Assembly (NCBI GenBank): GCA_947454135.1
Contig: CANGJI010000006.1
Location: forward strand, 1 to 64,000
Source of the DNA: Sphingomonadaceae bacterium
Lineage (GTDB): Bacteria; Pseudomonadota; Alphaproteobacteria; Sphingomonadales; Sphingomonadaceae
Reading direction: 5' to 3'
DNA length: 64,000 nucleotides
Within the stretch, counting starts at the first letter, position 1; each line of letters starts with the position of its first letter. The notes below the pieces were generated by a model, which was not told where the DNA came from, ran no database searches, and saw only the letters and a list, made by a program, of their open reading frames with translations. A program made the position numbers and the translations under genes. This document shows positions 1 to 64,000 of this stretch, one piece after another.

Positions 1-139
1 GCCCTGAATTGTAAGCATGGCGCGCCCCTAGCAGGGGTGGAGGCGACGGGAAAGGCGCGAACAATCCTCCGAAAAATCAGCCCCACCGCGCCCGCCCGCA
101 CTGGACTTCGCTCCACCCAGGCGTAGAGAAAAACGAACC

Positions 140-811
140 ATGTGGCAGATCTACCAATTCCCGCTGTGCCCGTTCAGCCGCAAGGTGCGCCTGCTCCTCG
201 CCGAAAAGGGCGTGCCCTACGAACTCATCCGCGAGAACCCGTGGGAACATCGCGAAGCGTTCCAGATGCTCAACCACGCCGGGCGTACCCCCGTGCTGCA
301 CAATCCCGAAAAGCAGATCACCCTCGCCGACAGCCGCGCGATCTGCGAGTATTTCGAGGAGACGGTCGACAAGGCGCCGATGATCAACGGCCCCGCAACC
401 AGCCGCGCCGAAATCCGCCGCCTCGTCGCCATGTTCGATGAAAACTTCTTCGCCGCAGTCACCCAGCCACTGCTGGAAGAACGCATGAAGAAGCGCCTTG
501 TCTACCGGCAATCCCCGGACTCGCGCGTGCTGCGCGATGCCATGCGGCTCGCCAACGATCACCTCTACTACATCGACTATCTGATCGATAACCGCCCCTG
601 GCTGGCGGGCTCGACGATGAGCCTGGCCGACCTTGCCGCCGCCGCGCAGATCTCGGTCGCGGACTACCTCGGCGGGATCGACTGGTCGCTCCACGAACAG
701 GCGGCCAGCTGGTACTCGGTGTTCAAGAGCCGGCCCAGCTTCCGCCCGCTGCTGACCGAGCGCATGGACGTGATCCAGCCGCCAGCTCACTATGCGGACG
801 TGAACGCGTAA
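140..811 (+). CDS. Glutathione S-transferase family protein
   Basis: This 223-residue protein has the two-domain GST layout. The N-terminal thioredoxin-like half opens with a CPFSRKVR motif (from about residue 10), and the helical C-terminal half contains the N-capping region SLADLAAAAQ (about residues 160-170). GSTs conjugate glutathione to electrophiles or reduce them in the cytoplasm, but the substrate cannot be read from this sequence. The length is normal for the family. The gene stands alone, facing the convergent aspartyl protease gene 9 bases downstream. The first 139 bases hold no supported gene, only a short CCCCT/AGGGG hairpin near positions 25-37. Confidence 0.85.
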   Translation: MWQIYQFPLCPFSRKVRLLLAEKGVPYELIRENPWEHREAFQMLNHAGRTPVLHNPEKQITLADSRAICEYFEETVDKAPMINGPATSRAEIRRLVAMFDENFFAAVTQPLLEERMKKRLVYRQSPDSRVLRDAMRLANDHLYYIDYLIDNRPWLAGSTMSLADLAAAAQISVADYLGGIDWSLHEQAASWYSVFKSRPSFRPLLTERMDVIQPPAHYADVNA

Positions 812-820
812 AGGTCGTAC

Positions 821-2638
821 TCAAGGCGCGAACCCATAGGGCACGAAGTCGTCAGCGATCTTGTCGTCGATCGCTTTTGCCGCCGCAAAGTCTGCAGCCG
901 CCAGCTTCAGCTTCTCGGCATCCCCGTTGGCGAGCGCCCGCCGCACCCAGCCGCGCATATAGAGCGAGGCGGCCTCTTTGGGCGCCTTCGCCAGCACTTC
1001 GTCATAGTCGGCCAGCGCTGCGGCGAGATCGCCCATCCGCACTTTCACCATGGCCCGACTGTCGACAAAGGCGGGGGTTGCCCCGATGCGCTTGATCGCG
1101 CCGTTGCAGTCGGCCATCGCCTTGGCCAGCTCGATATTGGCGAGCGCCCGCGAATAGCAGCGCGTATTGAGCAGATTGCCCAGCTCGTTGTCCGCCTTGT
1201 GCAGCGCGATGATCGGGTCGATCAGGGCCAGCACGCGGTCCGCACGGTGGAGCCGGTCGAACAGCGCCACTACGCTGAGCCGATCGAGCGAGCCCGCGTG
1301 ATAACCGGCGAGTGCCGCTTCGGCATCGGCCAGCGCGCCCTTTTCGTCGCCATCCCGCGCGCGCTCGAAGCCGCGCTGGATCAAGAGGTCGGGATCGTTC
1401 GGCGCCAGCGCAATCGCCTTGTCGAAATCGGCGCGTGCGCCTCCAGCATCGCCCGTACGCCAGCGCGCATTGGCGCGGCTGCGCCAGTAGTCCGCCTTGC
1501 CCGGCTCAAGCTTGAGCGCCTCGTCATAGTCGGCCACGGCGGCCTTCCAGTCCCCGCGTGAGGCGCGGGCACTGGCCCGCTGCGCCCAGCCTGCGGCGTC
1601 CTTGGGAGTATCGACCTTGTCGCTCAGCCCGATATCGCCCTCGGTCTTGGTCTTGCGCTCCCCGATCTCGCCATCGGTGGTCATCGAGAACACCGGACCG
1701 CCATTGTAGGTCAGGAACAGGTGCGAGCTCGAGCGCGACACGAAAAGGTGATGCGAGAGGAAGAAGTCCACGCCCACCAGCACGTCGAAATCCAGCTCAT
1801 CGCCCTTGTTCTCGAGCACCCGGATCGGCGTGTTGCGGATCTCCTCCCCGCCCACGGCAAAGGTTTTCAGCGTCACGATCCAGGTGCGGCGGAAGCTCTT
1901 GCCGAAGCCCGAAGTGGACTCCGATTTGACCACGCCCGGCGCATTGAGATCGATGCCGAGCCGCTCGGCCGCGGTGCTGTTGACATAGCTCGCCGTCGCG
2001 CCGGTATCGAACATCAGCCGGGCCGGCGTGCCGTTGATCTCGCCCTTGGCGATGATGTGCCGGTCGAGCTCGTCCGCAGGCTTGACCAGGTCCGCCATGC
2101 CGATGAACTTTTCCGGCGTGGCCCAGTAGGCAAGGTTCGTCTTGCCGCAATCCTTGGTCTGAACAAGGTTCACATGGCCATTGGCGAGGTCATATTCGGT
2201 ATCGAACGCGGAGAGGATGTTCTGCCCGATCAGCGCTCCGCCGGCATCGCTCCCGCCGACGAGGAACTCCAGATTCTTGAGCTCCTGGCCGACGATCTTG
2301 AACGATTTGATCGTCGCAAGCTCGACCGTGGCGTTGCCGCCGATCCCGGTGATGTAGAACCCCGGAGGCAGCGTCGTCGTGCCAAGGCCAAGCTCTGCCG
2401 CCTGCGCCTTCGACATGATGCTGAAGAACGCCCCGCTATCGAGCCAGAACGTGGCCTGCTTGCCATTGACCTCGACCGGGACCGTGGCGCGCGGCCCCTC
2501 CATCGTTACCGGCAGGCGGGCCACCATGCCGATCGAGCATTTGGCTGCCGCAATATCTGCGAATCCGCCCAGACCGGCCAAGGCAAGGCCGAGAAACACA
2601 CGCCTGATCCGCCGCACCGTCGTACCCCCGGGAAGCAT
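821..2638 (-). CDS. Secreted protein: two retropepsin-like aspartyl protease domains plus TPR repeats
   Basis: I start at ATG 2638 (605 residues); a GTG a few codons later, preceded by GGGGG, is an alternative. An N-terminal hydrophobic signal (RRVFLGLALAGLGG) suggests export. Two retropepsin-like domains follow, each with one catalytic signature, FWLDSGAFFS in the first and MFDTGATASY in the second, about 170 residues apart. Retropepsins normally work as homodimers with one Asp each, so the tandem pair could form a complete active site within one chain. The C-terminal 270 residues are TPR-like helices (for example KAAVADYDEALKLEPGKADY), probably for protein binding. The substrate is unknown. 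It is convergent with the GST gene. Confidence 0.8.
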   Translation of the reverse strand: MLPGGTTVRRIRRVFLGLALAGLGGFADIAAAKCSIGMVARLPVTMEGPRATVPVEVNGKQATFWLDSGAFFSIMSKAQAAELGLGTTTLPPGFYITGIGGNATVELATIKSFKIVGQELKNLEFLVGGSDAGGALIGQNILSAFDTEYDLANGHVNLVQTKDCGKTNLAYWATPEKFIGMADLVKPADELDRHIIAKGEINGTPARLMFDTGATASYVNSTAAERLGIDLNAPGVVKSESTSGFGKSFRRTWIVTLKTFAVGGEEIRNTPIRVLENKGDELDFDVLVGVDFFLSHHLFVSRSSSHLFLTYNGGPVFSMTTDGEIGERKTKTEGDIGLSDKVDTPKDAAGWAQRASARASRGDWKAAVADYDEALKLEPGKADYWRSRANARWRTGDAGGARADFDKAIALAPNDPDLLIQRGFERARDGDEKGALADAEAALAGYHAGSLDRLSVVALFDRLHRADRVLALIDPIIALHKADNELGNLLNTRCYSRALANIELAKAMADCNGAIKRIGATPAFVDSRAMVKVRMGDLAAALADYDEVLAKAPKEAASLYMRGWVRRALANGDAEKLKLAAADFAAAKAIDDKIADDFVPYGFAP

Positions 2639-2731
2639 AACCCAAAGCCACAAGCTGCCACACTTGCGCGCAGGCGCTAAGCAGAATCCCGTCCATCGCG
2701 GCCCGAATGCCACCAAAGGGAGTGCGCGGGC

Positions 2732-3706
2732 TCAGGCCGCCTTTGTGCGCACGCCGAAGCGGCCCGCCTTGCGGAAGCGGACCATCCAGCGATCGAGGAA
2801 CAGGCCCAGCGGCCGCGCCTGCACGCCGAGTTCGGCAAGGCCCGGCAGCGTGCCGCTCGCGGTATTGCCCTGGCGCAGCAGGGTCCACTGGTCGCGGCTC
2901 ATCGGCGCGCCGGGGAGCCAGCCCGTCAGCGTGGCAAACAGGGCCGAAATGCCGTCGGGCAGTTCAAGGAACCATGGCGCGCGGCGCGCTGCCTTGGCGA
3001 TGCGGCGGTTGAGATCGCCGATGGTGATCACCTCGGGCCCGCCGAGTTCGAAGGTCTTGCCGGCAAAGCCCGCGGGAGCTGCCAGCACATTGGCCACGGC
3101 GTCGGCCACGTCGTCGACGAACACCGGCTGGAAGCGCGAATCGGCGGCGAACACCGGCATGACCGGCGCGCTGGCAATGAGGCCGGCGAAGAGATTGATG
3201 AAGGCATCGTCCTCGCCGAACACGACCGAGGGGCGCAGCACCACCGCTTCGGGGAACGCGGCGAGCACGGCGGCTTCGCCGGCTGCCTTGGTGCTGGCAT
3301 AGGCAACCGCAGATCCGGCATCGGCACCGATCGCCGACATGTGAACGAAAGCCTTGGCCCCCTTGGCGCGGGCGATGGCTGCCAGCTGCCCGGCGCCCGA
3401 ACCCTGCACGGCATCGAGCTTGCCCTTGAACGCGCCGACGAGGTTCACCACCGCGTCGCAGCCCGTGAGCGCAACTTCGAGGGTGTGCGGCTTGGTCACG
3501 GCAACCGCGACGAGCTGCACCTTGCCCAGCCCGCCCAGCGGCTTCAGGCGGTAGCCGCGCTCGGGATGACGGCTGCACACGCGCAGCCGCGCACCGCGCG
3601 CCAGCAGCGCTTGCGCCACATGCGTGCCGATGAAGCCGCTGCCGCCCACCAATGCGATCAGCTGCCCTTCCAGATCGTGCGCGCCGTCCTTGTTCATGCG
3701 TTCCAT
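2732..3706 (-). CDS. Complex I NDUFA9-like NAD(P)-binding protein
   Basis: This is an atypical short-chain/NmrA-type Rossmann protein of about 324 residues from the MERMNKD start; MNKD nine bases later is an alternative. The dinucleotide-binding motif GGSGFIG lies at residues 21-27. The fold continues through a conserved region around YASTKAAGEAAV and the C-terminal half typical of NDUFA9 homologues (FELGGPEVITIGDL). Alphaproteobacterial homologues are annotated as complex I NDUFA9-family proteins, and mitochondrial NDUFA9 is an accessory subunit binding NADPH. A direct role in respiration is inferred from the family only. It is transcribed away from tRNA-Leu. Confidence 0.8.
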   Translation of the reverse strand: MERMNKDGAHDLEGQLIALVGGSGFIGTHVAQALLARGARLRVCSRHPERGYRLKPLGGLGKVQLVAVAVTKPHTLEVALTGCDAVVNLVGAFKGKLDAVQGSGAGQLAAIARAKGAKAFVHMSAIGADAGSAVAYASTKAAGEAAVLAAFPEAVVLRPSVVFGEDDAFINLFAGLIASAPVMPVFAADSRFQPVFVDDVADAVANVLAAPAGFAGKTFELGGPEVITIGDLNRRIAKAARRAPWFLELPDGISALFATLTGWLPGAPMSRDQWTLLRQGNTASGTLPGLAELGVQARPLGLFLDRWMVRFRKAGRFGVRTKAA

Positions 3707-3869
3707 TCCGTTGCCATTTCCCGCGCCCCTTGCCACAGCCGCGCCCTCCGGTTCAATGGTTTACCATGCCGTGGCAGTACAAATGCAATCCGGCGGTTGA
3801 CTTGCGCCAGACCGTGTCCTATCGGCCCGCTCCTACCCGGCGGACGGCGCCTTTGTCGCCCGCTACCGT

Positions 3870-3956
3870 GCCCAGATGGCGGAATTGGTAGACGCACCAG
3901 CTTCAGGTGCTGGCGCTCGCAAGGGCGTGGAGGTTCGAGTCCTCTTCTGGGCACCA
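3870..3956 (+). tRNA. tRNA-Leu (anticodon CAG)
   Basis: The cloverleaf runs from GCCCAGA to TCTGGGC with discriminator A and an encoded CCA end. The anticodon stem CCAGC/GCTGG encloses TTCAGGT, which places CAG at positions 34-36. A long variable arm, expected for tRNA-Leu, lies before the T arm (GGTTCGAGTCC). The total of 87 nt including CCA fits a class II tRNA. Confidence 0.97.
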
Positions 3957-3993
3957 TTTTCCGATTTCGAGTGTTGAAAACCTCACCCGCCGA

Positions 3994-5346
3994 TCAGCGA
4001 TCGGACGGGATGAGGGTCAGGCTCGTCTCGCGTCCATCGATGAAACGGACGGTCTTGCCGTCGAAGAACGCGTTTTCCTCGGCGCGGAAATCGACTCGTT
4101 GGCCGCCCCATTCGGGTACGGCGGCATAGGACGTCAGTTCGATCGACCACGCCGTGTTGGCATGGATCGCCGCCTCGCCGCGCGGGTCGGCGTTCTGGTT
4201 GTCCCAGAAGCCGAGCGAAGGCCCGGCGCCGTGGCCATGGAGGCCGATGGGGTGCGAATAGATCGAAGGGTCGAGCCCCGCCGCCTTCGCTTCCGCACGG
4301 GCGCGGGCCAGCGCCTCGTTGCCGCTGCGGCCGACTGCGAACTGGCGCAGCAGGATGTCCTGCAGCTTGTTGCTGTTCGCAAGGCCCTGCCTGAGACCAG
4401 CCGGTGCTTCGATCTCGCCCGGTTTCAGCACATAGGCGAGGTGCTGCGTATCGGTGTTGAGCCTGAGGTAGGTGATCCCGAAATCGGTCCACAGGAGATC
4501 GCCGGGCTGAATCACTTCCGGCCCTTCGATCATACCCTCCGTGCCCTGGCGCTGGATGCCGATCGAGGGATGGAACCACGCATCGAGGCCGAGTTGCAGC
4601 AGCCGATCACGGTACCACCACTGCACCTGCTCGGCGGTGGTGACGCCGGGTGTGATGACCTTGCGCGAAAAGGCTTCGGCGATCACGGCATGGGCCGTGC
4701 GCTCGATCGCGGGATAGAGCGCCATCTCGGACGGCGTGCGCGTCTCGAGCCAGCGGATCGCCAAACCCTCGCCGCTGACCACGCGCCGGCGCAGCGCCTC
4801 GGGCAGCGCGGCGGTGAACTTGTCGTACTGGCTGACGGTCATGCCATCGGCGAATTGGTGGAGATCGGAAATGTTGACTGCGATCTTGGCCGGATTGCGG
4901 GCGGCGATGATCTCCGCCGCAGCCTGCCACTGGTCCGGCTGCTTTGCCGGATCCCACGCCGGCATGAACAGGCCGCCGAGGCCGTAGCGGCTGACGGTGA
5001 GCCGCTCGACCGGCTTGCCCGCGCCGGGATCATGAAAGATCAGGATCGTGCGCCGCCGCGCGTGCATGTTCTCCCCGTCGAGCATCGAGGCGACCACCGG
5101 CTCCTCGAAATACTCGCGTGCCACCAGCAGCCAGAGGTCGATGCCTTCGGCGCGCATGATCGCCGGGATCACCGTGTCGAGCCGCTCGGCAAGGATGCGG
5201 TTTTCGGTATCGGCCCGCTCGCGCGCCGAGAGGATGGGCGGGACGGTGGGCGCCGCCTGCTCAGTATCGCTCATGCCGATGGGCGTCGGCGCCGCAAAGG
5301 CCGGAGCCGAAAGGAGGGCCGCCGCAGCGGCGAGCAGGAGCCTCAC
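3994..5346 (-). CDS. M24 family metallopeptidase (Xaa-Pro aminopeptidase-like), exported
   Basis: The start is GTG at 5346, overlapping the stop of the upstream aminotransferase by 4 bases (GTGA). It opens a signal peptide, VRLLLAAAAALLSAPAFA, giving 450 residues. The C-terminal pita-bread domain has the M24 metal ligands in order: Asp in LWTDFGITY, Asp in LNTDTQHLAYV, His in GLHGHGAGPSLGF, Glu in WSIELTSY and Glu near VDFRAEENAF. Such enzymes remove N-terminal residues before proline or cleave related amide bonds. With a signal peptide it should act in the periplasm. Translational coupling to the aminotransferase suggests a shared amino-compound catabolic role, but the substrate is unknown. 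Confidence 0.85.
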   Translation of the reverse strand: MRLLLAAAAALLSAPAFAAPTPIGMSDTEQAAPTVPPILSARERADTENRILAERLDTVIPAIMRAEGIDLWLLVAREYFEEPVVASMLDGENMHARRRTILIFHDPGAGKPVERLTVSRYGLGGLFMPAWDPAKQPDQWQAAAEIIAARNPAKIAVNISDLHQFADGMTVSQYDKFTAALPEALRRRVVSGEGLAIRWLETRTPSEMALYPAIERTAHAVIAEAFSRKVITPGVTTAEQVQWWYRDRLLQLGLDAWFHPSIGIQRQGTEGMIEGPEVIQPGDLLWTDFGITYLRLNTDTQHLAYVLKPGEIEAPAGLRQGLANSNKLQDILLRQFAVGRSGNEALARARAEAKAAGLDPSIYSHPIGLHGHGAGPSLGFWDNQNADPRGEAAIHANTAWSIELTSYAAVPEWGGQRVDFRAEENAFFDGKTVRFIDGRETSLTLIPSDR

Positions 5347-6650
5347 CCTGCGCGCTCCAGCGCCGCGCGGATCGTTTCGGCAATGCGGCCCATGTGATCG
5401 GGCTCGATGATCAGCGGCGGGGAAAGCGCGATGATGTCGCCCGTCACGCGGATCAGCAGTCCTTCGCGGAAGCAATCGGTGAACACGTCATAGGCCCGCG
5501 CGCCGGGCGCGCCATCGCGCGAGGCAAGCTCGATGGCGCCAACGAGGCCGATGGTGCGCACGTCGATCACATGCGGCGCATCGCGCAAGGCATGGAGCGT
5601 ATCGGCCCAGAGACCGGCCATCGCTGCCCCGCGCGTCAGCAACCCTTCGCGGGCATAGATGTCGAGCGTGGCGAGGCCCGCAGCGCAGGCAACCGGGTGC
5701 CCGGAGTAAGTGTAGCCGTGGAACAGTTCGATGAGGTTCTCCGGCCCCTTGACGATGCCATCGTGCACCGCGCGGCTGCAGAACACGGCGCCCATCGGCA
5801 GGGTGCCGTTGGTGATGCCCTTGGCCGTGGTGATGATGTCGGGCGTCACGCCGAAGTAGTCTGCGCCGAAGGGCGTGCCGAGGCGGCCGAAACCGGTGAT
5901 GACTTCATCGAAGATGAGCAGGATGCCGTGCCGTGTCGCAATTTCGCGCAGGCGTTCGAGGTAGCCCTTGGGCGGCGGCAGCACGCCGGTGGAGCCCGCC
6001 ACCGGCTCGACAATCACCGCCGCGATGGTTTCCGCGCCGTGGAGCTGGACCAGACGTTCGAGATCGTCGGCCAGTTCGGCGCCGTGCTCGGGCATGTCGC
6101 GGGTGAAGCGGTTGCGCGCCGGATCGTGGGTGTGGCGCATGTGATCGGTGCCGGGCAGGCTGGTGAACACGCGGCGGTTGTTGAGGATGCCGCCTACCGA
6201 AACGCCTCCGAAGCCGACACCGTGATAGCCGCGCTCGCGCCCGATGAAGCGGGTGCGGGTGCCCTGGCCGATCGCGCGCTGGTAGGCGAGCGCGATCTTG
6301 AGCGCGGTATCGACCGATTCGGAACCCGATCCGGTGAAGAACACCCGGTCGAGCCCGGCGGGTGCGATCTCGGCAAGGCGGGTCGCGAAATCGAAGCCGA
6401 TGGAATGGCCCATCTGGAAAGCGGGCGCGAAATCCATCGTGCGGATCTGCTGGGAGACCGCATCGGCAATCTCGTCGCGCCCATGCCCGGCGTTGACGCA
6501 CCACAGGCCAGCGGTGCCATCAAGGATCTCGCGGTCGTCGGCCGAGCGGTAGAACATGCCGCGTGCTTCGGCGAGGAGGCGAGGCTGCGACTTGAACTGG
6601 CGGTTGGCGGTGAAGGGCATCCACCAGGCGGCAAGATCGGGCGTGTTCAT
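5343..6650 (-). CDS. Class III aminotransferase (omega-amino acid:pyruvate type)
   Basis: This is a PLP enzyme of 435 residues, normal for class III. Visible family features are the N-terminal WMPFTANRQF, the phosphate-binding TGSGSESVDTALK, the cofactor Asp in LIFDEVITGFGR, the Schiff-base Lys in TTAKGITNGTLPMGAV and the later HGYTYSGHPVACAAGLA. The WMPFTANR opening is typical of beta-alanine/omega-amino acid:pyruvate transaminases, which move an amino group from a terminal amine to pyruvate or a similar acceptor. The exact amine donor is not determined. It is the first gene of a two-gene unit with the M24 peptidase. Confidence 0.88.
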   Translation of the reverse strand: MNTPDLAAWWMPFTANRQFKSQPRLLAEARGMFYRSADDREILDGTAGLWCVNAGHGRDEIADAVSQQIRTMDFAPAFQMGHSIGFDFATRLAEIAPAGLDRVFFTGSGSESVDTALKIALAYQRAIGQGTRTRFIGRERGYHGVGFGGVSVGGILNNRRVFTSLPGTDHMRHTHDPARNRFTRDMPEHGAELADDLERLVQLHGAETIAAVIVEPVAGSTGVLPPPKGYLERLREIATRHGILLIFDEVITGFGRLGTPFGADYFGVTPDIITTAKGITNGTLPMGAVFCSRAVHDGIVKGPENLIELFHGYTYSGHPVACAAGLATLDIYAREGLLTRGAAMAGLWADTLHALRDAPHVIDVRTIGLVGAIELASRDGAPGARAYDVFTDCFREGLLIRVTGDIIALSPPLIIEPDHMGRIAETIRAALERAG

Positions 6651-6721
6651 CGGGCAGGGCTTTCCGGACGCGGTAAAACGGATTTGTGCAGCGTGGCACG
6701 TTCCAGCGCGGCGGGGAAGCC

Positions 6722-7240
6722 TCAGACCAGCTTGTAGATCGAGAGCCGGAAGGACGGCACCTTGCCTTCCCCCGGCGCCACCGTCCCGGCGAAGATCAGC
6801 TGATTGAGCCAGCCATACGTGCCCATCGGCGCCTCGAAACGCGGCGTGGTCATCGCATAGCGCTGGCCGTCCGCCCCCGGCACGGTCTGGATCAGGCCGC
6901 GATTGGTGACCTTGATCAGAACCTTGTCGTCGGTCTCCATATCGTAATCGGCGACGAGTTCGAGGTAGCCATCGGCGCGCAGGAGCTGCCAGTCCGCGCC
7001 GCCGGGGAGGATGCGTCCCTTGATCTCAGGGCCTTCGAAACCGCCGCCGATGATCGGCACGCGGAAGCGTTCGCCATAGGGCGTCTTGCCGTGGGGTACG
7101 CGTTCCTCGAGCAGCGCGACCGCCTGATAGACGAGGACCGAGCGCGGACCGGAAGACGTCTCGGCGGCCCCGGCAGGCGTGCCCGCCGCCAGCGCAGCGC
7201 CGCCTGCCGCCAGACCGCCAAGCAGCCCGCGCCTGTTCAT
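6722..7240 (-). CDS. DUF3237 family protein with twin-arginine-like signal
   Basis: The product starts at MNRRGLLGGLAAGG (172 residues). The RR pair followed by a hydrophobic, Ala-rich stretch and AGA resembles a Tat or lipid-free export signal. The mature part matches DUF3237 proteins, small beta-barrel-like proteins of unknown biochemical role (GERFRVPIIGGGFEGPEIKG; GYLELVADYDMET). Its ATG shares one base with the stop of the upstream decarboxylase-like gene (TGATG), so the two are translationally coupled. DUF3237 genes often lie in aromatic or xenobiotic catabolic clusters; that context fits here, but the function remains unassigned. Confidence 0.75.
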   Translation of the reverse strand: MNRRGLLGGLAAGGAALAAGTPAGAAETSSGPRSVLVYQAVALLEERVPHGKTPYGERFRVPIIGGGFEGPEIKGRILPGGADWQLLRADGYLELVADYDMETDDKVLIKVTNRGLIQTVPGADGQRYAMTTPRFEAPMGTYGWLNQLIFAGTVAPGEGKVPSFRLSIYKLV

Positions 7241-7767
7241 CAGGCGACTTCGCGCAGCGCCGGGATGGCGCAGATCGAATCGAGCCCGAGCACGTGGGCG
7301 ACGCGGCCAAGGCCCATCCACACCGCGACGCAGAAGGCGAGATCGACGATCTCGTCATCGGTGAACGCCGCCTTGTAGCGCGCCCAGAAGTCCTCATCGG
7401 CGGCGAGGCCCTGCGGATCGAGCCCGACTTTCTCGGCATATTCGATGGCCAGCTTCTCGCGCTCCGAGAGGACCGGCGAAGTGCGCCATTCGTACACGGC
7501 GGCATAGAACGCCTCATCCGGCGCGGGGCCGTTGGTGTGCTCGATATCTGGCCGGTCGCGCGTGACGCGGAAGTTCTGGCAGAGCGCGCAGCCGTTGATC
7601 AGCGCGGTACGCATCCGTGCGCCCTCGAACAGGCGGGTCGGCAGCTTGGTGGTGCGATAGGAAACATCGGAAAAGCCGAAAGCGGCATTCACGATCTCGG
7701 GCGCGTAATGCTCGGCGAGATGGCCGAGCGGGTTTATCTGGTGGGCTTCGGGGAGAGCAACTCGCAT
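7240..7767 (-). CDS. Carboxymuconolactone decarboxylase/AhpD-like protein
   Basis: The start MRVALPEAHQ at 7767 is preceded by a strong AAGGAGG, giving 175 residues; an upstream in-frame ATG lacks such a site. The all-helical CMD fold is shown by RMRTALINGCALCQNF, with a CxxC pair, and the later helix EIVDLAFCVAVWMGLGR. The CxxC form is typical of AhpD-like alkylhydroperoxidase relatives rather than of true 4-carboxymuconolactone decarboxylase, so a redox role or a decarboxylase/lyase role are both open. It is first in a two-gene unit with DUF3237. Confidence 0.8.
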   Translation of the reverse strand: MRVALPEAHQINPLGHLAEHYAPEIVNAAFGFSDVSYRTTKLPTRLFEGARMRTALINGCALCQNFRVTRDRPDIEHTNGPAPDEAFYAAVYEWRTSPVLSEREKLAIEYAEKVGLDPQGLAADEDFWARYKAAFTDDEIVDLAFCVAVWMGLGRVAHVLGLDSICAIPALREVA

Positions 7768-7864
7768 GGCATCCTCCTTATCGTGTCGGCGGCATGAAAC
7801 GCCCTGCGGCGGCCCCTTGCCCACTCCTCAATCTGACAGGCCGGGCAGACGGAGAGGATCCGGA

Positions 7865-8626
7865 TCACCCCCGCGTCTTCAGGCGCAGGGCGTCCCAGCT
7901 GATGTCTGCGGTCCAGCCGCCATCGACGGGGAGGCAGGCGCCGTTGATGAAGGAGGCGGCGTCCGAGGCGAGGAAGGCGATGCCTTCCGCGACGTCTTCG
8001 GGCTGGGCGAAGCGGGCCATCGGCACGCGGTTGATGATGTCGGTATCGCTGTAGGCGCCCGAGCCCATGTCCTTCACGTCCATCTCGGTCTTGATCCAGC
8101 CGGGGCAGACGGCGTTCACGCGCACGCCGCGGCCGCCCCATTCGCCCGCGAGGGTGCGGGTGAGACCGATGAGGCCGTGCTTGGAGGTGTTGTAGGCCGC
8201 GCGGTGGCTGACGCCGCCGAGCCCGGCGACCGAGGCGACATTGACGATGGCACCCTTGCCCGCAGAGAGCATCTGGCGGCCGAAGGCGCGGCAAAGGAGG
8301 AAGGGCCCCTGAAGGTTGACCGCCATCATCCGCTGCCACTGATCGAGCGTGGTATCCTCGGCAGGCTGGATCATCGAGATACCGGCATTGTTGACGAGGA
8401 CGGCGGCCCCGCCGCAATCCTTCGCGATGCGGGCGGCCATATCCTCGACAAAGGCCTCGCTGGAAACGTCGCCACTGATTGCAATGGCATCGGGACCGGT
8501 CGCGGCGGCCTGCTCGGTGACGTCCTGCACGTCGGTGAGGACGACGCGGTAGCCGGCGGCAGCAAGGCGGCGGGCGGTGACGAGGCCGAGGCCCTGCGCG
8601 GCGCCGGTGACGATAGCAGCGTTCAT
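7865..8626 (-). CDS. Short-chain dehydrogenase/reductase (SDR)
   Basis: This is a classical SDR of 253 residues starting at ATG 8626. It has the cofactor motif TGAAQGLG at residues 7-14, NNAG in the central strand, catalytic Ser in NVASVAGLG, the YNTSK catalytic pair, and PVDGG near the C-terminus. An Asp after strand 2 (VVLTDVQD) favours NAD(H). It oxidises or reduces an alcohol/ketone, substrate unknown. Its ATG overlaps the stop of the upstream carboxylesterase (ATGA), so ester cleavage followed by alcohol oxidation is a reasonable inferred sequence of steps. Confidence 0.9.
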   Translation of the reverse strand: MNAAIVTGAAQGLGLVTARRLAAAGYRVVLTDVQDVTEQAAATGPDAIAISGDVSSEAFVEDMAARIAKDCGGAAVLVNNAGISMIQPAEDTTLDQWQRMMAVNLQGPFLLCRAFGRQMLSAGKGAIVNVASVAGLGGVSHRAAYNTSKHGLIGLTRTLAGEWGGRGVRVNAVCPGWIKTEMDVKDMGSGAYSDTDIINRVPMARFAQPEDVAEGIAFLASDAASFINGACLPVDGGWTADISWDALRLKTRG

Positions 8627-10263
8627 TTCGTTTCCTTTGCGGATTGGCCGAAGAAGGCGGGATATTCCGACCGCCAGAAATCGCACTTGTATTCGCCCCA
8701 GGCATCCACCGGGCGGATGGCGCCGGGTTCGAAACGCATCACCGCGCCGGGGCGGGTGGCGGGCCATTGCTGCGGGGTGGGATTGCCGCGCAGGAAGGCC
8801 GCCCAGGTCGCCACGATCACATCTGCCAGCGCCTGCGAGGCGGGCGCAAGATCGGGGGCGGACATGGCCGAGGTGTTCGAGAAATTGGGGAACAATGCGT
8901 TCAGCTCGGCAGAGTGGACCGCGCCGAGATTGAAGCCGGGTTCGGGACTGATGGGGATCGAGACGCCGCGCACGGGAGCGGTGCGGTCGGCGTATTCCCA
9001 CTGGAATACCGGCACATGCGCGGAAAGCAGGCGGCCACTTTCGAGCATCAGGCAATGGGTGATGCCAAGGCCGGGCATGAAATCCGTCATCAGCGAGCCG
9101 AGGGTTTCGGCAGGACGCTCGCCAGCCTTGAGCGGATAGCGGGCGAGGACCTTGTCGGTCTTGTCGCCATAGATCGCGCGGACAGCCGCCGGGTAGGTTT
9201 CAGGGGTGATCTTCGCGCCGCCCTGCACATCATAGCCGACATAGAGGCGCATCTCGTCGCGGGTGAAGCCGTTGAGGACGGGCACACGCAAGACCTGTCC
9301 GGATTGCAGGGCATCGAGAGTGGCAAGCGGAACGGTGGGATTGCCGGTGAAGGGCGCGAAGGCGAGGAGTTCACCGCTGGCGGCGCGGGCCCCGGCGGCG
9401 ATGAGGGCTTGCGGCGCGATGGCCTTGAGGCAGGCCAGATCGGAGCAGCCAGCTTCCTTCGCGACCTTGGCAGCAAAGGCCTCGGCCTGCGCGAGGGTGC
9501 GCAGCGGGGTGCCGCAGGCGCCGCTCTGGATGATCGCGCGGTGGAACAGGCCCTTCGTCTGCTCGGGGGCCTGGAGCTGCATGCAGACCGAGGCGGCACC
9601 GGCGGATTCGCCGGCGAGCGTGATGTTTTCGGGATCGCCGCCAAAGGCCGCGATGTTGGCCTTGATCCAGCGCATGGCGAGGCGCTGGTCTTCGAGGCCG
9701 AGAACGTGGCCTGCGCCCGAAGTCCCGGCGGGCGGCGCCATGAAGCCGAACACGCCGAGGCGGTAGTTGATGCTGACGACGACCGCATCAGCATCGCGGG
9801 CGAGCCGGTCCAGCCGGTAGAGCGAAGCCGCACCGCCAACAAAGGCGCCGCCGTGGATCCACACGAGGACGGGGCGCGGGGTGGCAGCAGCGAAGACCGG
9901 GCGGCTGATGTTGAGCGTGAGGCAGTTTTCCTCGTCGCTGCGTTCGGTGAGGCCATAGCGCGCGGCCTGCGGGCAGGCGCCGCCAAAGTGCATGGCGGGG
10001 AGCACGCCGGCCCAGGGCGCGGCGGGTTGCGGCAGGCTCCAGCGCGCTTCGCCCGAGACGGGAGCGGCATAGGGGATGCCGCGGAATTCTAGCGCGCCAT
10101 TGCGGATGAAGCCTTCGACCTTGCCCGAGGCGGTGGCGATGACTTCCCCTTGCGGCGCCGAGCCTGGGGCGGACTGGGCGATGGCGGGCGATGCGCACAG
10201 CAGCAGCAGCCCGGCGGCGGCAGCGCAGAGCGCGCTCCAGCGTTTTCCGATGATCGTCAGCAC
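8623..10263 (-). CDS. Exported type-B carboxylesterase
   Basis: I place the start at GTG 10263, preceded by GGGGCGGGG, giving 546 residues with signal peptide (ALCAAAAGLLLLCASPAIAQ). It is an alpha/beta hydrolase of the cholinesterase-like type: EFRGIPYAAPVSGEARW near the N-terminus, oxyanion region VWIHGGAFVGG, nucleophile Ser in AGESAGAASV and the late catalytic His in GAVHSAELNALF. It hydrolyses carboxylic esters, probably in the periplasm. A paralogue lies at 18,426-19,976. It is the first gene of a coupled pair with the SDR. Confidence 0.87.
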   Translation of the reverse strand: MLTIIGKRWSALCAAAAGLLLLCASPAIAQSAPGSAPQGEVIATASGKVEGFIRNGALEFRGIPYAAPVSGEARWSLPQPAAPWAGVLPAMHFGGACPQAARYGLTERSDEENCLTLNISRPVFAAATPRPVLVWIHGGAFVGGAASLYRLDRLARDADAVVVSINYRLGVFGFMAPPAGTSGAGHVLGLEDQRLAMRWIKANIAAFGGDPENITLAGESAGAASVCMQLQAPEQTKGLFHRAIIQSGACGTPLRTLAQAEAFAAKVAKEAGCSDLACLKAIAPQALIAAGARAASGELLAFAPFTGNPTVPLATLDALQSGQVLRVPVLNGFTRDEMRLYVGYDVQGGAKITPETYPAAVRAIYGDKTDKVLARYPLKAGERPAETLGSLMTDFMPGLGITHCLMLESGRLLSAHVPVFQWEYADRTAPVRGVSIPISPEPGFNLGAVHSAELNALFPNFSNTSAMSAPDLAPASQALADVIVATWAAFLRGNPTPQQWPATRPGAVMRFEPGAIRPVDAWGEYKCDFWRSEYPAFFGQSAKETK

Positions 10264-10451
10264 AGTAATTCCCCGCCCCGGAGCAGCCGCCCGGTTCCCT
10301 CGGGCATGGTCCGCTCCATTCGTTCCACGCGCATTCCTAGGCCCAAGCCATGCGGTTGCAAGTCTTGCCGATTTCGCGTGCCGAAGCGCTCTCATTTTTG
10401 AGGGCCGCGAATTTGAGCAAGGTCAAAGCCCCCGACCTGCCTGCCGGGTCA

Positions 10452-10468
10452 TCATCCGGATCGGATGA
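10452..10468. promoter_or_regulatory. Operator-like palindrome upstream of the P450 gene
   Basis: Perfect 7-bp arms TCATCCG and CGGATGA are separated by GAT, centred about 33 bases before the P450 start. The size and position suit a dimeric repressor or activator. The cognate protein is not evident in the window. The rest of 10,264-10,492 is the divergent promoter region of the esterase/SDR and P450/Rieske units, with no gene seen. Confidence 0.4.
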
Positions 10469-10492
10469 GGATGTCTGCCGGGAGAGACCGCA

Positions 10493-11746
10493 ATGGAAGC
10501 GCTGGAGAGGATTGACGCGACAAGCCCGGAGAATCTCCAGAACCCTTACCCCTATTACGACCGGCTGCGACGCGAGGCGCCGGTGTTCCGCGATCCGAAG
10601 ACGGGGATCGTCTCGGTCTCGACCTACGAGCTGGTGCTGGAGGTCAACAAGAAGCCCAAGGTCTTTTCGAGCGACTTCTCGACGCTGCTGAGTTCGGGCG
10701 GCTCGGGCGCGTTCGATGCCGAGGAGACGGAAATCCTGAACTCCGGCATGCCGCGGCGGAACACGATGCTGACCGCCGATCCGCCGCAGCATTCGCGCTA
10801 CAAGCGGATCGCGATGCATGCGCTGCCGCTGAGCCGGGTCAACGCGATGGCGCCCTATGTGGCGGAAGTGACCAATGCGCTCATCGACACGTTCATCAAG
10901 CAGGGCGAAGTCGAGTTCAAATCGCAGTTCGCCGAGATGCTGCCGGGGATCGTGATCGCCGACGTACTGGGCGTGCCGCGCGATGACATTCCGATGTTCC
11001 AGAACTGGGTGCGCGCGGCGATCCTGCGTTTGAATGGCAATGCGAAGCCTGAGCAGCGCGCGGATCTCGCCCGCAGCGAGATCGCGATGCAGGGCTATTT
11101 CCGGGGCATCATGGCCGAGCGCCGGGCGGAACCGGGAACCGATGTGATTTCCGACCTCCTCGCCGCGCGGCTGCCGGAGGATGATGGTTCCGAACGGCCT
11201 CTGGACGATGCCGAAATCTATTCGATCGTGCAGCAGATCTTCACCGCGGGGCAGGAAGCGACCGCGCATGCGCTGGCCTATGCGCTGGCCCAGCTGCTCG
11301 CCAATCCGGAGCAGATGGCCGCGATCATGGCGGATGAGAGCCTCGTGCCGGGTTGGGTGGAGGAAACCGCGCGGCACCTCTCGCCCTCGCACAACATGTG
11401 GCGGGTGGTGAAGGAGGATACCGTGCTGGGCGGCGTGGCACTCAAGGCCGGTGAGGCGATGCTGCTGCGCTATGGCTCGGCCAATCGCGATCCCGCCGTG
11501 TTCGAGAACCCGGACAGGTTCGACGTGAAGCGCGAGAATGCCGGCAAGCATGTCGCCTTCGGGGCGGGCGTGCACACCTGCCTCGGCATGCATCTGGCGC
11601 GCGTGGAAATGGGCACTGCGCTGCCGATCATCCTGCGCCGGCTGAAGAACCTGCGCTTCGCCAATCCGGACAACCCGTTCCAGTTCGCCGCCAGCCACAT
11701 CCTGCGCGGCATGCAGTCACTGCCGCTGCGCTTCGATCCCGCCTGA
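10493..11746 (+). CDS. Cytochrome P450
   Basis: This is a soluble bacterial P450 of 417 residues. Landmarks in order are the I-helix segment FTAGQEATAHA (an AGxE version of the usual AGxDT), the ExxR motif EETAR, and the heme ligand loop FGAGVHTCLG with the axial Cys. There is no membrane anchor. The ribosome site GGGAGAG precedes the ATG. P450s of this type hydroxylate hydrophobic substrates and need a ferredoxin and reductase, neither of which is encoded nearby. It is followed after 33 bases by a Rieske oxygenase, so the genes are probably co-transcribed in a catabolic pathway of unknown substrate. Confidence 0.93.
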   Translation: MEALERIDATSPENLQNPYPYYDRLRREAPVFRDPKTGIVSVSTYELVLEVNKKPKVFSSDFSTLLSSGGSGAFDAEETEILNSGMPRRNTMLTADPPQHSRYKRIAMHALPLSRVNAMAPYVAEVTNALIDTFIKQGEVEFKSQFAEMLPGIVIADVLGVPRDDIPMFQNWVRAAILRLNGNAKPEQRADLARSEIAMQGYFRGIMAERRAEPGTDVISDLLAARLPEDDGSERPLDDAEIYSIVQQIFTAGQEATAHALAYALAQLLANPEQMAAIMADESLVPGWVEETARHLSPSHNMWRVVKEDTVLGGVALKAGEAMLLRYGSANRDPAVFENPDRFDVKRENAGKHVAFGAGVHTCLGMHLARVEMGTALPIILRRLKNLRFANPDNPFQFAASHILRGMQSLPLRFDPA

Positions 11747-11779
11747 AACGCCATCGCACAGATTTTACGGAGAGCACCC

Positions 11780-13318
11780 ATGGTCGAGACACTTACCGGC
11801 ACCAACCGCTCGAAGGGCATCACTTATGACGTCCTGCTCGACATGGACACGCATGCGGTGCCGGACCGGCTTCGCGAGGAAAGCCCCTTGCCGCCGGGGC
11901 CGACGATCGTCGATCCCAGCATCTACTACTCGCGCGATTTCTTCGATCTGGAGGTCGAGCGGCTGTGGAAGCGGGTGTGGCAGATGGCCTGCCACGAGGA
12001 CGACATCCCGAATGTGGGTGACAGCCATGTCTATGACATCGCGCACCTTTCCTACATCGTGGTGCGGACCGGGCCGGACGAGATCAAGGCGTTTCCCAAC
12101 GCCTGCCTCCACCGTGGCCGCGCGCTGCTGACCGAGGACACCAAGGGCGTGCGCGATTTCCGCTGCCCGTTCCACGGCTGGAACTGGGGCATCGACGGCG
12201 CGCTGAAGGAAGTGCCGTGCCAGTGGGACTTCCCCTCCGTCAGCGCCAAGACGCACAGCCTGCCGCCGGTACGCGTCGGACGCTGGGGCGGCTGGGTATT
12301 CATCAATCCGGATGACAAGGCCGAGCCGTTTGAAGACTTCCTTGGCGACATCGACCGGCACTTCCAGCCGATCCCGTTCGAACGGCGCTACAAGGCGGTC
12401 CATGTCGCCAAGAAGCTGCGCTGCAACTGGAAGGTGGCGCAGGAGGCCTTCATGGAGGCCTATCACGTGGTGGCGACGCACCCGACGCTGCTGGATGTGA
12501 TGGGCGATGCCAATTCGAAGTATGACGTGTTCGGCAACATGTCGCGGGCGATCTCGCCCAACGGCCTGCTCAGCCCGCACGTGAACCCGGCGTTTGTGGC
12601 GGAGCCGCTGGAGGGCGCGAAGACTTATGCCAAGGTGCGCCACGCGCTTTCCGGCAATGTCTATGAGCGGCTGGGCGAGGACCGCGTGAAGGTGACCGCG
12701 CGCGACGGGCGGACGGGGATCTTCGACCACCAGGCGCACCATATCGAAGGCGAGCTTGATCACGCCGACTTGCAGCTGTGCGACTGGGTGGGCGGACGGC
12801 TGCCGGACGGGTGGGAGCTGGAGGAAGACCACACCACCACCGGCCCGGTGCCCGACCGGCGCAAGGCGATGGCGAACGAATCCCGAAAGCGCTGGCGGGG
12901 TCTGCTGGGCGACGAGGTCGACACGATGTCCGACGCCGAGTTCGTCGACACGATCTACTACAACCTCTTCCCCAACATCAGCCCGTGGGGGTGCCTCAAC
13001 CCCATCTTCTACCGGTTCCGTCCGCTGGGCGACAATCCGGAGGAATGCATCCACGAGACGATGTTCATGATGCCGGTGAAGCAGGGGGAAAAGCGCCCGG
13101 CGCCCGCAAAGGTCCACTGGCTGGACTTCGACGACGACTACTGCGACGCCGAGGAGCTGGGCATGCTGGCCAAGGTGTTCAACCAGGACGTGGTCAACCT
13201 GCCGCACGTGCAGCGGGGCATGAAGTCCATCAAGTCGAAGGAAATCGTCTTCGCCAACTATGGCGAGACGAAGATCCGCCACTTCCACCAACTGCTGAAC
13301 GAGCAGCTTTCGCGTTGA
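11780..13318 (+). CDS. Rieske non-heme iron oxygenase, alpha subunit (512 residues)
   Basis: The Rieske [2Fe-2S] ligands are visible as CLHRGR and, 18 residues on, CPFHGWNW. The mononuclear iron site is EAFMEAYHVVATH, which gives the usual His-x4-His pair. The 512-residue chain is longer than most alpha subunits. No small beta subunit follows, so it may be an alpha-only oxygenase. It would hydroxylate, dihydroxylate or demethylate a ring compound using electrons from a separate reductase that is not in the window. It sits between the P450 and a second, different Rieske protein. Confidence 0.9.
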   Translation: MVETLTGTNRSKGITYDVLLDMDTHAVPDRLREESPLPPGPTIVDPSIYYSRDFFDLEVERLWKRVWQMACHEDDIPNVGDSHVYDIAHLSYIVVRTGPDEIKAFPNACLHRGRALLTEDTKGVRDFRCPFHGWNWGIDGALKEVPCQWDFPSVSAKTHSLPPVRVGRWGGWVFINPDDKAEPFEDFLGDIDRHFQPIPFERRYKAVHVAKKLRCNWKVAQEAFMEAYHVVATHPTLLDVMGDANSKYDVFGNMSRAISPNGLLSPHVNPAFVAEPLEGAKTYAKVRHALSGNVYERLGEDRVKVTARDGRTGIFDHQAHHIEGELDHADLQLCDWVGGRLPDGWELEEDHTTTGPVPDRRKAMANESRKRWRGLLGDEVDTMSDAEFVDTIYYNLFPNISPWGCLNPIFYRFRPLGDNPEECIHETMFMMPVKQGEKRPAPAKVHWLDFDDDYCDAEELGMLAKVFNQDVVNLPHVQRGMKSIKSKEIVFANYGETKIRHFHQLLNEQLSR

Positions 13319-13380
13319 AGTACGTTTTGACCGGTCGGCAATCAGCGTGTTGCCGGCCCGGTCTGGCGCAAGAATGAGCT

Positions 13381-13443
13381 TGTCATTCAGCGCCAAGCAA
13401 AAATGACAATTGCAGGCAGGTCTGCCGGAGATCACTCTGTGAT
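13381..13443. promoter_or_regulatory. Inverted repeats between the two Rieske genes
   Basis: The gap between the Rieske genes (13,319-13,478) contains three symmetric sequences. CGGCAA/TTGCCG, near 13,337-13,358, may end transcription of the first gene. TGTCATT (13,381-13,387) is paired with AATGACA (13,402-13,408). ATCAC-TCT-GTGAT lies at 13,431-13,443. The last two are the right size for regulator binding, so the second Rieske gene may have its own promoter. No binding protein can be named. Confidence 0.35.
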
Positions 13444-13478
13444 GGATAAGGCCTGCCCCGGGATTCGAGGATAACGAT

Positions 13479-14711
13479 ATGTCACGTGAACAGCTGATCG
13501 AAATGACCCGTTCGCTCGTCGCCCACGGCGATGCCGGGACGATGGAACTGGCGGACGAAGTGGTGCGCATTCCCGCCTCGACCTATACCGACGAAGCGCT
13601 GTTCGAGCGTGAGAAGAAGCAGATCTTCCGCCGCCTGCCGCTGATGGTCGCGCCTTCGTGCGAGCTGCCCAATCCCGGTGATTACAAGGCGATGGACATT
13701 GCCGGCGTGCCGCTGCTGCTCACCCGCCAGCGCGACGGTTCGGTCGGCGCGTACCTCAACATGTGCACCCACCGCGGCAACCCGGTCGCCTCGGGCAGCG
13801 GCAATGCCACCCGCTTCACCTGCGGCTATCACGGGTGGACCTTCAAGAACGACGGCGCGCTGCTTGGCGTCGCCAGCCCGCAGGATTTCGGCGCGGTCGA
13901 CAAGGCCGCGCTCTGCCTGACCAAGTTCCCGGTCTATGAAAGCGCGGGGCTGATCTGGGCGACTCTCGATCCCAATTCCAAGCTGTCGATCGCGGATTAC
14001 CTGTGCGGCTACGATGGCCTGCTGGAAGCGTTCGGCTTCAAGGACTGGTACCTGTTCAGCCAGCGCACGCTGTCCGGCCCGAACTGGAAGACGGCCTACG
14101 ACGGCTATCTCGATTTCTACCACCTCCCGGTGCTCCACGCGAACACGTTCGGTTCGGATTTCTACAACCGCGCCAACTTCTTCGAGTTCGGCCCGCACCA
14201 GCGCCTGTCGACCCCGTCGAAGTTCGCGATCAAGGTCTCCTCGGGCGATGACCAGCAGATCGACCTCACCCAGCTGCCGGACGAGGAGATCTCCGACGAG
14301 ATCCTCGTGCAGGGCGTGTGGACGATCTTCCCGCACATCTCCATCGCCAGCTTCTACGGCGGCGGCCTGCGCGGCGCGATGATCAGCCAGCTGTTCCCCG
14401 GCGACAAGGTGGGCGAGAGCTACACCACGCAGTTCTACGTCATGGAAAAGAAGCCCAGCGACGAAGTGGCGATCAAGGCCGCGCACGAACAGTTCGATTT
14501 CCTCGAGATCGTGGTGCGCGACGAGGACTACAAGACCGGCAAGCGCCAGCACGAGGCACTGCAGAGCGGCCTGATGAAGGAAGTGCTGTTCGGCCGCAAC
14601 GAGCGTGGTGGTCAGGTGTTCCACACCTGGGCGGCCAAGCTGCTCGAAGCGACCGACGACGAGCTGGTCGAGATGTTTGCGCGCGAGGCGCAGCGCGAAG
14701 CGGCGGAATGA
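13479..14711 (+). CDS. Rieske non-heme iron oxygenase, alpha subunit (410 residues)
   Basis: The start ATG has a GAGGATAA site 5' of it. Rieske ligands are CTHRGN and CGYHGWTF, and the mononuclear iron site lies in DGYLDFYHLPVLH (His-x4-His). The 410 residues fit the alpha-subunit family and no beta subunit is nearby. It differs clearly from the preceding 512-residue Rieske protein, so the two are not a recent duplication. Electron-transfer partners must be encoded elsewhere. The reaction is an oxygenation of an unidentified, probably ring-containing, substrate. Confidence 0.9.
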   Translation: MSREQLIEMTRSLVAHGDAGTMELADEVVRIPASTYTDEALFEREKKQIFRRLPLMVAPSCELPNPGDYKAMDIAGVPLLLTRQRDGSVGAYLNMCTHRGNPVASGSGNATRFTCGYHGWTFKNDGALLGVASPQDFGAVDKAALCLTKFPVYESAGLIWATLDPNSKLSIADYLCGYDGLLEAFGFKDWYLFSQRTLSGPNWKTAYDGYLDFYHLPVLHANTFGSDFYNRANFFEFGPHQRLSTPSKFAIKVSSGDDQQIDLTQLPDEEISDEILVQGVWTIFPHISIASFYGGGLRGAMISQLFPGDKVGESYTTQFYVMEKKPSDEVAIKAAHEQFDFLEIVVRDEDYKTGKRQHEALQSGLMKEVLFGRNERGGQVFHTWAAKLLEATDDELVEMFAREAQREAAE

Positions 14712-14790
14712 TCCGGACGGCTGCGGCGTGATTGCGCCGCAGCCGCCTGAGGCATAGTCTGCACCCTCCCGGGGCACGAGGGGGGACATC

Positions 14791-16575
14791 ATGCGCATCT
14801 ATCGGGTACTGGCTCTGGCCTTGCTGGCCGGCGGAGCAGCCACCGCGGCGACAACCTTGCACCGCGCGCCGCATTCCGATGCGGCGGCGCTGGCGATGCT
14901 CGATCCTTCGCGGCTGGCAGCAGCGGCCTGCGCCGAGCGAGCGCGGGGCAGCCAGCCAATCCTGCTGAAGCGGTTGCAGCAGGCCGCCGCACTGATGGGT
15001 CCGGTCGTGCCGGGCAAGTTCCCGCTCTACGGCGGCGTGCCGCGTTCGGCGCTGGAGCCGGGCGGCATGACGACCGAGGCGCGGCCGTGGTTCGATCAGG
15101 GCCTCGAGATGGCCTACAACTTCAACCACGCGGCGGCGGTCGCATCGTTCCGCAAGGCGCAGGCGCTCGCACCCGGGTGCGCGCTGTGCTTCTGGGGCGA
15201 GGCGCTGGTGCAGGGGCCGAATATCAACGCGCCGATGGAAGCCAAGGCCTTGGCGCCGACGCTGACTGCGCTGGCGAAAGCGCAGGCGCTGGCACCGGGC
15301 ATGCCTGCGCTCGACCGGGCGTTGGTCGGCGCACTGGCGGCGCGCTATTCGGCTGATCCCAAGGCGGACCGGGCGGCGATGGACGCGGCCTATGCCGATG
15401 CCATGCTGAAGCTGGCAAGCAGCACGCCCGCCAATGATGACATCGCCGTGCTGGCCGCCGAAGCGGCGATGGACACCAGCCCGTGGAACTACTGGCAGCC
15501 GGGCCGCAGCGAACCGCGCGTGCGGATCGACAAGGCGGTGGCGCTGGTCGAAGGCGTGTTGGCGCGGCACCCCGGCCAGAGCCAGGCAGCGCACCTCTAT
15601 ATCCACCTGATGGAGAACTACGTCGATCCGAAGCGCGGCGAGAAAGCGGCGGACGCGCTGGCGCTGAGCGCGATGCCGGAGGCGGGGCACCTCGTCCACA
15701 TGCCGGGGCACATCTATTACCGGATCGGGCGCTACAAGGATTCGATCCGCGCCAATATCGCGGCGGCGAAATCGGACGAGGCCTATCTGACGCGCGTGCC
15801 GGACGACGGCATGTACCGCTACGGATACTACCCGCACAACGTCCACTTCATCGTGACATCGGCCCAGCAGGCGGGCGATCTGGGGCTGGCAGTGGCGCAG
15901 GCGCGCAAGCTCATGCGGATCATTCCCGAGGACAAGGCGGTCGAACTCGGCTGGATTCAGGCGGTGGTGGCCGCGCCTTCGTTTGCCTTTGCGCAAGGGG
16001 GAACGCCGGCGCAGATCCTCGCGCTGAGGAAACCCACAGCGCGCCTGCCCTATGTGCTGGCGATGTGGCATTATGCGCGCGGGGTGGCCTATGCGCGGCT
16101 CAAGCAGCCGGCAGCGCTGAACGCGGAGCTGACGGCGATGGACCGGCTGACCGCCGATCCGGGGATCAAGGTGCTGGAAGGCACCGGGGTGCCGGGGACG
16201 GACCTGATCCATCTGGCGCAGCACGTGATGCGCGGGCGGCTCGCCTTTGCGCAAGGGCAATTCGCGGCGGCGGCGGAGCATTTCCGCCAGGCGCAGGCGA
16301 TCGAGGGGACGATCCCCTATCAGGAGCCGCCTTACTGGTACTACCCGGTCGGCCAATCGCTGGGCGCGGCCTTGCTGGCAGGCGGCAAGCCTGCGGAAGC
16401 GCGCGATGCGTTTCATCAGGCGCTGCTGGTCGCGCCGGGGAATGGCTGGGCGCTGTGGGGCCTCGCCAAGGCCGAGCGGGCGCTTGGGCACGAGCTTGAG
16501 GCGCGCGCCGCGGAGGCAGCACTGGACCGGGCATGGCTGGGGGATCGGCGGCTATTGAGGCTGGAGCGGCTTTAG
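14791..16575 (+). CDS. Secreted TPR-repeat protein (paralogue of the 38,787-40,520 gene)
   Basis: This 594-residue protein has an N-terminal hydrophobic signal (VLALALLAGGAATAA) and many helix-turn-helix TPR-like pairs. It contains a paired-Cys segment GCALCFWGEALVQGPNIN, histidine-rich turns such as GHLVHMPGHIYYRIG, and PPYWYYPVGQSLGAALL near the end. The same landmarks, with substitutions, occur in the gene at 38,787. The CxxC and His clusters could bind a metal or heme, but this is a guess. The start has GAGGGGGG upstream. It lies directly after the oxygenases and could be part of that unit; its function is unknown. Confidence 0.8.
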   Translation: MRIYRVLALALLAGGAATAATTLHRAPHSDAAALAMLDPSRLAAAACAERARGSQPILLKRLQQAAALMGPVVPGKFPLYGGVPRSALEPGGMTTEARPWFDQGLEMAYNFNHAAAVASFRKAQALAPGCALCFWGEALVQGPNINAPMEAKALAPTLTALAKAQALAPGMPALDRALVGALAARYSADPKADRAAMDAAYADAMLKLASSTPANDDIAVLAAEAAMDTSPWNYWQPGRSEPRVRIDKAVALVEGVLARHPGQSQAAHLYIHLMENYVDPKRGEKAADALALSAMPEAGHLVHMPGHIYYRIGRYKDSIRANIAAAKSDEAYLTRVPDDGMYRYGYYPHNVHFIVTSAQQAGDLGLAVAQARKLMRIIPEDKAVELGWIQAVVAAPSFAFAQGGTPAQILALRKPTARLPYVLAMWHYARGVAYARLKQPAALNAELTAMDRLTADPGIKVLEGTGVPGTDLIHLAQHVMRGRLAFAQGQFAAAAEHFRQAQAIEGTIPYQEPPYWYYPVGQSLGAALLAGGKPAEARDAFHQALLVAPGNGWALWGLAKAERALGHELEARAAEAALDRAWLGDRRLLRLERL

Positions 16576-16605
16576 GCCAGACCCCTCCACCACCTTTAGG
16601 GCGGT

Positions 16606-16752
16606 CCCCCTCCCCATTTGTGCTTCGCAAAAATGGGGAGGGCCAAGTGGCAACCGAGCTTCGTCATCCCCGCGCAGGCGGGGGTCCAGGGCGTGAGCGC
16701 GCTGGCGTTGGTCTTGGCCGCTCTGGATTCCCGCCTTCGCGGGAATGACGAA
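16606..16752. repeat. Dispersed palindromic repeats (REP-like), two units
   Basis: Unit one is a hairpin with CCCTCCCCATTT (16,608-16,619) and AAATGGGGAGGG (16,631-16,642). Its family member lies at 40,576-40,608. Unit two runs from TTCGTCAT (16,660) to ATGACGAA (16,752) with inner GC-rich inverted segments (CCCGC...GCGGG, TCCAG...CTGGA), like the GTCATCCCCGC repeats common between alphaproteobacterial genes. It separates the convergent TPR and ACC deaminase genes and may also act as a terminator. Confidence 0.75.
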
Positions 16753-16774
16753 GGATTGTGGGGTAAGCGCGGCC

Positions 16775-17806
16775 CTAGCCGTCCTTGTAGTAGTAGCTGT
16801 AGCCGTTGATTGCGGGGGCGCCGCCGAGGTGGGCGTAGAGCACGCGGCTGCCTTCGGGGAAGAAGCCCTTGCGCGTCAGGTCGATCATGCCCTGCATCGA
16901 CTTGCCCTCGTAGACCGGGTCGGTGATCATCGCTTCGGTGCGAGCGGCGAGGCGGATGGCCTCGTTGGTTTCGTCCGAGGGGACGCCGTAGGCCGGGTAG
17001 GCGTAGTCCGGATTGATGACGATCTCGTCCTCGCGGACCATACGGCCAAGGCCGACCAGATCGGCGGTGTTGTCGACGATGGAGCGGACCTGCGCGCGGG
17101 TCTGCTCGAGCGTGCCGGAGGCGTCGATGCCGATGACGGTGTGGGCGCGGTCCTGCGCGGCGAAGCCGACGATCATGCCGCCTTGCGTCGATCCGGTGAC
17201 CACGCAGACGACGATGTAATCGAACTTGAAGCCGAGCTCCGCTTCCTGCGCCGCGACTTCCTCAGCGAAGCCGATGTAGCCGAGCGCGCCGTACTTGTGG
17301 ACCGAAGCACCGGCGGGAATGGCGTAGGGCTTGCCGCCCGCCGCCTTGACGCTTTCGATGGCGTCCTCCCAGCTCTGGCGGATGCCGATGTCGAAGCCAT
17401 CGTCGACGAGGCGGCTGTCCGCTCCCATCAGCCGGGTAAGCAGGATATTGCCGACGCGGTCGTAGACGGCGTCGTAATGCGGCACCCATTTCTCCTGCAC
17501 GACGACACACTTCATGCCGAGCTTGGCAGCGGTGGCGGCGACCATGCGGGTGTGGTTCGATTGCACGCCGCCAATGGAAACGAGCGTGTCCGCGCCCGAG
17601 GCGATGGCATCGGGGACGATGTATTCGAGCTTGCGCAGCTTGTTGCCGCCAAACGCGAGGCCGGAGTTGCAATCATCGCGCTTGGCCCAGATCTCGACCT
17701 TGCCGCCAAGAGCTTCGCTGAGGCGGGGGAGACGCTCGATGGGCGTGGGGCCGTAGGTGAGCGGGTAGCGTTCGAAGGGGGCCAGAAGGGACTTGGGCAG
17801 GGACAT
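16775..17806 (-). CDS. acdS: 1-aminocyclopropane-1-carboxylate (ACC) deaminase
   Basis: From the [10 protein letters not shown] start the 343-residue protein matches ACC deaminase length. This PLP enzyme opens the ACC ring to give 2-oxobutyrate and ammonia, lowering plant ethylene. The Schiff-base Lys is in [12 protein letters not shown] (about residue 56). A segment [10 protein letters not shown] keeps the Tyr-Glu pair, and [11 protein letters not shown] keeps the Leu, that separate true ACC deaminases from D-cysteine desulfhydrases. An Lrp-type regulator is divergent across a 142-base gap, the arrangement of acdS and acdR in Pseudomonas. I am confident of the enzyme class and fairly sure of the substrate. 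Confidence 0.92.
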
Positions 17807-17883
17807 GGCGGCTCCGGGTAGGGTGTGATTCGGCGGGAAGGCTAATCGAAAGTGCATGGAAGGTGCTTGCAATCTTGGCCGTT

Positions 17884-17937
17884 CTGAAACCGCTTTTCAG
17901 GCCAGATCGGGTTTTCGTTATCCATCTTTTCCGATAA
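17884..17937. promoter_or_regulatory. acdS/acdR intergenic region with inverted repeats
   Basis: The 142-base gap between the divergent genes holds CTGAAA (17,884-17,889) facing TTTCAG (17,895-17,900) and TTATC (17,918-17,922) facing GATAA (17,933-17,937). Lrp-family proteins bind such short imperfect palindromes. Control of acdS by the adjacent regulator is known in Pseudomonas and is inferred here. Confidence 0.45.
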
Positions 17938-17948
17938 AGCCTCCTTCA

Positions 17949-18422
17949 ATGAAAGATTATTCCATCGAGCTTGACCGGATCGACCGCAACCTGCTGCGGT
18001 TACTGCAAGCGGACGGGCGGCGCTCCAACGCGGAGCTGGCGGAGGCCGCCAACATCAGCCCTGCGACGTGCCATCGGCGCGTGGCGCGGCTGGTGGAGGC
18101 AGGCGCGATCACCGGATTTCGCGGAGCCGTCGACCCGGGCGTGGTGGGACTCGGCACGCTGGTCATGGTCGGCGTGGTGCTGGACCGCTCGACCCCCGAG
18201 AGCTTCGCCGCGTTCGAGGGTGCGGTGGTGGGCATGAAGGAAGTGCTCGACTGCAATCTGGTGGCGGGGGATTTCGATTATCTGCTGAAGATCCGCGTGC
18301 GCGACATTGCCGATTTCAACGCGCTGCACGGCCAGCGGCTGCTGACCCTGCCGGGGGTGCGGCAGACGCGGACGTTCTTCGTGATGAAGGAAGTGAAGGA
18401 GAACGCGCCGCTGGGGTTTTGA
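17949..18422 (+). CDS. acdR: Lrp/AsnC family transcriptional regulator (AcdR-like)
   Basis: The start ATG at 17,949 gives 157 residues, the standard Lrp size. An N-terminal AsnC-type winged HTH (LDRIDRNLLRLLQADGR; NAELAEAANISPATCHRRV) is followed by a hinge and a RAM ligand-binding domain (VLDCNLVAGDFDYLLKIRV). Its position, divergent from ACC deaminase, is that of AcdR, which activates acdS in response to ACC in known cases. The symbol rests on this arrangement, not on a sequence search. It is convergent with the esterase gene 4 bases downstream. Confidence 0.82.
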   Translation: MKDYSIELDRIDRNLLRLLQADGRRSNAELAEAANISPATCHRRVARLVEAGAITGFRGAVDPGVVGLGTLVMVGVVLDRSTPESFAAFEGAVVGMKEVLDCNLVAGDFDYLLKIRVRDIADFNALHGQRLLTLPGVRQTRTFFVMKEVKENAPLGF

Positions 18423-18425
18423 GGT

Positions 18426-19976
18426 TTACATCAACCCCAGCCTGCCGCCGCTTTCGGCATAGGCGCTGAACGCCTCGAGGCGGGCGGAAGAGGAGACGGC
18501 GGGGACTGGCATTTCCTTGTCGCCGAGCCCCATGACCTTGGTGGTTCCCTTGCCGATCGGAGTCCAGCCCGGCCCCGGCTTGCCGGTGCGCAGGAAGGCG
18601 AGGAGGCGGCGCTGCCATTGGCGGCTGACGGCGGCGTCTGCCGCGGCGAACGTGCGCGGACCGAGGCCAAGGTTGCCGAAGACGTAGGGAAGCTGCGAGG
18701 AGTGGAACGCACCCCATGATACGCCTCCTTTCGCTGCCGGATAAGGATGATCGTAGAGGTAGGCGAAGACAACCTCATCAGCGCTGCGGGTACGCTCCTT
18801 GGACCACAGGAGCAGGCCGGCCATGTAGCGGTCACGCGCGATGAGGGCATTGCTGGCAATGGCCTGTGCATCGGTCGCATGGGGATAGAGCGCAAGAAGA
18901 CGTTCAGCGAACGCGCCATAGCGAGCGCGCAGGGCCACTTCGAGCTGGGCGGGGGTACGGATCGCAGGATCGATCATTTCCGCGCTGTTATAGCCGGAGA
19001 TGAGGGGAACCGGGCTTGCGACCGGGCCGCTCGCACGGGCGGGATCGAAGGGGACAACCTTGCCATCGACATTGGGCACGAAGAGCAGGCGCGGCGGGCC
19101 GCTACCGGGGACGTAGCGCGTCGCCTCGACGAGCTTTTCAGCGGGGATGGCCCGCATGTCTGCCAGTGTCATGGCGCCGAGACTGGCGGCAAGGTCCTTG
19201 CCTATCTGTTCGCTGGTCGAAAGCGGCGGCACGTCGATGGCCATGCTCGCACCGCTGAAGGCGATGGCCTTGGCAAAGAGGCCCTTGGCGCGCGGCGAGA
19301 CAATCAGATCGGCGACCGAGGCCGCACCGGCGCTTTCGCCCGAGACGGTGATGTTGGCCGGATCGCCGCCGAAACTGGCGGCATTGGCCTTGATCCAGTG
19401 GAGAGCGGCGATCTGATCGAGCAGACCATAGTTGCCGGAGGAGCCGAGCGGGCTTTCGACGGTGAGCGCGGGATGCGCCATGAAGCCGAATACGCCCACT
19501 CGGTAGTTGAGGGTGATCACCACCGCCCCTTGCGCCGCCAGTTTCGCCCCACCGTAAATTGGTAGACTGCCGCTGCCGCCGCCGAAGCCGCCGCCATGGA
19601 TGAACACGAGAACGGGGAGCCGCTTCGCCGCGCCGCGCGGTTTCCATAGATTGAGGGTGAGGCAGTCCTCGCTCATCGCGCCTTCGGCGAGGAATTCCAT
19701 CGTGTAGGGGCCCCATGGCGCGGGGACGCCTTGCTGGCACGAGGAACCGATCTTCGAACCATCGCGCACGCCTTGCCACCGCGCGGCGGGCTGCGGTTCG
19801 CGCCAGCGGTTCGCGCCCACAGGCGGGGCGGCATAGGGGATGCCGAGGAAGGCTTCGGCCCTCCCCTGCGGCGTGCCGCGCACTTCGCCGAGCGTGGTGG
19901 TGACCACGGCCTGGGCATGAACGTAGGCAGGTGCCGCGAGCGTGATGGCTAGGGCAATGGCGATACGGACGGACAT
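18426..19976 (-). CDS. Exported type-B carboxylesterase (second copy)
   Basis: The protein starts at MSVRIAIALAITLAAP with a signal peptide ending near AYVHA (516 residues); GGGGAGAG precedes the ATG. An open frame continues upstream without typical coding sequence and is not included. Family motifs are EAFLGIPYAAPPVGANRW, VFIHGGGFGGGSG, the nucleophile Ser in SGESAGAASV and the His in GAFHSSQLPYVFGN. It cleaves carboxylic esters outside the cytoplasm and is a paralogue of the esterase at 8,623-10,263, but it is more typical in the C-terminal His region. Confidence 0.87.
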   Translation of the reverse strand: MSVRIAIALAITLAAPAYVHAQAVVTTTLGEVRGTPQGRAEAFLGIPYAAPPVGANRWREPQPAARWQGVRDGSKIGSSCQQGVPAPWGPYTMEFLAEGAMSEDCLTLNLWKPRGAAKRLPVLVFIHGGGFGGGSGSLPIYGGAKLAAQGAVVITLNYRVGVFGFMAHPALTVESPLGSSGNYGLLDQIAALHWIKANAASFGGDPANITVSGESAGAASVADLIVSPRAKGLFAKAIAFSGASMAIDVPPLSTSEQIGKDLAASLGAMTLADMRAIPAEKLVEATRYVPGSGPPRLLFVPNVDGKVVPFDPARASGPVASPVPLISGYNSAEMIDPAIRTPAQLEVALRARYGAFAERLLALYPHATDAQAIASNALIARDRYMAGLLLWSKERTRSADEVVFAYLYDHPYPAAKGGVSWGAFHSSQLPYVFGNLGLGPRTFAAADAAVSRQWQRRLLAFLRTGKPGPGWTPIGKGTTKVMGLGDKEMPVPAVSSSARLEAFSAYAESGGRLGLM

Positions 19977-20126
19977 GATGACAGGCTCTCCCCGGCGTTT
20001 ACCCAAAAATAGAACATGTATTCTATTTAGCAAGCGCCACAAGAGGCGAAGACGGGGCCAAACACGGCATTTGACAGGATTGCACCGCCGCTTATCCCTA
20101 TGACCTGTCGAACAAAGGGGATTGGC

Positions 20127-21509
20127 GTGGGCGCAGTGGGGATTGCAGAGGCAGGACAAGCAGGCGGCGTCGAACTCAGCCGCACTTTGCTGCCGCGGCA
20201 TGTTTCGATGATCGCGATTGGCGGGATCATCGGTGCAGGGCTGTTTGTAGGTTCCTCCACCACGATTTCGCTGACCGGGCCGGCCGCGGTGATTTCCTAC
20301 CTGATCGCGGGCCTGCTCATCCTGCTCGTCATGCGGATGATCGCGGAAATGGCCATCGTGCTGGAAGGCGTGCGGACCTTTCCCGATTTCGCGCGCGCGG
20401 GGCTGGGACATCTGGCGGGGTTCCTCTCGGGCTGGCTCTACTGGTACTTCTGGGTCGTGGTGGTGGCGGTGGAGGCGATTGCCGGGGCCAAGATCATAGG
20501 CGGCTGGCTGCCGGGCGTGCCGGAATGGGCGATTGGCGCGGGCCTGACGGCGCTGATGACGGGCGTGAACCTCATGTCCACCCGCAGCTACGGCGAGTTC
20601 GAGTTCTGGTTTTCCTCGATCAAGGTGGCCGCGATCCTCGTGTTCAGCCTGATCTGCGCGCTGTGGGTGTTCGGCATTACCGCGCCGCAGGGTTTTTCCA
20701 TCGGCAACCTGACGGCGCATGGCGGCTTTGCGCCGCATGGCTGGGGCCCGGTGCTGGCGGGCGTCGCCTCGACCATCTTTTCGCTCTGCGGGGCTGAAAT
20801 CGCGACGATCGCAGCAGCGGAATCGCCCGATCCCGCCAAGGTCATCGCGCGGATGACCGTCTCGGTCGCCCTGCGCATCGTGATCTTCTACGTCCTCGCC
20901 ATCGGTCTGATCGTGGCGGTGGTGCCGTGGACGCAGATCGTGCCCGGACATTCACCGTTCGCGACGACGCTGGCGGCAATGCACATTCCGGGCGGCGAGA
21001 CGATCATGAGCGCGGTGGTGCTGGTGGCGGTGCTTTCATGCCTCAACAGCGGGCTCTACGTGACAAGCCGCGCGCTGTTCGGCCTCGCCCGGTTTGGCGA
21101 TGCGCCGGACTGGCTGGTGCATGTGAACGCGCGCGGGGTGCCGGCGCGGGCGATCATTGCCGCGAGCCTGTTTGCCTATGGCGCGCTGGCGGCGCAGTGG
21201 CTTTCGCCGGGGACGGTGTTCAGCTTCCTCGTCAACTCCTCGGGCGTGACGATGATCCTGCTCTATGGGCTGGTCGGCATCGCCCAGCTGAAGGAACGCA
21301 CGCGGATGGAGCGCGAAGCGCCCGAGCGGCTGACGCTGAAGATGTGGTTCCACCCCTTCGGCACGCTGACCGCGCTGGCTGCGATGCTGGCCGTGCTCGT
21401 GTTCATGGGGCTGCAACCCGATCTTGCCTCGCAGCTGTGGATGAGCCTGCTGGTGGCCGCTCTGTTTGCGGCGGCGTTCTGGCTGCTGCGCACCGGAAAG
21501 CGCGCCTGA
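20127..21509 (+). CDS. Amino acid permease (APC superfamily)
   Basis: I prefer GTG at 20,127, 6 bases after AAAGGGG (460 residues); an ATG at 20,100 has no visible ribosome site. About twelve hydrophobic helices are present. The first carries the APC substrate-binding signature AIGGIIGAGLFVGSS, and the second region has GPAAVISYLIAGLL. Charged loops such as ERTRMEREAPERL lie near helix 10-11. It imports an amino acid by proton symport across the inner membrane; GABA/lysine-type permeases look closest. The CoA-transferase gene begins 1 base after its stop, suggesting uptake and catabolism of the same compound. Confidence 0.87.
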   Translation: MGAVGIAEAGQAGGVELSRTLLPRHVSMIAIGGIIGAGLFVGSSTTISLTGPAAVISYLIAGLLILLVMRMIAEMAIVLEGVRTFPDFARAGLGHLAGFLSGWLYWYFWVVVVAVEAIAGAKIIGGWLPGVPEWAIGAGLTALMTGVNLMSTRSYGEFEFWFSSIKVAAILVFSLICALWVFGITAPQGFSIGNLTAHGGFAPHGWGPVLAGVASTIFSLCGAEIATIAAAESPDPAKVIARMTVSVALRIVIFYVLAIGLIVAVVPWTQIVPGHSPFATTLAAMHIPGGETIMSAVVLVAVLSCLNSGLYVTSRALFGLARFGDAPDWLVHVNARGVPARAIIAASLFAYGALAAQWLSPGTVFSFLVNSSGVTMILLYGLVGIAQLKERTRMEREAPERLTLKMWFHPFGTLTALAAMLAVLVFMGLQPDLASQLWMSLLVAALFAAAFWLLRTGKRA

Positions 21510-21510
21510 C

Positions 21511-22821
21511 ATGCCGCAAGTGATTACGGCAGAGGAAGCCGCAGCGCTGGTGAAGAGCGGCATGTGGCTCGATTACGGCTTCGGCGCGACCCAGACCGAG
21601 GTCTTCGACAAGGCGCTGGCAGCGCGGGTGCACGAGTTGCACGGCGTAAAGGTGCGCAGCTGCCTGACGACGCGGCCGCGCGCGTTTCAGGAAGCCGATC
21701 CCGAAGGCGCGCACATGCTTTCGGCCAGCTGGCATTTCAGCGGCTATGACCGGCGCCAGTTCGATGCGGGGCGCTGCGCCTATGTGCCGCTCAACCTCGG
21801 CGAATGGCCCGATCTCTACCGCCGGTTCTGCGAGCGGGTGGACATCGCGGTGTTCCAGGTCTGCCCGAAGGATGCGGACGGCTTCTACAACTTCTCGATT
21901 TCCGCCTCCTACCTGCGTTCGCTTGTGGAAAAGGCGGACGTGGTGATCGTGGAAGTGAACCCGGCGCTGCCCTATTGCCATGGGCCGGACAACGCGGTGC
22001 ACGAGAGCGAAGTGGACTTCGTGATCGATGTGCCCGCCCTCCCCGCCGCCGAACTGCCGAGCGCGGTTTCGAGCGAGGTGGACCTTGCCATCGCGCGGCT
22101 GGTCGCGGCGGAAATCCGCGACGGAGATTGCCTGCAGCTCGGCATCGGGGGCCTGCCCAATGCAGTGGGACGTGCGATTGCCGGTGCGGGGGTTAAAGAC
22201 CTTGGCGTCCATACCGAAATGATGGTCGAAGGGCTCGTCGAACTGGTGAAGGCGGGCGTGGCGACCGGCGCGCGCAAGCAGGTCGATGTGGGCAAGGCGG
22301 TCTATGCCTTCGCCATCGGCACAGCGGACATCTACGCGACGCTCGACCGCAACCCGGCCTTCGTGGCGCGGCAGGTGGATTACACGAACCTGCCCAAATA
22401 CGTGGCGCAGAACAACAACGTGGTCGCGGTGAACAGCACCGGGCAGATGGACCTTCAGGGGCAGGCAGCCTCGGAAGCGGACGGCTACCGGCATTTCAGC
22501 GGCACTGGTGGCCAGCTCGGCTTCGTGCGCGCGGCCTATGAATCCGAAGGTGGGCGCGCGTTCCTGTGCATGCCTTCGACTTACGAGAAGCACGGCGTGC
22601 GCAAGAGCCGGGTGGTGGCGGGACTGGCGCCTGGAACCATTGTGACAGTCCCCCGCACCGACGTGATGCATGTCGCGACCGAATACGGGATGGTCTGCCT
22701 CAAGGGCCTCAGCGTGCCGGAGCGCGCCAAGGCGATGATCTCCATCGCACACCCCGATTTCCGCGAGGAGCTGGAGCGGGATGCCTACGCCAATGGACTG
22801 ATTCCAAAGCACTATTTCTAG
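21511..22821 (+). CDS. Acetyl-CoA hydrolase/transferase family CoA-transferase
   Basis: The start MPQVITAEEA follows the permease stop by one base (436 residues). It belongs to the family of 4-hydroxybutyrate/butyrate:acetate CoA-transferases. Visible are VFQVCPKDADGFYNFSIS in the first half, the glycine-rich GIGGLPNAVG and the HTEMM segment whose Glu is likely the catalytic one forming the glutamyl-CoA thioester. These enzymes move CoA between carboxylic acids. The linkage to an amino acid permease suggests a carboxylate made from an amino acid, but the substrate is not read from sequence. Confidence 0.85.
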   Translation: MPQVITAEEAAALVKSGMWLDYGFGATQTEVFDKALAARVHELHGVKVRSCLTTRPRAFQEADPEGAHMLSASWHFSGYDRRQFDAGRCAYVPLNLGEWPDLYRRFCERVDIAVFQVCPKDADGFYNFSISASYLRSLVEKADVVIVEVNPALPYCHGPDNAVHESEVDFVIDVPALPAAELPSAVSSEVDLAIARLVAAEIRDGDCLQLGIGGLPNAVGRAIAGAGVKDLGVHTEMMVEGLVELVKAGVATGARKQVDVGKAVYAFAIGTADIYATLDRNPAFVARQVDYTNLPKYVAQNNNVVAVNSTGQMDLQGQAASEADGYRHFSGTGGQLGFVRAAYESEGGRAFLCMPSTYEKHGVRKSRVVAGLAPGTIVTVPRTDVMHVATEYGMVCLKGLSVPERAKAMISIAHPDFREELERDAYANGLIPKHYF

Positions 22822-22834
22822 CGAGGAAAAACGT

Positions 22835-23413
22835 GTGAAGGCTGCGTTGAAATGGCTGGGCCTGATCGTCCTCGGCCTCGTGCTGGGGATCGGCCTCGCC
22901 GTCTGGCAGATCCGAGGCAGCGGCCTTGGCAATGACGTGCGTGTGGGCCCGTGGAGCACTGGCCGCGATGTCGGCACAGCCAATGCCGACATGAAGACCC
23001 GCGCGGTCGTGGCGCTGCGGGGTCTGCTGGCGCTTCCGGCGCGGGAGGCGCGCTATTTCACCGCCGCGACCGACAGTGCCGGGGCGCCGCTTTCGGGCAA
23101 GTGCAGCTATGCGCTGAGCGGCGGCGCGATCGAGGCGCGCTGGTGGAGCGTGACGCTGTACGACCGGGGCGGCTGGCTGATCCCCAACCGCTGGAGCCGC
23201 CATTCCATCGGCAGCGCGCGCATTCCCGCAGAGGCCGCCGACCACTGGACGGTGCTGATCGGCCCGGCGCAAGAGCCTGGCCTGTGGATACCCACGGGCA
23301 CCGACGGACTGTTTGAGCTGACCCTGCGCGCCTATCGTCCGCACGGCCTGATGGCGCGGGATCCGGCGCGGATCAGCCTGCCGACGATCACCAAGCGGGA
23401 GTGCCGCCCATGA
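22835..23413 (+). CDS. DUF1214 domain protein, membrane-anchored
   Basis: It starts at GTG 22,835, with GCGAGGAAA upstream, and gives 192 residues. The N-terminal hydrophobic helix (WLGLIVLGLVLGIGLAVW) is a signal anchor. The remainder is the DUF1214 beta-rich domain with RWWSVTLYDRGGWLIPN and HWTVLIGPAQEPG. DUF1214 and DUF1254 normally occur as neighbours or in one chain; here the second domain follows as a separate gene overlapping by 4 bases. The function of the family is not established. Confidence 0.8.
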   Translation: MKAALKWLGLIVLGLVLGIGLAVWQIRGSGLGNDVRVGPWSTGRDVGTANADMKTRAVVALRGLLALPAREARYFTAATDSAGAPLSGKCSYALSGGAIEARWWSVTLYDRGGWLIPNRWSRHSIGSARIPAEAADHWTVLIGPAQEPGLWIPTGTDGLFELTLRAYRPHGLMARDPARISLPTITKRECRP

Positions 23414-23934
23414 TCCGCCGCCTTGCCCCGCTGCTTGTGGTCGCTGGTGCGGCCGTGAGCAGCTACTATGCTTCGCTCGCGGCCGCGCCCTATGCCCTGA
23501 TGCGCCTTGCCGAAGCGAAGATGGCGCGCACCGCGCCGACCAACCACTTCACCCATTCGCCGCCGGTCAAGGCGGAGCGGCAGTTCGTGGTGCGGCCGAG
23601 CCCGGACCTCCTCTATTCGCTGTGCCCCTACGACCTTTCGGCGGGGCCGCTGGAGATCACCGCCGTGCCGGTGCCCGGGCGATACAGTTCGATCAGCGTG
23701 TTCGACGCGCGCACCGACGTCGCCTTCGTGCGCAATGACGAGGACATGGCGGGCCGCCCGATGCGAGTGGTGCTGGCGCTGGACAACCAGACCGTCCCGG
23801 CAGGTGCCGAAACCATACGGGTGCGCTATCCGACCGGGATCGTACTGCAACGCGTGCTGCTGGCCGATCCATCCGAAGCCGCGAAGGTGGATCCGATCCG
23901 CCGCCAGGCGCAGTGCCGCACACTGACGCGATAA
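23410..23934 (+). CDS. DUF1254 domain protein
   Basis: It starts at ATG 23,410, overlapping the DUF1214 stop (ATGA), and has 174 residues. An N-terminal hydrophobic stretch (LAPLLVVAGAAVSSYY) probably exports or anchors it. The domain shows VVRPSPDLLYSLCPYDLS and RYSSISVFDARTDVAFV, typical of DUF1254. The two proteins most likely act together in the envelope. The gene is followed at once by the convergent tRNA-Lys. Confidence 0.78.
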   Translation: MIRRLAPLLVVAGAAVSSYYASLAAAPYALMRLAEAKMARTAPTNHFTHSPPVKAERQFVVRPSPDLLYSLCPYDLSAGPLEITAVPVPGRYSSISVFDARTDVAFVRNDEDMAGRPMRVVLALDNQTVPAGAETIRVRYPTGIVLQRVLLADPSEAAKVDPIRRQAQCRTLTR

Positions 23935-23939
23935 AGATT

Positions 23940-24015
23940 TGGTGAGCCCTGCTGGGTTCGAACCAGCGACCTACTGATTAAAAGTCAGTTGCTCTACCGA
24001 CTGAGCTAAGGGCCC
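23940..24015 (-). tRNA. tRNA-Lys (anticodon TTT)
   Basis: Read on the minus strand, the 76-nt molecule begins GGGCCCT and ends AGGGCTC-A-CCA with a G-U pair in the acceptor. The anticodon stem ACTGA/TCAGT encloses CTTTTAA, giving TTT. The T arm is GCTGG-TTCGAAC-CCAGC. The CCA is encoded. Confidence 0.97.
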
Positions 24016-24033
24016 CTCACAGACGGGAGCGCC

Positions 24034-24528
24034 TCACCTACGGATGGGGCGGGGCCGGGTCAAGCGGGCGTGGAGGTGGCGGATGGTGCAAGCGTGTGCC
24101 GGGTCGCGCCACTCCGGGGCGACGGTGGCGGCGGGGGTCAGGACGAAATCGCGCTGACGGTAGAGCGGGTGGGGGACAGTGAGGGTCTTGCTGCGCCATG
24201 TGCCGCCTCTCCACAGGATCAGATCGAGATCGAGCGTGCGGGCGCCCCAGCGCTGGCCGCGACGGATGCGGCCGAAGCGGGTTTCGAGTCGCTGCAGCAG
24301 GACGAGCAGCGCTTGCGGATCAAGCGGCGCGGCGATGCGTGCGGCAGCATTGGCGTAGCGGCGGCGTGAGGGGCCGATGGGGGCGCTGGTGATGATCGGC
24401 GATACGGCTTCGACCACGAGCCCCTCCCCCGCCATCGCGGCGAGCGCGGCGGTGAGGACTTTCGGCGGCGGGCCGTGGCGCGGATGGCGCTGGTTTGAGC
24501 CGAGCGCGATCAGGTAGCGGTGGGGCAT
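24034..24528 (-). CDS. folK: 2-amino-4-hydroxy-6-hydroxymethyldihydropteridine pyrophosphokinase
   Basis: The start MPHRYLIALGSNQR gives 164 residues, normal for HPPK, which transfers pyrophosphate from ATP to the pterin alcohol in folate synthesis. The family signature is complete: ALGSNQR at the N-terminus, RWGARTLDLDLILW in the centre (Arg/Trp and the two metal-binding Asp residues) and PHPLYRQRDFVL. It lies alone between tRNA-Lys and aguB. Upstream, at about 24,555-24,600, is a dispersed repeat fragment (CCGAGCGAAGCCGAGG) of the kind seen between genes in sphingomonads. Confidence 0.93.
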   Translation of the reverse strand: MPHRYLIALGSNQRHPRHGPPPKVLTAALAAMAGEGLVVEAVSPIITSAPIGPSRRRYANAAARIAAPLDPQALLVLLQRLETRFGRIRRGQRWGARTLDLDLILWRGGTWRSKTLTVPHPLYRQRDFVLTPAATVAPEWRDPAHACTIRHLHARLTRPRPIRR

Positions 24529-24617
24529 GGTGTCTCGACTTTCGGCCCCCAGGACCAGAAGTTTATCCCGAGCGAAGCCGAGGGGCTCGACACGAAAAGG
24601 TGGTTTGGCGCCGATCG

Positions 24618-25499
24618 CTAGATATCTTCGGCAAGGCGGGTGTAGAGCTGAGGGCGGCGATCGCGGAAGAAGCCCATGCCGGCGCGGTGGCGCGCGGCTT
24701 CGGCGAGATCGAGCGCAGCGACGAGGACGCCGGTTTCCTCTGCCCCATATTCTGCCAGCAAATCGCCCCACTGATCGGCGATGAAGCTGTTGCCATAGAA
24801 GCGTTGGGGCGGGGTGTAGCCCCCACTACCATCCGGCATGCTCTCGCTGCCGATGCGGTTGGCGGCGATGACGGGCATGCAGTTCGATACGGCGTGGCCG
24901 ATCATCGCGCGGCGCCAGACGCGGCTGGTATCGAGGTTCGGATCGTAGGGCTCGCTGCCGATGGCGGTGGGGTAGAACAACACTTCGGCGCCCATCAGCG
25001 CCATGGCGCGCGCGCATTCGGGGTACCACTGATCCCAGCACACCCCGACACCGATGCGGGTGCCGAAGACGTCCCACACCTTGAAGCCGGTGTTGCCGGG
25101 GCGGAAATAGTACTTTTCCTCATAGCCCGGGCCGTCCGGGATATGGCTCTTGCGGTAGGTGCCCGCGATTTCGCCATCCGGGCCGATCATTGCGAGCGTG
25201 TTGTAGTAGTGGTGCCCCTCGCGCTCGAAGAAGCTGGTGGGGATGGCGATCTTCAGGACCCGTGCGAGCGCCTGCATGGCCTTGACCGAGGGGTCTTCGC
25301 CAAGCGGGTGCGCGAGGGCGAAGAGGGCTTCGTCCTCGACCGTGCAGAAGTAGGGGCCGGCGAAGAGTTCGGGCGGGAGGACGATCTGAGCGCCCTGCCC
25401 TGCAGCCTGCTCGACCAGTGCAGCGACGGCGGCAATGTTGGTCTGCGCATCGGGCGCGTTCAGGGCGAGCTGGAGTGCAGCGACGGTGAGCTGGGTCAT
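24618..25499 (-). CDS. aguB: N-carbamoylputrescine amidase
   Basis: This is a nitrilase-superfamily enzyme of 293 residues. The catalytic triad is visible: Glu in LPPELFAGPYF, Lys in TYRKSHIPDGPGY and Cys in GVGVCWDQWYPE. SHIPDGPGYEEKYYF and IGSEPYDPNLD are typical of AguB, which hydrolyses N-carbamoylputrescine to putrescine, CO2 and ammonia in the agmatine route of polyamine synthesis. Agmatine deiminase (aguA), its usual neighbour, is not in the window. Confidence 0.92.
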   Translation of the reverse strand: MTQLTVAALQLALNAPDAQTNIAAVAALVEQAAGQGAQIVLPPELFAGPYFCTVEDEALFALAHPLGEDPSVKAMQALARVLKIAIPTSFFEREGHHYYNTLAMIGPDGEIAGTYRKSHIPDGPGYEEKYYFRPGNTGFKVWDVFGTRIGVGVCWDQWYPECARAMALMGAEVLFYPTAIGSEPYDPNLDTSRVWRRAMIGHAVSNCMPVIAANRIGSESMPDGSGGYTPPQRFYGNSFIADQWGDLLAEYGAEETGVLVAALDLAEAARHRAGMGFFRDRRPQLYTRLAEDI

Positions 25500-25543
25500 G
25501 CGCGGGACTTGGGGGGCTTGCGCCAGATTGTCAAAGGGTAGCG

Positions 25544-25564
25544 CCCCCGGGTCCAGCCCGGGGG
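25544..25564. repeat. Short palindromic repeat, possible terminator
   Basis: CCCCCGGG (25,544-25,551) and CCCGGGGG (25,557-25,564) enclose TCCAG. The GGGTCCAGCCCGGG core followed by GTGACG resembles dispersed intergenic repeats. It lies between aguB and the upstream end of the next leftward gene and could stop read-through. Confidence 0.5.
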
Positions 25565-25581
25565 TGACGCAGGGACGGAAA

Positions 25582-26439
25582 TCAGGGCCGCTTAGCGAAC
25601 AGCAGCGTCATGCGGTCGCTTTCGCCGATAGCTTCGTACTTGGCGCGGTCCTTGTCCTTCTGGGAGAGGACGGGCGGGAGGGTCCACACGCCGTCGGGCC
25701 AGTTGGCGGGGTCTTTCGGATTGGCGTTCACTTCGCTCTTGCCGATCAGCTTGAAGCCGTGTGCCTCGATCAGCGCGATGACATCAGCCTCGCGCATGTA
25801 GCCCATGGTGCCCTGGGTGTAGTTGGACGGCGCATCAGCCTTGGCCCGGTGCTCCTCGATGCCGAGCAGGCCATCGTCCTTGAGCAGCGCGCGGATCGCG
25901 GCGAGGTCGTTGTAGAGGAAGCCATCGGGCCACATGTTGTGCACTTCGCGCATGATCATCACGCGGTCGACCGTGCCCTTGCGCTCGGCCGGGATGGCAT
26001 CGAGCGTGTAGGCCGGGATGCGCGAGGCCGGTACGCCCGTCCAGCCCGCGGCCTTGCCGGGGAAGGTGGAGGGGAACGCCGCGAGGCGATCGCGCGTTTC
26101 GCCGAAAGCCGAATTGAGGCTGCCGGTGATGCCGATGTAGGTGCCCCTGTCGCCGAGGTAGGGGACGAGAATGCGCGTGTACCAGCCGCTCGAGGGCATG
26201 TAGTCCGCAACCGTCATGCCCGGCTTGATACGGAAGAACGCCAGTGTTTCCGCCGGGTGGCGAAAGGCATCGCGGGCACGGTCCTTGTCACGCCGGGGAT
26301 CGGCGAGCGCCTTGGCCATTTCGGGATCGGCAGCGGCGGCAGCAGCGGGCGCGGGCGCGGCGGGGGCCGCCTGCAACACGGCGGGAATGGCAGCGACGGC
26401 AGCAAGCAGAGCGGCTGAGATCAGGGCGGCTTTGCGCAT
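25582..26439 (-). CDS. Secreted methyltransferase-like protein
   Basis: The 285-residue product starts with a clear signal peptide (AALISAALLAAVAAIPAVLQAA) and an Ala/Pro linker. It is followed by a domain like class I SAM-dependent methyltransferases: FFRIKPGMTVADYMPSSGW at the nucleotide-binding strand, VDRVMIMREVHNMW and a late DGLLGIEEHRAK strand. The glycine-rich loop is altered (ADYMPSSGWYT), and SAM is not expected in the periplasm. It may therefore bind another ligand, as proposed for other exported predicted methyltransferases. Function unknown. Confidence 0.75.
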   Translation of the reverse strand: MRKAALISAALLAAVAAIPAVLQAAPAAPAPAAAAAADPEMAKALADPRRDKDRARDAFRHPAETLAFFRIKPGMTVADYMPSSGWYTRILVPYLGDRGTYIGITGSLNSAFGETRDRLAAFPSTFPGKAAGWTGVPASRIPAYTLDAIPAERKGTVDRVMIMREVHNMWPDGFLYNDLAAIRALLKDDGLLGIEEHRAKADAPSNYTQGTMGYMREADVIALIEAHGFKLIGKSEVNANPKDPANWPDGVWTLPPVLSQKDKDRAKYEAIGESDRMTLLFAKRP

Positions 26440-26585
26440 GGGTTAACTCCGGAAGCGATTCGGGCGACGACGCAACCTAAGCGGGCAGGAGGCGATGACA
26501 ACCGGATCATTCGTGCCTATTTGCACCGCATGGCAGCGGGGCCATCTCATCGGGATCACGGCCCCCGTAGGCAAGGAACAAGTGA

Positions 26586-27113
26586 ATGGCGCAGGCAATC
26601 ATGGCGGGCGGGTGCTTCTGGTGCACCGAGGCAGTCTTTCGCGATGTGGTGGGCGTGATCGACGTGGAAAGCGGCTATATCGGCGGCACGACGCCGGAAC
26701 CGACCTACAAGCAGGTGTGCAGCGGCACGACCGGCCATGCCGAAGCGATCCGCGTGACCTACGATCCCGAACTGCTTTCGCTGGACGACCTGCTCGACAT
26801 CCACTTCGCGACGCACGATCCAACGACGCTGAACCGGCAGGGCAATGACGTGGGCACGCAGTACCGCTCGGCGCTGTTTCCGGTGGATGACGAGCAGCGG
26901 GCGGCAATGGAAGCGGCGATTGCGCGTGCCGCAGCCGCCAGTCCCAAGCCGGTGGTGACGGTGATCGAAGGCCCCGCGACCTGGTATCCGGCGGAGGACT
27001 ACCATCAGGAGTATTGGCAGGGCGAAGGCCAGCGCAATCCCTATTGCCTCGCGGTGATCCCGCCCAAGTTGCAGAAGCTGCGCAAGAGCTTTGCGGGGAA
27101 GGTCAAGGCGTAA
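26586..27113 (+). CDS. msrA: Peptide-methionine (S)-S-oxide reductase
   Basis: The 175-residue protein begins with the MsrA signature AGGCFWCTEAVFR, whose first Cys (GCFWC) is the sulfenic-acid-forming residue. Further family marks are VESGYIGGTTPEPTYKQV, HAEAIRVTYDPE and the GNDVGTQYRSALF region. It repairs methionine S-sulfoxide with thioredoxin as electron donor in the cytoplasm. There is no signal peptide and no fused MsrB. Confidence 0.96.
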   Translation: MAQAIMAGGCFWCTEAVFRDVVGVIDVESGYIGGTTPEPTYKQVCSGTTGHAEAIRVTYDPELLSLDDLLDIHFATHDPTTLNRQGNDVGTQYRSALFPVDDEQRAAMEAAIARAAAASPKPVVTVIEGPATWYPAEDYHQEYWQGEGQRNPYCLAVIPPKLQKLRKSFAGKVKA

Positions 27114-27117
27114 GAGC

Positions 27118-28374
27118 CTACTTCCCCCACATCGCGGCGAAGAATCCGTCGATGCCGCCGTGTTCGGCCAGCATGCCGGGATCGCTGCGGAACCAGCCTT
27201 CCGGCGTGGGGGAAAGGCCTGCGGGGAGCTGCTCCGCCGTGATGGGGACAGGCCCGAGCGCCTTGACCCAGACGGCCTGCGCTTCCCCTTCGCCCGGTTC
27301 CAGCGAACAGACCGCATAGACGAGGCGGCCATCGGCGCGGATGGCGCCCGAAGCGCGTTCGAGAAGCGCGCGCTGGAGATCTTCGAGACCGGACTGGTCG
27401 ACAAGGCGGTGCAGCACGTCAGGATGGCGGCGACAGGTGCCGGTGGCGCTGCACGGCGCGTCGATCAGGACAGCGTCATAGAGCTCGCTGGGCCGCCACT
27501 GCATCGCATCGGCCGCCACGACATCGACAGACAGGCCGACGCGCGCGACATTCTCGCGCAGGCGTTCGAGGCGGCGGGCGGACTTGTCGAGCGCAGTTAC
27601 CTGCCAGCCGGCAGCGGCGAGCTGCATTGTCTTGCCGCCGGGCGCCGCGCAGAGATCGAGCACGCGGCGGCCCTCGCCGGGCCCCAGCAGGCGCGCGGGG
27701 ATGGAGGCGGCAAGGTCTTGCACCCACCAGGCACCTTCGCTGAACCCTTCAAGGCTTTCGATGGCGCCGCCGCGCGCGAGGCGGACATGGCCGGGGGCAA
27801 GCGACACCCCGCCAAGGCGCTCGGCCCATTCGGCGGTGCGGGCTGCATCGCGCAAGGCAAGATCGAGCGGTGGCGGGACCGCGAGACCGGCAGCGATGGC
27901 ATCGACGCGGCTTGGCCAGGCCGCGCTCCAGCGGGCTTGCACCGCAGCGGGGAGCGTGGGGCTGGCGGGGAGCCCGCCCGACCGCAGCACGGCGGAGAAC
28001 ACCCCGTGCGCAAGGCGGCGCGGACCACCCGTCAGCAGCGGCAGGCCCGTGGCGATCACCGCATGCGGCGGCAGGCCGAGCCGCAGCGCCTGCGCCAGCA
28101 TCAGCCGCAGCACGCTGCGCGCCTTGGCGTCTTCGGGCAGGATCTGGCGGGTGGCCGCATCGATCAGGCGGTCGAGATCGGGCAGCCAGCGCAAGGCTTC
28201 CTGCGCGATGGCAAGTGCAAGGGCGCGGTCATCGCCCCGCTCGATTGCGCGGAGCACCGGCGGGGCCGCCTGATCCAGCGGATCGCCGCGGCGAAGCACG
28301 GCATCGAGGAGGCGCAGGGCGGCGCGGCGGGCGGGGACGCCGGGGAGTTCGTCTGATGCAGGAGGCGGGGCCAT
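27118..28374 (-). CDS. RsmB/NOP-type 16S rRNA (cytosine-C5) methyltransferase
   Basis: From the MAPPPASDE start it has 418 residues. The N-terminal third is a NusB-like helical domain (RRAALRLLDAVLRRGDPLDQ). The C-terminal part is a SAM domain with LDLCAAPGGKTMQLA, DAPCSATGTCRRHPD and the catalytic Cys in YAVCSLEPGEGE. This pair of cysteines is the mark of RNA m5C methyltransferases. RsmB methylates C967 of 16S rRNA in Escherichia coli, and the exact target here is inferred. It is convergent with msrA and divergent from the DUF1674 gene. Confidence 0.88.
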   Translation of the reverse strand: MAPPPASDELPGVPARRAALRLLDAVLRRGDPLDQAAPPVLRAIERGDDRALALAIAQEALRWLPDLDRLIDAATRQILPEDAKARSVLRLMLAQALRLGLPPHAVIATGLPLLTGGPRRLAHGVFSAVLRSGGLPASPTLPAAVQARWSAAWPSRVDAIAAGLAVPPPLDLALRDAARTAEWAERLGGVSLAPGHVRLARGGAIESLEGFSEGAWWVQDLAASIPARLLGPGEGRRVLDLCAAPGGKTMQLAAAGWQVTALDKSARRLERLRENVARVGLSVDVVAADAMQWRPSELYDAVLIDAPCSATGTCRRHPDVLHRLVDQSGLEDLQRALLERASGAIRADGRLVYAVCSLEPGEGEAQAVWVKALGPVPITAEQLPAGLSPTPEGWFRSDPGMLAEHGGIDGFFAAMWGK

Positions 28375-28439
28375 TGCCGAGCCTATCGCGCGCGGTGCCC
28401 CCTTTGGCAATTGCGCATTGCGTCCATGCGGGGCAGGGA

Positions 28440-28622
28440 ATGCGCATGGAAAAGGAAACACCCCGCGCCACCAAGCGGCCCGGCTCGTTCACCCGGCCCG
28501 ATCATTGGTCCACCGCCCCCGCGCCCGAGCCGCGTACGGCCGAGAAGCGCGACGATCCCGATGGCCTCGATCCCACCCGCTTCGGCGATTGGGAGCGCAA
28601 CGGCATCGCGATTGATTTCTGA
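28440..28622 (+). CDS. DUF1674 small protein (SDHAF4-like)
   Basis: This 60-residue protein has the diagnostic C-terminus DPTRFGDWERNGIAIDF of DUF1674. The mitochondrial relative SDHAF4 helps assemble the succinate dehydrogenase flavoprotein subunit; the bacterial role is inferred. The N-terminal half is charged and probably disordered. The start is ATG 28,440, with a second ATG two codons later. It is convergent with the binding-protein gene. Confidence 0.87.
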   Translation: MRMEKETPRATKRPGSFTRPDHWSTAPAPEPRTAEKRDDPDGLDPTRFGDWERNGIAIDF

Positions 28623-28631
28623 TCAGCCGGC

Positions 28632-30125
28632 TTATCTCGGCAGTGCCGCCAGAGGCGGCAGCGGGTGCCAGCCCCACGGGTTGAGCGCAAAGCCGGTGAC
28701 GCCCGCGCGCACCAGCGACCAGCGCAAGGGCCGCGCGATCGGGATATAGGGATTGGCCGAGGTAATTTCGGCCTCGGCCTGCCCGAGGAGAAGCGACCGT
28801 TCGCGCATGTCGGCAGTCTGGCGGGCCTGCGCGAGCAGCTGGTCCCCGGCGACGTTGCAGGCGGGCTTGTGGACCGAGCAGGCAAGCTGGTTGAGGAACC
28901 ACGAGGCGCGGCCATAGCGCGCGGTGGCATCGATCAGGCGCAGATCGGCCGGCTTGTCCTCGCCAACTTGCACCGCGACCACGCCGATGGCCTTGAAATC
29001 GGCGGCGATGAGATCGATCACCCGGCGCGTGCCCGGCCCGTTTGGCGCGGCAATGCGCAGCACGGGCGCGGACTTGCCGCCAGCCATGTACCGCGTGACA
29101 CGCTCGGCCGCGAGCGCGCGGCGCTGTTCGAGCGCGACACCGACCCAGCGCTCACCGACATTGCCGGAATCGCCCTCGACCCCGGCGGAGACCACGCGCG
29201 TGGTCGGTTGCCAGCCGGCGATGTTGAACGCGGCAATGATCGCATCGCGGTCGATCGCGAGCGCCAGCGCCTCGCGGTTGGGCGCATCGGCAAGGAAGCC
29301 TTCGTCACGATCGACCAGCAGGCCGAACATGCCGATGACCGGATCGAGCTGCACGTTGCCACGCGCGAGGCCGGTCTGCTCGGTGAGCGGAAGGGAATCG
29401 ATCCGTCCGCCCAGCACGAGATCGGCCGCGCCTTCGTTGAACCGGTCCACCGCCTTGGGCGCCGACAGAAACTCGACCAGCAGATCGCGCGAGTGTCCGG
29501 AGAAGCCTTCTTCAGGCACGAGGCCGCGCTTTTCCGGCGGGATCAGCGAGAGCTTTGCCCCGCTGCCGTGCCGGGCAAAGCCCATCGGCCCCGAGCCGCG
29601 GCGGGCATAGGGCATGCCGAGTTCGGGCTGGGCCAGCAGGGTCAGCAGATCGGGAACCGGCGCGACGAGATCGATCTCGATCACCCGGTCCGCCATGACG
29701 CGCACTTGCTCGATGGCGGCAAGATCGAGCCCGAGCGGAGTGCCCTTGAGCTGCGAGAGCGCGCCCTTCAGCGCGGCGACGGCAGTTTCTGCGGTGATCC
29801 GCGCGCCGCCCGGCCACGTCCCGTCGCGCAGGCGGAAGATGTAGCTCTGGCCGTCGTCGGTGATGATCCAGCGATCGGCGATTGCCGGAACGATGTGCCC
29901 CTCGGCATCGAATGCGACGAGCCCTTCCACCGTGGCACCGCGCAAGGTGCGCGCGGCAGGGGAAAGGCGCAGGCTGCTGGTATCGAGCGCGCTGCGATCA
30001 CCGATGAGAGCAATGGGAAGCGGGCCTTCGCTGCGCCGTCCGCACGCCGAGACGCCCAGAACCAGCACACCGAGCCCGGCAAGGGCCAGGGCGGCAGCCA
30101 TGGAAAGGCGGGAAGCACGCACCAT
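28632..30125 (-). CDS. Peptide/oligopeptide ABC transporter substrate-binding lipoprotein
   Basis: The sequence is about 497 residues with a lipoprotein signal (MAAALALAGLGVLVLGVSAC; the Cys begins the mature chain). It resembles family 5 solute-binding proteins: LRLSPAARTLRGATVEGLVAFD, VPAIADRWIITDDGQSYIFRL, WPGGARITAETAVAAL. No permease or ATPase genes are adjacent, so it is an orphan binding protein or serves a transporter elsewhere. The C-terminal part is shorter and less typical than in DppA or OppA. The ATG at 30,143 is an alternative start. Confidence 0.75.
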   Translation of the reverse strand: MVRASRLSMAAALALAGLGVLVLGVSACGRRSEGPLPIALIGDRSALDTSSLRLSPAARTLRGATVEGLVAFDAEGHIVPAIADRWIITDDGQSYIFRLRDGTWPGGARITAETAVAALKGALSQLKGTPLGLDLAAIEQVRVMADRVIEIDLVAPVPDLLTLLAQPELGMPYARRGSGPMGFARHGSGAKLSLIPPEKRGLVPEEGFSGHSRDLLVEFLSAPKAVDRFNEGAADLVLGGRIDSLPLTEQTGLARGNVQLDPVIGMFGLLVDRDEGFLADAPNREALALAIDRDAIIAAFNIAGWQPTTRVVSAGVEGDSGNVGERWVGVALEQRRALAAERVTRYMAGGKSAPVLRIAAPNGPGTRRVIDLIAADFKAIGVVAVQVGEDKPADLRLIDATARYGRASWFLNQLACSVHKPACNVAGDQLLAQARQTADMRERSLLLGQAEAEITSANPYIPIARPLRWSLVRAGVTGFALNPWGWHPLPPLAALPR

Positions 30126-30227
30126 TGCATGCGGTGCTAGCACAGGGGGCAGCGCGGGTCAGCGTCGGAAGGACGGCGCGCGCCCGACAATCTTCAGAAA
30201 TTTTGCGCCGGAAATGATGGCTGGCGT

Positions 30228-30608
30228 TCAGATCTTGCGCAGGCGTGCAGGATCGACGGTCGCGAGGACCGGCTTGACGAAGCGCGGCGTGGAATGGGGC
30301 TGGCTGGCCACCGGCTCACGCGCCAGCTTGGGATCGATGTCTTCCAGAAAGGCGATGCCGAAGCGGTTTTCCTGGATCCAGGCGACGACGCCTTCGACCC
30401 AGCCGATATTGCGCAAGTTGATTTCGAGCTTGGCGCCGCGAGTGACCTTGACGTGCCCTTCAGCCATCATGCCGCCGCCCGAGAGATTGCGCACCTTGAC
30501 GCGATGCTCATCCCCAGTCCCGGCCAGACGCACGTCCGCCATGAGAAAGAGGCTGTCGCGCCCATCCTGCCGATGATCGAGTTCAGTCACGCCCGGTTTC
30601 CGTCTCAT
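30228..30608 (-). CDS. PilZ domain protein
   Basis: About 126 residues from the MRRKPGVTEL start. The single domain matches PilZ: HRVKVRNLSGGGMMAEG (the [D/N]xSxxG motif is NLSGGG) and the strand GVVAWIQENRFGIAF. PilZ domains bind cyclic di-GMP through an upstream RxxxR and the NxSxxG motif; here the Arg-rich part is RRKPGVTELDHRQDGR, so binding is possible but uncertain. A CtrA-like site lies about 100 bases upstream. Confidence 0.85.
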   Translation of the reverse strand: MRRKPGVTELDHRQDGRDSLFLMADVRLAGTGDEHRVKVRNLSGGGMMAEGHVKVTRGAKLEINLRNIGWVEGVVAWIQENRFGIAFLEDIDPKLAREPVASQPHSTPRFVKPVLATVDPARLRKI

Positions 30609-30704
30609 CTGCCAAGGGAGGCCTCCGCGATCAGGACGATGATCCGCCCTGAACGCCACGAAGAAAGTCGCAGAACTTTCTCGCGTATTGCTAAGCGAGG
30701 CTGG

Positions 30705-30719
30705 CTAACGGAACCTTAA
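30705..30719. promoter_or_regulatory. CtrA-like site upstream of the PilZ gene
   Basis: CTAA-N7-TTAA (30,705-30,719) differs by one base from the alphaproteobacterial CtrA consensus TTAA-N7-TTAA. CtrA controls motility and cell-cycle genes in related bacteria. A single near match is weak evidence. Confidence 0.3.
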
Positions 30720-30802
30720 ATCGGCGCCGGAACAAGGTGTTTTTGCTTATACTGTACCGGAGCGGGACATTCTCGGGTCCAAGTATGTCCGCCCCGAAAT
30801 CC

Positions 30803-31261
30803 TCACATATCGCGGGAGATCTTCTCACGCCGCTCGTGGGCTTCCTGCGCCTCTACAGTCATCGTGGCGATCGGACGGGCGATCAGGCGGCCGAGACCGA
30901 TTGGTTCACCGGTGACTTCGCAATACCCGTATTCGCCTTCATCGATCCGGCGCATCGCGGCATCGATCTTGGCGATCAGCTTGCGCTGGCGATCACGCGT
31001 GCGCAGTTCGATGCCCCATTCGGTCTCGCTCGAGGCGCGGTCGTTGAGATCTGGTTCACGGATGGGCCCATCCTGCAGTGCGGAGAGCGTGCCGGCAGAA
31101 GCCGAGAGAATGGACTTCTTCCATTCGAGCAGCAGGCGGCGGAAATAGTCCTGCTGGGCTTCGCCCATATAGGGCTCATCATCGGAAGGCAGATAATCAC
31201 CGGGCATGGCCCGACGGGCTTTGGCCAGAACGTCGATTTCGTCACTCAAAACCCCAGCCAT
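30803..31261 (-). CDS. dksA: RNA polymerase-binding factor DksA (single-Cys type)
   Basis: From ATG 31,261 (GGAGGGCC upstream) it has 152 residues. A coiled coil (about 35-110) leads to the globular end YGYCEVTGEPIGLGRL. The classic DksA has four zinc-binding cysteines; here only one remains (CEVTG) and the others are replaced, as reported for some alphaproteobacterial DksA proteins. DksA inserts into the RNA polymerase secondary channel and works with ppGpp in the stringent response. The tip residues cannot be judged without alignment. Confidence 0.9.
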   Translation of the reverse strand: MAGVLSDEIDVLAKARRAMPGDYLPSDDEPYMGEAQQDYFRRLLLEWKKSILSASAGTLSALQDGPIREPDLNDRASSETEWGIELRTRDRQRKLIAKIDAAMRRIDEGEYGYCEVTGEPIGLGRLIARPIATMTVEAQEAHERREKISRDM

Positions 31262-31436
31262 CCGGCCCTCCAAGCACCAGCTCTTGCGACCCCCGGCGCT
31301 GCGACGTCCGCAGACGGACGCGCGTGGCTCCCGGTTTGCCGGGCCTATAGGCAAGTCACGGAATCCGTACAAGGTTTTCCTCGGAGGCAATGCGAAGTTG
31401 TACCCAGCGCGATCACCTAGGCTCTTTTTTTCGGCG

Positions 31437-31465
31437 TTAACCAATTGTTGACCAAGATTGTTGAC
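31437..31465. promoter_or_regulatory. dksA/Sel1 divergent promoter region with repeated ATTGTTGAC
   Basis: ATTGTTGAC occurs twice, at 31,444-31,452 and 31,457-31,465, a 13-base step. It overlaps TTAA-N7-TTGAC (31,437-31,451), a near match to a CtrA box. The region lies between divergently transcribed dksA and the Sel1-type gene and probably contains both promoters. Confidence 0.3.
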
Positions 31466-31522
31466 TTTGTGGCTGCCCGGCGAAGCTCGATTTCGGCACC
31501 GGGGGGGACGGGAAAAGAGTTT

Positions 31523-31873
31523 ATGGCACAGACATGGATCAAGCTGGTTTCGGACACCACCGCTTCCGCCTGCGGAATTGACAGCGACGCCACCGACACG
31601 CTCGTCGCCACTTGCCTCGCCGCTGCGGCAGAGGGCGATATGGAGGCGTTGTTCGACCTTGGCGTTGCCTATTCGACCGGCAGCCACGGCGCGCCGTGCG
31701 ACCTGATCGAGGCGCACAAGTGGTTCAACCTCGCCGCAGTGGGCGGGCACGAAGAAGCCGCGACTTGCCGCGCCGAAGTATCGGACGACATGACCGCGCG
31801 CGAAATCGCCGAAGCCCAGCGCCGCGCGCGCGAATGGCTGCGCATGACGCGGACCGACAGCCAGGCCGCTTGA
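31523..31873 (+). CDS. Small Sel1-repeat-like protein
   Basis: From ATG 31,523 the product has 116 residues. GDMEALFDLGVAYSTG and LIEAHKWFNLAAVGGHEEAA form one Sel1/TPR-like repeat pair, with flanking helices. Sel1 repeats mediate protein-protein contacts. There is no signal peptide. The upstream GGGAAAAGAG is a fair ribosome site. Role unknown; many alphaproteobacteria have a small Sel1 protein of this sort near dksA, which may be chance. Confidence 0.75.
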   Translation: MAQTWIKLVSDTTASACGIDSDATDTLVATCLAAAAEGDMEALFDLGVAYSTGSHGAPCDLIEAHKWFNLAAVGGHEEAATCRAEVSDDMTAREIAEAQRRAREWLRMTRTDSQAA

Positions 31874-31888
31874 GCGCTTCAGCCAATA

Positions 31889-31951
31889 CCCCTCCGCCAC
31901 CCGCATTGCGGGCAGCCCCTTCCCCGATTGCCTTCCGCAACACCGGGGAAG
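31889..31951. repeat. Palindromic repeat between convergent genes
   Basis: CCCTCCGCCACCCGCATT is followed by a hairpin with CTTCCCCG (31,919-31,926) and CGGGGAAG (31,944-31,951). It resembles the CCTCCACCAC...CCTCCCCATTT repeats at 16.6 and 40.5 kb. Lying between two stop codons, it can act as a bidirectional terminator. Confidence 0.6.
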
Positions 31952-31963
31952 ATCCGAGCGATC

Positions 31964-33106
31964 TCAGCCCTTCCTGAAGGGCGTGCGTTCACCGAGCCAG
32001 AGTTGTTCCTGCGCCACGCCTTGCCGTTCGCGCGTCAGGAAATCGGCGATGGCGCTGCGGAAACCCGGATCGGTGATCCAATGCGCCGACCACGTCGGCA
32101 CCGGCTTGTAGCCGCGTGCCAGCTTGTGCTGGCCCTGCGCGCCCGCCTCCACCCGCCCGAGGCCCAGCGCGATCGCAGCGTCGATGGCCTGATAGTAGCA
32201 CAACTCGAAGTGCAGGAACGGCTTGTCGATGACCGCGCCCCAGTAGCGGCCGTAGAGCGCTTCCGACCCGACGAAATTCAGCGCGCCCGCGACAGGCTGC
32301 TCCCCGATGAAGGCCATGACCAGCAGGATGCGGTCCGCCATGCGCTCGCCCATCAGGGTGAAGGCCTCGCGCGTCAGATAGGGCCTGCCCCATTTGCGGG
32401 CACCGGTATCCTGATAGAACACCCAGAAGGCATCCCAATGCTCCGGGCGGATTGCATCCCCGGTCAGGTGGCGGATCTCGACCCCGTCCTGCGCCTTCGC
32501 CCGTTCCTTGCGCAGGTTCTTGCGCTTCTCGGAGGATAATGCGCTTAGGAAATCATCGAAGCTGGCATAGCCTTGGTTGTCCCAGTGGAACTGGGTATCG
32601 GTGCGCAGGAGCCAGCCGGCTTCCTGAAAGACCGGAAGCTGCGCGGGCTCGATGAAGGTCGCGTGGGCGGAAGAGAGGTTGTTCTGCTCGCAGATCTGCT
32701 CGGCCACGCGCAGCAGCGGCACACCCAGCGCCGCCAGGTTTGACGGATGTTCGCCCGTCAGCAGGCGCGGGCCGGTCGCGGGCGTGAAGGGCACGCTGAT
32801 CTGAAGCTTGGGGTAATACTGCCCGCCCGCGCGGTGCCAGGCATCGGCCCAGCTGTGATCGAACACATATTCGCCCTGGCTGTGGCCCTTGAGATAAGCC
32901 GGGAGCGCAGCGGCGGCGACGCCCTCGGCATCTTCGATCACCAGCGGCAGGGGCGACCAGCCGCTGCGACCGCCGACGCTGCCCGATTCCTCCAGCAGCG
33001 TCAGAAAGGCGTGACTGGTGAAAGGATTGCCGGGCCCGGCAAGCGCGTCCCACTCGGCGGCGGGAATCTCGCCGACAGCGTGGTGGACGCGTGCGGTGAT
33101 GCTCAC
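31964..33106 (-). CDS. GNAT/FemAB-like N-acyltransferase (DUF482 type)
   Basis: This 380-residue protein matches the DUF482 family of predicted N-acyltransferases with tandem GNAT-like folds: GNPFTSHAFLTLLEESG near the start, YYPKLQISVPFTPATGPRLL in the middle and GRVEAGAQGQHKLARGYKP in the second half. These are cytoplasmic acyl- or aminoacyl-transferases of largely unknown substrate, sometimes called peptidogalycan proteins. Its stop overlaps no gene, but its ATG overlaps the GDPD stop upstream, so it ends a five-gene leftward unit. Confidence 0.8.
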   Translation of the reverse strand: MSITARVHHAVGEIPAAEWDALAGPGNPFTSHAFLTLLEESGSVGGRSGWSPLPLVIEDAEGVAAAALPAYLKGHSQGEYVFDHSWADAWHRAGGQYYPKLQISVPFTPATGPRLLTGEHPSNLAALGVPLLRVAEQICEQNNLSSAHATFIEPAQLPVFQEAGWLLRTDTQFHWDNQGYASFDDFLSALSSEKRKNLRKERAKAQDGVEIRHLTGDAIRPEHWDAFWVFYQDTGARKWGRPYLTREAFTLMGERMADRILLVMAFIGEQPVAGALNFVGSEALYGRYWGAVIDKPFLHFELCYYQAIDAAIALGLGRVEAGAQGQHKLARGYKPVPTWSAHWITDPGFRSAIADFLTRERQGVAQEQLWLGERTPFRKG

Positions 33107-33909
33107 GCGCGGGTGGCCTTGCTCAGCCCCGCTCCTTCCGCAATCGGACCATCACCGTGGCGCAGCGCCCGCTCCATGAGCTCGGGAGTGTTGACGGTCC
33201 ACGTGAGCACAGGGAAACCGCGCCTCTGCTGCGAACCGGCAAAGCGGCTGGGCATGTCGGTGATGTCGTAGGCGAGGAAATCGGGCTTGGCCTGCCACAG
33301 CATCATGTGGCGGCGGGTGCGCGCGAAGAGCGTGCGGCTGCCCTCTTCCATCATCACGAGGCCGCGCACGACATGCGAGGAATGGCGGGCAAACCAGCTG
33401 GAAACGCGCGGATCGAAGCTCATCACCGCGACCGGCCCGCGATAGCCTTCGAGCATGCGGCGCACCGCGAGGCAGATTGCGGGGATGCGCGTGGAGGGCC
33501 GCGTCTTGATCTCGATCAGCAGAGGTACGCGGCCCGCGACGAGATCGAGCAGCTGGCGCAGGCTGGGGATCGTATCCGCGTCGTTGCCGATGATGCGGAT
33601 CTGGCCAAGCTTGGCCGCGCTGCGTTCGATGACCAGGCCGGTTTCGGCGGTCAGGCGATCAAGCTCCCAATCGTGGAAGACCATGGCCTGCCCGTCGCTG
33701 CTGCGCTGCACATCGCATTCGATGCCGTACCCGGCCTCGATGGCCGCAGCAAAGGCTGACATCGCGTTTTCCGGCAAGGTCGTGCCGTTGGGCCCGGGCC
33801 CGTGCAAGCCGCGGTGCGCATAGGTCACGCCCTTGAGCCAGGCCACCTTCTCCGCCTGCGGCGGAGGGGCAAGCAGGCGATCAAGCAGGATGGAGAGCAA
33901 ATACAGCAT
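33103..33909 (-). CDS. Glycerophosphodiester phosphodiesterase
   Basis: The start MLYLLSILLDRLLAPP gives 268 residues. The GDPD TIM barrel is shown by YAHRGLHGPGPNGTTLPENA (His-Arg active site), the metal-binding Glu/Asp in GIECDVQRSSDGQAMVFHD, and LLIEIKTRPS. It hydrolyses glycerophosphodiesters from phospholipids to glycerol 3-phosphate and an alcohol. An N-terminal hydrophobic stretch may associate it with the membrane. Its ATG lies inside the 3' end of the upstream RidA gene (29-base overlap), suggesting coupling. Confidence 0.9.
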   Translation of the reverse strand: MLYLLSILLDRLLAPPPQAEKVAWLKGVTYAHRGLHGPGPNGTTLPENAMSAFAAAIEAGYGIECDVQRSSDGQAMVFHDWELDRLTAETGLVIERSAAKLGQIRIIGNDADTIPSLRQLLDLVAGRVPLLIEIKTRPSTRIPAICLAVRRMLEGYRGPVAVMSFDPRVSSWFARHSSHVVRGLVMMEEGSRTLFARTRRHMMLWQAKPDFLAYDITDMPSRFAGSQQRRGFPVLTWTVNTPELMERALRHGDGPIAEGAGLSKATRA

Positions 33910-34351
33910 CGATTTCCACTGCGCAGCCGAGGGGGAGCGAAGGCACGCCGACAGCGCTGCGGCTATGCTTGCCGGCATCCCCCAGTACCGCGACCATGAG
34001 TTCCGAGGCGCCATTGGCGACCTTGGGCTGATCGGTGAAATCAGGCGTGCAATTGACGAAAGCGCCAAGCTTCACGACACGGGCGATCCGGTCCAGCGAG
34101 CCAAGCGCGGCCTGCGCCTGCGCCAGGAGCATGAGGCCGCAGCCGCGCGCGGCGTCGTAACCCTGCTCGACCGTGAGATCATCGCCAAGCCGGCCCTTGA
34201 CCAGCGTACCGTCGACGAACGAGACTTGGCCCGAGACATAGAGGAACCCGCCGGCTTCGACCGTGGGAACATAGGCGGCGACCGGTGCGGCCGGTGTGGG
34301 CAGGGTGATGCCGAGTTCGGCAAGTCTGGCGGCGGTGTCACTCATCGTCAT
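33881..34351 (-). CDS. RidA/YjgF family protein
   Basis: At 156 residues this is the longer RidA subfamily found in alphaproteobacteria. GGFLYVSGQVSFVDG and IARVVKLGAFVNCTPDF are family landmarks, followed by VPSLPLGCAVEIDAVFAL. RidA enzymes hydrolyse reactive enamines and imines from PLP enzymes; this subgroup may have a different function, as the deaminase Arg region is not obvious. It begins immediately after the HAD gene stop (TGA-ATG). Confidence 0.87.
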   Translation of the reverse strand: MTMSDTAARLAELGITLPTPAAPVAAYVPTVEAGGFLYVSGQVSFVDGTLVKGRLGDDLTVEQGYDAARGCGLMLLAQAQAALGSLDRIARVVKLGAFVNCTPDFTDQPKVANGASELMVAVLGDAGKHSRSAVGVPSLPLGCAVEIDAVFALHPA

Positions 34352-34990
34352 TCACTCCCCAAATCCTTCTTGGGTTATACGGTCCATAAGCCAGGGCAGC
34401 GCGTGCTCCCACTGGTCGATACGGGCATGGGCGTGGCCCTTGACATGCGCGCAATCGATGTGGCGCGCGATCAATGGTTCGCCGCAAAGGTGCAGGCGGC
34501 TGACATGGGGGGCGATTTCCATCACCGAGCCATGATGCTGCGGCAGATCATCGATGAACACCGCTTGGCTGGGCTGGTATTCGTCGAGGATGGCCTTGAG
34601 CGCAGGGCCCTTCGGCCCCTGGTTGGTGAACACGCGGGCGTGGATGCCGACATCCATGAGTTGGCGCGCGCGCGCCTCCCGGCGTTCATCGGTGAGGTTC
34701 GTCAGGATCACCACGTCGGCATGCTCGGCGAGCGCATTGATGCCCTCGACCGCACCGGCGATCGCGCCCTGACGGTGCATCTGGGTATCGAAGAACAGGC
34801 CGAGCAGGCGCCAGATTTCCGGCCCCGGCACAGGATCGCCGCTGCCAGCATAGCGCATGGCCTTGCTGAAATCGCTGTCCTCCATCACGAAATCGATGCC
34901 GTGATGTTCGCCCAGCCAGTCCTTGTAGGGTACGATCATGTGCAGCAGCACTTCGTCGCAATCGCTGATCACCAGCGGTCTTGCCATCAC
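34352..34990 (-). CDS. HAD family hydrolase
   Basis: The 212-residue protein starts MMARPLVISDCDEVLLHM, where DCDEVL is the HAD nucleophile motif (DxD). VVILTNLTDERR is motif II (TN), KGPAL carries the motif III Lys and AVFIDDLPQHHGSV is motif IV. It is likely a phosphatase of unknown substrate. It overlaps the upstream DUF3572 gene by 4 bases and is followed by RidA, an arrangement repeated in related genomes. Confidence 0.88.
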   Translation of the reverse strand: MMARPLVISDCDEVLLHMIVPYKDWLGEHHGIDFVMEDSDFSKAMRYAGSGDPVPGPEIWRLLGLFFDTQMHRQGAIAGAVEGINALAEHADVVILTNLTDERREARARQLMDVGIHARVFTNQGPKGPALKAILDEYQPSQAVFIDDLPQHHGSVMEIAPHVSRLHLCGEPLIARHIDCAHVKGHAHARIDQWEHALPWLMDRITQEGFGE

Positions 34991-35244
34991 AGTTTCTCCC
35001 GGGTGGCAGCAAGCGCAGCCGGGGACATGCCCAGCGCTTCAGCCGCCGCAATCAGATCAGCCTCATGCCCGCAGAGGAACTCGAGCACCGCGCCCTGCAC
35101 CGCCGGATCGCCCAGCCCGGTGCGCAATTCGTCCGGCGTAAGGCCTGTCAGCGAAAGGAAACGCTCGGCACGGCTCGCATCGCCGAGCACCCAACCGAGC
35201 GCCTGCAGCGCCGTAGCGGCAGGATCGGAAGCAGGGGCGGACAA
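34987..35244 (-). CDS. DUF3572 protein
   Basis: This 85-residue all-helical protein matches DUF3572: ATALQALGWVLGDASRAERFL and LTGLTPDELRTGLGDPAV, ending in EFLCGHEADLIAAAEALG. The family is restricted to alphaproteobacteria and has no known activity. It is divergent from divK over 71 bases, its usual neighbour, and first of the leftward unit DUF3572-HAD-RidA-GDPD-GNAT. Confidence 0.87.
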   Translation of the reverse strand: MSAPASDPAATALQALGWVLGDASRAERFLSLTGLTPDELRTGLGDPAVQGAVLEFLCGHEADLIAAAEALGMSPAALAATREKL

Positions 35245-35315
35245 GCGGACGATTGTCAGGGCCTTTCGGGGTCTCTAGGCAAGTGCCCGGTGGGGGCATG
35301 GGGACCGGAGTGTCA

Positions 35316-35678
35316 GTGGCAAAAAGAATTCTGGTTGTCGAGGACAACGACCTCAATCGCAAGCTGTTCTGCGATGTGCTGAAGGCGGGCGGATTTGCCG
35401 TAGAACCGCTGGCCGATGGCCGCGATGTCCTTGTGCGCGCAAAGGAATTTGTCCCGAACCTGATCATCATGGACATCCAGCTGCCCAACATTTCGGGGCT
35501 GGAGCTGATCGAAGCCCTCAAGGGCGATCCCGAATTGCGCCCCATCCCGGTGCTGGCCGTGACCGCCTATGCCGGCAAGGGCGACGAGGAGCGCATCCGC
35601 GAGGCAGGCGCGGAAGGCTATCTCGCCAAACCGGTCTCGATCGGGCCGTTCATGATGGCGGTGAAAGCGCTGGTTTGA
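35316..35678 (+). CDS. divK: Single-domain response regulator DivK
   Basis: I take GTG 35,316 (VAKRILVVEDND), giving 120 residues; ATG 35,298 would add six. The receiver has acidic residues in VVEDNDLNRKLF, phospho-acceptor Asp in LIIMDIQLPNISG, a Thr/Ala switch in VTAYAGKGDE and the Lys in LAKPVS. DivK controls cell division and asymmetric development through DivL/CckA/CtrA in alphaproteobacteria. The assignment rests on sequence and the adjacent DUF3572. Confidence 0.9.
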   Translation: MAKRILVVEDNDLNRKLFCDVLKAGGFAVEPLADGRDVLVRAKEFVPNLIIMDIQLPNISGLELIEALKGDPELRPIPVLAVTAYAGKGDEERIREAGAEGYLAKPVSIGPFMMAVKALV

Positions 35679-35685
35679 GGAACGG

Positions 35686-36351
35686 CTAACCTCGCGACAG
35701 CAGGTACTCGCCGATAAAGACCACCACCGTCAGCGTCAGGCCCGCCATGAACAGGCGGTAGGCGTAGCCGAGATAGCGGTACTTCTTGTGCTGAAGGACC
35801 TGGCCGTTCTGATACATGTCGTGGAGCATGGTGCGAAACACCGTCTCGTCGGCGCGCAGATCGGCAAGGATGCTTTCGGTCCACTCATCTTCGTCCATCG
35901 CTGTGAAGGTGCCGAAGAACAGGCGGTTGGGCCGGGCATTGATCTGGCCAGAGCGCGAGGGCCGACCGATCGAGGGGAGCACCGCCATCACCGCGCACAT
36001 GGCGGAAGCGAAAGCGAAGGCGGCAAGGACAAGCAATGCAGCGGGCAAGTGGCCGTTCTTCGCCTGGCCCATCGTGATCGTGAAAACCACGAAAGTCGCC
36101 CCCATCAGGAGCGAGGCCTTGGAATCGGCCATCTGGCTGAGCGTGAGGTTGAGCGTCTGCGCGGTGCGGACGAGGTGGATCGCGTGGTTCGAATAACCCG
36201 ATGGCGAAAGCGGCGAGGGCGCCGCCTTCGGTGGTTCGGACCGAACTTCGACGGATTGGTCAGGATCGGCCAGTTGCGCTCTCCCCCCGCACGGTGCCCA
36301 TGCGCCTTGCCCACATGTGTCAGGTTGCCATACACCCCTTGCGCTTGACAA
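35686..36351 (-). CDS. PycTM-type (DUF5706) membrane protein, Pycsar effector family
   Basis: The 221-residue frame may start later, as the first 45 residues are low in structure. The core has SNHAIHLVRTAQTLNLTLSQ, DSKASLLMGATFVVFTITMG (first membrane helix), AALLVLAAFAFASAMCAVMA (second), a cytoplasmic part with NRLFFGTF and DETVFRTMLHDMYQNGQVL, and a last helix AYRLFMAGLTLTVVVFI. This layout is that of PycTM, the membrane-damaging effector of the Pycsar anti-phage system. No pyrimidine cyclase gene is adjacent. It lies between divK and the sphingolipid operon, so it may have a housekeeping role. Confidence 0.75.
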   Translation of the reverse strand: MSSARGVWQPDTCGQGAWAPCGGRAQLADPDQSVEVRSEPPKAAPSPLSPSGYSNHAIHLVRTAQTLNLTLSQMADSKASLLMGATFVVFTITMGQAKNGHLPAALLVLAAFAFASAMCAVMAVLPSIGRPSRSGQINARPNRLFFGTFTAMDEDEWTESILADLRADETVFRTMLHDMYQNGQVLQHKKYRYLGYAYRLFMAGLTLTVVVFIGEYLLSRG

Positions 36352-36420
36352 GCGATGGTGCTGGCCGCTTTTCAGCCTTATTCTTGGGGCAAAGGCGCCT
36401 CACAACTGGAGAACAGACTG

Positions 36421-36660
36421 ATGGATCGCGCCGCTACCGCCGCTCGCATTGCCGAAGTGATCGAGCCGTTCAACAAGAACGGGATCGCCATCGACGAGAC
36501 CACCTCGTTCGCCGGCGATCTGGAGTGGGACAGCCTCACGGTCATGGATTTCGTGGCCGCCATCGAGGACGAATTCGACATCATCATCAGCATGAACCAG
36601 CAGGCCGAGATCGAAACTTACGGCCAGCTGATCGATGCCGTGACCACGCTGCAGGGTTGA
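36421..36660 (+). CDS. Acyl carrier protein (sphingolipid synthesis)
   Basis: It starts at MDRAATAARI (79 residues). The phosphopantetheine Ser is in LEWDSLTVMDFV. The helical bundle ends with TYGQLIDAVTTLQG. It lies 7 bases upstream of serine palmitoyltransferase, a pairing conserved in sphingolipid-making alphaproteobacteria where a special ACP supplies the acyl group. It is not the fatty acid synthase AcpP, whose motif is usually LGADSLD. Confidence 0.88.
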   Translation: MDRAATAARIAEVIEPFNKNGIAIDETTSFAGDLEWDSLTVMDFVAAIEDEFDIIISMNQQAEIETYGQLIDAVTTLQG

Positions 36661-36667
36661 GAAGCCA

Positions 36668-37909
36668 ATGAACGACATGACCCCGCCGGAAGCCGCAACC
36701 AAGGCTCCTGAAACTGACCTTTTCTCCAAGTTCGACGCGCTGATCGAAACGCGCCGTTCGCTGCTGGCGACGGGCGTGACCGATCCGTTCAGCCTCGTGA
36801 TGGAGAAGGTGCTTTCGCCCACCACCGCGATCTGCAACGGGCGCGAGACGATCCTGCTCGGCACCTACAACTACATGGGCATGACCTTCGACCCCGACGT
36901 GATCACGGCGGGCAAGCAGGCGCTCGATGATTTCGGCGCAGGCACCACCGGCAGCCGCGTGCTCAACGGCACCTATGCGGGCCACCGCGCGGTGGAAGAG
37001 GCGCTGAAGGAATTCTACGCCATGGACCATGCCATGGTGTTCTCGACCGGATACCAGGCCAACCTCGGCATCATCAGCACGATCGCGGGCAAGGGCGATT
37101 ACATCGTGCTCGATATCGACAGCCACGCCTCGATCTGGGACGGCTGCAAGATGGGCGACGCCGAAGTTGTGCCCTTCAAGCACAACGACATCGAAGCGAT
37201 GGAAAAGCGCCTGCGCCGCATTCCCGAAGGCGCGGGCAAGCTGGTCGTGCTCGAAGGCGTCTATTCGATGCTGGGCGACATCGCGCCGCTCAAGGAAATG
37301 ATCCGCATCGCCAAGTCCTACGGCGCGATGGTGCTGGTCGACGAAGCGCATTCGATGGGCTTCATCGGCCCCAACGGGCGCGGCGTGGCCGAGGACCAGG
37401 GCGTGCTCGAGGATGTCGACTTCGTGATCGGCACCTTCTCCAAGTCGGTCGGCACGGTCGGCGGCTTCTGCGTCTCGAACCATCCGAAGTTCGAGATCAT
37501 GCGCCTCGTCTGCCGCCCCTATGTGTTCACCGCGAGCCTGCCGCCGAGCGTGGTGGCAACCGCCGCAACCTCGATCCGCAAGCTGATGCACGCCGGAAAC
37601 AAGCGCGCGCACCTGTGGGAGAACTCCCGCACGCTCCACGGCGCGCTGACGCAGCTCGGCTTCAAGCTGGGCACGGCAGAGCCGCAGAGCGCGATCATCG
37701 CGGTGATCATGCCCGATCTGGAGCGCGGCGCGATGATGTGGGAAGCGCTGCTGCGCGAGGGGCTCTACGTCAACCTCGCCCGTCCGCCGGCGACCCCGGC
37801 CGGGATGACGCTGCTGCGCTGCTCGCTCTGCGCCGAGCATACGGCGGAGCAGGTCTCGGTGATTGCCGGCATGTTCGAACGCGCCGGCAAGGCCGTGGGG
37901 ATCATCTGA
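36668..37909 (+). CDS. spt: Serine palmitoyltransferase
   Basis: The 413-residue enzyme matches Sphingomonas SPT length. It condenses L-serine with a palmitoyl thioester to 3-ketodihydrosphingosine, the first step of sphingolipid synthesis. PLP-binding marks are DIDSHASIWDGC (His stacking on PLP), VLVDEAHSMGFIG and the Schiff-base Lys in GTFSKSVGTVGGF. The upstream ACP gene supports SPT over other alpha-oxoamine synthases such as KBL or BioF. It is soluble with no membrane helix. The next gene overlaps its stop by one base (TGATG). Confidence 0.9.
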   Translation: MNDMTPPEAATKAPETDLFSKFDALIETRRSLLATGVTDPFSLVMEKVLSPTTAICNGRETILLGTYNYMGMTFDPDVITAGKQALDDFGAGTTGSRVLNGTYAGHRAVEEALKEFYAMDHAMVFSTGYQANLGIISTIAGKGDYIVLDIDSHASIWDGCKMGDAEVVPFKHNDIEAMEKRLRRIPEGAGKLVVLEGVYSMLGDIAPLKEMIRIAKSYGAMVLVDEAHSMGFIGPNGRGVAEDQGVLEDVDFVIGTFSKSVGTVGGFCVSNHPKFEIMRLVCRPYVFTASLPPSVVATAATSIRKLMHAGNKRAHLWENSRTLHGALTQLGFKLGTAEPQSAIIAVIMPDLERGAMMWEALLREGLYVNLARPPATPAGMTLLRCSLCAEHTAEQVSVIAGMFERAGKAVGII

Positions 37910-38712
37910 TGAGGCGAGGGATCGCGGCGGCGCTGCTCATGCTCTCGTCTGCCCCGGTTCTGGCGCAGACTGCACCTGCGCCGAGCTTTCCCCCGCCCTC
38001 CCCGCCGGTCACCGCGCCGGGCGACGGGATGCTGGAGAAGCCCTGCCCCGACCAGACCGGCCTGTGGTTCGGCCACCCTTACGTGCTCAAGAACGATTGG
38101 GCGTGGGAGTGCAAGTACGCCGAGGCGGACAGGCAGCTCGCCGCGCCGCCGCGTGTGGTGTTCATCGGCGATTCGATCACCGAGAACTGGGTGCCGCTGG
38201 CCCCGGCGCTGTTTGCCGGCGGCGCGATCGGGCGCGGGATCAGCGGGCAGACCAGCACGCAGATCCTTGTGCGGTTCTATCAGGACGTCGTGCGGCTGCG
38301 CCCGCGCGTGGTGCACATCATGATCGGCACCAATGACCTTGCCGGGAATACCGGGCCCAACAGCGCCGAGATGTACAAGAACCACGTGATGGCGATGGTC
38401 GATATTGCGCGGGCCAACGGCATCGGCGTGGTGCTCGGCAGCATCCTGCCGGCCGCGAAGTTTCCGTGGAAACCAGCGCTTTCCCCCGCGAAGCAGGTCG
38501 TCGCGCTCAACGCCTGGCTGCGCGAGCTCGCCCGGGCACGCGGCGCGGTCTTTGCCGATTACCACGGCGCGCTGGCCAATGCCGAGGGCGGCATGAACCC
38601 GGACATCGCTCCGGACGGGATCCATCCCAACGCCAAGGGCTATGCGATCATGGAGCCGATCACCCGCGCCGCGATTGCCGAGGCGGAGAAGATGGCTGCG
38701 CCGCCGCGCTGA
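37909..38712 (+). CDS. Exported SGNH/GDSL hydrolase
   Basis: The ATG shares a base with the SPT stop. The 267-residue protein has a signal peptide (GIAAALLMLSSAPVLAQ), then a Pro-rich linker. SGNH blocks are VFIGDSITENW (Ser), GRGISGQTS (Gly), HIMIGTNDLAG (Asn) and PDGIHPNAKGY (Asp/His). It is an esterase, lipase or acetylhydrolase acting outside the cytoplasm. Translational coupling to SPT suggests a role on sphingolipid or surface glycan substrates, but that is inference. Confidence 0.85.
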   Translation: MRRGIAAALLMLSSAPVLAQTAPAPSFPPPSPPVTAPGDGMLEKPCPDQTGLWFGHPYVLKNDWAWECKYAEADRQLAAPPRVVFIGDSITENWVPLAPALFAGGAIGRGISGQTSTQILVRFYQDVVRLRPRVVHIMIGTNDLAGNTGPNSAEMYKNHVMAMVDIARANGIGVVLGSILPAAKFPWKPALSPAKQVVALNAWLRELARARGAVFADYHGALANAEGGMNPDIAPDGIHPNAKGYAIMEPITRAAIAEAEKMAAPPR

Positions 38713-38786
38713 GGCCGGGTAGCTCGAAAACATTGTCTTGCCCCCACGCCCGTGCGAGCCTGCTCGGCGGCAAGGGAGACACGGCT

Positions 38787-40520
38787 TTGGGCAACGGGCA
38801 TTTCCATTCGATCATCGGCGCAGCCCTGCTCGGGCTCGCGGCCCCGGCATGCGCGCAGGCGGGGCATGAGATGGCCCAGAGCATGTCCGGCCACGACATG
38901 CAGGCGGTGCCCACCGGCAAGCCGCTGAGCGAGGCGCAGACCGCCGATGGCGCGGCCAAGGCAGCGCCCGGACCCGGTCAACATGCCGGGGGCGATCATG
39001 CCGATCACGCTGCGCATGACGACAACACCGTGCCCAAGGTGCCGACGCTGCTGACGGGCTACGGCAACGGCGGCTTTACCGCGACAACTTCGGTGCCGCA
39101 GGCGCAGGCGTTCTTCTCCAACGGGCTGGAACTGAGCGCTGCCTTTGCCCACAAGGCGGCGATTGCGGCCATGGGCGAGGCGGTGCGGCTCGATCCCGCC
39201 TGCGCGATGTGCCTGTGGGGTCAGGCGCTCGTTTCGGGGCCAACGATCAACTACGGCAGCGAGCCCAAGGAACGCGCGCCGCTGCTCGAGATGGTACGCA
39301 AGGCGAAAACGCTGGCGGCGAAGACAGGTACGGCGCGCGAGCGCGACCTGATCGATGCGCTCCTGTTGCGCTACCAGCCGGGCATGGACGTCCACGCGCT
39401 CGACGTCCGCTATGCCGCCGCGATGCGCAAAGTCGCGGCGCGCTATCCGGCGGACAACGAGATCGCGGTGCTGACGGCGGACGCGCTGATGGTCTCGTCA
39501 TTCAAGGAAGGCGCAGACGACTTCGACCACGATGCGATCAACGCGGCGATCACGCTGCTGGAAACCGTACTGGCCCGTGCGCCCGAACATACCCCCGCGA
39601 TCCATTTCTACATCCACGCCACCGAAGTTTCCGGCGAACCGGCCAAGGCCGAGCCTTATGCGGACAAGCTGGCCGGGCTCGCCCCCAATGCCAGCCACCT
39701 CGTCCACATGCCGAGCCACACATTCTTCTGGGTGGGCCGCTATCAGGATGCTGCCGACACCAACTGGCGCGCGGTGGAAATCGGCAAGGCCAACGCCAGG
39801 CGGCTGGGCCTGCCCGAGCCCAAGGGCGTGTGGGACCTGCCCTACCACGCGCACAACGTGATCTTCGGCCTTGGCGGCGCGATGATGGCAGGCGACGGGC
39901 GCACCGCGCTCAATCTCGCAAGGCCGCTGGTGGAGCGCTCGACCGAACGCGAGAAGGCCGAGCCGTTCTCGCAGATGCTGGCCGCGGCAGGCTATTTCGC
40001 GATGGCGCGGTTCGATGATCCGGCAGCGGTGCTGGCGCTGGCCGAACCGAAGCTGCCCTACCTCAAGGCGGCGCGGCACTATGCGCGCGGCGAGGCGATG
40101 ATGTGGCTGCGCGATCTGGCAGGGGCGAAGGCCGAACTGGCGGCGATCCCGGACCATGTCGCGGACAAGGGCAAGGACGGCAAGATCGACCGCGACCACC
40201 GCGCGCCCGAACAGATGCTGGGCATCACGCGCGGCGTACTGGAAGGCCGCATCGCCATGGCCGAGGGCCGCGCGAAGGATGCAGTGAAGGCCTTCACAGC
40301 GGCAGCCGATATCGAGGAAACCAAGGATTTCATGCAGTTTTCCGACCCGCCCGCATTCTGGTACCCGGTGCGGCGCGATGTCGCGGCGGCGCTGCTGGCA
40401 GCAGGCGATGCGCCGGGCGCGCGAGCAGCGGCGGAGCAATCGCTCCGGCTGCGGCCGCGCGATGCGGTGGCGGAAGACCTGCTGCGGCGCGCGGAAGGAA
40501 TGATCCCGGCGGTGCATTGA
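38787..40520 (+). CDS. Secreted TPR-repeat protein (paralogue of the 14,791-16,575 gene)
   Basis: No ATG suits the N-terminus. TTG 38,787, 7 bases after GGGAG, opens a signal peptide (FHSIIGAALLGLAAPACAQ), giving 577 residues. A His/Asp-rich linker (HAGGDHADHAAHDD) precedes the TPR-like body. It shares with the other copy a CAMCLWGQALVSGPTINY segment, ASHLVHMPSHTFFWVG and PPAFWYPVRRDVAAALL. The His-rich linker and CxxC suggest metal binding, for example copper, but this is not proven. It may be part of the sphingolipid operon or independent. Confidence 0.78.
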   Translation: MGNGHFHSIIGAALLGLAAPACAQAGHEMAQSMSGHDMQAVPTGKPLSEAQTADGAAKAAPGPGQHAGGDHADHAAHDDNTVPKVPTLLTGYGNGGFTATTSVPQAQAFFSNGLELSAAFAHKAAIAAMGEAVRLDPACAMCLWGQALVSGPTINYGSEPKERAPLLEMVRKAKTLAAKTGTARERDLIDALLLRYQPGMDVHALDVRYAAAMRKVAARYPADNEIAVLTADALMVSSFKEGADDFDHDAINAAITLLETVLARAPEHTPAIHFYIHATEVSGEPAKAEPYADKLAGLAPNASHLVHMPSHTFFWVGRYQDAADTNWRAVEIGKANARRLGLPEPKGVWDLPYHAHNVIFGLGGAMMAGDGRTALNLARPLVERSTEREKAEPFSQMLAAAGYFAMARFDDPAAVLALAEPKLPYLKAARHYARGEAMMWLRDLAGAKAELAAIPDHVADKGKDGKIDRDHRAPEQMLGITRGVLEGRIAMAEGRAKDAVKAFTAAADIEETKDFMQFSDPPAFWYPVRRDVAAALLAAGDAPGARAAAEQSLRLRPRDAVAEDLLRRAEGMIPAVH

Positions 40521-40540
40521 GAGGCGGCGCCGATTCCCCC

Positions 40541-40634
40541 TCCACCACCCCGTTTAGGCTCCGGACCAAGCCGGCCCTCCCCATTTTCACGCAGTGCAAA
40601 TGGGGAGGTGGCCCGCCGCAGGCGGGTCGGAGGG
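40541..40634. repeat. Dispersed palindromic repeat (REP-like)
   Basis: CCTCCCCATTT (40,576-40,586) faces AAATGGGGAGG (40,598-40,608), flanked by CCCTCCACCACC on the left and GGTCGGAGGGG on the right. It is the same family as the copy at 16,608-16,642. Both copies follow the secreted TPR paralogues. It lies between convergent genes and may terminate both. Confidence 0.7.
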
Positions 40635-40638
40635 GTCT

Positions 40639-42780
40639 TTATTCCCCCACCAGCATCAGAGCATCGAGCGCGACCACGCCCTTGCCCTCGGGATGGAGGA
40701 TTACCGGGTTGAGATCGACCTCGCGGATCGAAGGTTCGGCGCGCAGCACGCGGCCAAGCGTGACGATCAGCTCGGCCAGCGCGGGGACATCGAGCGCCGG
40801 TGCCCCGCGATAGCCGCTGAGGATGGCAGCGCTCTTCAGTTTCATCAGTTCGGCCTCGACCGCTTCCGCCGTCATGTCCGCCGCGAGCAGGCGCACATCG
40901 CCGAGGATTTCCGCGGTAACGCCGCCGAAGCCGGCAAGGAGGACGGGGCCCCATTCCGGATCGTTCTTCGCGCCGACGATCATTTCCACTCCGCGTGCGC
41001 CCATCGCCTCGATCAGCACGCCATCGAGCGTGATGGCGGCGGAATAGGCCGCAACTGAGGCGTGCATCTTCTCCCATGCGGCGCGGACGGCGGCGGCATC
41101 GGCAAGGTTCAGGATGACCCCGCCGGCATCGCTCTTGTGGCTGAGCGCAGCGGCCTGTGCCTTCATCGCGACCGGATAGCCGAGCGTATCCGCCGCAGCG
41201 ACGGCGGCATCGGCGCTGGCGGCAAACGTGCCCGCCGGGAACGGAATGCCGAGCGGGCCAAGCAGCGCCTTGGCCCGATATTCGGGGATCACGCCCGAAT
41301 GCGCCGCAAGGCCGGGGACGGGCAGCGGTGCTGCGGTGTTGGCGCTCACATCGCGCGCGGACCACTGGGTCAGCCGTGTGATCGCCCGCAGCGCGCGTTC
41401 GGTCGTGGGGAACCAGGGTACGCCAGCGGCGCGCAGCTGGGCGATGCGCTCTGGCGGGACGGCGGCACCTTCATCGAGACCGGCGAAAATCAGCGGCTTG
41501 GAGAGGGGGCGGGCCGTCGCCGCAGCGAGGATCGGCGGGAACTTGATCGCGCAGGTGACCGCTTCAGCCTGGATGATGCCTGCCAGCACGGTGCCGACGC
41601 GCGGATCTTCAAGCAGGGCTTCGAGGCAGCGGGTGTAGATCGCCGGTTCGGAGAGCCCTTGCGCAGTAATGTCGAGCGGATTGCTGACGGGCACGAAGGG
41701 CGGCAGCGCGGCGCGCAGGGCGGGCGAATCCGCATCATGCAGCGGGGCGAGCGGCAGGCCGAGCGCTTCGGCGAGATCGAGCGTCAGCGCCTTGAACGCA
41801 CCGGATTCGCCGAGCACCGCTGTGTGGCCTGATGGTAGCGCGGGGCAGCGCAGGGCGATCTCGGCGATATCGCCCAATTCTTCGAGCGTCTCGGCCATGA
41901 TCACCCCGGCGCGGGTGACCTTGGCGCGCATCAGCGCATAGTCGCCCGCCATGGCGCCGGTGTGCGTCGCAGCGGATTCGCGGGCAGCGCTGGAGGTGCC
42001 CGGGTGGAGCAACACGATGGGCTTGCCTGCCGCTGCCGCGCGCGCGGCGGCGGCAAGGAAGCGCTCCGGCTTGCGGAACTGCTCGACGATCATCGCGATG
42101 ACGTGGGTGTCCGGCTGGTCGATCAGCCATTCGACATAATCCTCGACGCCGCTGGCCGCTTCGTTGCCGGTCGAGACCGAATAGGACACGCCGCAATCGC
42201 GGGCGAGCAGGACGGTGCCGAGCACGGCCGCCATCGCGCCCGACTGCGAGACGACGCCGATGGCGCGCTTGCCCGCAGGGGGCCGCGCGGCCGTCTCGAC
42301 AAAGGTCAGCGGAATACGGTCGACGTAGTTGACGAGGCCGAGGCAATTGGGGCCTTCGACGACCATGCCGGCTTCCTGCGCGATGCGGGCGATCTCGCGC
42401 TGTTCGGCGAGGCCCTCCGGCCCGCCTTCGGCAAAACCGGCAGCGAAGATCACGACGCCGCCGACCTTGCGCTCGGCCAGCGCCTTCACCGCATCGAGCA
42501 CGCCCGCGCGCGGGATGGCGAGAACCGCAGCGTCAACGCCTTCGGGCAGCGCCTCGATCCCGGGCAGGCAGGCGCGGCCGCCAAGGCTCTCGCGCTTCGG
42601 GTTGATCGGGTAGATGTCGCCCGCGAAGCCGTTGGCATCGAGATTGGAGAGCAGCGTGGTGCCCAGCGCGCCGGGCTTGTCCGAAGCGCCGACAACTGCG
42701 ACCGAGCGGGGCCGCAACAGCCGCTCAAGCGCCGGAAGGAGATTGCGACCGACTGGGGCGGAATGGGCAGAATCGGACAC
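40639..42780 (-). CDS. Acetate-CoA ligase (ADP-forming) family acyl-CoA synthetase
   Basis: This 713-residue fusion has the order CoA-binding Rossmann domain (VAVVGASDKPGALGTTLL), succinyl-CoA ligase-like domains (GVVSQSGAMAAVLG; phospho-His in SAATHTGAMAGDY) and a C-terminal ATP-grasp domain (AMKAQAAALSHKSDAGGV). It makes acyl-CoA from a free acid and ATP with ADP release, as in the ADP-forming acetyl-CoA synthetases and pimeloyl-CoA-like variants. The true acyl substrate is unknown. It is transcribed away from tRNA-Gly. Confidence 0.87.
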   Translation of the reverse strand: MSDSAHSAPVGRNLLPALERLLRPRSVAVVGASDKPGALGTTLLSNLDANGFAGDIYPINPKRESLGGRACLPGIEALPEGVDAAVLAIPRAGVLDAVKALAERKVGGVVIFAAGFAEGGPEGLAEQREIARIAQEAGMVVEGPNCLGLVNYVDRIPLTFVETAARPPAGKRAIGVVSQSGAMAAVLGTVLLARDCGVSYSVSTGNEAASGVEDYVEWLIDQPDTHVIAMIVEQFRKPERFLAAAARAAAAGKPIVLLHPGTSSAARESAATHTGAMAGDYALMRAKVTRAGVIMAETLEELGDIAEIALRCPALPSGHTAVLGESGAFKALTLDLAEALGLPLAPLHDADSPALRAALPPFVPVSNPLDITAQGLSEPAIYTRCLEALLEDPRVGTVLAGIIQAEAVTCAIKFPPILAAATARPLSKPLIFAGLDEGAAVPPERIAQLRAAGVPWFPTTERALRAITRLTQWSARDVSANTAAPLPVPGLAAHSGVIPEYRAKALLGPLGIPFPAGTFAASADAAVAAADTLGYPVAMKAQAAALSHKSDAGGVILNLADAAAVRAAWEKMHASVAAYSAAITLDGVLIEAMGARGVEMIVGAKNDPEWGPVLLAGFGGVTAEILGDVRLLAADMTAEAVEAELMKLKSAAILSGYRGAPALDVPALAELIVTLGRVLRAEPSIREVDLNPVILHPEGKGVVALDALMLVGE

Positions 42781-42889
42781 AACGCTCTCCGGATAAGTTA
42801 TATCTTATAGCAATAACCGGTGAAGCGCCGCAGGGCAAGGCATGCACGGTTGACGGAAAGGCGCACGGCGTGGCAGAGGCCAATGCAGC

Positions 42890-42963
<74 letters not shown>

Positions 42964-43024
42964 GCCCTCCGGCCAAAATCATCCCCACACGTCTAGAAAA
43001 ATGGCGGTTTTCCGGCTATATAGA

Positions 43025-43128
43025 GCACTGGCCTGTCCAGTGCCGTCTATCCCTGTCCATGCAAAGCTAGTGGATTTTGGGGGTCACACTGGGGGTCACA
43101 CGAAACCCATCGGATGGAGTGACCCCCA
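43025..43128. promoter_or_regulatory. Left arm: hairpin and putative integrase arm sites
   Basis: A perfect hairpin, GCACTGG (43,025-43,031) with CCAGTGC (43,037-43,043), is followed by TGGGGGTCACAC twice in exact tandem (43,078-43,089 and 43,090-43,101). An inverted copy GTGACCCCCA (43,119-43,128) touches the integrase start codon. Similar TGGGGGTCAC copies lie at the right end. I infer integrase arm-type binding sites; the copy at the start codon could let the integrase repress itself. Confidence 0.6.
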
Positions 43129-43129
43129 A

Positions 43130-44338
43130 ATGGCTCTGACGGACTCAGCAATCAAGAACGCCAAGCCCAAGGCGACCCAATACAAGCTGCATGACGAGAA
43201 GGGCTTGTTTGCGATTATCCGGCCTACCGGCGGTAAGCTGTGGCGTTTCAAATACCGCTATCATGGCAAGGAGCAGCAACTCTCGCTTGGCACCTATCCC
43301 GAGGTAAGTCTGAAGGACGTGCGCCAGCGCCGCGACGAGGCGCGCCAAATGCTGGCCGAAGGCAAAGACCCCGGCGCAGAGAAGAAGCGGGCGAAGCTCG
43401 TCGAGGCGATCAGCGCAGGCAACACGTTCAGGGCGGTTGCCGAGGAATATATCGAAAAGCAGGGGCGCGAAGGCCGGGCTGAAGCGACACTGGTGAAGGC
43501 CCGCTGGCACCTGTCATTGCTCAAGGCACTTCATCCGCGACCTATCGCGGACATCGAGCCGGTCGAACTGCTGGCCGAGTTGCGAAAGGTCGAGAACGTG
43601 GGGCACCACGAGGCAGCCCGTCAGGTTCGCGCCTTCGCCAGCCGTGTGTTTTGCTATGGCGTGGCGACCACGCGCTGCAAACAGGACGTGTCCGCGCCGT
43701 TGGTTAAGGCCCTGACCACCCCCAAGGTGACGCATCGGGCGGCTATTCTTGATCCGGTAAAGGTCGGGCAACTGCTGCGTGCCATCGACGGGTTTGAAGG
43801 GCAGATCACTACCAAGCTGGCTCTGCGCCTTGCGCCCCATGTCTTCGTACGACCCGGCGAATTGCGTCATGCCGACTGGTCAGAGGTCGACTTCGAGAAC
43901 GCCAAGTGGATTATTCCTGGTGCCAAGACCAAGATGCGGCGTGACCACCATGTGCCGCTCACCCCTCAGTCGTTGACCATCTTGGAGGAGGCGCGGCTGG
44001 TCACTGGCCCTACTGGCTTGATTTTCCCCGGCCTGCGGACCGCCAAGCGCCCTATGAGCGAGAACACCCTGAACGCCGCCTTGCGGCGCATGGGGTATTC
44101 GAAAGACGAGATGACGGCACATGGCTTTAGGACCACGGCCAGCACGTTGCTGAACGAGTCGGGCAAGTGGCGCCCGGACGTGATTGAACGGGCCTTGGCG
44201 CATGTCGAACCGGGCAAAATCCGCCGTGCGTACAATCACGCGGAATACTGGGACGAGCGTGTGGCAATGGCGCAGTGGTGGTCGGACTACCTCGACATGC
44301 TGCGGGATGGGGCGAAAATTATCCCGCTGGTGGCATAA
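43130..44338 (+). CDS. Tyrosine-type site-specific integrase (P4 family, DUF4102)
   Basis: From MALTDSAIKNAKPKATQYKL the protein has 402 residues. The N-terminal DUF4102 domain (DEKGLFAIIRPTGGKLWRFK) precedes a core-binding domain and the catalytic domain. The conserved residues appear in order: Arg in VRPGELRHADW, His in RRDHHVPLT, HxxR in TAHGFRTTAS, and Tyr in NHAEYWDERVAMAQWW. An upstream extension would read through the arm repeats, so I reject it. It catalyses insertion at tRNA-Gly. Confidence 0.93.
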   Translation: MALTDSAIKNAKPKATQYKLHDEKGLFAIIRPTGGKLWRFKYRYHGKEQQLSLGTYPEVSLKDVRQRRDEARQMLAEGKDPGAEKKRAKLVEAISAGNTFRAVAEEYIEKQGREGRAEATLVKARWHLSLLKALHPRPIADIEPVELLAELRKVENVGHHEAARQVRAFASRVFCYGVATTRCKQDVSAPLVKALTTPKVTHRAAILDPVKVGQLLRAIDGFEGQITTKLALRLAPHVFVRPGELRHADWSEVDFENAKWIIPGAKTKMRRDHHVPLTPQSLTILEEARLVTGPTGLIFPGLRTAKRPMSENTLNAALRRMGYSKDEMTAHGFRTTASTLLNESGKWRPDVIERALAHVEPGKIRRAYNHAEYWDERVAMAQWWSDYLDMLRDGAKIIPLVA

Positions 44339-44472
44339 AAATTTTTCCACAAGCAAATGCACTTTAAGTCACTGATTTTACATCACAATCATGCATAAAC
44401 TCAGTGGCACGTGATTAGCCGCGAAACTCGGCTGGCGGGGTGTGGACGCCCTGAGATTGGTGCACAATATGG

Positions 44473-44496
44473 GGGCTCCTTCAACGACAGGAGCCC
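44473..44496 (+). promoter_or_regulatory. Hairpin enclosing the ribosome site of the AlpA-like gene
   Basis: GGGCTCCT (44,473-44,480) pairs perfectly with AGGAGCCC (44,489-44,496) around TCAACGAC. The second arm contains AGGAG, the only good ribosome binding site for the GTG at 44,500. If the hairpin forms in the mRNA, translation is blocked until it is opened. Alternatively it is a regulator operator in DNA. Upstream, at 44,339-44,472, CACTGA (44,370) faces TCAGTG (44,401), and an AGCCG/CGGCT hairpin follows. Confidence 0.6.
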
Positions 44497-44499
44497 GCC

Positions 44500-44733
44500 G
44501 TGAACAAATCATCCCGTGACCTTACGAACCTGCCTCCCGAGGCCATTCTTCGCCTCCCCGAGGTGATTGCAATGGTCCAGCTTAGCCGCGCTTCGATTTA
44601 CGCGCAGGCGGCGCAGCGGTCCTTTCCCCAGCCGATCAAACTGACCGCCCACGCCTCCGGCTGGCGTCTTGGCGACATTCGCGCTTGGCTCGCCAACCCC
44701 ACCGGCTGGACGCCCGCGAACGACAATGCCTGA
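44500..44733 (+). CDS. AlpA-family excisionase-like regulator
   Basis: The GTG-started 77-residue protein has a short N-terminus followed by a winged-helix MerR/AlpA-type DNA-binding motif: ILRLPEVIAMVQLSRASIYA, with SFPQPIKLTAHASGWRLGDI as the wing. AlpA regulators of P4-like elements activate excision or element genes. It is the first gene of a rightward replication unit and overlaps the primase start by 8 bases. Confidence 0.88.
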   Translation: MNKSSRDLTNLPPEAILRLPEVIAMVQLSRASIYAQAAQRSFPQPIKLTAHASGWRLGDIRAWLANPTGWTPANDNA

Positions 44734-45757
44734 CCGCCTCATGTCAATCGCCACTCAACCCAGCGGATGCAAAATGCCCAACACCCAAGTCGCCAAGACC
44801 CCCGGCGGCGACCCGGGGAAACACCTTGAGGCTACGTCTGCCGCCTTCGTGCGGGCGCTGGGCTATCCTCTGCAACTTGTCGCGTTGCACCCTGAAACTG
44901 GCAAGGTGATCGTGCATCACGCAGCCGATGACACGGGGATGGTCAAAGCCATGCAGCAAATGAAGCGCCTTAACGCCGAGGGCTGGAACGACTATTATGA
45001 GACCAACCCGGGCGCGCGGGGTCGTCGCAGCAAGTCTTGCGACATTACCCACGTGCGAGCAGTCGTCGGCGACGTCGATGCCACGAATGGACGCTCTGTG
45101 CAGGATTGTGTCGACGCAGCAGCCGCCCTGCAAATGCTACCGACTTTTACCCTTGCCACGGGTGGCGGGGTTCAGGTGGTTTATCTGCTTGACGAGCTTG
45201 TGCCCGCTAGTCCTGAAACCGTCGCCATTCATGAAGCCGTGGGGCGTGCCATCCGGGACAAAATCGACGGTGATGCCGTTTTCGACTTGGCGCGCATCAT
45301 GCGGATGCCGGGATTCGTAAACTGGCCAAATGCCAAGAAGCGGGCGACTGGCCGTAAGCCGGTCAAGGCCAAGGTGCTGTCCGCGTCGGGGCGGACGTAT
45401 TCGCTGGCGGAACTTGCTCACGCATTTGTCCTGCCCGCAACGATTGCGTCGGTGGTCGCCCCGGCCACCCTCAATGGCGATTTGTCGGGCGGGCGTGCCA
45501 CGGCACATTGGTTCGACGGCTTGGCCCCGGACGACAAGAACGCCTGCCTTGCTGAAATGTTGCAGGTGCCGGACGTGGTGGCGCTGGCCGATACATCCGA
45601 TGGTGCCAGCCCGCCGAATTGGCGGACGGTTCTCGCGGCTTGCGCCCGTTCCGGTGCGCCCAATGCCTATGCCCTGTGTCGCGCGTGGGCGCAGGCCAGT
45701 TCCCGCTTCGATCCGCGCGACTTCGACAACCGTTACAGGAGTTATTGCCATGACTGA
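44726..45757 (+). CDS. AEP/RepB-type DNA primase
   Basis: Starts at ATG 44,726 (343 residues), overlapping AlpA; ATG 44,741 or 44,774 are alternatives. The centre resembles the archaeo-eukaryotic primase fold used by RepB-like replication proteins: VVGDVDATNG supplies two Asp for metal binding, followed by TFTLATGGGVQVVYLL and MRMPGFVNWPNAKK. The C-terminal 100 residues are helical. I infer it primes replication of the element. The DUF3987 gene overlaps it by 8 bases. Confidence 0.75.
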   Translation: MPDRLMSIATQPSGCKMPNTQVAKTPGGDPGKHLEATSAAFVRALGYPLQLVALHPETGKVIVHHAADDTGMVKAMQQMKRLNAEGWNDYYETNPGARGRRSKSCDITHVRAVVGDVDATNGRSVQDCVDAAAALQMLPTFTLATGGGVQVVYLLDELVPASPETVAIHEAVGRAIRDKIDGDAVFDLARIMRMPGFVNWPNAKKRATGRKPVKAKVLSASGRTYSLAELAHAFVLPATIASVVAPATLNGDLSGGRATAHWFDGLAPDDKNACLAEMLQVPDVVALADTSDGASPPNWRTVLAACARSGAPNAYALCRAWAQASSRFDPRDFDNRYRSYCHD

Positions 45758-47378
45758 GCCGCGTATCGGCTTGGGCAGCTTGATCGCCATTGCCCGTCAA
45801 GGTGGCTGGGATGCCAGTCGTTGGATGCATGGGAGTGCCCAAATCGCCCCTTGTGATCCCGCCAACGACACCGGCGACATGGGTACGTCGAATTCCAGCC
45901 AGCCGGGCAAGGTGTGGCCTGCCCCTTCGCCGATCGGGCGCGCACCGCTGCCAGTGCTTCCGTGGGAGCCTCGCTTCCTGCCATCTGTTCTGGCCGACAT
46001 GGTTGTTAGCTATGCCGACTCTATTCCGATGAACCGGGAGTTTCCTGCTTCCAACGTCCTTGCCGCGTGCGGGTCTCTGCTCAGTGATAGGGTGCAACTG
46101 GCTCTCAAGCAGCACGGGCCTTGGTTCGAGACATCGAATAGCTGGGGTTTGAACATCGCTCAGGTTTCCGCGCATAAGACACCCGGCATGACCCCGGTTC
46201 GAGAGAGCCTGAACCGGGTGGAAGAACGCTATCGGCAGGAATACCAGACCGCGCTTGCAGCCTATCAGGCTAACAAGATCGTCTATGATGCACAGTTGGC
46301 GGCGGCTAAGAAAAACGCGGCAGCAAATAACGCTGTGCCGCCATCCCTGTCCCCAGAACCGACTCCGCCGGTGCAGCGCCGGGCCATGACCAACAATGCA
46401 ACACCCGAGGCACTTAGCGTCCTCGCAGGGGGCGGTCCTGTTGTGGTGCTGGACGATGAGGCCTCTGGCCTGTTCTCTCAGATGAACGACCCGAAGAACC
46501 AGCCGGGCAGGGCCTTCTATCTGGCTGCTTACAACGGCAATAGCAGTTTCCAAACCGACCGGATCGGGCGAGGTGCAGTCTATATCCCTCGCCTGTGTGT
46601 ATCGGTGATTGGCAATATCCAGCCGGAACCCCTCCTGCGGATTACGCTCAGTGCCGCGCGCGAAGGGCGGCAGGCTGATGGCTTCATGCAGCGGTTTGGC
46701 CTGATGACGATGCCTGACACTGTGCATCATACAGAACTGGTCGATTTGCCCTATGACATGGCTAAGTGGACTGCTGGGCTGGATGCTATCGCGGGGCTCG
46801 TGGATTACGACCCGGTGCGCCACGGCGCTGTCCCATCGATGCTCGGCGACTCGCTGCCCTATTTCAGGCTCTCAGATGCCGCCAACGCGCTTTGGCGTGA
46901 AGAATACGCGCGGCAACTTGTCGAAAGGGACAACCTCGAGTTGATCGAGGCTTACAGGCAGCATGTGATGAAGCAGCCGAAGGTTATCGCCACGGTGGCA
47001 TTGGTTATTCACGCGGTCGAAGGCCATCACGGCGACATTTCCGGCCCCGTAATGGAACGGGCCATCGCCGCTTCGCGGTTCTACCTGTCCCACGCCAAGC
47101 GGGTTTATCACATGTCGGCGCACGACATCTGCGCGGAACCTGCCCGTCAAATCGCGGCGCGCATGTCCCGGGGCGAAATCACCGGGGAGTTCACCTCCCG
47201 TGAGGCTCAGCGCAGTGGGTGGGCTGGGTGCGACAATGCCGAACGCACCGCCAGCGTGCTGGACGTGCTGGAAGACGCCGACTGGATTCGTCCGGTTGTT
47301 GTGCAGTCTTCAGTGACAGGGGGGCGTCCGCCCAAGCGGTGGCAGGTCAATCTGCTGGCACAGGGCAGCAAGTGGTGA
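45750..47378 (+). CDS. DUF3987 replication-associated protein
   Basis: Begins at ATG 45,750 with AGGAG upstream and has 542 residues. After a Pro-rich linker the DUF3987 region appears (PREFPASNVLAACGSLL-like start in the sequence MNREFPASNVLAACGSLL). A VVVLDDEASGLFSQM segment is placed like a Walker B/DE box, and RLCVSVIGNIQPEPLLRI follows. The C-terminal part has a winged-helix feel (ARMSRGEITGEFTSREAQRS). DUF3987 proteins are RecA/DnaB-like helicase relatives, often without a full Walker A; I see none in the expected place. Probably acts with the primase. Confidence 0.75.
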   Translation: MTEPRIGLGSLIAIARQGGWDASRWMHGSAQIAPCDPANDTGDMGTSNSSQPGKVWPAPSPIGRAPLPVLPWEPRFLPSVLADMVVSYADSIPMNREFPASNVLAACGSLLSDRVQLALKQHGPWFETSNSWGLNIAQVSAHKTPGMTPVRESLNRVEERYRQEYQTALAAYQANKIVYDAQLAAAKKNAAANNAVPPSLSPEPTPPVQRRAMTNNATPEALSVLAGGGPVVVLDDEASGLFSQMNDPKNQPGRAFYLAAYNGNSSFQTDRIGRGAVYIPRLCVSVIGNIQPEPLLRITLSAAREGRQADGFMQRFGLMTMPDTVHHTELVDLPYDMAKWTAGLDAIAGLVDYDPVRHGAVPSMLGDSLPYFRLSDAANALWREEYARQLVERDNLELIEAYRQHVMKQPKVIATVALVIHAVEGHHGDISGPVMERAIAASRFYLSHAKRVYHMSAHDICAEPARQIAARMSRGEITGEFTSREAQRSGWAGCDNAERTASVLDVLEDADWIRPVVVQSSVTGGRPPKRWQVNLLAQGSKW

Positions 47379-47387
47379 GGACAGGGG

Positions 47388-47498
47388 GGGGTTTTGTCGG
47401 TTTTGTCAGTTAGTTCTATGTGTGTTATTCAACAATCTGAACTGCCTGCACAGAACATCCTCTGCACCCATTTCAGGTGACAAAACCGACAAAACCCC
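47388..47498. other. Candidate replication origin: 21-bp perfect inverted repeat of TTTTGTC units
   Basis: GGGGTTTTGTCGGTTTTGTC plus A (47,388-47,408) is the exact reverse complement of 47,478-47,498. Each arm holds two TTTTGTC copies 9 bases apart, making four iteron-like sites around a 69-base centre with an AT-richer left half. It follows the primase and DUF3987 genes directly, where satellite origins often lie. The long loop and repeated units argue against a simple terminator, though the genes on either side are convergent. Confidence 0.6.
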
Positions 47499-47517
47499 TG
47501 CCACGCTGTCTCGTTGG

Positions 47518-48270
47518 CTATCTGAGGTATGAAATCTCCACGCAGCGGCTGCTGCGGCGCCCGGCTAAGGCGGTTAGCTCGCCAACCCATGCCGCAGCCT
47601 CCACCTCCCTGCCATATGCCCGGCAGGCTTCGTCAAATTGCGCGAGCTGGCGATGCGCATCGCCAATCTGCATCCAATCGGGACTAGGTTCGCAGAGCAA
47701 GAGGGGCAGTAGCCTCTCCAGATTTTCGCGCTTCATGTCCTGGCTAGCCTCTGGAACATCTGCCAGCATCCACCCCTGCATGCCGCGTGTGGCGTGGTTC
47801 CACGACCACCAGAGCCAGCGGCGGATTTCCAGTTCCGTCTGGTTGTCAAGGTTCGTGTGCCCGCCGTTGAGCCCATCTAACATCCCACCCAGTCGCGCAG
47901 GGCCGATTGTCGAAAGGTGGGCATACGGATCAGGCCGCAACATCCACGGGTTGGGTTTATTGGCTTTCGGCGCTCGCAATCCCCACCATCGTCTCTTGGT
48001 GGGTGCCTCGTTGACTGGATCGGCGGACGGGCTTGGCGGCCTGACATTCGCTAACCGGTCACTTGTCACCATATAGGCCGGACCTTCAGGCCGAAACATC
48101 GCACCGCAATCACACCCCAGCAATTGCCAGTGGCGTTGATACAATTCACCGAAACCCCAGCCATCCGACCACTGCCGCCAGCCGCGAAAATTAACGCTCG
48201 CCTCATAGGTTGATCGATAGATCATGCTGCAATTCGGGCAGATCATAACTTGGCTGGTCAGACGCGTCAT
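47518..48270 (-). CDS. Hypothetical protein with N-terminal zinc-ribbon-like cysteines
   Basis: From MTRLTSQVMICPNC the protein has 250 residues; a start seven codons upstream is possible. The N-terminus has CPNC and, about 35 residues later, CDC (LGCDCGAMF), likely one zinc site. The central region is Trp-rich (RRWWGLRAPK; RRWLWWSWNHAT), and the C-terminal half is helical. I do not recognise a family. It is the only element gene besides the last one to run leftward, so it is probably expressed separately. Accessory cargo of unknown role. Confidence 0.6.
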   Translation of the reverse strand: MTRLTSQVMICPNCSMIYRSTYEASVNFRGWRQWSDGWGFGELYQRHWQLLGCDCGAMFRPEGPAYMVTSDRLANVRPPSPSADPVNEAPTKRRWWGLRAPKANKPNPWMLRPDPYAHLSTIGPARLGGMLDGLNGGHTNLDNQTELEIRRWLWWSWNHATRGMQGWMLADVPEASQDMKRENLERLLPLLLCEPSPDWMQIGDAHRQLAQFDEACRAYGREVEAAAWVGELTALAGRRSSRCVEISYLR

Positions 48271-48326
48271 AGGCGGCGTGCTAGTCGGCAATCATGGTCT
48301 GAAGCAGGGTGTCTTGCGGAAAGCCC

Positions 48327-48581
48327 GGTCACAAGGCAAAAGACCTATGCCGTTCGTGAAAGCCGAACGGCGGGGCGTGGAAACCCCAACACACAGAACT
48401 CGGTCGTCCAAGAGTTGGAGGCCGGGTGGCATGCGCGCATGTCCAGCCGGTCCGCCGGTAAAGGCGCATGCGCCTGTCTGTGTGTCAGGTTTCCAACATC
48501 CGGCTTTGGCCGTCGCCCCGAGAGGAACATAGGGGGGATGCAGGTGCTAACCGGTAGCAGTCCGCCCCGACTTGGGGGCGG
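48327..48581 (+). ncRNA. Candidate structured RNA (multibranched), strand uncertain
   Basis: Nested long-range pairings are visible: CGGGGCG (48,371-48,377) with CGCCCCG (48,514-48,520); GGAAACC (48,379-48,385) with GGTTTCC (48,488-48,494); ACACACAG (48,389-48,396) with CTGTGTGT (48,478-48,485). Inside are hairpins AACTC/GAGTT (48,397-48,416), CCGG-TGGCATG/CATG-CCA-CCGG (48,422-48,450) and GGCG/CGCC (48,463-48,474). CGGC/GCCG (48,501-48,512) branches between two stems. Flanking hairpins are GCCGTTCG/CGAACGGC (48,349-48,371), TGCTA/TAGCA (48,545-48,559) and CCGCCCC/GGGGCGG (48,562-48,581). I recognise no known RNA family; plus strand is a guess from the final hairpin. Confidence 0.6.
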
Positions 48582-48584
48582 GCG

Positions 48585-49526
48585 ATGTTTAAGAATTTTT
48601 GGCTGGCAGCCATGCTTGGCTTTGCAGCTTTCAGTCCCGCCCGTGCGAGCCAGACTTATTATATTCCAGCCGTTGACCCAACAGTCGAAGGGTCTGCGGA
48701 CCTCTTTGATGATGGAGTTACCCGGCAGCAGGCCTATAAGTTGGCGGGTGTCTGTGAGTACAACAAACTGTCTCAGGCCGATCGCGAGATATGTAATGGC
48801 CGAGGGCAGGGAGACGCGAAAACGCCAAGAGATAACGTTGGTGAGGTGGCGACGGATTTCACAAAGGTCGCTATGGATCATGCCGCGCATACGCACCTGA
48901 TCGCGAGCTATGATCCTAACATGGTGTATAGGGGAACACAGTTGCCAGTCGCTATCAATCCAAACGAGTTTCACTACATAGACTATGGCTTATCGGCACA
49001 CGAGCCTTTGCCAGATTTCTCAGTATATCAGTGGAGCATCCTCACTGGCGCTATCGTGGCATTTCTTTTGATTGATTTTCTGGCGAACTTACTAAAACCG
49101 ATCCCATTTACTCACAGATGGCGTTCTACCGCATGCGTGGCGGGCGTGGCCGGAGCCGGTTTCGCATCACTGCAACACGCTTACGATTGGGAGCAAGCAT
49201 CCGGCCAATTCAAAATAATGCTTTCCGAGCATCCGCTGGCATCCGGCGTGGGAGCCATTGCCCCCGTTCTTGTGGTGTCTCTAGTGCTTTGGGGCTTCGC
49301 CCGATGGCGGGCTTTGAAAAGTGTACGCACCTCGGTCATCTCTGAGGCAGAAGAGCCGAGGGCTACTGAAGAGTTTTATCGCCAAGCGGGCATTGAGCTA
49401 CGAGACGGGAGCTGTGATCCCGCGCTATGGGCTCGTGCGCTGGTGGAAGGAAACGGCGATGATGGTAAAACAAGGGCCGCGTATGTGAAATTGCGGGTTG
49501 CCGATTTGCAGCGAAAACCCTCCTGA
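48585..49526 (+). CDS. Hypothetical exported membrane protein
   Basis: This 313-residue protein begins with a signal peptide (FWLAAMLGFAAFSPARA) and an exported region with two Cys (LAGVCEYNKLSQADREICNG). Membrane helices follow at WSILTGAIVAFLLIDFLANLL, TACVAGVAGAGFASL and VGAIAPVLVVSLVLWGFA, then a charged cytoplasmic tail (EEPRATEEFYRQAGIEL). It is less GC-rich than the chromosome, as expected for a transferred gene. The start ATG directly follows the last hairpin of the structured region. No family recognised. Confidence 0.6.
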   Translation: MFKNFWLAAMLGFAAFSPARASQTYYIPAVDPTVEGSADLFDDGVTRQQAYKLAGVCEYNKLSQADREICNGRGQGDAKTPRDNVGEVATDFTKVAMDHAAHTHLIASYDPNMVYRGTQLPVAINPNEFHYIDYGLSAHEPLPDFSVYQWSILTGAIVAFLLIDFLANLLKPIPFTHRWRSTACVAGVAGAGFASLQHAYDWEQASGQFKIMLSEHPLASGVGAIAPVLVVSLVLWGFARWRALKSVRTSVISEAEEPRATEEFYRQAGIELRDGSCDPALWARALVEGNGDDGKTRAAYVKLRVADLQRKPS

Positions 49527-49569
49527 ATCGCACTTAGCACATACCAAATAAGAGCGAGATTTGAGCGTC

Positions 49570-50010
49570 ATGGGAAGTCAGGTCAGAGCATCATGCCCTT
49601 GTGGCTACCGAAGAACTTTCACGGTTGGTGGCTCACGACAGTCTCGCCTCACCGAGAGCTATTTCCCATATCGCTGCATGGACTGCGGGATAGTCGAGGT
49701 GAACATCGCAGCCGAGTTCCCGGTGTGCCCAAATGCGGCCCATCATGAACTACTGAGGCTAGGTGGAAGTTTTCGAGACCGGATGGCGCGACGTGACGCA
49801 TACGAAGCCAGCAAGAGACCGCACAAGAGAAGCCTTCTGGAACGCTGGGGGCTGCGAAAGCCGCAGCCCGTTATACCTATCGAGCCGGTGCCGGACTTAG
49901 ATGTAGAGGTGCAGTGGGGCGACCATGAAATTTATGATGAAGCGTACGATTGCCCCCGGTGCGGGCAAGAGGCGCTGCATTTCAAGCCAACCGGGCTTAT
50001 GTTTGACTGA
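49570..50010 (+). CDS. Hypothetical protein with zinc-ribbon-like cysteine pairs
   Basis: About 146 residues from ATG 49,570; a TTG nine bases earlier is possible. Cysteine pairs CPCG, CMDCG and CPRCG, with a lone Cys in FPVCPN, suggest two zinc ribbons, one at each end of the chain. The middle is basic (SKRPHKRSLLERW). The layout resembles small nucleic-acid or protein-binding accessory factors, but no family is recognised. It lies 12 bases before the next gene and is likely co-transcribed with it. Confidence 0.6.
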   Translation: MGSQVRASCPCGYRRTFTVGGSRQSRLTESYFPYRCMDCGIVEVNIAAEFPVCPNAAHHELLRLGGSFRDRMARRDAYEASKRPHKRSLLERWGLRKPQPVIPIEPVPDLDVEVQWGDHEIYDEAYDCPRCGQEALHFKPTGLMFD

Positions 50011-50022
50011 TGAGGGGGTGGA

Positions 50023-50337
50023 ATGTCGCAAGGAACAAAGAGTGCGGGTGGTGAAGAATATATCTGGCCGCTCAACGGGTTGATTTCCCGCCTCAAGGCT
50101 GATCCCGGCTATTATCTCGCAGTGTTCGTGGCGGGTGCTGTCGCTGGGAATGTTTTGACCACCAACGTTTTTGGTTATCAATCCGTTGAAGAGTGTTTGG
50201 CGAGGGAGATGAAGGGCTCACCTCCTGGACCCGCCATTGGGGCTGCCAGAGATTATTGTGAAAGCCTGTTTCCGCCTCGGCCTGTCAAAGCAGATGTGGA
50301 AACTGCGATAGCAGCGGATGCTTCGGAGGCACCTTAA
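50023..50337 (+). CDS. Hypothetical single-span membrane protein
   Basis: The 104-residue protein has GAGGGGGTGG before its ATG. One hydrophobic segment (YYLAVFVAGAVAGNVLTTNVF, about residues 30-50) is probably a membrane helix. Two Cys (EECLARE and DYCESLF) flank a Pro-rich section that could be periplasmic or cytoplasmic. The 3' end overlaps the convergent gene by 4 bases. No family recognised. Confidence 0.55.
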   Translation: MSQGTKSAGGEEYIWPLNGLISRLKADPGYYLAVFVAGAVAGNVLTTNVFGYQSVEECLAREMKGSPPGPAIGAARDYCESLFPPRPVKADVETAIAADASEAP

Positions 50338-50825
50338 GTCGCAGCGGTTGGCAACACGATGTTGACGCTGAACTTTGCCTGTTGCTGCATTTCCGGCTCT
50401 GCATACAACCCCTGCAACTTCGCTGCTGCCTCAACCCCGCGATGAAGCTGGCCGCTAACTGCCGCCAACGCCGAGTGCAGGTTGTCGGATGCCGCAGCGT
50501 CCGCCGCGCCTTCCAGCCGATCCAGTGACCTGCCCAGCCGGTCAAGCAAGCCGGTCAGCGTCAGCACTTCCGCTGCACTTGGCATATCACCCATAACAAT
50601 CGCCTTAGCTCTCTCAACTGGGGCACGGGTCTCGCGGATGGGGGCGAGCACCTTCGCGGCGGCGGCCAGCTTGGGAGCCAAACAATTGGTCCTGTGCCTA
50701 CCAAGGGCCGACTTGCTAACGCCGTATTGCGCTGAGGTGGGAATGAGCGTGCCGCCAGCGGACAGCGCCGCGTCAATCGCGGTCAGGTCGGGGCGTTGGC
50801 AGATGGAGCAAGCGGGGGAAGCCAT
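50334..50825 (-). CDS. Hypothetical HTH protein, possibly terminase small subunit-like
   Basis: 163 residues. The N-terminus has CSICQRPDLTAIDAAL and a helix-turn-helix-like segment, TSAQYGVSKSALGRHRTNC, where the flanking cysteines may bind zinc. A helical middle (LLDRLGRSLDRLEGAADAAA) and a C-terminal strand (AKFSVNIVLPT) give the arrangement DNA-binding domain, oligomerisation helix and tail seen in phage small terminases. That likeness is by eye only; it could be a simple regulator. If TerS-like, it could redirect helper phage packaging. Confidence 0.5.
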   Translation of the reverse strand: MASPACSICQRPDLTAIDAALSAGGTLIPTSAQYGVSKSALGRHRTNCLAPKLAAAAKVLAPIRETRAPVERAKAIVMGDMPSAAEVLTLTGLLDRLGRSLDRLEGAADAAASDNLHSALAAVSGQLHRGVEAAAKLQGLYAEPEMQQQAKFSVNIVLPTAAT

Positions 50826-51196
50826 GCGTGATACAATATCACATGGCGCGAATCGTGGCCAGCTTTCCCGGCTTTCCCATGTAGCGGTTGCGGTGCGTGG
50901 GAATGGTGAGTGACGGTAGGGGGGCAGTGCGCTGTGGTCCCATACCCTCCCCCCCCCGAGGGGGCTGCGCTTGCCAGCCCATCAAATCCAAGCCGTCATG
51001 GCGGCGGCGTTACTCCGGTGGGCGGGTGGAATTGGACTTGCCTGCGACAGCGCGAGCAGTGTCAAACTGAGGCACGTTACATGCTAACAACGGTGCAAAA
51101 CTGGGGGCACCGGCGAGGTTTGGGGGTCACATTGGGGGTCATTTAAAAACCGTATTGGAAAATATGACTATTTATCAGATAAATAATGCCACTCCG
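50826..51196. promoter_or_regulatory. Right arm of the element: integrase arm sites and palindrome, no gene
   Basis: No convincing gene is present between 50,826 and 51,477. TGGGGGCAC (51,102-51,110), TGGGGGTCAC (51,121-51,130) and TGGGGGTCA (51,133-51,141) mirror the left-arm repeats. TATTTATC-A-GATAAATA (51,169-51,185) is a perfect AT-rich palindrome 11 bases from the attR core, suitable for a bending protein or excisionase. The run CCCCCCCCCGAGGGGG near 50,949 may form a hairpin. From 51,211 to 51,477 nothing is recognised. Confidence 0.55.
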
Positions 51197-51210
51197 CGAT
51201 TCCCGCTACC
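51197..51210 (+). other. attR core (14-bp direct repeat, right copy)
   Basis: CGATTCCCGCTACC, identical to 42,943-42,956 of tRNA-Gly. The bases after it (GCCA) differ from the tRNA end, so the copy no longer encodes a full acceptor stem. It marks the likely right boundary of the element. Confidence 0.65.
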
Positions 51211-51477
51211 GCCAAAGGTTGCAGCGCCTGCGGACAAAAGGCGGGACGTGGGCCATATCTGCGTCCAGGTCGACACGATCGAGCCTGAAGCCCTCGCCAG
51301 ACATCTTCGCGCGTTCAGTGTTAGGCTGGGCGAACCCAGGGCGCGTTTCGGCCTGCGAGGAATTGCTTTGAAACAGGCGCATCGCGCCTGATCATGCCTG
51401 AACAGTATTCAAGAATGGCCATTTTGCCGGAAATGCGCGATTTAATTATTTGCATTATCCGAATACCCCCTTCCCCA

Positions 51478-52770
51478 TCAAGGTATTGCCTGTATAATTT
51501 CCAATAATTTATCAATCCTGACCGTCGCGATAGTCGAGAACGTATCGGATATTGCGTAAGGCAGCACGATGCGGCTGCCGAACTTCATTGCGCCGCAGGA
51601 ATACACCACATTCGGCACATAGCCCTCTCGCTGAGACTTTTCGGGCTGGACCAGCGGCACGCTTGCGCGGCCGATGACGCGCGAAGGATCGTGCTTGTCG
51701 AGCAGGACCGCACCGATCGAATAGCGCCGGATCGGCCCTACACCGTGGGTGAACAGCAGCCAGCCCTCGTCGAGCTCGATAGGTGATCCGCAATTGCCGA
51801 TCTGGACGAATTCCCAGGGGTATTCCGGGCGCAAAAGCGGCGTGCCCAGGCTCCATTCGAGCAGATCGTCTGAATAGATGAGATGGAGGCCTTCGTTGTC
51901 GTAGCGCGCGATCATCGCATAGCGCCCGTCGATCTTGCGCGGAAACAGGGCCATGCCCTTGTTGACCGCCGCGGCCCCTTTGAGCGGCACCAGCCGGAAC
52001 GACGCGAAGTCACGGGTTTCGATCAGTTCGGAACGGATCGCGCGTCCGCTGTAGGCTGTGTAGGTGGCATAGTAGATGGTGCGGCCGTGATCCTTGAATG
52101 CGACAAAGCGTGCATCCTCGATGCCGTTGGCCTGCGCTTCGGTTACCGGGAAGATCACGCGCTGCGAGAGGTTGCTGTCGCTCGCAAACGCGAGGTTCAC
52201 ATTATCGCCGACGCGCCGGCAAATGCGCGGCAGGCAGGCAAGGCGAACAGGCGGCTCGATGCTGATATCGCCTTCAGCACTGATCGTACCGCGCCGGAAT
52301 GTGAGCGACGAGATATGCCCTTCGCCCACCGCGCGGAGTGACAGGATGAAGCGCAGGCTCCCGGGCTCGACCGCGCTCTGATCAGGGTGCGGGACGATGC
52401 TCGGATTGAACAGTGCGGCCGCCTCGAAGCTGTATTCGTGAAGGAAGTAGGCACCGATCAAGCTCCGCTGCGTCGGCGAGAACGTTGCATGGTTGGCGAA
52501 GACTTCTTCCATCTCTTCTGCGCGCTGTTCGAAGATCTCCAGCAGATTGCGCTGGGGATCAGCGAAGTTGTCGAGCACGCTGGCGAGCACACTCTCGGCT
52601 TCCGCCCCATTCAGCGCCATGACCCGCTCGACGATATGGTTGGCCCGCGACGCATCGATCGGGTTGTAATCGCGCGGCTCGATCGCAGGGCGGAATGCCC
52701 TCACGATCACCCGGGAAGGGTCGGGGCGCAGGTAATGGGGATGACGATTGAAGAACGGGCTCTCGTTCAT
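51478..52770 (-). CDS. Glycoside hydrolase family 130 protein (glycoside phosphorylase)
   Basis: From MNESPFFNRH it has 430 residues. The five-bladed propeller of GH130 is suggested by the ALFNPSIVPHPDQ opening, the catalytic Asp in NGIEDARFVAF, NKGMALFPRKIDGRYAMIAR and GNCGSPIELDEGWLLFTHGV. GH130 enzymes cleave beta-mannosides, mostly by phosphorolysis releasing mannose 1-phosphate. Whether this one is a phosphorylase or hydrolase is open. Its ATG overlaps the stop of the upstream glycosyltransferase (ATGA), so the two are made together. Confidence 0.85.
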   Translation of the reverse strand: MNESPFFNRHPHYLRPDPSRVIVRAFRPAIEPRDYNPIDASRANHIVERVMALNGAEAESVLASVLDNFADPQRNLLEIFEQRAEEMEEVFANHATFSPTQRSLIGAYFLHEYSFEAAALFNPSIVPHPDQSAVEPGSLRFILSLRAVGEGHISSLTFRRGTISAEGDISIEPPVRLACLPRICRRVGDNVNLAFASDSNLSQRVIFPVTEAQANGIEDARFVAFKDHGRTIYYATYTAYSGRAIRSELIETRDFASFRLVPLKGAAAVNKGMALFPRKIDGRYAMIARYDNEGLHLIYSDDLLEWSLGTPLLRPEYPWEFVQIGNCGSPIELDEGWLLFTHGVGPIRRYSIGAVLLDKHDPSRVIGRASVPLVQPEKSQREGYVPNVVYSCGAMKFGSRIVLPYAISDTFSTIATVRIDKLLEIIQAIP

Positions 52771-55169
52771 GCCCACTGGCCGCGGCCAACCGGGTGCGGC
52801 ACGGCTTGCACTGCTGCGCGGTGGTCATCGCCAGTCCGAGCCATGCACGAGCCGGTGCCGGACTTGCGCTCGAAGCGGTTCATGTCGGTCAGGGCCATGA
52901 GATAGGAAAGCAAGGATTCTGCGCCGCGGTTCTCGTTGGCGCGATCGCGGTGGAGCCCATCGCGGCAGCTGCCGGTGGCAGGATCGACAAGCGCGATGCC
53001 CAGATCGTTGGCGCCGCCGAACCATGCAAAGGCGCGCGCCGCCTCTTGATGCCAGAATGGGTCGGGATCGCCCGCGCTTGCCGCAAGGCACGCCGCAACC
53101 GTGGCGCAGGCTTCGAGCGGCTGCTGGTCGAAATGCCGGGGTTGGTTCTCGCAGAGGAGGAAGCCCTCCGATCCGACCGGTCTGAAATGGCCGGCGGGGG
53201 CGGTCTGACGGGCAATCAGCCAGCGCAAGGTTGTGAGCCCTGCCTCCACAAGGTCAGGCAAGCCGGCATCGCGCCCGGTCCTGATCAGCGCTTCGCACAG
53301 GCGGGCATTGTCGTAGGTCAGCCGGCTTTCGAACCAGACCCAATCATCGCGGCGGCACGCCAGCAGGAGGCCTTGCAGGCGCTCGGCCAGCACAAGACCG
53401 ATATGGCGCGCCTTGCGGTCAAACGGACGCCGCGCGGAGTAGCCGTGCAGACCCAGCAGGGCAAAGGCCCATGCGCGCGGCGAGCTGAAGCTGGCGACTG
53501 TGTCGAACGCCCATGAAAACAGGTTGGCCGCCCACTGCGCAAGCTCGGTATCCGGGCTTTCGGCCGCCGTCATGCCCAGTGCCCACAAAGTGCGGCCATG
53601 GCTGTCTTCGGAGCCGTACTCCTCAAGCCAGCGCCGGTCGAACCCCATGAAATTGCGGAAGCGCGCGCGATCCGGGTTCCAGCCATGCTGGAGGAAGGCC
53701 GCAAAGCGAAGCGGCTGGATGGTTGGCCACGCGGCCAGACGGGCACTGCCGAGCGCGTTCGAAACCAGCAGCGCACGCGCATTGTCATCGATGCAATAGC
53801 CATGATGCCGGTCCGGAACGCCGCCGACCGCGTGCTGGAACAGGCCGGTATCGTCGCACATCGCGGCAAAGTGGGTGAGCGGGACAATGGCGGGGATCGA
53901 CCCTTGCCCATCGCAGGCGGCCCGATAGGCATCACGGTAGCCGCGCGCCGTGTTGGTCCATGTCACGAGGCGGCCCGTTCGGTAGGCGGCACGGCCCATT
54001 GCCAGACGGGCCGCGTCATCGGTGAGCAGGTTGGCAACGGCGACCCCCAGGCTATCGGGATCGCCGAAGGGGACGAGCACGCCCGAACCGCCTTCCAGCA
54101 GCTCGGCCGCGTGCCAGTAGGGTGTCGAAACCACTGGCCGGCCAAGACCGTGCGAATAGGCGAGCGTGCCTGACGTCATCTGGGCCTCGATCAGATAAGG
54201 GGTCACGTAGACGTCGCACATCGCGATGTGTTCGAGGAGCTCGGGGCGTTCTGAAAAGCGGTTCAGGAAAACGACGTGGCCCTCGAGGCCGAGCGCATGG
54301 ACCCGCGCAAGCAGACTTTCGCGATATGCTTCGCCCTCGACGCGCAGCAGCGAAGGGTGGGTCGCGCCCATCACGACGTAGACCGCATCGGGAGCTGCGG
54401 CGAGGACGAGGGGCATGGCCTCGATCATCACCTCTACGCCCTTGTTCGGGCTGAGCAGCCCGAAGGTGAGGATGACCCGGCGTTCCGCAAACCCTAGCCT
54501 GCGCTTGGCCTCTTGCGCATCGCCAAGCGGAAGATCGGGGATGCCGTGGGGAATGACGGCAATGCTGGCAGGATCGGCGCCATATGTGTCGATCAGGATC
54601 GCCCGGGCCTTGCAGGCCATGACCACGACCCGCGCCGAGGCAGCGAGCACAGCCACCATGACGGCACGCTGCGCCTCGCTTGGCCGGTCCAGCACCGTAT
54701 GGAAGGTGGTGACGAGCGGAATCCGCAGCGCAGCGATGAGGCCAAGCAGGTAATTGCCTGCTTCACCGCCAAAGATTCCGAACTCGTGCTGCAACGAGAC
54801 GACATCAAAGCCAGCTTCGTTGATGTAGTCTGCCGCCTCCAGATAAGCGCCCGGCTCTTCCTCGGCGATCTCCAGACACACCGGCTCATCATATGAGCAA
54901 GGGCCATCCGGATCGCACATCGCGACAATCGCCGTTTCGGCCACATCGGCCTGCTCGCGCATCGCGAGTTCGAGATCGGTCGTGAAGGTGGCAATACCGC
55001 AGCGGCGGGGCAGTGCATTGCCGATGAAGACGATGCGCATCGGCGCGGCCTGAGCCATGTGCTGGGGATTGGCCTTCGGCAAGCGGTCCGCAGAGGCGTG
55101 GAGCCTGACGAGAGAGACAGACGGATCAGCCACGGTGGAAGTTTCCTTATGGAGAGTATCCGAGTCCAA
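52767..55169 (-). CDS. GT4 glycosyltransferase fused to a helical C-terminal domain
   Basis: 800 residues. The N-terminal half is a GT-B fold of family 4: RIVFIGNALPRRCGIATFTT, AVIPHGIPDLPLGDAQEAK, RRVILTFGLLSPNKGVEVMI and the donor-binding region GTLAYSHGLGRPVVSTPYW. The C-terminal half (from about residue 430) looks like an alpha/alpha-barrel (FLQHGWNPDRARFRNFMGFD; HGRTLWALGMTA). Such GT4 fusions occur with GH130 genes and may make and degrade one oligomannoside. The substrate is inferred from the neighbour only. Cytoplasmic, no signal. Confidence 0.85.
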   Translation of the reverse strand: MDSDTLHKETSTVADPSVSLVRLHASADRLPKANPQHMAQAAPMRIVFIGNALPRRCGIATFTTDLELAMREQADVAETAIVAMCDPDGPCSYDEPVCLEIAEEEPGAYLEAADYINEAGFDVVSLQHEFGIFGGEAGNYLLGLIAALRIPLVTTFHTVLDRPSEAQRAVMVAVLAASARVVVMACKARAILIDTYGADPASIAVIPHGIPDLPLGDAQEAKRRLGFAERRVILTFGLLSPNKGVEVMIEAMPLVLAAAPDAVYVVMGATHPSLLRVEGEAYRESLLARVHALGLEGHVVFLNRFSERPELLEHIAMCDVYVTPYLIEAQMTSGTLAYSHGLGRPVVSTPYWHAAELLEGGSGVLVPFGDPDSLGVAVANLLTDDAARLAMGRAAYRTGRLVTWTNTARGYRDAYRAACDGQGSIPAIVPLTHFAAMCDDTGLFQHAVGGVPDRHHGYCIDDNARALLVSNALGSARLAAWPTIQPLRFAAFLQHGWNPDRARFRNFMGFDRRWLEEYGSEDSHGRTLWALGMTAAESPDTELAQWAANLFSWAFDTVASFSSPRAWAFALLGLHGYSARRPFDRKARHIGLVLAERLQGLLLACRRDDWVWFESRLTYDNARLCEALIRTGRDAGLPDLVEAGLTTLRWLIARQTAPAGHFRPVGSEGFLLCENQPRHFDQQPLEACATVAACLAASAGDPDPFWHQEAARAFAWFGGANDLGIALVDPATGSCRDGLHRDRANENRGAESLLSYLMALTDMNRFERKSGTGSCMARTGDDHRAAVQAVPHPVGRGQWA

Positions 55170-55379
55170 GTGGTCGCTCGCGAGCGCAGCGTCTTCCCTC
55201 GGAAACTACGCTGATCACGTGGGCGTGCGCGCCACTGCTGCGCCGGGGTCTGGCGGGGCAGACTGGGTAGTTTCCGATCCTGTCGCACGTCCGGGGCAGG
55301 ACTAGATTGCAACCGTTCGAAGCAGCGCGCGTTCATCACGGTCCGCGCGGCGAGGCTCATCACAGAAGGAAACCAACCG

Positions 55380-55787
55380 ATGCGTCTGATCGTTCTGGGC
55401 CTTGCCGCTACCAGCCTGCTCACCGGATGCGCCGCTTATGGCGGCAGCGAACCCATGAATTCGCAGTGGAGCAATTACGACTACAACCGCCCTGATCCCA
55501 GCTACGGCGGTTATGAAGCCGATCGCTACTACCGCGAGGATCCCGCCCGCTACCGCGAACGGCGCATGCGCAATGACGAGCAGGTCTATCGCGGCAAGGA
55601 CGGGCGCTATTACTGCCGACGGTCGGACGGCACCACCGGCCTCGTGGTCGGCGCAGTTGCCGGGGGCGTGCTTGGCAATGTCATTGCACCGGGCGGATCG
55701 AAGACGCTCGGAACGGTGCTCGGCGGCGTCGTTGGGGGTGTCGCTGGCCGCCAGATTGATCGGGGGCGGGCCGTACGCTGCCGCTGA
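55380..55787 (+). CDS. Glycine-zipper 2TM lipoprotein
   Basis: 135 residues with a lipobox (AATSLLTGC) for an outer-membrane or envelope lipoprotein. A Tyr/Arg-rich middle (RYYREDPARYRERRMRNDE) and the motif YRGKDGRYYCRRSDGTTG lead into a glycine zipper (VVGAVAGGVLGNVIAPGG and GTVLGGVVGGVAGRQI). Such 17 kDa surface antigen-like proteins help envelope stability. The gap to the divergent GT4 gene (55,170-55,379) holds their promoters. Confidence 0.87.
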   Translation: MRLIVLGLAATSLLTGCAAYGGSEPMNSQWSNYDYNRPDPSYGGYEADRYYREDPARYRERRMRNDEQVYRGKDGRYYCRRSDGTTGLVVGAVAGGVLGNVIAPGGSKTLGTVLGGVVGGVAGRQIDRGRAVRCR

Positions 55788-55837
55788 GGCACTGTTCGGA
55801 ACCATTCCAACCTGATGACGACACAAGGGGCGGTTTC

Positions 55838-56467
55838 ATGCGCTCGATCTCGACCATTGCCGTGCTTGTCGCTGCCGCATTGATGCCGAGTGCCGCGACG
55901 GCACAAGCAAGGCCCGGCCATGTTGCCGGCGCGGCATGGCTCCATTCGGGGCCGCTGGAAGAGTTTCCCGTCGTGCGCGATGTCAGGCCGGGCGCCGCGG
56001 TAAGCCTGCATGGCTGCCTGGAGGATTGGAGCTGGTGCGATATCAGCTATCGCAACGAGCGCGGCTGGATCCCGGCCGCGGCACTCTACATCAGCCGGCA
56101 GGGACATCGCCGCGCCGCTGGCGCGAACATGGGCATCGAAACAACCTCGTTCAACTTTGGCACTTATTGGGAAAGCCACTACCGAGGTCGCAGTTTCTAT
56201 AAGCAGCGCCGGTGTTGGCAGAGCCTTTTCGAGGCGGAGCATCGGCAGGAATGGCGCGCCCGGTCCCGGTGGATACCGGGCATTGTGCCGCAGGACGAAG
56301 GTGGCGAGGAACAGGTCTATTTCGCGCCCTATGTCTTTCCCGATCACACCCTCGAAAACGTGAAGGGCAAAGACCAATCGGCGAAGTCGGATGGTCAAAC
56401 CATGCAAGGCTCGGCGCAGGAGGCCAATCCGGCAAACGGCGATCCTGCGCGAAATCCCCAACCATGA
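55838..56467 (+). CDS. Exported SH3-like domain protein
   Basis: 209 residues with a signal peptide (TIAVLVAAALMPSAATAQA). The first 80 residues after it form a bacterial SH3-like fold: AWLHSGPLEEFPVVRDVRPG, LHGCLEDWSWCDISYRNERG, with a Cys pair that may form a disulfide. The rest is Arg/Tyr-rich and unrecognised. SH3b domains bind cell wall or proteins. The preceding glycine-zipper gene is close and on the same strand. Confidence 0.75.
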   Translation: MRSISTIAVLVAAALMPSAATAQARPGHVAGAAWLHSGPLEEFPVVRDVRPGAAVSLHGCLEDWSWCDISYRNERGWIPAAALYISRQGHRRAAGANMGIETTSFNFGTYWESHYRGRSFYKQRRCWQSLFEAEHRQEWRARSRWIPGIVPQDEGGEEQVYFAPYVFPDHTLENVKGKDQSAKSDGQTMQGSAQEANPANGDPARNPQP

Positions 56468-56622
56468 ACCCGTATCCCGGTCCGATCCGATACCCCCTCC
56501 CGCCAGATCGGGCCGGGATGTTCACGGGCGCGCCGGAATTTTCCGCTTCGGCGGCGTTCCGGCGCGGTCTTGCCAGGGCGCATATCCGCTCAATCCCTTT
56601 TCATGAAAGAGTAAGAAAGCTT

Positions 56623-56814
56623 ATGTCTCTAGTCAGCCTCATAGTCGTTCTGGTTGTGGTCGGGGTCATCCTCTGGCTCATCAACAACTATCTCCCGATG
56701 GACGGCAAGATAAAGAGCATCCTGAACGCCGTAGTCGTCATTGCGGTTGTGCTGTGGCTCCTGCGGGTCATTGGCCTGCTTTCCACGCTGGACAACATTC
56801 ACGTCGGCAATTGA
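56623..56814 (+). CDS. Thivi_2564-family small membrane protein
   Basis: 63 residues. Two hydrophobic segments (LIVVLVVVGVILWLINNYL and VVVIAVVLWLLRVIGLL) flank PMDGKIKSILNA, the hallmark of this small family. Its start ATG 56,623 follows GAAAGC. The function is unknown; it may help membrane stress. The gene is likely transcribed with, or just after, the SH3 gene. Confidence 0.85.
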   Translation: MSLVSLIVVLVVVGVILWLINNYLPMDGKIKSILNAVVVIAVVLWLLRVIGLLSTLDNIHVGN

Positions 56815-56977
56815 GCGCCGGGACGTTCGATACGGCGCCCTTGTCTGCGCCGCCGCGCGTTGCGGTACATGACAAGAATCCCGCATTCGGAATGGGATAA
56901 GCGCTGAAGAAGTGTGTTATGCCTGATCCGCATAAGGGGCAGGACATGATGCAGCGACTTTACGGCAATGCTGGGCG

Positions 56978-59900
56978 GTGCAGGAGGTCTCCCGCCTCGC
57001 TTCTCCGGTGGTAAAACTCCCACGCGGCGCTTCAGACCCATTGCCCGGAAAAGCTCTGCCGACCAAGGCAGTGCTGCCGATTGTCGCCATCGGCGCTTCG
57101 GCCGGCGGACTGGATGCGACCTCGCGTCTGTTTGACGCGCTGCCAAGCACGACGGGCTGCGCCTTCATCGTCGTCCAGCATCTCGATCCGCACCACGAAA
57201 GTCTCATGGTCGCGCTGCTGGGTGAGCACACGGCGATGCCCGTTGTCGAAGCCGTCCAGGGTTGCCCACTGGTGGCGGATCATGTCTACGTCATCCCTCC
57301 CGGTCGCTACATTTCGGTAGAGGCGGGCGCCTTGCGCCTTTCCTTGCCCGAAGCCGGACATGGGGCACGGTTGCCGTTCGACACCCTGCTCCGTTCGCTT
57401 GCCGCCTCATGCGGAAGGCAGAGCGCCGCTGTGATCCTGTCGGGCACTGGCGGGGATGGCAGTGGCGGCCTTGCGGCGCTTCAAGCGGCAGGCGGATTGA
57501 TCCTTGTCCAGGCGATCACCGAGGCTGAACATCCCGGCATGCCCCAGGCCGCAATCGATACGGCCCTTGTTGATGAAGTTCTCCCGCTTGCCGCAATGCC
57601 AGAGGCAATCATGGCCTTCGCCGCGCGCGTCGCTCGCCCCGGATATGCCGCAAGCACGGTCGTCCCTCAGAACACCTCCGAAGGTCTGGCGGTGATTCTG
57701 GCGGCACTCAGGCACACTTCCGGTCAGGATTTCAGCCACTACAAGCCCGGCACGATATCGCGGCGAATAGCCCGGCGCATGGCGCTGCTGGCCATGCCTC
57801 CCGGCGACATGGCCGCCTATGCCGAGCGGCTGAGCGGCGATCCTGCCGAATGCGCGCTGCTGGCGAGCGACCTCCTCATCAACGTCACCAGCTTCTTCCG
57901 CGATCCCAAGGTCTTCGAAAATCTGGAAAGCGCGATCCTGCCCGAGCTTCTTGATCGGCTCGCGCCGGGTCAAGCGCTGCGCATCTGGGTCGCGGGTTGC
58001 AGCACCGGCGAGGAAGCCTATTCGATTGCCATGGTCTGCCAGGATGTGCTGACGCAGGCGCGGCGCGACATCAAACTGCAGATTTTCGCAAGCGACCTCG
58101 ACGCCGATGCCATCGCCGCCGCGCGCGAAGGGCTCTATTCTCATGAAATTGCCGCGACTGTCTCTCCAGAGCGGCTTGGGCGCTATTTCATCGAGGAGGA
58201 GACTGGCTACCGCGTGGTGCCTGCCCTGCGCGGACATGTCGTGTTCTCGGTGCAGGACGTGCTCACCGATCCGCCGTTCTCACGGCTCGACCTGATCTCC
58301 TGCCGCAATCTGCTGATCTATCTCGACAGCGCCGCGCAGGCCCGGGTCATCGCGCTGTTCCATTTTGCACTCCGCGAAGGCGGCATCCTGCTGCTCGGCA
58401 CGACCGAGACGATCGGCAAGCCCGATGGCCGGTTCGAGCCGATGGTGCGGGCCGAATGCTTCTACCGCCACGTCGCGCGGACCCGGCCGGGAGAAGCCGG
58501 CTTCCCCTTCAGCATCGACGGCAAACTGCCGCTGCTTTCCGCCGCAGGGCGCGATACCCCGGCCATACGCCGCAGTCTGGCCGAGATCTGCGAGCGCGCG
58601 GTGTTGGCAGGCCATGCGCCCGCCGCCGTGCTGATCAACCGGAACCATGATTGCCTGTTCTCGATGGGGCCGACGCATCGGTTCCTGCAAGTGGTGCCCG
58701 GCTATCCCACGCAGGACCTGCTTGCCATGGCCTCGCCTCGGCTGCGCACCCGGCTCCGCCATGCGATCGGCAGGGTCGGTGCCGACATGCCATTCACGGA
58801 AGGCGGCCTCGCGCGGCTGACCATCGATGGAGCGCCAGTCTATTTCACCATCACGGTAGAGCGCCTTGTCGAAGCGGGGGAGGAACTCCTGCTGGTCTGC
58901 TTTGCCGAGCAGAAGCAGGGGAGCCAGCAAGCGCCCGACAGCATTGCACCGGAACAGGCCGACCGGGTTGCCGAACTGGAGCGTGAACTCGCCGAAACGC
59001 AGGCGGAGCTGCAGGCCTCGTTCCGCGAACGCGAAATCGCCACGCAGGAGCAGAAGGCGATCAACGAAGAGGCCTTGTCGATCAATGAGGAGTTCCAGTC
59101 CACCAATGAGGAACTGCTGACCTCGAAGGAGGAACTGCAATCGCTCAACGAGGAACTGACCGCGCTCAACAGCCAGTTGCAGGAAACACTCGATCGTCAG
59201 CGCCTCGCCTCCGACGATCTCCAGAACGTGCTGTTCAGCACCAATGTCGGCACGATGTTCCTCGATGCGGCGCTCAGGATCCGCCTGTTCACGCCCGCAA
59301 TCAGCCCCCTCTACAACGTCATAGCCAGCGACATCGGCAGACCGCTGGCCGATTTGAGGCCGATTGCCGACGATCCCGAACTGCTCGCCGACGCGCAGCG
59401 CGTGCTCGGCAACGAGACGACCATCGAGCGCGAGATCCGGGCGCCGGACGACACCTGGTTCGTGCGCCGTATCTTTCCCTATCGCGCACTCGACAGCCAG
59501 ATCGAGGGTGTCGTGATCACGTTCGCCGACATCACCGAGCGCAAGCGAACCACATCGGCGCTGGAGGAGGCCAAGCTCGAGGCCGAGCGCGCCAATGCGG
59601 CAAAGTCGCGGTTCCTTGCCGCAGCCAGCCACGATCTGCGCCAGCCACTTCAGGCACTCGCCCTCCTCAAGGATTTTCTTGCGCCCAATGTCTCGGGCGA
59701 ACGTGCTGCCGAACTCATGCAGCGCTTCGACAAGACGCTGGGAGCGCTTTCGGGCATGCTCGATGTTCTCCTCAACGTCAGCCAGATCGAGGCAGGTGCC
59801 GTCCGCCCGGCACTGGACCAGTTTCCTGTGGCCGACGTGCTCGAGCGGGTTCACGGCGAATTCATTGCACTGGCAGAGGCGCGCGACCTGTCGCTGCGCT

Positions 59901-61336
59901 TCATGCCCTGCGCAGCATGGGTCGAGAGCGATCAGCGCCTGTTGGAGCAGATCATCCGCAACCTCCTTGGCAATGCGGTCAAGTATACCCGCTCGGGGCG
60001 AATTCTCATCGGCTGCCGGCGGCGCGGCAAGGATCTGCGGATCGAAGTGTGGGATACCGGCATCGGCATCGATGAATCCCAGCTCGAACGGATATTCGAG
60101 GAGTTTCACCAGGTCGACAATCCAGCGCGCGAAAGCGGATTGGGGCTGGGGCTCGGGCTCTCGATCGTTCGGCGGCTGAGCCGGCTGTTGCACCACAAGG
60201 TCGATGTCCGCTCGGTGCCCGGGCGCGGCTCGATGTTTGCCATCACCGTGCCGCGTCGCAAGGGTGTCACGCACAAGCCCTCCGCGCCGGTCCCCGATCC
60301 CGCGCCCTATGCCGAACCCGCTGCACGCCCCTCGGTCATCGTCGTCGTCGAGGACGATCCCGATCTGCTCGATCTTCTGGCGCAACTGCTGCGCGAAAAC
60401 GGCCATATGGTGCGTTGCGCACGCGATGCTGCAGAGGCGCTGCGTCTCATCGCGAGTGGCGCGATCCGACCGGACATCCTGCTGACCGACTACAATCTGC
60501 CGTCGCGCCAGAGCGGGGTGGATCTGCTCATGGCCCTGCGCAAGCACTTGCAGCGCCCGCTCCCGGCAATTGTGCTGACCGGAGACATCTCGACCGCCGC
60601 GAAGGCGATCATCGCGGAGGCTGACTGCATCCATTTGCGCAAGCCTGTGGTTCCAGCGGTCCTGCTGCGCGCCGTATGGCAGCTTTGCCCGCCAGCGCCT
60701 GAGCCTCCCCTGCTGCCGGACCGCGCCCCGCAGGTTTCGCCGATGGTCTATGTGATCGACGATGAACCGGATGTGCGCGGTGCGATCCGCGATCTGCTCA
60801 TCGCGCATGGCTGCGACGTGGCCGATTTCGGTTCCGCGGAAGAGTTTCTTGCCGAATACCGCGCAGGGCAGACAGGGTGCCTGCTGGTTGACGCACATCT
60901 GCCCGGTCTCAGCGGCATAGACCTGCTCGGCACGCTGCGCGCGCGCGGCGATCACTTGCCGGTCATCCTGATCACGGGCGATGACGACATCGGCCTCGCC
61001 GTTGCGGCAATGCGCGCAGGCGCCTGTGATTTCATCGCCAAGCCAGTGGGACGCGACGCACTGCTGGACAGTATCGACCGCGCAACCGAGCAATCGCTGG
61101 GCACCACCCTCGCCGATGTTGCTCAAGCCGATGCGGCAACGTGCTACGCTGCGCTGACCGCGCGGCAGAAGGAAGTGATGGACATGGTCCTTGCAGGCCA
61201 TCCCAGCAAGAACATCGCTGCCGATCTCGGCATCAGCCAGCGCACGGTCGAAAATCACCGCGCAGAGATCATGCACCGGATGGGAGTGCGCTCGCTGCCG
61301 GAGCTGGCGCGCAAGGTGCTCATGCTTGAAACCTGA
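56978..61336 (+). CDS. CheB-CheR-PAS-histidine kinase-REC-REC-HTH fusion protein
   Basis: Starts at GTG 56,978 (1452 residues), with no clear ribosome site. Domain order: CheB-like methylesterase (about 33-215; Ser in AIGASAGGLD, His in VVQHLDPHH, Asp in SGTGGDGSGG); CheR methyltransferase (about 228-480; VAGCSTGEEAYSIA); coiled coil (about 660-740); PAS (about 745-860); HisKA with His near residue 885 (SHDLRQPLQ); HATPase (LLGNAVKYT; GLGLGLSIVRRL); receiver 1 (about 1118-1240, DYNLPSRQSG); receiver 2 (about 1255-1370, VDAHLPGLSG); LuxR-type HTH (about 1385-1452; QRTVENHRAEIM). No membrane helix, so cytoplasmic. A single chain senses, phosphorylates and may bind DNA. Trigger unknown. Confidence 0.9.
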   Translation: MQEVSRLASPVVKLPRGASDPLPGKALPTKAVLPIVAIGASAGGLDATSRLFDALPSTTGCAFIVVQHLDPHHESLMVALLGEHTAMPVVEAVQGCPLVADHVYVIPPGRYISVEAGALRLSLPEAGHGARLPFDTLLRSLAASCGRQSAAVILSGTGGDGSGGLAALQAAGGLILVQAITEAEHPGMPQAAIDTALVDEVLPLAAMPEAIMAFAARVARPGYAASTVVPQNTSEGLAVILAALRHTSGQDFSHYKPGTISRRIARRMALLAMPPGDMAAYAERLSGDPAECALLASDLLINVTSFFRDPKVFENLESAILPELLDRLAPGQALRIWVAGCSTGEEAYSIAMVCQDVLTQARRDIKLQIFASDLDADAIAAAREGLYSHEIAATVSPERLGRYFIEEETGYRVVPALRGHVVFSVQDVLTDPPFSRLDLISCRNLLIYLDSAAQARVIALFHFALREGGILLLGTTETIGKPDGRFEPMVRAECFYRHVARTRPGEAGFPFSIDGKLPLLSAAGRDTPAIRRSLAEICERAVLAGHAPAAVLINRNHDCLFSMGPTHRFLQVVPGYPTQDLLAMASPRLRTRLRHAIGRVGADMPFTEGGLARLTIDGAPVYFTITVERLVEAGEELLLVCFAEQKQGSQQAPDSIAPEQADRVAELERELAETQAELQASFREREIATQEQKAINEEALSINEEFQSTNEELLTSKEELQSLNEELTALNSQLQETLDRQRLASDDLQNVLFSTNVGTMFLDAALRIRLFTPAISPLYNVIASDIGRPLADLRPIADDPELLADAQRVLGNETTIEREIRAPDDTWFVRRIFPYRALDSQIEGVVITFADITERKRTTSALEEAKLEAERANAAKSRFLAAASHDLRQPLQALALLKDFLAPNVSGERAAELMQRFDKTLGALSGMLDVLLNVSQIEAGAVRPALDQFPVADVLERVHGEFIALAEARDLSLRFMPCAAWVESDQRLLEQIIRNLLGNAVKYTRSGRILIGCRRRGKDLRIEVWDTGIGIDESQLERIFEEFHQVDNPARESGLGLGLGLSIVRRLSRLLHHKVDVRSVPGRGSMFAITVPRRKGVTHKPSAPVPDPAPYAEPAARPSVIVVVEDDPDLLDLLAQLLRENGHMVRCARDAAEALRLIASGAIRPDILLTDYNLPSRQSGVDLLMALRKHLQRPLPAIVLTGDISTAAKAIIAEADCIHLRKPVVPAVLLRAVWQLCPPAPEPPLLPDRAPQVSPMVYVIDDEPDVRGAIRDLLIAHGCDVADFGSAEEFLAEYRAGQTGCLLVDAHLPGLSGIDLLGTLRARGDHLPVILITGDDDIGLAVAAMRAGACDFIAKPVGRDALLDSIDRATEQSLGTTLADVAQADAATCYAALTARQKEVMDMVLAGHPSKNIAADLGISQRTVENHRAEIMHRMGVRSLPELARKVLMLET

Positions 61337-61358
61337 AAGTCTCGGGATCCGCACGGCG

Positions 61359-61386
61359 ATGGGGCCAGCCCTGCGGCTGACCCCAT
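61359..61386. terminator. Bidirectional terminator-like hairpin
   Basis: ATGGGG-CC-AGCC-CTGC-GGCT-GA-CCCCAT lies between the convergent giant kinase and OmpA genes. The stem has a symmetric internal mismatch, and no long T run follows, so strength is uncertain. Confidence 0.55.
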
Positions 61387-61429
61387 GTCCTCGTTGGTCT
61401 TCTCTCGGCGCTCAGGCGCTATGCTTTGA

Positions 61430-62551
61430 TCAGGAGCCCGAACCCGGGCCGTAGCTGATCTCCACGCGCCGGTTCTGCACTTCGCGCACACCGTCTGCGG
61501 TGGGCACCCGCAAGTTCGTCTCGCCAAAGGCCTGACTGGAAATCGCCCCGGAAGAGACGCCGTGCCCGGTCAGGTAACCCTGAACCTGGCTGTCGCGCCG
61601 TGCCGACAGGCCGAGATTGTAGCGCGGCGAGCCCGAGCTGTCGGTGTGTCCGGCCAGCATGATGCCGATATTGCCGCAATTCCCGTAAGCCTGGACCGCG
61701 TTGTCCAGAACGCTTGCCGCCTCGGGCGAGATATCGGACTTGTCCCAATCGAAGAACACGATGAACGGCCCCTTGTTGCAGACCACGGCGAGCGGCGGCG
61801 GCGGTGGTGGCGGCGGCGGGGGCAACATCGCTGCGGGCGGCGGCGGGGGTGGCAATGGCGCCGCTTCCGGTTCCGGTTCAGCCGCGTTGCCACCGAAATT
61901 GAACGTCAGCGTGGCCAGCAGGGCGTGCGAGCGCAAGTGTGCCGACCGCGCGGTGCCGTCTTCGGCGATAAAGTTGTCTGCACCGTCGGGTCGAAAATAG
62001 CGGTACTTCACACCGAGATCGACATTGTGGCTGATCGGCATGGTGATCCCGGCGAGGGCCTGCCACGCAAAGCCGTGAGCCCGGTCGTGCAATCTGACCG
62101 CTGTCGGCAGACTTTCGGTCAGCCTGGTCGTCGCATAACCCGCACCGGCACCGACATAGGCCTTGATCCCACCCCAGTGTCCAAGCCCGATCAACGCGTT
62201 GCCCATAGCGGCGACCGTGCTGGTCCGGCCGGAAAGACCATCGGCGCCGGTGAAGGTGCCGTTGGGCAGGGGCGTCCCCATCGGGCGCGTCTGATCACGC
62301 AGCATCGAGCGGGTGTAGAAGCCTTCAGCCTCAAGCCGGAAATGGCCGAGATCATAGCCCAGCGCGGCGCCCGCTTCCCAGCCCGCCTTGAAGCGATCGG
62401 TATGTTCGAAGCCGCCGGTGCCCTGAACATCCGAGTGCTCGTGTTTGACGACGCCGCCTTCAAGCGTGACGTAGGGGCCGGTTTCGTTGGCGTGGGCGGT
62501 TGCGCCGAGCGCGCTGGTAGCCAGCAGCAAGCTGGAGACGATTTTTCTCAT
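61430..62551 (-). CDS. OmpA-family outer membrane protein
   Basis: From MRKIVSSLLLATSALGATAHA the protein has 373 residues with a signal peptide. The N-terminal beta-barrel (YVTLEGGVVKHEHSD; GIKAYVGAGAGYATTRL; GVKYRYFRPDGADNF) is followed by a Pro linker (two runs of 7-10 Pro around residues 235-260) and a C-terminal OmpA domain (IVFFDWDKSDISPEAA; GHTDSSGSPRYNLGLSARR) that binds peptidoglycan. It anchors the outer membrane to the wall. It is convergent with the giant kinase gene. Confidence 0.9.
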   Translation of the reverse strand: MRKIVSSLLLATSALGATAHANETGPYVTLEGGVVKHEHSDVQGTGGFEHTDRFKAGWEAGAALGYDLGHFRLEAEGFYTRSMLRDQTRPMGTPLPNGTFTGADGLSGRTSTVAAMGNALIGLGHWGGIKAYVGAGAGYATTRLTESLPTAVRLHDRAHGFAWQALAGITMPISHNVDLGVKYRYFRPDGADNFIAEDGTARSAHLRSHALLATLTFNFGGNAAEPEPEAAPLPPPPPPAAMLPPPPPPPPPPLAVVCNKGPFIVFFDWDKSDISPEAASVLDNAVQAYGNCGNIGIMLAGHTDSSGSPRYNLGLSARRDSQVQGYLTGHGVSSGAISSQAFGETNLRVPTADGVREVQNRRVEISYGPGSGS

Positions 62552-62680
62552 GGGATGTCCGTTCGTTATTGGTGGCTTCGCAGTGTGCGGCCACGGGGCA
62601 AGAGGGGCGAATGAAGGGGAACCGCCTGTTGCGTGGCGGTGGCCGGGTGGCTTGGCATCTGGCTCTGTACGGACCATGCA

Positions 62681-62759
62681 GGCTTGCCTTGCCCCGCACC
62701 GAGCGCATCGAGGTACAGGTGGGAAAGGCAAGCCGGCGGTCGCAAGCAACCGCCGGCTT
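62681..62759. promoter_or_regulatory. Two mutually exclusive hairpins in the OmpA/DUF2946 gap
   Basis: GGCTTGCCTT (62,681-62,690) pairs with AAGGCAAGCC (62,725-62,734). AAGCCGGCGGT (62,730-62,740) pairs with ACCGCCGGCTT (62,749-62,759) around an 8-base loop. The two stems share 62,730-62,734, so only one can form, as in an attenuator. The 470-base gap (62,552-63,022) has no other recognised gene. Which strand is transcribed is not known; rightward reading would lead to DUF2946 and the TonB receptor. Confidence 0.5.
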
Positions 62760-63022
62760 CAGATGCAATGCCGCGGGTTTAAGGCGGGTCGCAGTACCTA
62801 CCCGTCGCGATCCGGTCCCAAAGGTCTGGACTTGAGGACCATCGCTGGCATCGCCATTTCGAGGTAGGCCACCTTGCGCGGCGGGCACAGGATCGGAAAC
62901 TACCCATAGCCGGCGACTGGGTACATTCCGAGGCTGCGACAAGGATGCGCTGGCACCTCAAATGGGGCGCCCGATTGGCAAAGCTAGTGACAAACCGAGG
63001 CTTTGCGCTTAGGCGCCGCCCG

Positions 63023-63415
63023 ATGGAGCATCTGCGCGCATATCTTCGCAAACGCTACCGGCTCGGCATGTTGCTGGTCGTGCTGGCGCTTGCGATCAAG
63101 GCCGCGGTGCCCACCGGTTACATGCTCGGCAGCCAGGGCAAGGCCCTGACGATCCTCGTCTGCGGTGACGTTTCGGGTGACCACCTGTCCAAGCAGATCA
63201 CCATCCCCGGCAAGTCCGATGGACAGGCCAAGACCAGCGAAGCCTGCCCTTACGCTTCGCTATCCTTCGCTTCACTCGATGCAGGCCTTCCGGCCTTCGT
63301 GGCGTTGGCAATCGCGTTCCTGCTGCTGCTCGGCTTTGCGCCCGCACGCATACCGGTTCTTGGCGGCCTTCCCCACGTCCGCCCACCGCTGCGCGGACCA
63401 CCGGCGCTGATCTGA
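63023..63415 (+). CDS. DUF2946 family protein
   Basis: From MEHLRAYLRKRY the protein has 130 residues. The first helix (LGMLLVVLALAIKAAVPTGYM) and a second (AFVALAIAFLLLLGFA) flank a loop with two Cys (LVCGDVSG and EACPYASL). DUF2946 proteins are small envelope proteins often next to metal-linked TonB receptors; copper has been suggested. The gene lies 90 bases upstream of the TonB receptor, on the same strand. Confidence 0.75.
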   Translation: MEHLRAYLRKRYRLGMLLVVLALAIKAAVPTGYMLGSQGKALTILVCGDVSGDHLSKQITIPGKSDGQAKTSEACPYASLSFASLDAGLPAFVALAIAFLLLLGFAPARIPVLGGLPHVRPPLRGPPALI

Positions 63416-63505
63416 CAGACTGAGCGGCTACGCCTCTGGCGCGGCCACCTGACAGATCACCCCGCGCGCATGCAAACGCGTGGGGTCAAGCCGGATATTC
63501 CTGCC

Positions 63506-64000
63506 ATGAAGAGTTCCCTGATTGCGCTCGGCCTCGCGCTGAGCTTCACTGCACCTGCCCGGGCGCAGGACACCGCCATTCCGGACGCCGACACGCCGGA
63601 ACCCTCGATCCTTGTCGTCGGCCAGCGCGATGCCCCGATCGAGATCACCCCGCGCGGGCTAGCTGTCAGCCTCGGTGCCGAGCAACTGGGGGCGGTCAAC
63701 GCCTTCAACACGGAAGACCTGATCAAGTACGCGCCGGATTTCTTCGTCCGCAAACGCTACGCCGGCGACAGCAACGGCGTGCCCGGTTTTCGCGGCACGC
63801 ACTCCACGCAGAGCGCCCGCACGCTGGTCATGGTCGACGGCTTCGTCGTCTCCAACTTCCTCGGCAACAGCTTCTCCTTCGCGCCCAAGTGGGGCGTCGT
63901 CGGCCCCGGCGAGGTCAAGCAGTTCGACGTGGTCTACGGGCCCTATTCCTCGCGCTACATCGGCAATGCGATGGGCGGCATTGTCAATATCACCACGCGC
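63506..64000 (+). CDS. TonB-dependent receptor (partial, runs off the window)
   Basis: Only the first 165 codons are present and the frame is open to the end of the window. An in-frame ATG at 63,470 is an alternative start. MKSSLIALGLALSFTAPARA is a signal peptide, and ILVVGQRDAPIEITPRG may contain the TonB box. The plug domain follows: FNTEDLIKYAPDFFVRKRY, GVPGFRGTHSTQSARTLVMV and VYGPYSSRYIGNAMGGIVNI. These receptors import chelated metals or other ligands through the outer membrane. The DUF2946 neighbour suggests a metal, not proven. Confidence 0.88.
   Translation, partial: MKSSLIALGLALSFTAPARAQDTAIPDADTPEPSILVVGQRDAPIEITPRGLAVSLGAEQLGAVNAFNTEDLIKYAPDFFVRKRYAGDSNGVPGFRGTHSTQSARTLVMVDGFVVSNFLGNSFSFAPKWGVVGPGEVKQFDVVYGPYSSRYIGNAMGGIVNITTR

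Follow-up and report, generated by a model that had tools for sequence, protein, structure and literature searches.

A conserved structured RNA of sphingomonads, a candidate antisense leader with a core related to sRNA-Xcc1

We found that a region of the window (the whole stretch of 64,000 nucleotides that was analysed) is a conserved structured RNA of the plus strand. Sequence and structure support the kinship of its core with sRNA-Xcc1, and on balance we favour the reading that the element is a self-silencing antisense leader of the gene downstream, working like the C4 and sRNA-Xcc1 antisense RNAs. The sphingomonad branch, which is absent from Rfam, is new, while its kind, the sRNA-Xcc1/C4-type antisense RNA, is known.

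Structure and covariation of the element

The region, 48327–48581 (255 nt), had been predicted to hold nested stems within a mobile element. As the original prediction had proposed, both strands were folded and compared with dinucleotide shuffles. The plus strand folded at −123.6 kcal/mol, against −102.6 ± 4.6 kcal/mol in 200 shuffles (z = −4.55), and no shuffle was equal or better. The similar value on the opposite strand (z = −4.65) is as expected, because the region is rich in inverted repeats. The long-range stems named beforehand, GGAAACC/GGTTTCC and ACACACAG/CTGTGTGT, are present in the sequence and in the fold; they enclose CTCGGTC..GGCCGGG and GCATGCGC..GCGCATGC, and compensatory changes in the long-range and the enclosed helices were seen among homologues. 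The idea of a single static multibranched fold did not survive, as the nested stems are instead antisense pairings, a1/a′ and b1/b′, around a possible small-RNA core. The boundaries also need trimming, the conserved part of the structured RNA being approximately 48349–48512.

The predicted location inside a mobile element was confirmed. The region lies within an integrative element of about 8.2 kb (42890–51210 of the window), bounded on the left by a tRNA gene and on the right by a partial repeat of it; the right end is tentative because this repeat lacks the 3′ end of the tRNA. Besides the integrase, the element carries AlpA, a protein without a Pfam match, DUF3987 and several unknown genes. 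The features of the integrative element and of the RNA are as follows.

42890–42963: tRNA-Gly(tcc), left end of the integrative element
43001–44338: tyrosine integrase with Arm-DNA-bind_3, in the integrative element
48314–48342, plus: promoter-like site TTGCGG-N17-CAAAAG, its −35-like TTGC conserved at this distance
48349–48371, plus: 5′ hairpin GCCGTTCG/CGAACGGC with a loop like GTGAAAGC, drawn by eye
48372–48387, plus: a1 hairpin GGGG(CGTGGAAA)CCCC, with the a1 target segment GTGGAAACC at 48377–48385
48389–48396, plus: b1 target segment, the first strand of the ACACACAG/CTGTGTGT stem
48399–48426, plus: precursor hairpin CUCGGUC..GGCCGGG, 95.6% of cells paired, inner stem included
48421–48504, plus: three-stem core of about 85 nt, which folds alone and covaries in 41 sequences
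48421–48428/48497–48504, plus: closing stem of the core, 99.1% paired
48429–48436/48464–48471, plus: second stem of the core, with an inner hairpin at 48447–48450/48455–48458
48473–48476/48486–48489, plus: third stem of the core, CCUG/CAGG, carrying b′ in its loop
48478–48485, plus: b′ antisense segment, in the loop of the third core stem
48488–48497, plus: a′ antisense segment GGTTTCCAAC, just before the closing strand, covarying with a1
48501–48504/48509–48512, plus: alternative hairpin CGGC/GCCG, competing for the 3′ strand of the closing stem
48512–48539, plus: hairpin after the core, imperfect in the window, with an RBS-like loop GAGAGGAACATAGG (48520–48533) and an ATG at 48538
48585–49526, plus: downstream ORF of 313 aa without a Pfam match, by eye a secreted or membrane protein
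51197: 14-bp repeat of tRNA sequence, CGATTCCCGCTACC, right end of the integrative element

Covariation in homologues, the second check that had been proposed, was strong. In a MAFFT alignment of 17 sequences (A1, the basis of the covariance model R1), 86.8% of cells were paired in the nested structure and 59 cells carried two-sided changes, compared with 22 in shuffles; the alternative structure with the closing stem scored about equally. At a1/a′, A1 contained G-C, C-G and A-U at one pair and A-U and U-A at another. Because the variable b helix is misaligned in A1, with 40.7% of its cells paired, the b1/b′ helix was tested separately, locus by locus: 151 of 154 distinct sphingomonad loci had their own helix of at least 6 bp, compared with 22% when partners were swapped between loci. 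A MAFFT alignment of the core alone (A5, 41 sequences) had 95.6% of cells paired, and 18 of its 24 pairs showed two-sided changes. These amounted to 180 cells, against 56 ± 5.5 in shuffles, with none of 500 shuffles reaching 180, and the signal was lost when partners were slid by 1–3 columns. All pair counts come from A1 and A5 rather than from cmsearch-fitted alignments. On the plus strand, the core alignment held 64 G-U cells and 9 A-C cells; therefore, the plus-strand RNA is the selected form. Folded alone, the core of the window took the three-stem form at −41.7 kcal/mol, an only moderate excess over shuffles (z = −1.67, 10/200 as good).

Several helices of the element compete with one another. 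The precursor hairpin and the closing stem are mutually exclusive, since the 3′ strand of the former is the 5′ strand of the latter, and GGCCGGG can thus pair with CUCGGUC or with CAUCCGGC. At the other end, CCGGC has two possible partners, the closing strand and the GCCG that follows; this pattern occurred in 142 of 153 sphingomonad loci, compared with 14.6% of shuffles. The a1 hairpin, whose stem is kept in 98.5% of cells and has one pair varying on both sides (to GAGG/CCTC), competes with the outer pairing GGGGCG/CGCCCC. A hairpin of at least 8 bp follows the core in 53% of sphingomonad loci (7% of shuffles), and in 89 of 153 loci the last hairpin contains an RBS-like GAGWGG..ACATAGG. The ATG at 48538, where other members begin their gene, is out of frame with the ORF at 48585. 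The unpaired segments AUGUCCA, AAA and AAC are invariant. A GG occupies 48420–48421 at the closing stem; C4 has its RNase P processing site at a GG on the 5′ side of this stem.

Upstream, 131 of 154 distinct sphingomonad loci had TTG[CA] 62 to 52 nt before the core start, compared with 5.8% of shuffles. At the −10 of these promoter-like sites, which lies approximately 35 nt before the start of the core, the sequence is an atypical GC[CA]A instead of TATAAT, and a promoter with such a −10 and a nearly fixed TTGC −35 is possibly weak or specially regulated. The promoter-like site would place the transcript start near 48345–48350. By eye, a hairpin occupies the position of the 5′ hairpin in most printed relatives and at the printed C4 loci (RF01695).

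Distribution, downstream genes and changing b segments

A plain DNA search matched the element in 11 of 98 relatives, the own genome included, and in 13 plasmid records of Sphingobium, Novosphingobium, Sphingomonas and Tardibacter; the same search of a phage collection gave no match. The covariance model R1 reached further (E ≤ 0.001), with matches in 76/195 genomes of the genus, 72/296 of the order, 24/289 of the class and 16/299 of a phylum sample, 7 of the 16 lying outside the class. These samples overlap, contain genomes from which the model was built (the own genome among them) and were searched with Infernal's stricter filters; E-values from R1, as from the core model R2 below, are rough owing to a short calibration. 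R1 recovered the element in 82/82 of the sources given to it (83 matches) and in 39/39 of a second set, some matches being cut by the end of the stretch. Several genomes held 3 to 5 copies. Culturable carriers include Sphingobium indicum UT26S, with a copy at about 66.7 kb of plasmid pCHQ1, and Novosphingobium resinovorum SA1, with one on pSA2. A pattern scan of named genomes gave at least 119 stretches, nearly all sphingomonad by title among the matches listed, and two viral contigs contain the pattern.

Some copies were interrupted or paired. In one relative (L018, G005:C1, approximately 3112600–3114400), the RNA is split after a′ by about 1.5 kb, by eye an IS110-type transposase, and the earlier thought of a group II intron was dropped on that account. 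Annotated IS110 genes also lie close to further copies of the RNA, at L010, L014 and L016. Sphingomonas tagetis contig32 (L166) carries two divergent copies about 210 bp apart (2491–2629 minus and 2839–2981 plus), which differ in their a and b segments. Tandem weak R1 matches of 36–44 bits, about 200 nt from start to start, were found at G035:C96:24132-24471 and G470:C5:127124-127470.

The genes behind the leader are unrelated to one another. Downstream ORFs were picked by script, and some are doubtful (at L101, for instance, a smaller ORF is closer to the leader than the tape-measure gene). The 124 sphingomonad ORFs fell by script into 67 clusters; with other Alphaproteobacteria added, 152 ORFs formed 90 clusters, the largest of 21 and 11. 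Pfam, PADLOC and PHROGs tallies were made on 78 of 94 picked proteins, the other 16 being near-duplicates or doubtful ORFs. Among the 78 proteins, 47 Pfam families were represented, including ECF sigma factors (9), DUF805 (5), SHOCT (5) and GGDEF (3), with outer-membrane barrels, DUF4268, ORF6N, HSDR_N, resolvase and others among the remaining types. Defence cargo was discarded as a general link, PADLOC matches being scattered among these proteins. The downstream protein of the window had no relatives in IMG/VR. At L009 the annotated sigma-factor gene begins 30 nt behind the core match, and at L010 and L017 an in-frame ATG of the sigma-factor gene lies at the same distance, the annotated start of L010 being later. 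Three loci (L014, L015, L016) have the leader before a GGDEF gene, with a long GCCGGCACGTCTCC..GGGGCGTGCCGCCGGC hairpin after the core; this version is found repeatedly on plasmids, alongside a histidine kinase and a globin.

We investigated the b pairing in 48 pairs of sphingomonad loci with downstream proteins at least 60% identical, using cross-pairing between loci since letter identity of the b segments is a weak measure. The own b1/b′ helix reached at least 6 bp in 48/48 (mean 7.7), whereas the cross helix averaged 5.2, compared with 4.8 for random partners in an earlier count. In 22 of the 48 pairs, cross-pairing still reached 6 bp in one direction or both. Among the nine pairs with proteins at least 90% identical, eight had lost cross-pairing (own 6–10 bp, cross 3–6 bp). 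Pairs without it were L005/L039, L006/L031/L035, L065/L188, L151/L194 (both in Sphingomonas desiccabilis), L014/L080 and L016/L080; it was kept in L014/L016 (proteins at least 90% identical) and also in L012/L013, L057/L075, L008/L042 and L125/L130. The cores of locus pairs with similar downstream proteins were otherwise 0.78–0.99 identical. We read this frequent change of b pairing between near-identical downstream genes as a fast-changing specificity. Of 22 pairs of copies in the same genome, 21 differed in their b segments and one consisted of identical duplicates, but this count is no evidence by itself because random pairs agree in only 0.5%, and also because the two copies in one such genome pair poorly with themselves.

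Proposed mechanism and alternative readings

As an antisense leader, the element would work in the following way. Transcription from the promoter just upstream would produce first the 5′ target a1-b1 and then the compact three-stem core, whose exposed a′ and b′ segments are complementary to that target. Once released by processing, or refolded, the core would pair with a1-b1 on its own transcript or, acting in trans, on that of another copy. Such pairing would decide whether the nascent leader keeps the closing stem or the competing hairpins. By way of the hairpin that follows the core, the choice of helices would set how far the next gene is expressed, presumably by repression. Once resident, a copy would shut down its own expression and that of any newcomer carrying identical a and b sequences, while an element that enters a naive cell would stay active until sufficient core RNA had built up, which would make the leader an entry timer.

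The output step is the weakest link of this mechanism. In constrained folding of the window, the a1b1/a′b′ state was favoured by 13 kcal/mol, with little change between the two states in how far the RBS was unpaired (0.82 v 0.79). The value for the start codon at 48538 fell from 0.22 to 0.05, while that at 48585 moved in the opposite direction, from 0.34 to 0.45. Further points count against the mechanism: the window and the sphingomonad branch show no second target copy (a2-b2, see below) beyond controls, the own genome has no further exact a1..b1 site, the flanks gave no signal of one (40 of 131 loci v 29% in the control), and cross-pairing persists in 22 of the 48 locus pairs.

A leader with mutually exclusive helices could also be a riboswitch that senses a small molecule, its exclusive pairings forming an aptamer and an expression platform. 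The leader position, the invariant unpaired AUGUCCA, AAA and AAC and the hairpin or terminator-like site behind the core would suit this, and a signal of a general kind, for instance a second messenger, would be compatible with all the evidence that follows. For one ligand, however, the downstream genes look too mixed: 67 clusters among 124 ORFs and 47 Pfam families among 78 proteins do not amount to functional coherence. Because the downstream genes are unrelated, a one-ligand riboswitch was rejected as the best reading. Leaders of near-identical genes often differ in their most variable helix, the core is related to a small RNA that ran at about 100 nt on blots from Xanthomonas (PMC2996969), and Rfam found no match in the window to a known riboswitch aptamer family. 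We therefore regard a riboswitch as unlikely.

We think it similarly improbable that the element is a free-standing gene for a trans-acting small RNA, the usual description of sRNA-Xcc1, merely placed before other genes. It has its own promoter-like site, and 9 of 29 other alphaproteobacterial loci have a terminator-like site after the core, but only 4 of 129 sphingomonad loci have one, near the background of about 2%. At 90/170 loci an ORF of 70 aa or more, equipped with a Shine-Dalgarno, begins no further than 170 nt downstream, compared with 20/170 divergently upstream, and the RBS-like motif is built into the last hairpin. The own genome (approximately 93% complete) contained no second exact a1..b1 site, only the element itself.

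That the region is a DNA element, a recombination or replication site folding single-stranded, fits the inverted repeats, the mobile-element setting and the copy split by an IS110-type insertion (by eye), but the plus-strand excess of G-U over A-C cells (64 v 9) speaks against a purely DNA-level structure such as had been suggested for replication, the promoter-like site and gene orientation are conserved, and we consider this explanation highly improbable.

Returning to the antisense leader, a broader reading is that a large uncatalogued alphaproteobacterial branch, freed from phage anti-repressors, serves as a general plug-in switch for mobile cargo genes, with a rapidly diversifying specificity tag in each copy and a role in RNA-based immunity or incompatibility. 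We put this forward tentatively and would not be surprised to see it fail. If it is true, a gene would be expressed on entry, silenced once resident and blocked if the cell holds a copy with the same tag, and sRNA-Xcc1 and C4 would be other branches of one system. On the narrower reading as an antisense leader, the C4/sRNA-Xcc1 kind of regulation would extend to Alphaproteobacteria, and sRNA-Xcc1 would gain a testable mode of action, with a1-b1 and a2-b2 on its own transcript as targets. The leader also suggests a common RNA rule for keeping accessory genes on plasmids, prophages and islands quiet.

Relation to sRNA-Xcc1 and C4

The original prediction had called the region a possible regulatory RNA of no known family. 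The Rfam search that it proposed gave no family at the family's own thresholds: release 15 returned nothing at gathering score on the window, and the element went unrecognised there and in the loci scanned. The core and layout nevertheless place the element with sRNA-Xcc1 and C4, so only the absence from Rfam stands, and regulation is a role that we infer. In a permissive search of the region itself, c4-a1b1 (RF03163) matched at 48345–48391 with 12.7 bits (cut-off 46.7), which is not significant; that this match is by eye in register with a1-b1 was noted only afterwards. Twister-sister (13.2 bits) and one snoRNA (12.4 bits) were likewise insignificant and below cut-off. The HEARO/IscB guide RNA, the TnpB guide RNA and the integron attC, also considered, had no supporting Rfam match. 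Of the other roles suggested beforehand, a ribozyme and a helper-phage decoy gained no support from these Rfam searches. RF02221 (sRNA-Xcc1, cut-off 53 bits) had no match in the window or its region and RF01695 (C4, cut-off 45 bits) was not reached in the window; neither matched the own genome at E ≤ 0.001. At one locus (L099, 1877–1961 plus), an sRNA-Xcc1 match above cut-off (56.2 bits) lies near an R1 match on the other strand.

Because distant relatives gave sub-threshold sRNA-Xcc1 matches in one register (7 of 18 distant loci, 27.5–32.6 bits against a cut-off of 53), we examined loci found with RF02221. In the phylum, this family matched 43 of 200 genomes at E ≤ 0.001, 30 of them over the cut-off. 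Thirty RF02221 loci, fetched with Rfam's own model and thus independent of R1 and R2, were searched with R2, a core covariance model built from alphaproteobacterial sequences only. R2 found 18 of the 30 at E ≤ 0.1, in the RF02221 register and strand, and 11 of the 30 at E ≤ 0.01 (best 1.1e-6); the other 12 were not found. It also found 14/14 phage-type and class-level loci (1.9e-9 to 1.3e-14), all of them fetched with the related model R1. By eye, many of 27 printed RF02221 loci are likewise preceded by this a1 hairpin and b1. Kinship of the core with sRNA-Xcc1 is thus supported at the level of sequence and predicted structure. Since R2 found none of 20 C4 loci (RF01695), the kinship with C4 is one of layout, the 18 printed loci having the same order of a1-b1, core and a2-b2.

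We tested for a2-b2, defined as a pair of complementary stretches no more than about 130 nt behind the core, in 24 of the 30 RF02221 loci and 18 of the 20 RF01695 loci; an RBS was not required, and its placement was judged by eye. Both parts were found in 14/24 RF02221 loci (4% with swapped partners) and in 15/18 RF01695 loci (9%), and by eye the RF02221 a2-b2 lies at the Shine-Dalgarno of the next gene in many loci. Outside the class, 6 of 7 loci had a2-b2, as did 30% of 33 other alphaproteobacterial loci (12% in controls); several such loci, outside the class or alphaproteobacterial phage-type, precede anti-repressor-like genes. The sphingomonad branch showed none beyond controls (13% of 131 loci v 12%), and the window is also without it. 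Many RF02221 loci (L250–L277) have by eye CCGC..GCGG followed by T runs between a1-b1 and the core, and C4 loci have by eye a terminator-like stretch at the same place. This stretch could be an attenuator on which the antisense RNA acts.

As described in PMC5320573, C4 is processed by RNase P and consists of three stem-loops, of which the a′ and b′ loops base-pair with target mRNAs, the b′ loop doing so at ribosome-binding sites. PMC2996969 reports that sRNA-Xcc1 was cloned, detected at about 100 nt on blots from Xanthomonas and mapped to a length of 88 nt, and PMC12444791 places it upstream of symE in a widespread integron cassette. In the excerpts available of PMC2996969, PMC12444791 and PMC12189769, it is described as a virulence-linked small RNA with targets predicted only, and a C4-type mechanism is not stated. 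A full-text literature search, with most subscription literature outside its reach, returned no paper joining 'C4 antisense' with 'Alphaproteobacteria'.

The element shares with sRNA-Xcc1 (RF02221) a detectable core architecture and kinship (R2 hits in 18/30 and the core fold), in which a closing stem, a hairpin and a third hairpin are followed by a′ before the closing strand. Unlike the sphingomonad branch, Xcc1 loci often have a2-b2 behind the core, and by eye a terminator-like stretch between b1 and the core is common in them, whereas sphingomonad loci are by eye without one. From C4 (RF01695) it differs in core sequence (R2 0/20) and in lacking the a2-b2 present in 15/18 C4 loci. With C4 of phages P1 and P7 (RF01695/RF03163), the kind of RNA by which P1 silences genes of its own, it shares the order of 5′ hairpin, a1 hairpin, b1 and three-stem core, and in both the a′ and b′ of the core are complementary to a1 and b1 upstream. 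It also resembles the CI RNA immunity of phage P4, in which antisense pairing takes place within an untranslated leader, an upstream target included.
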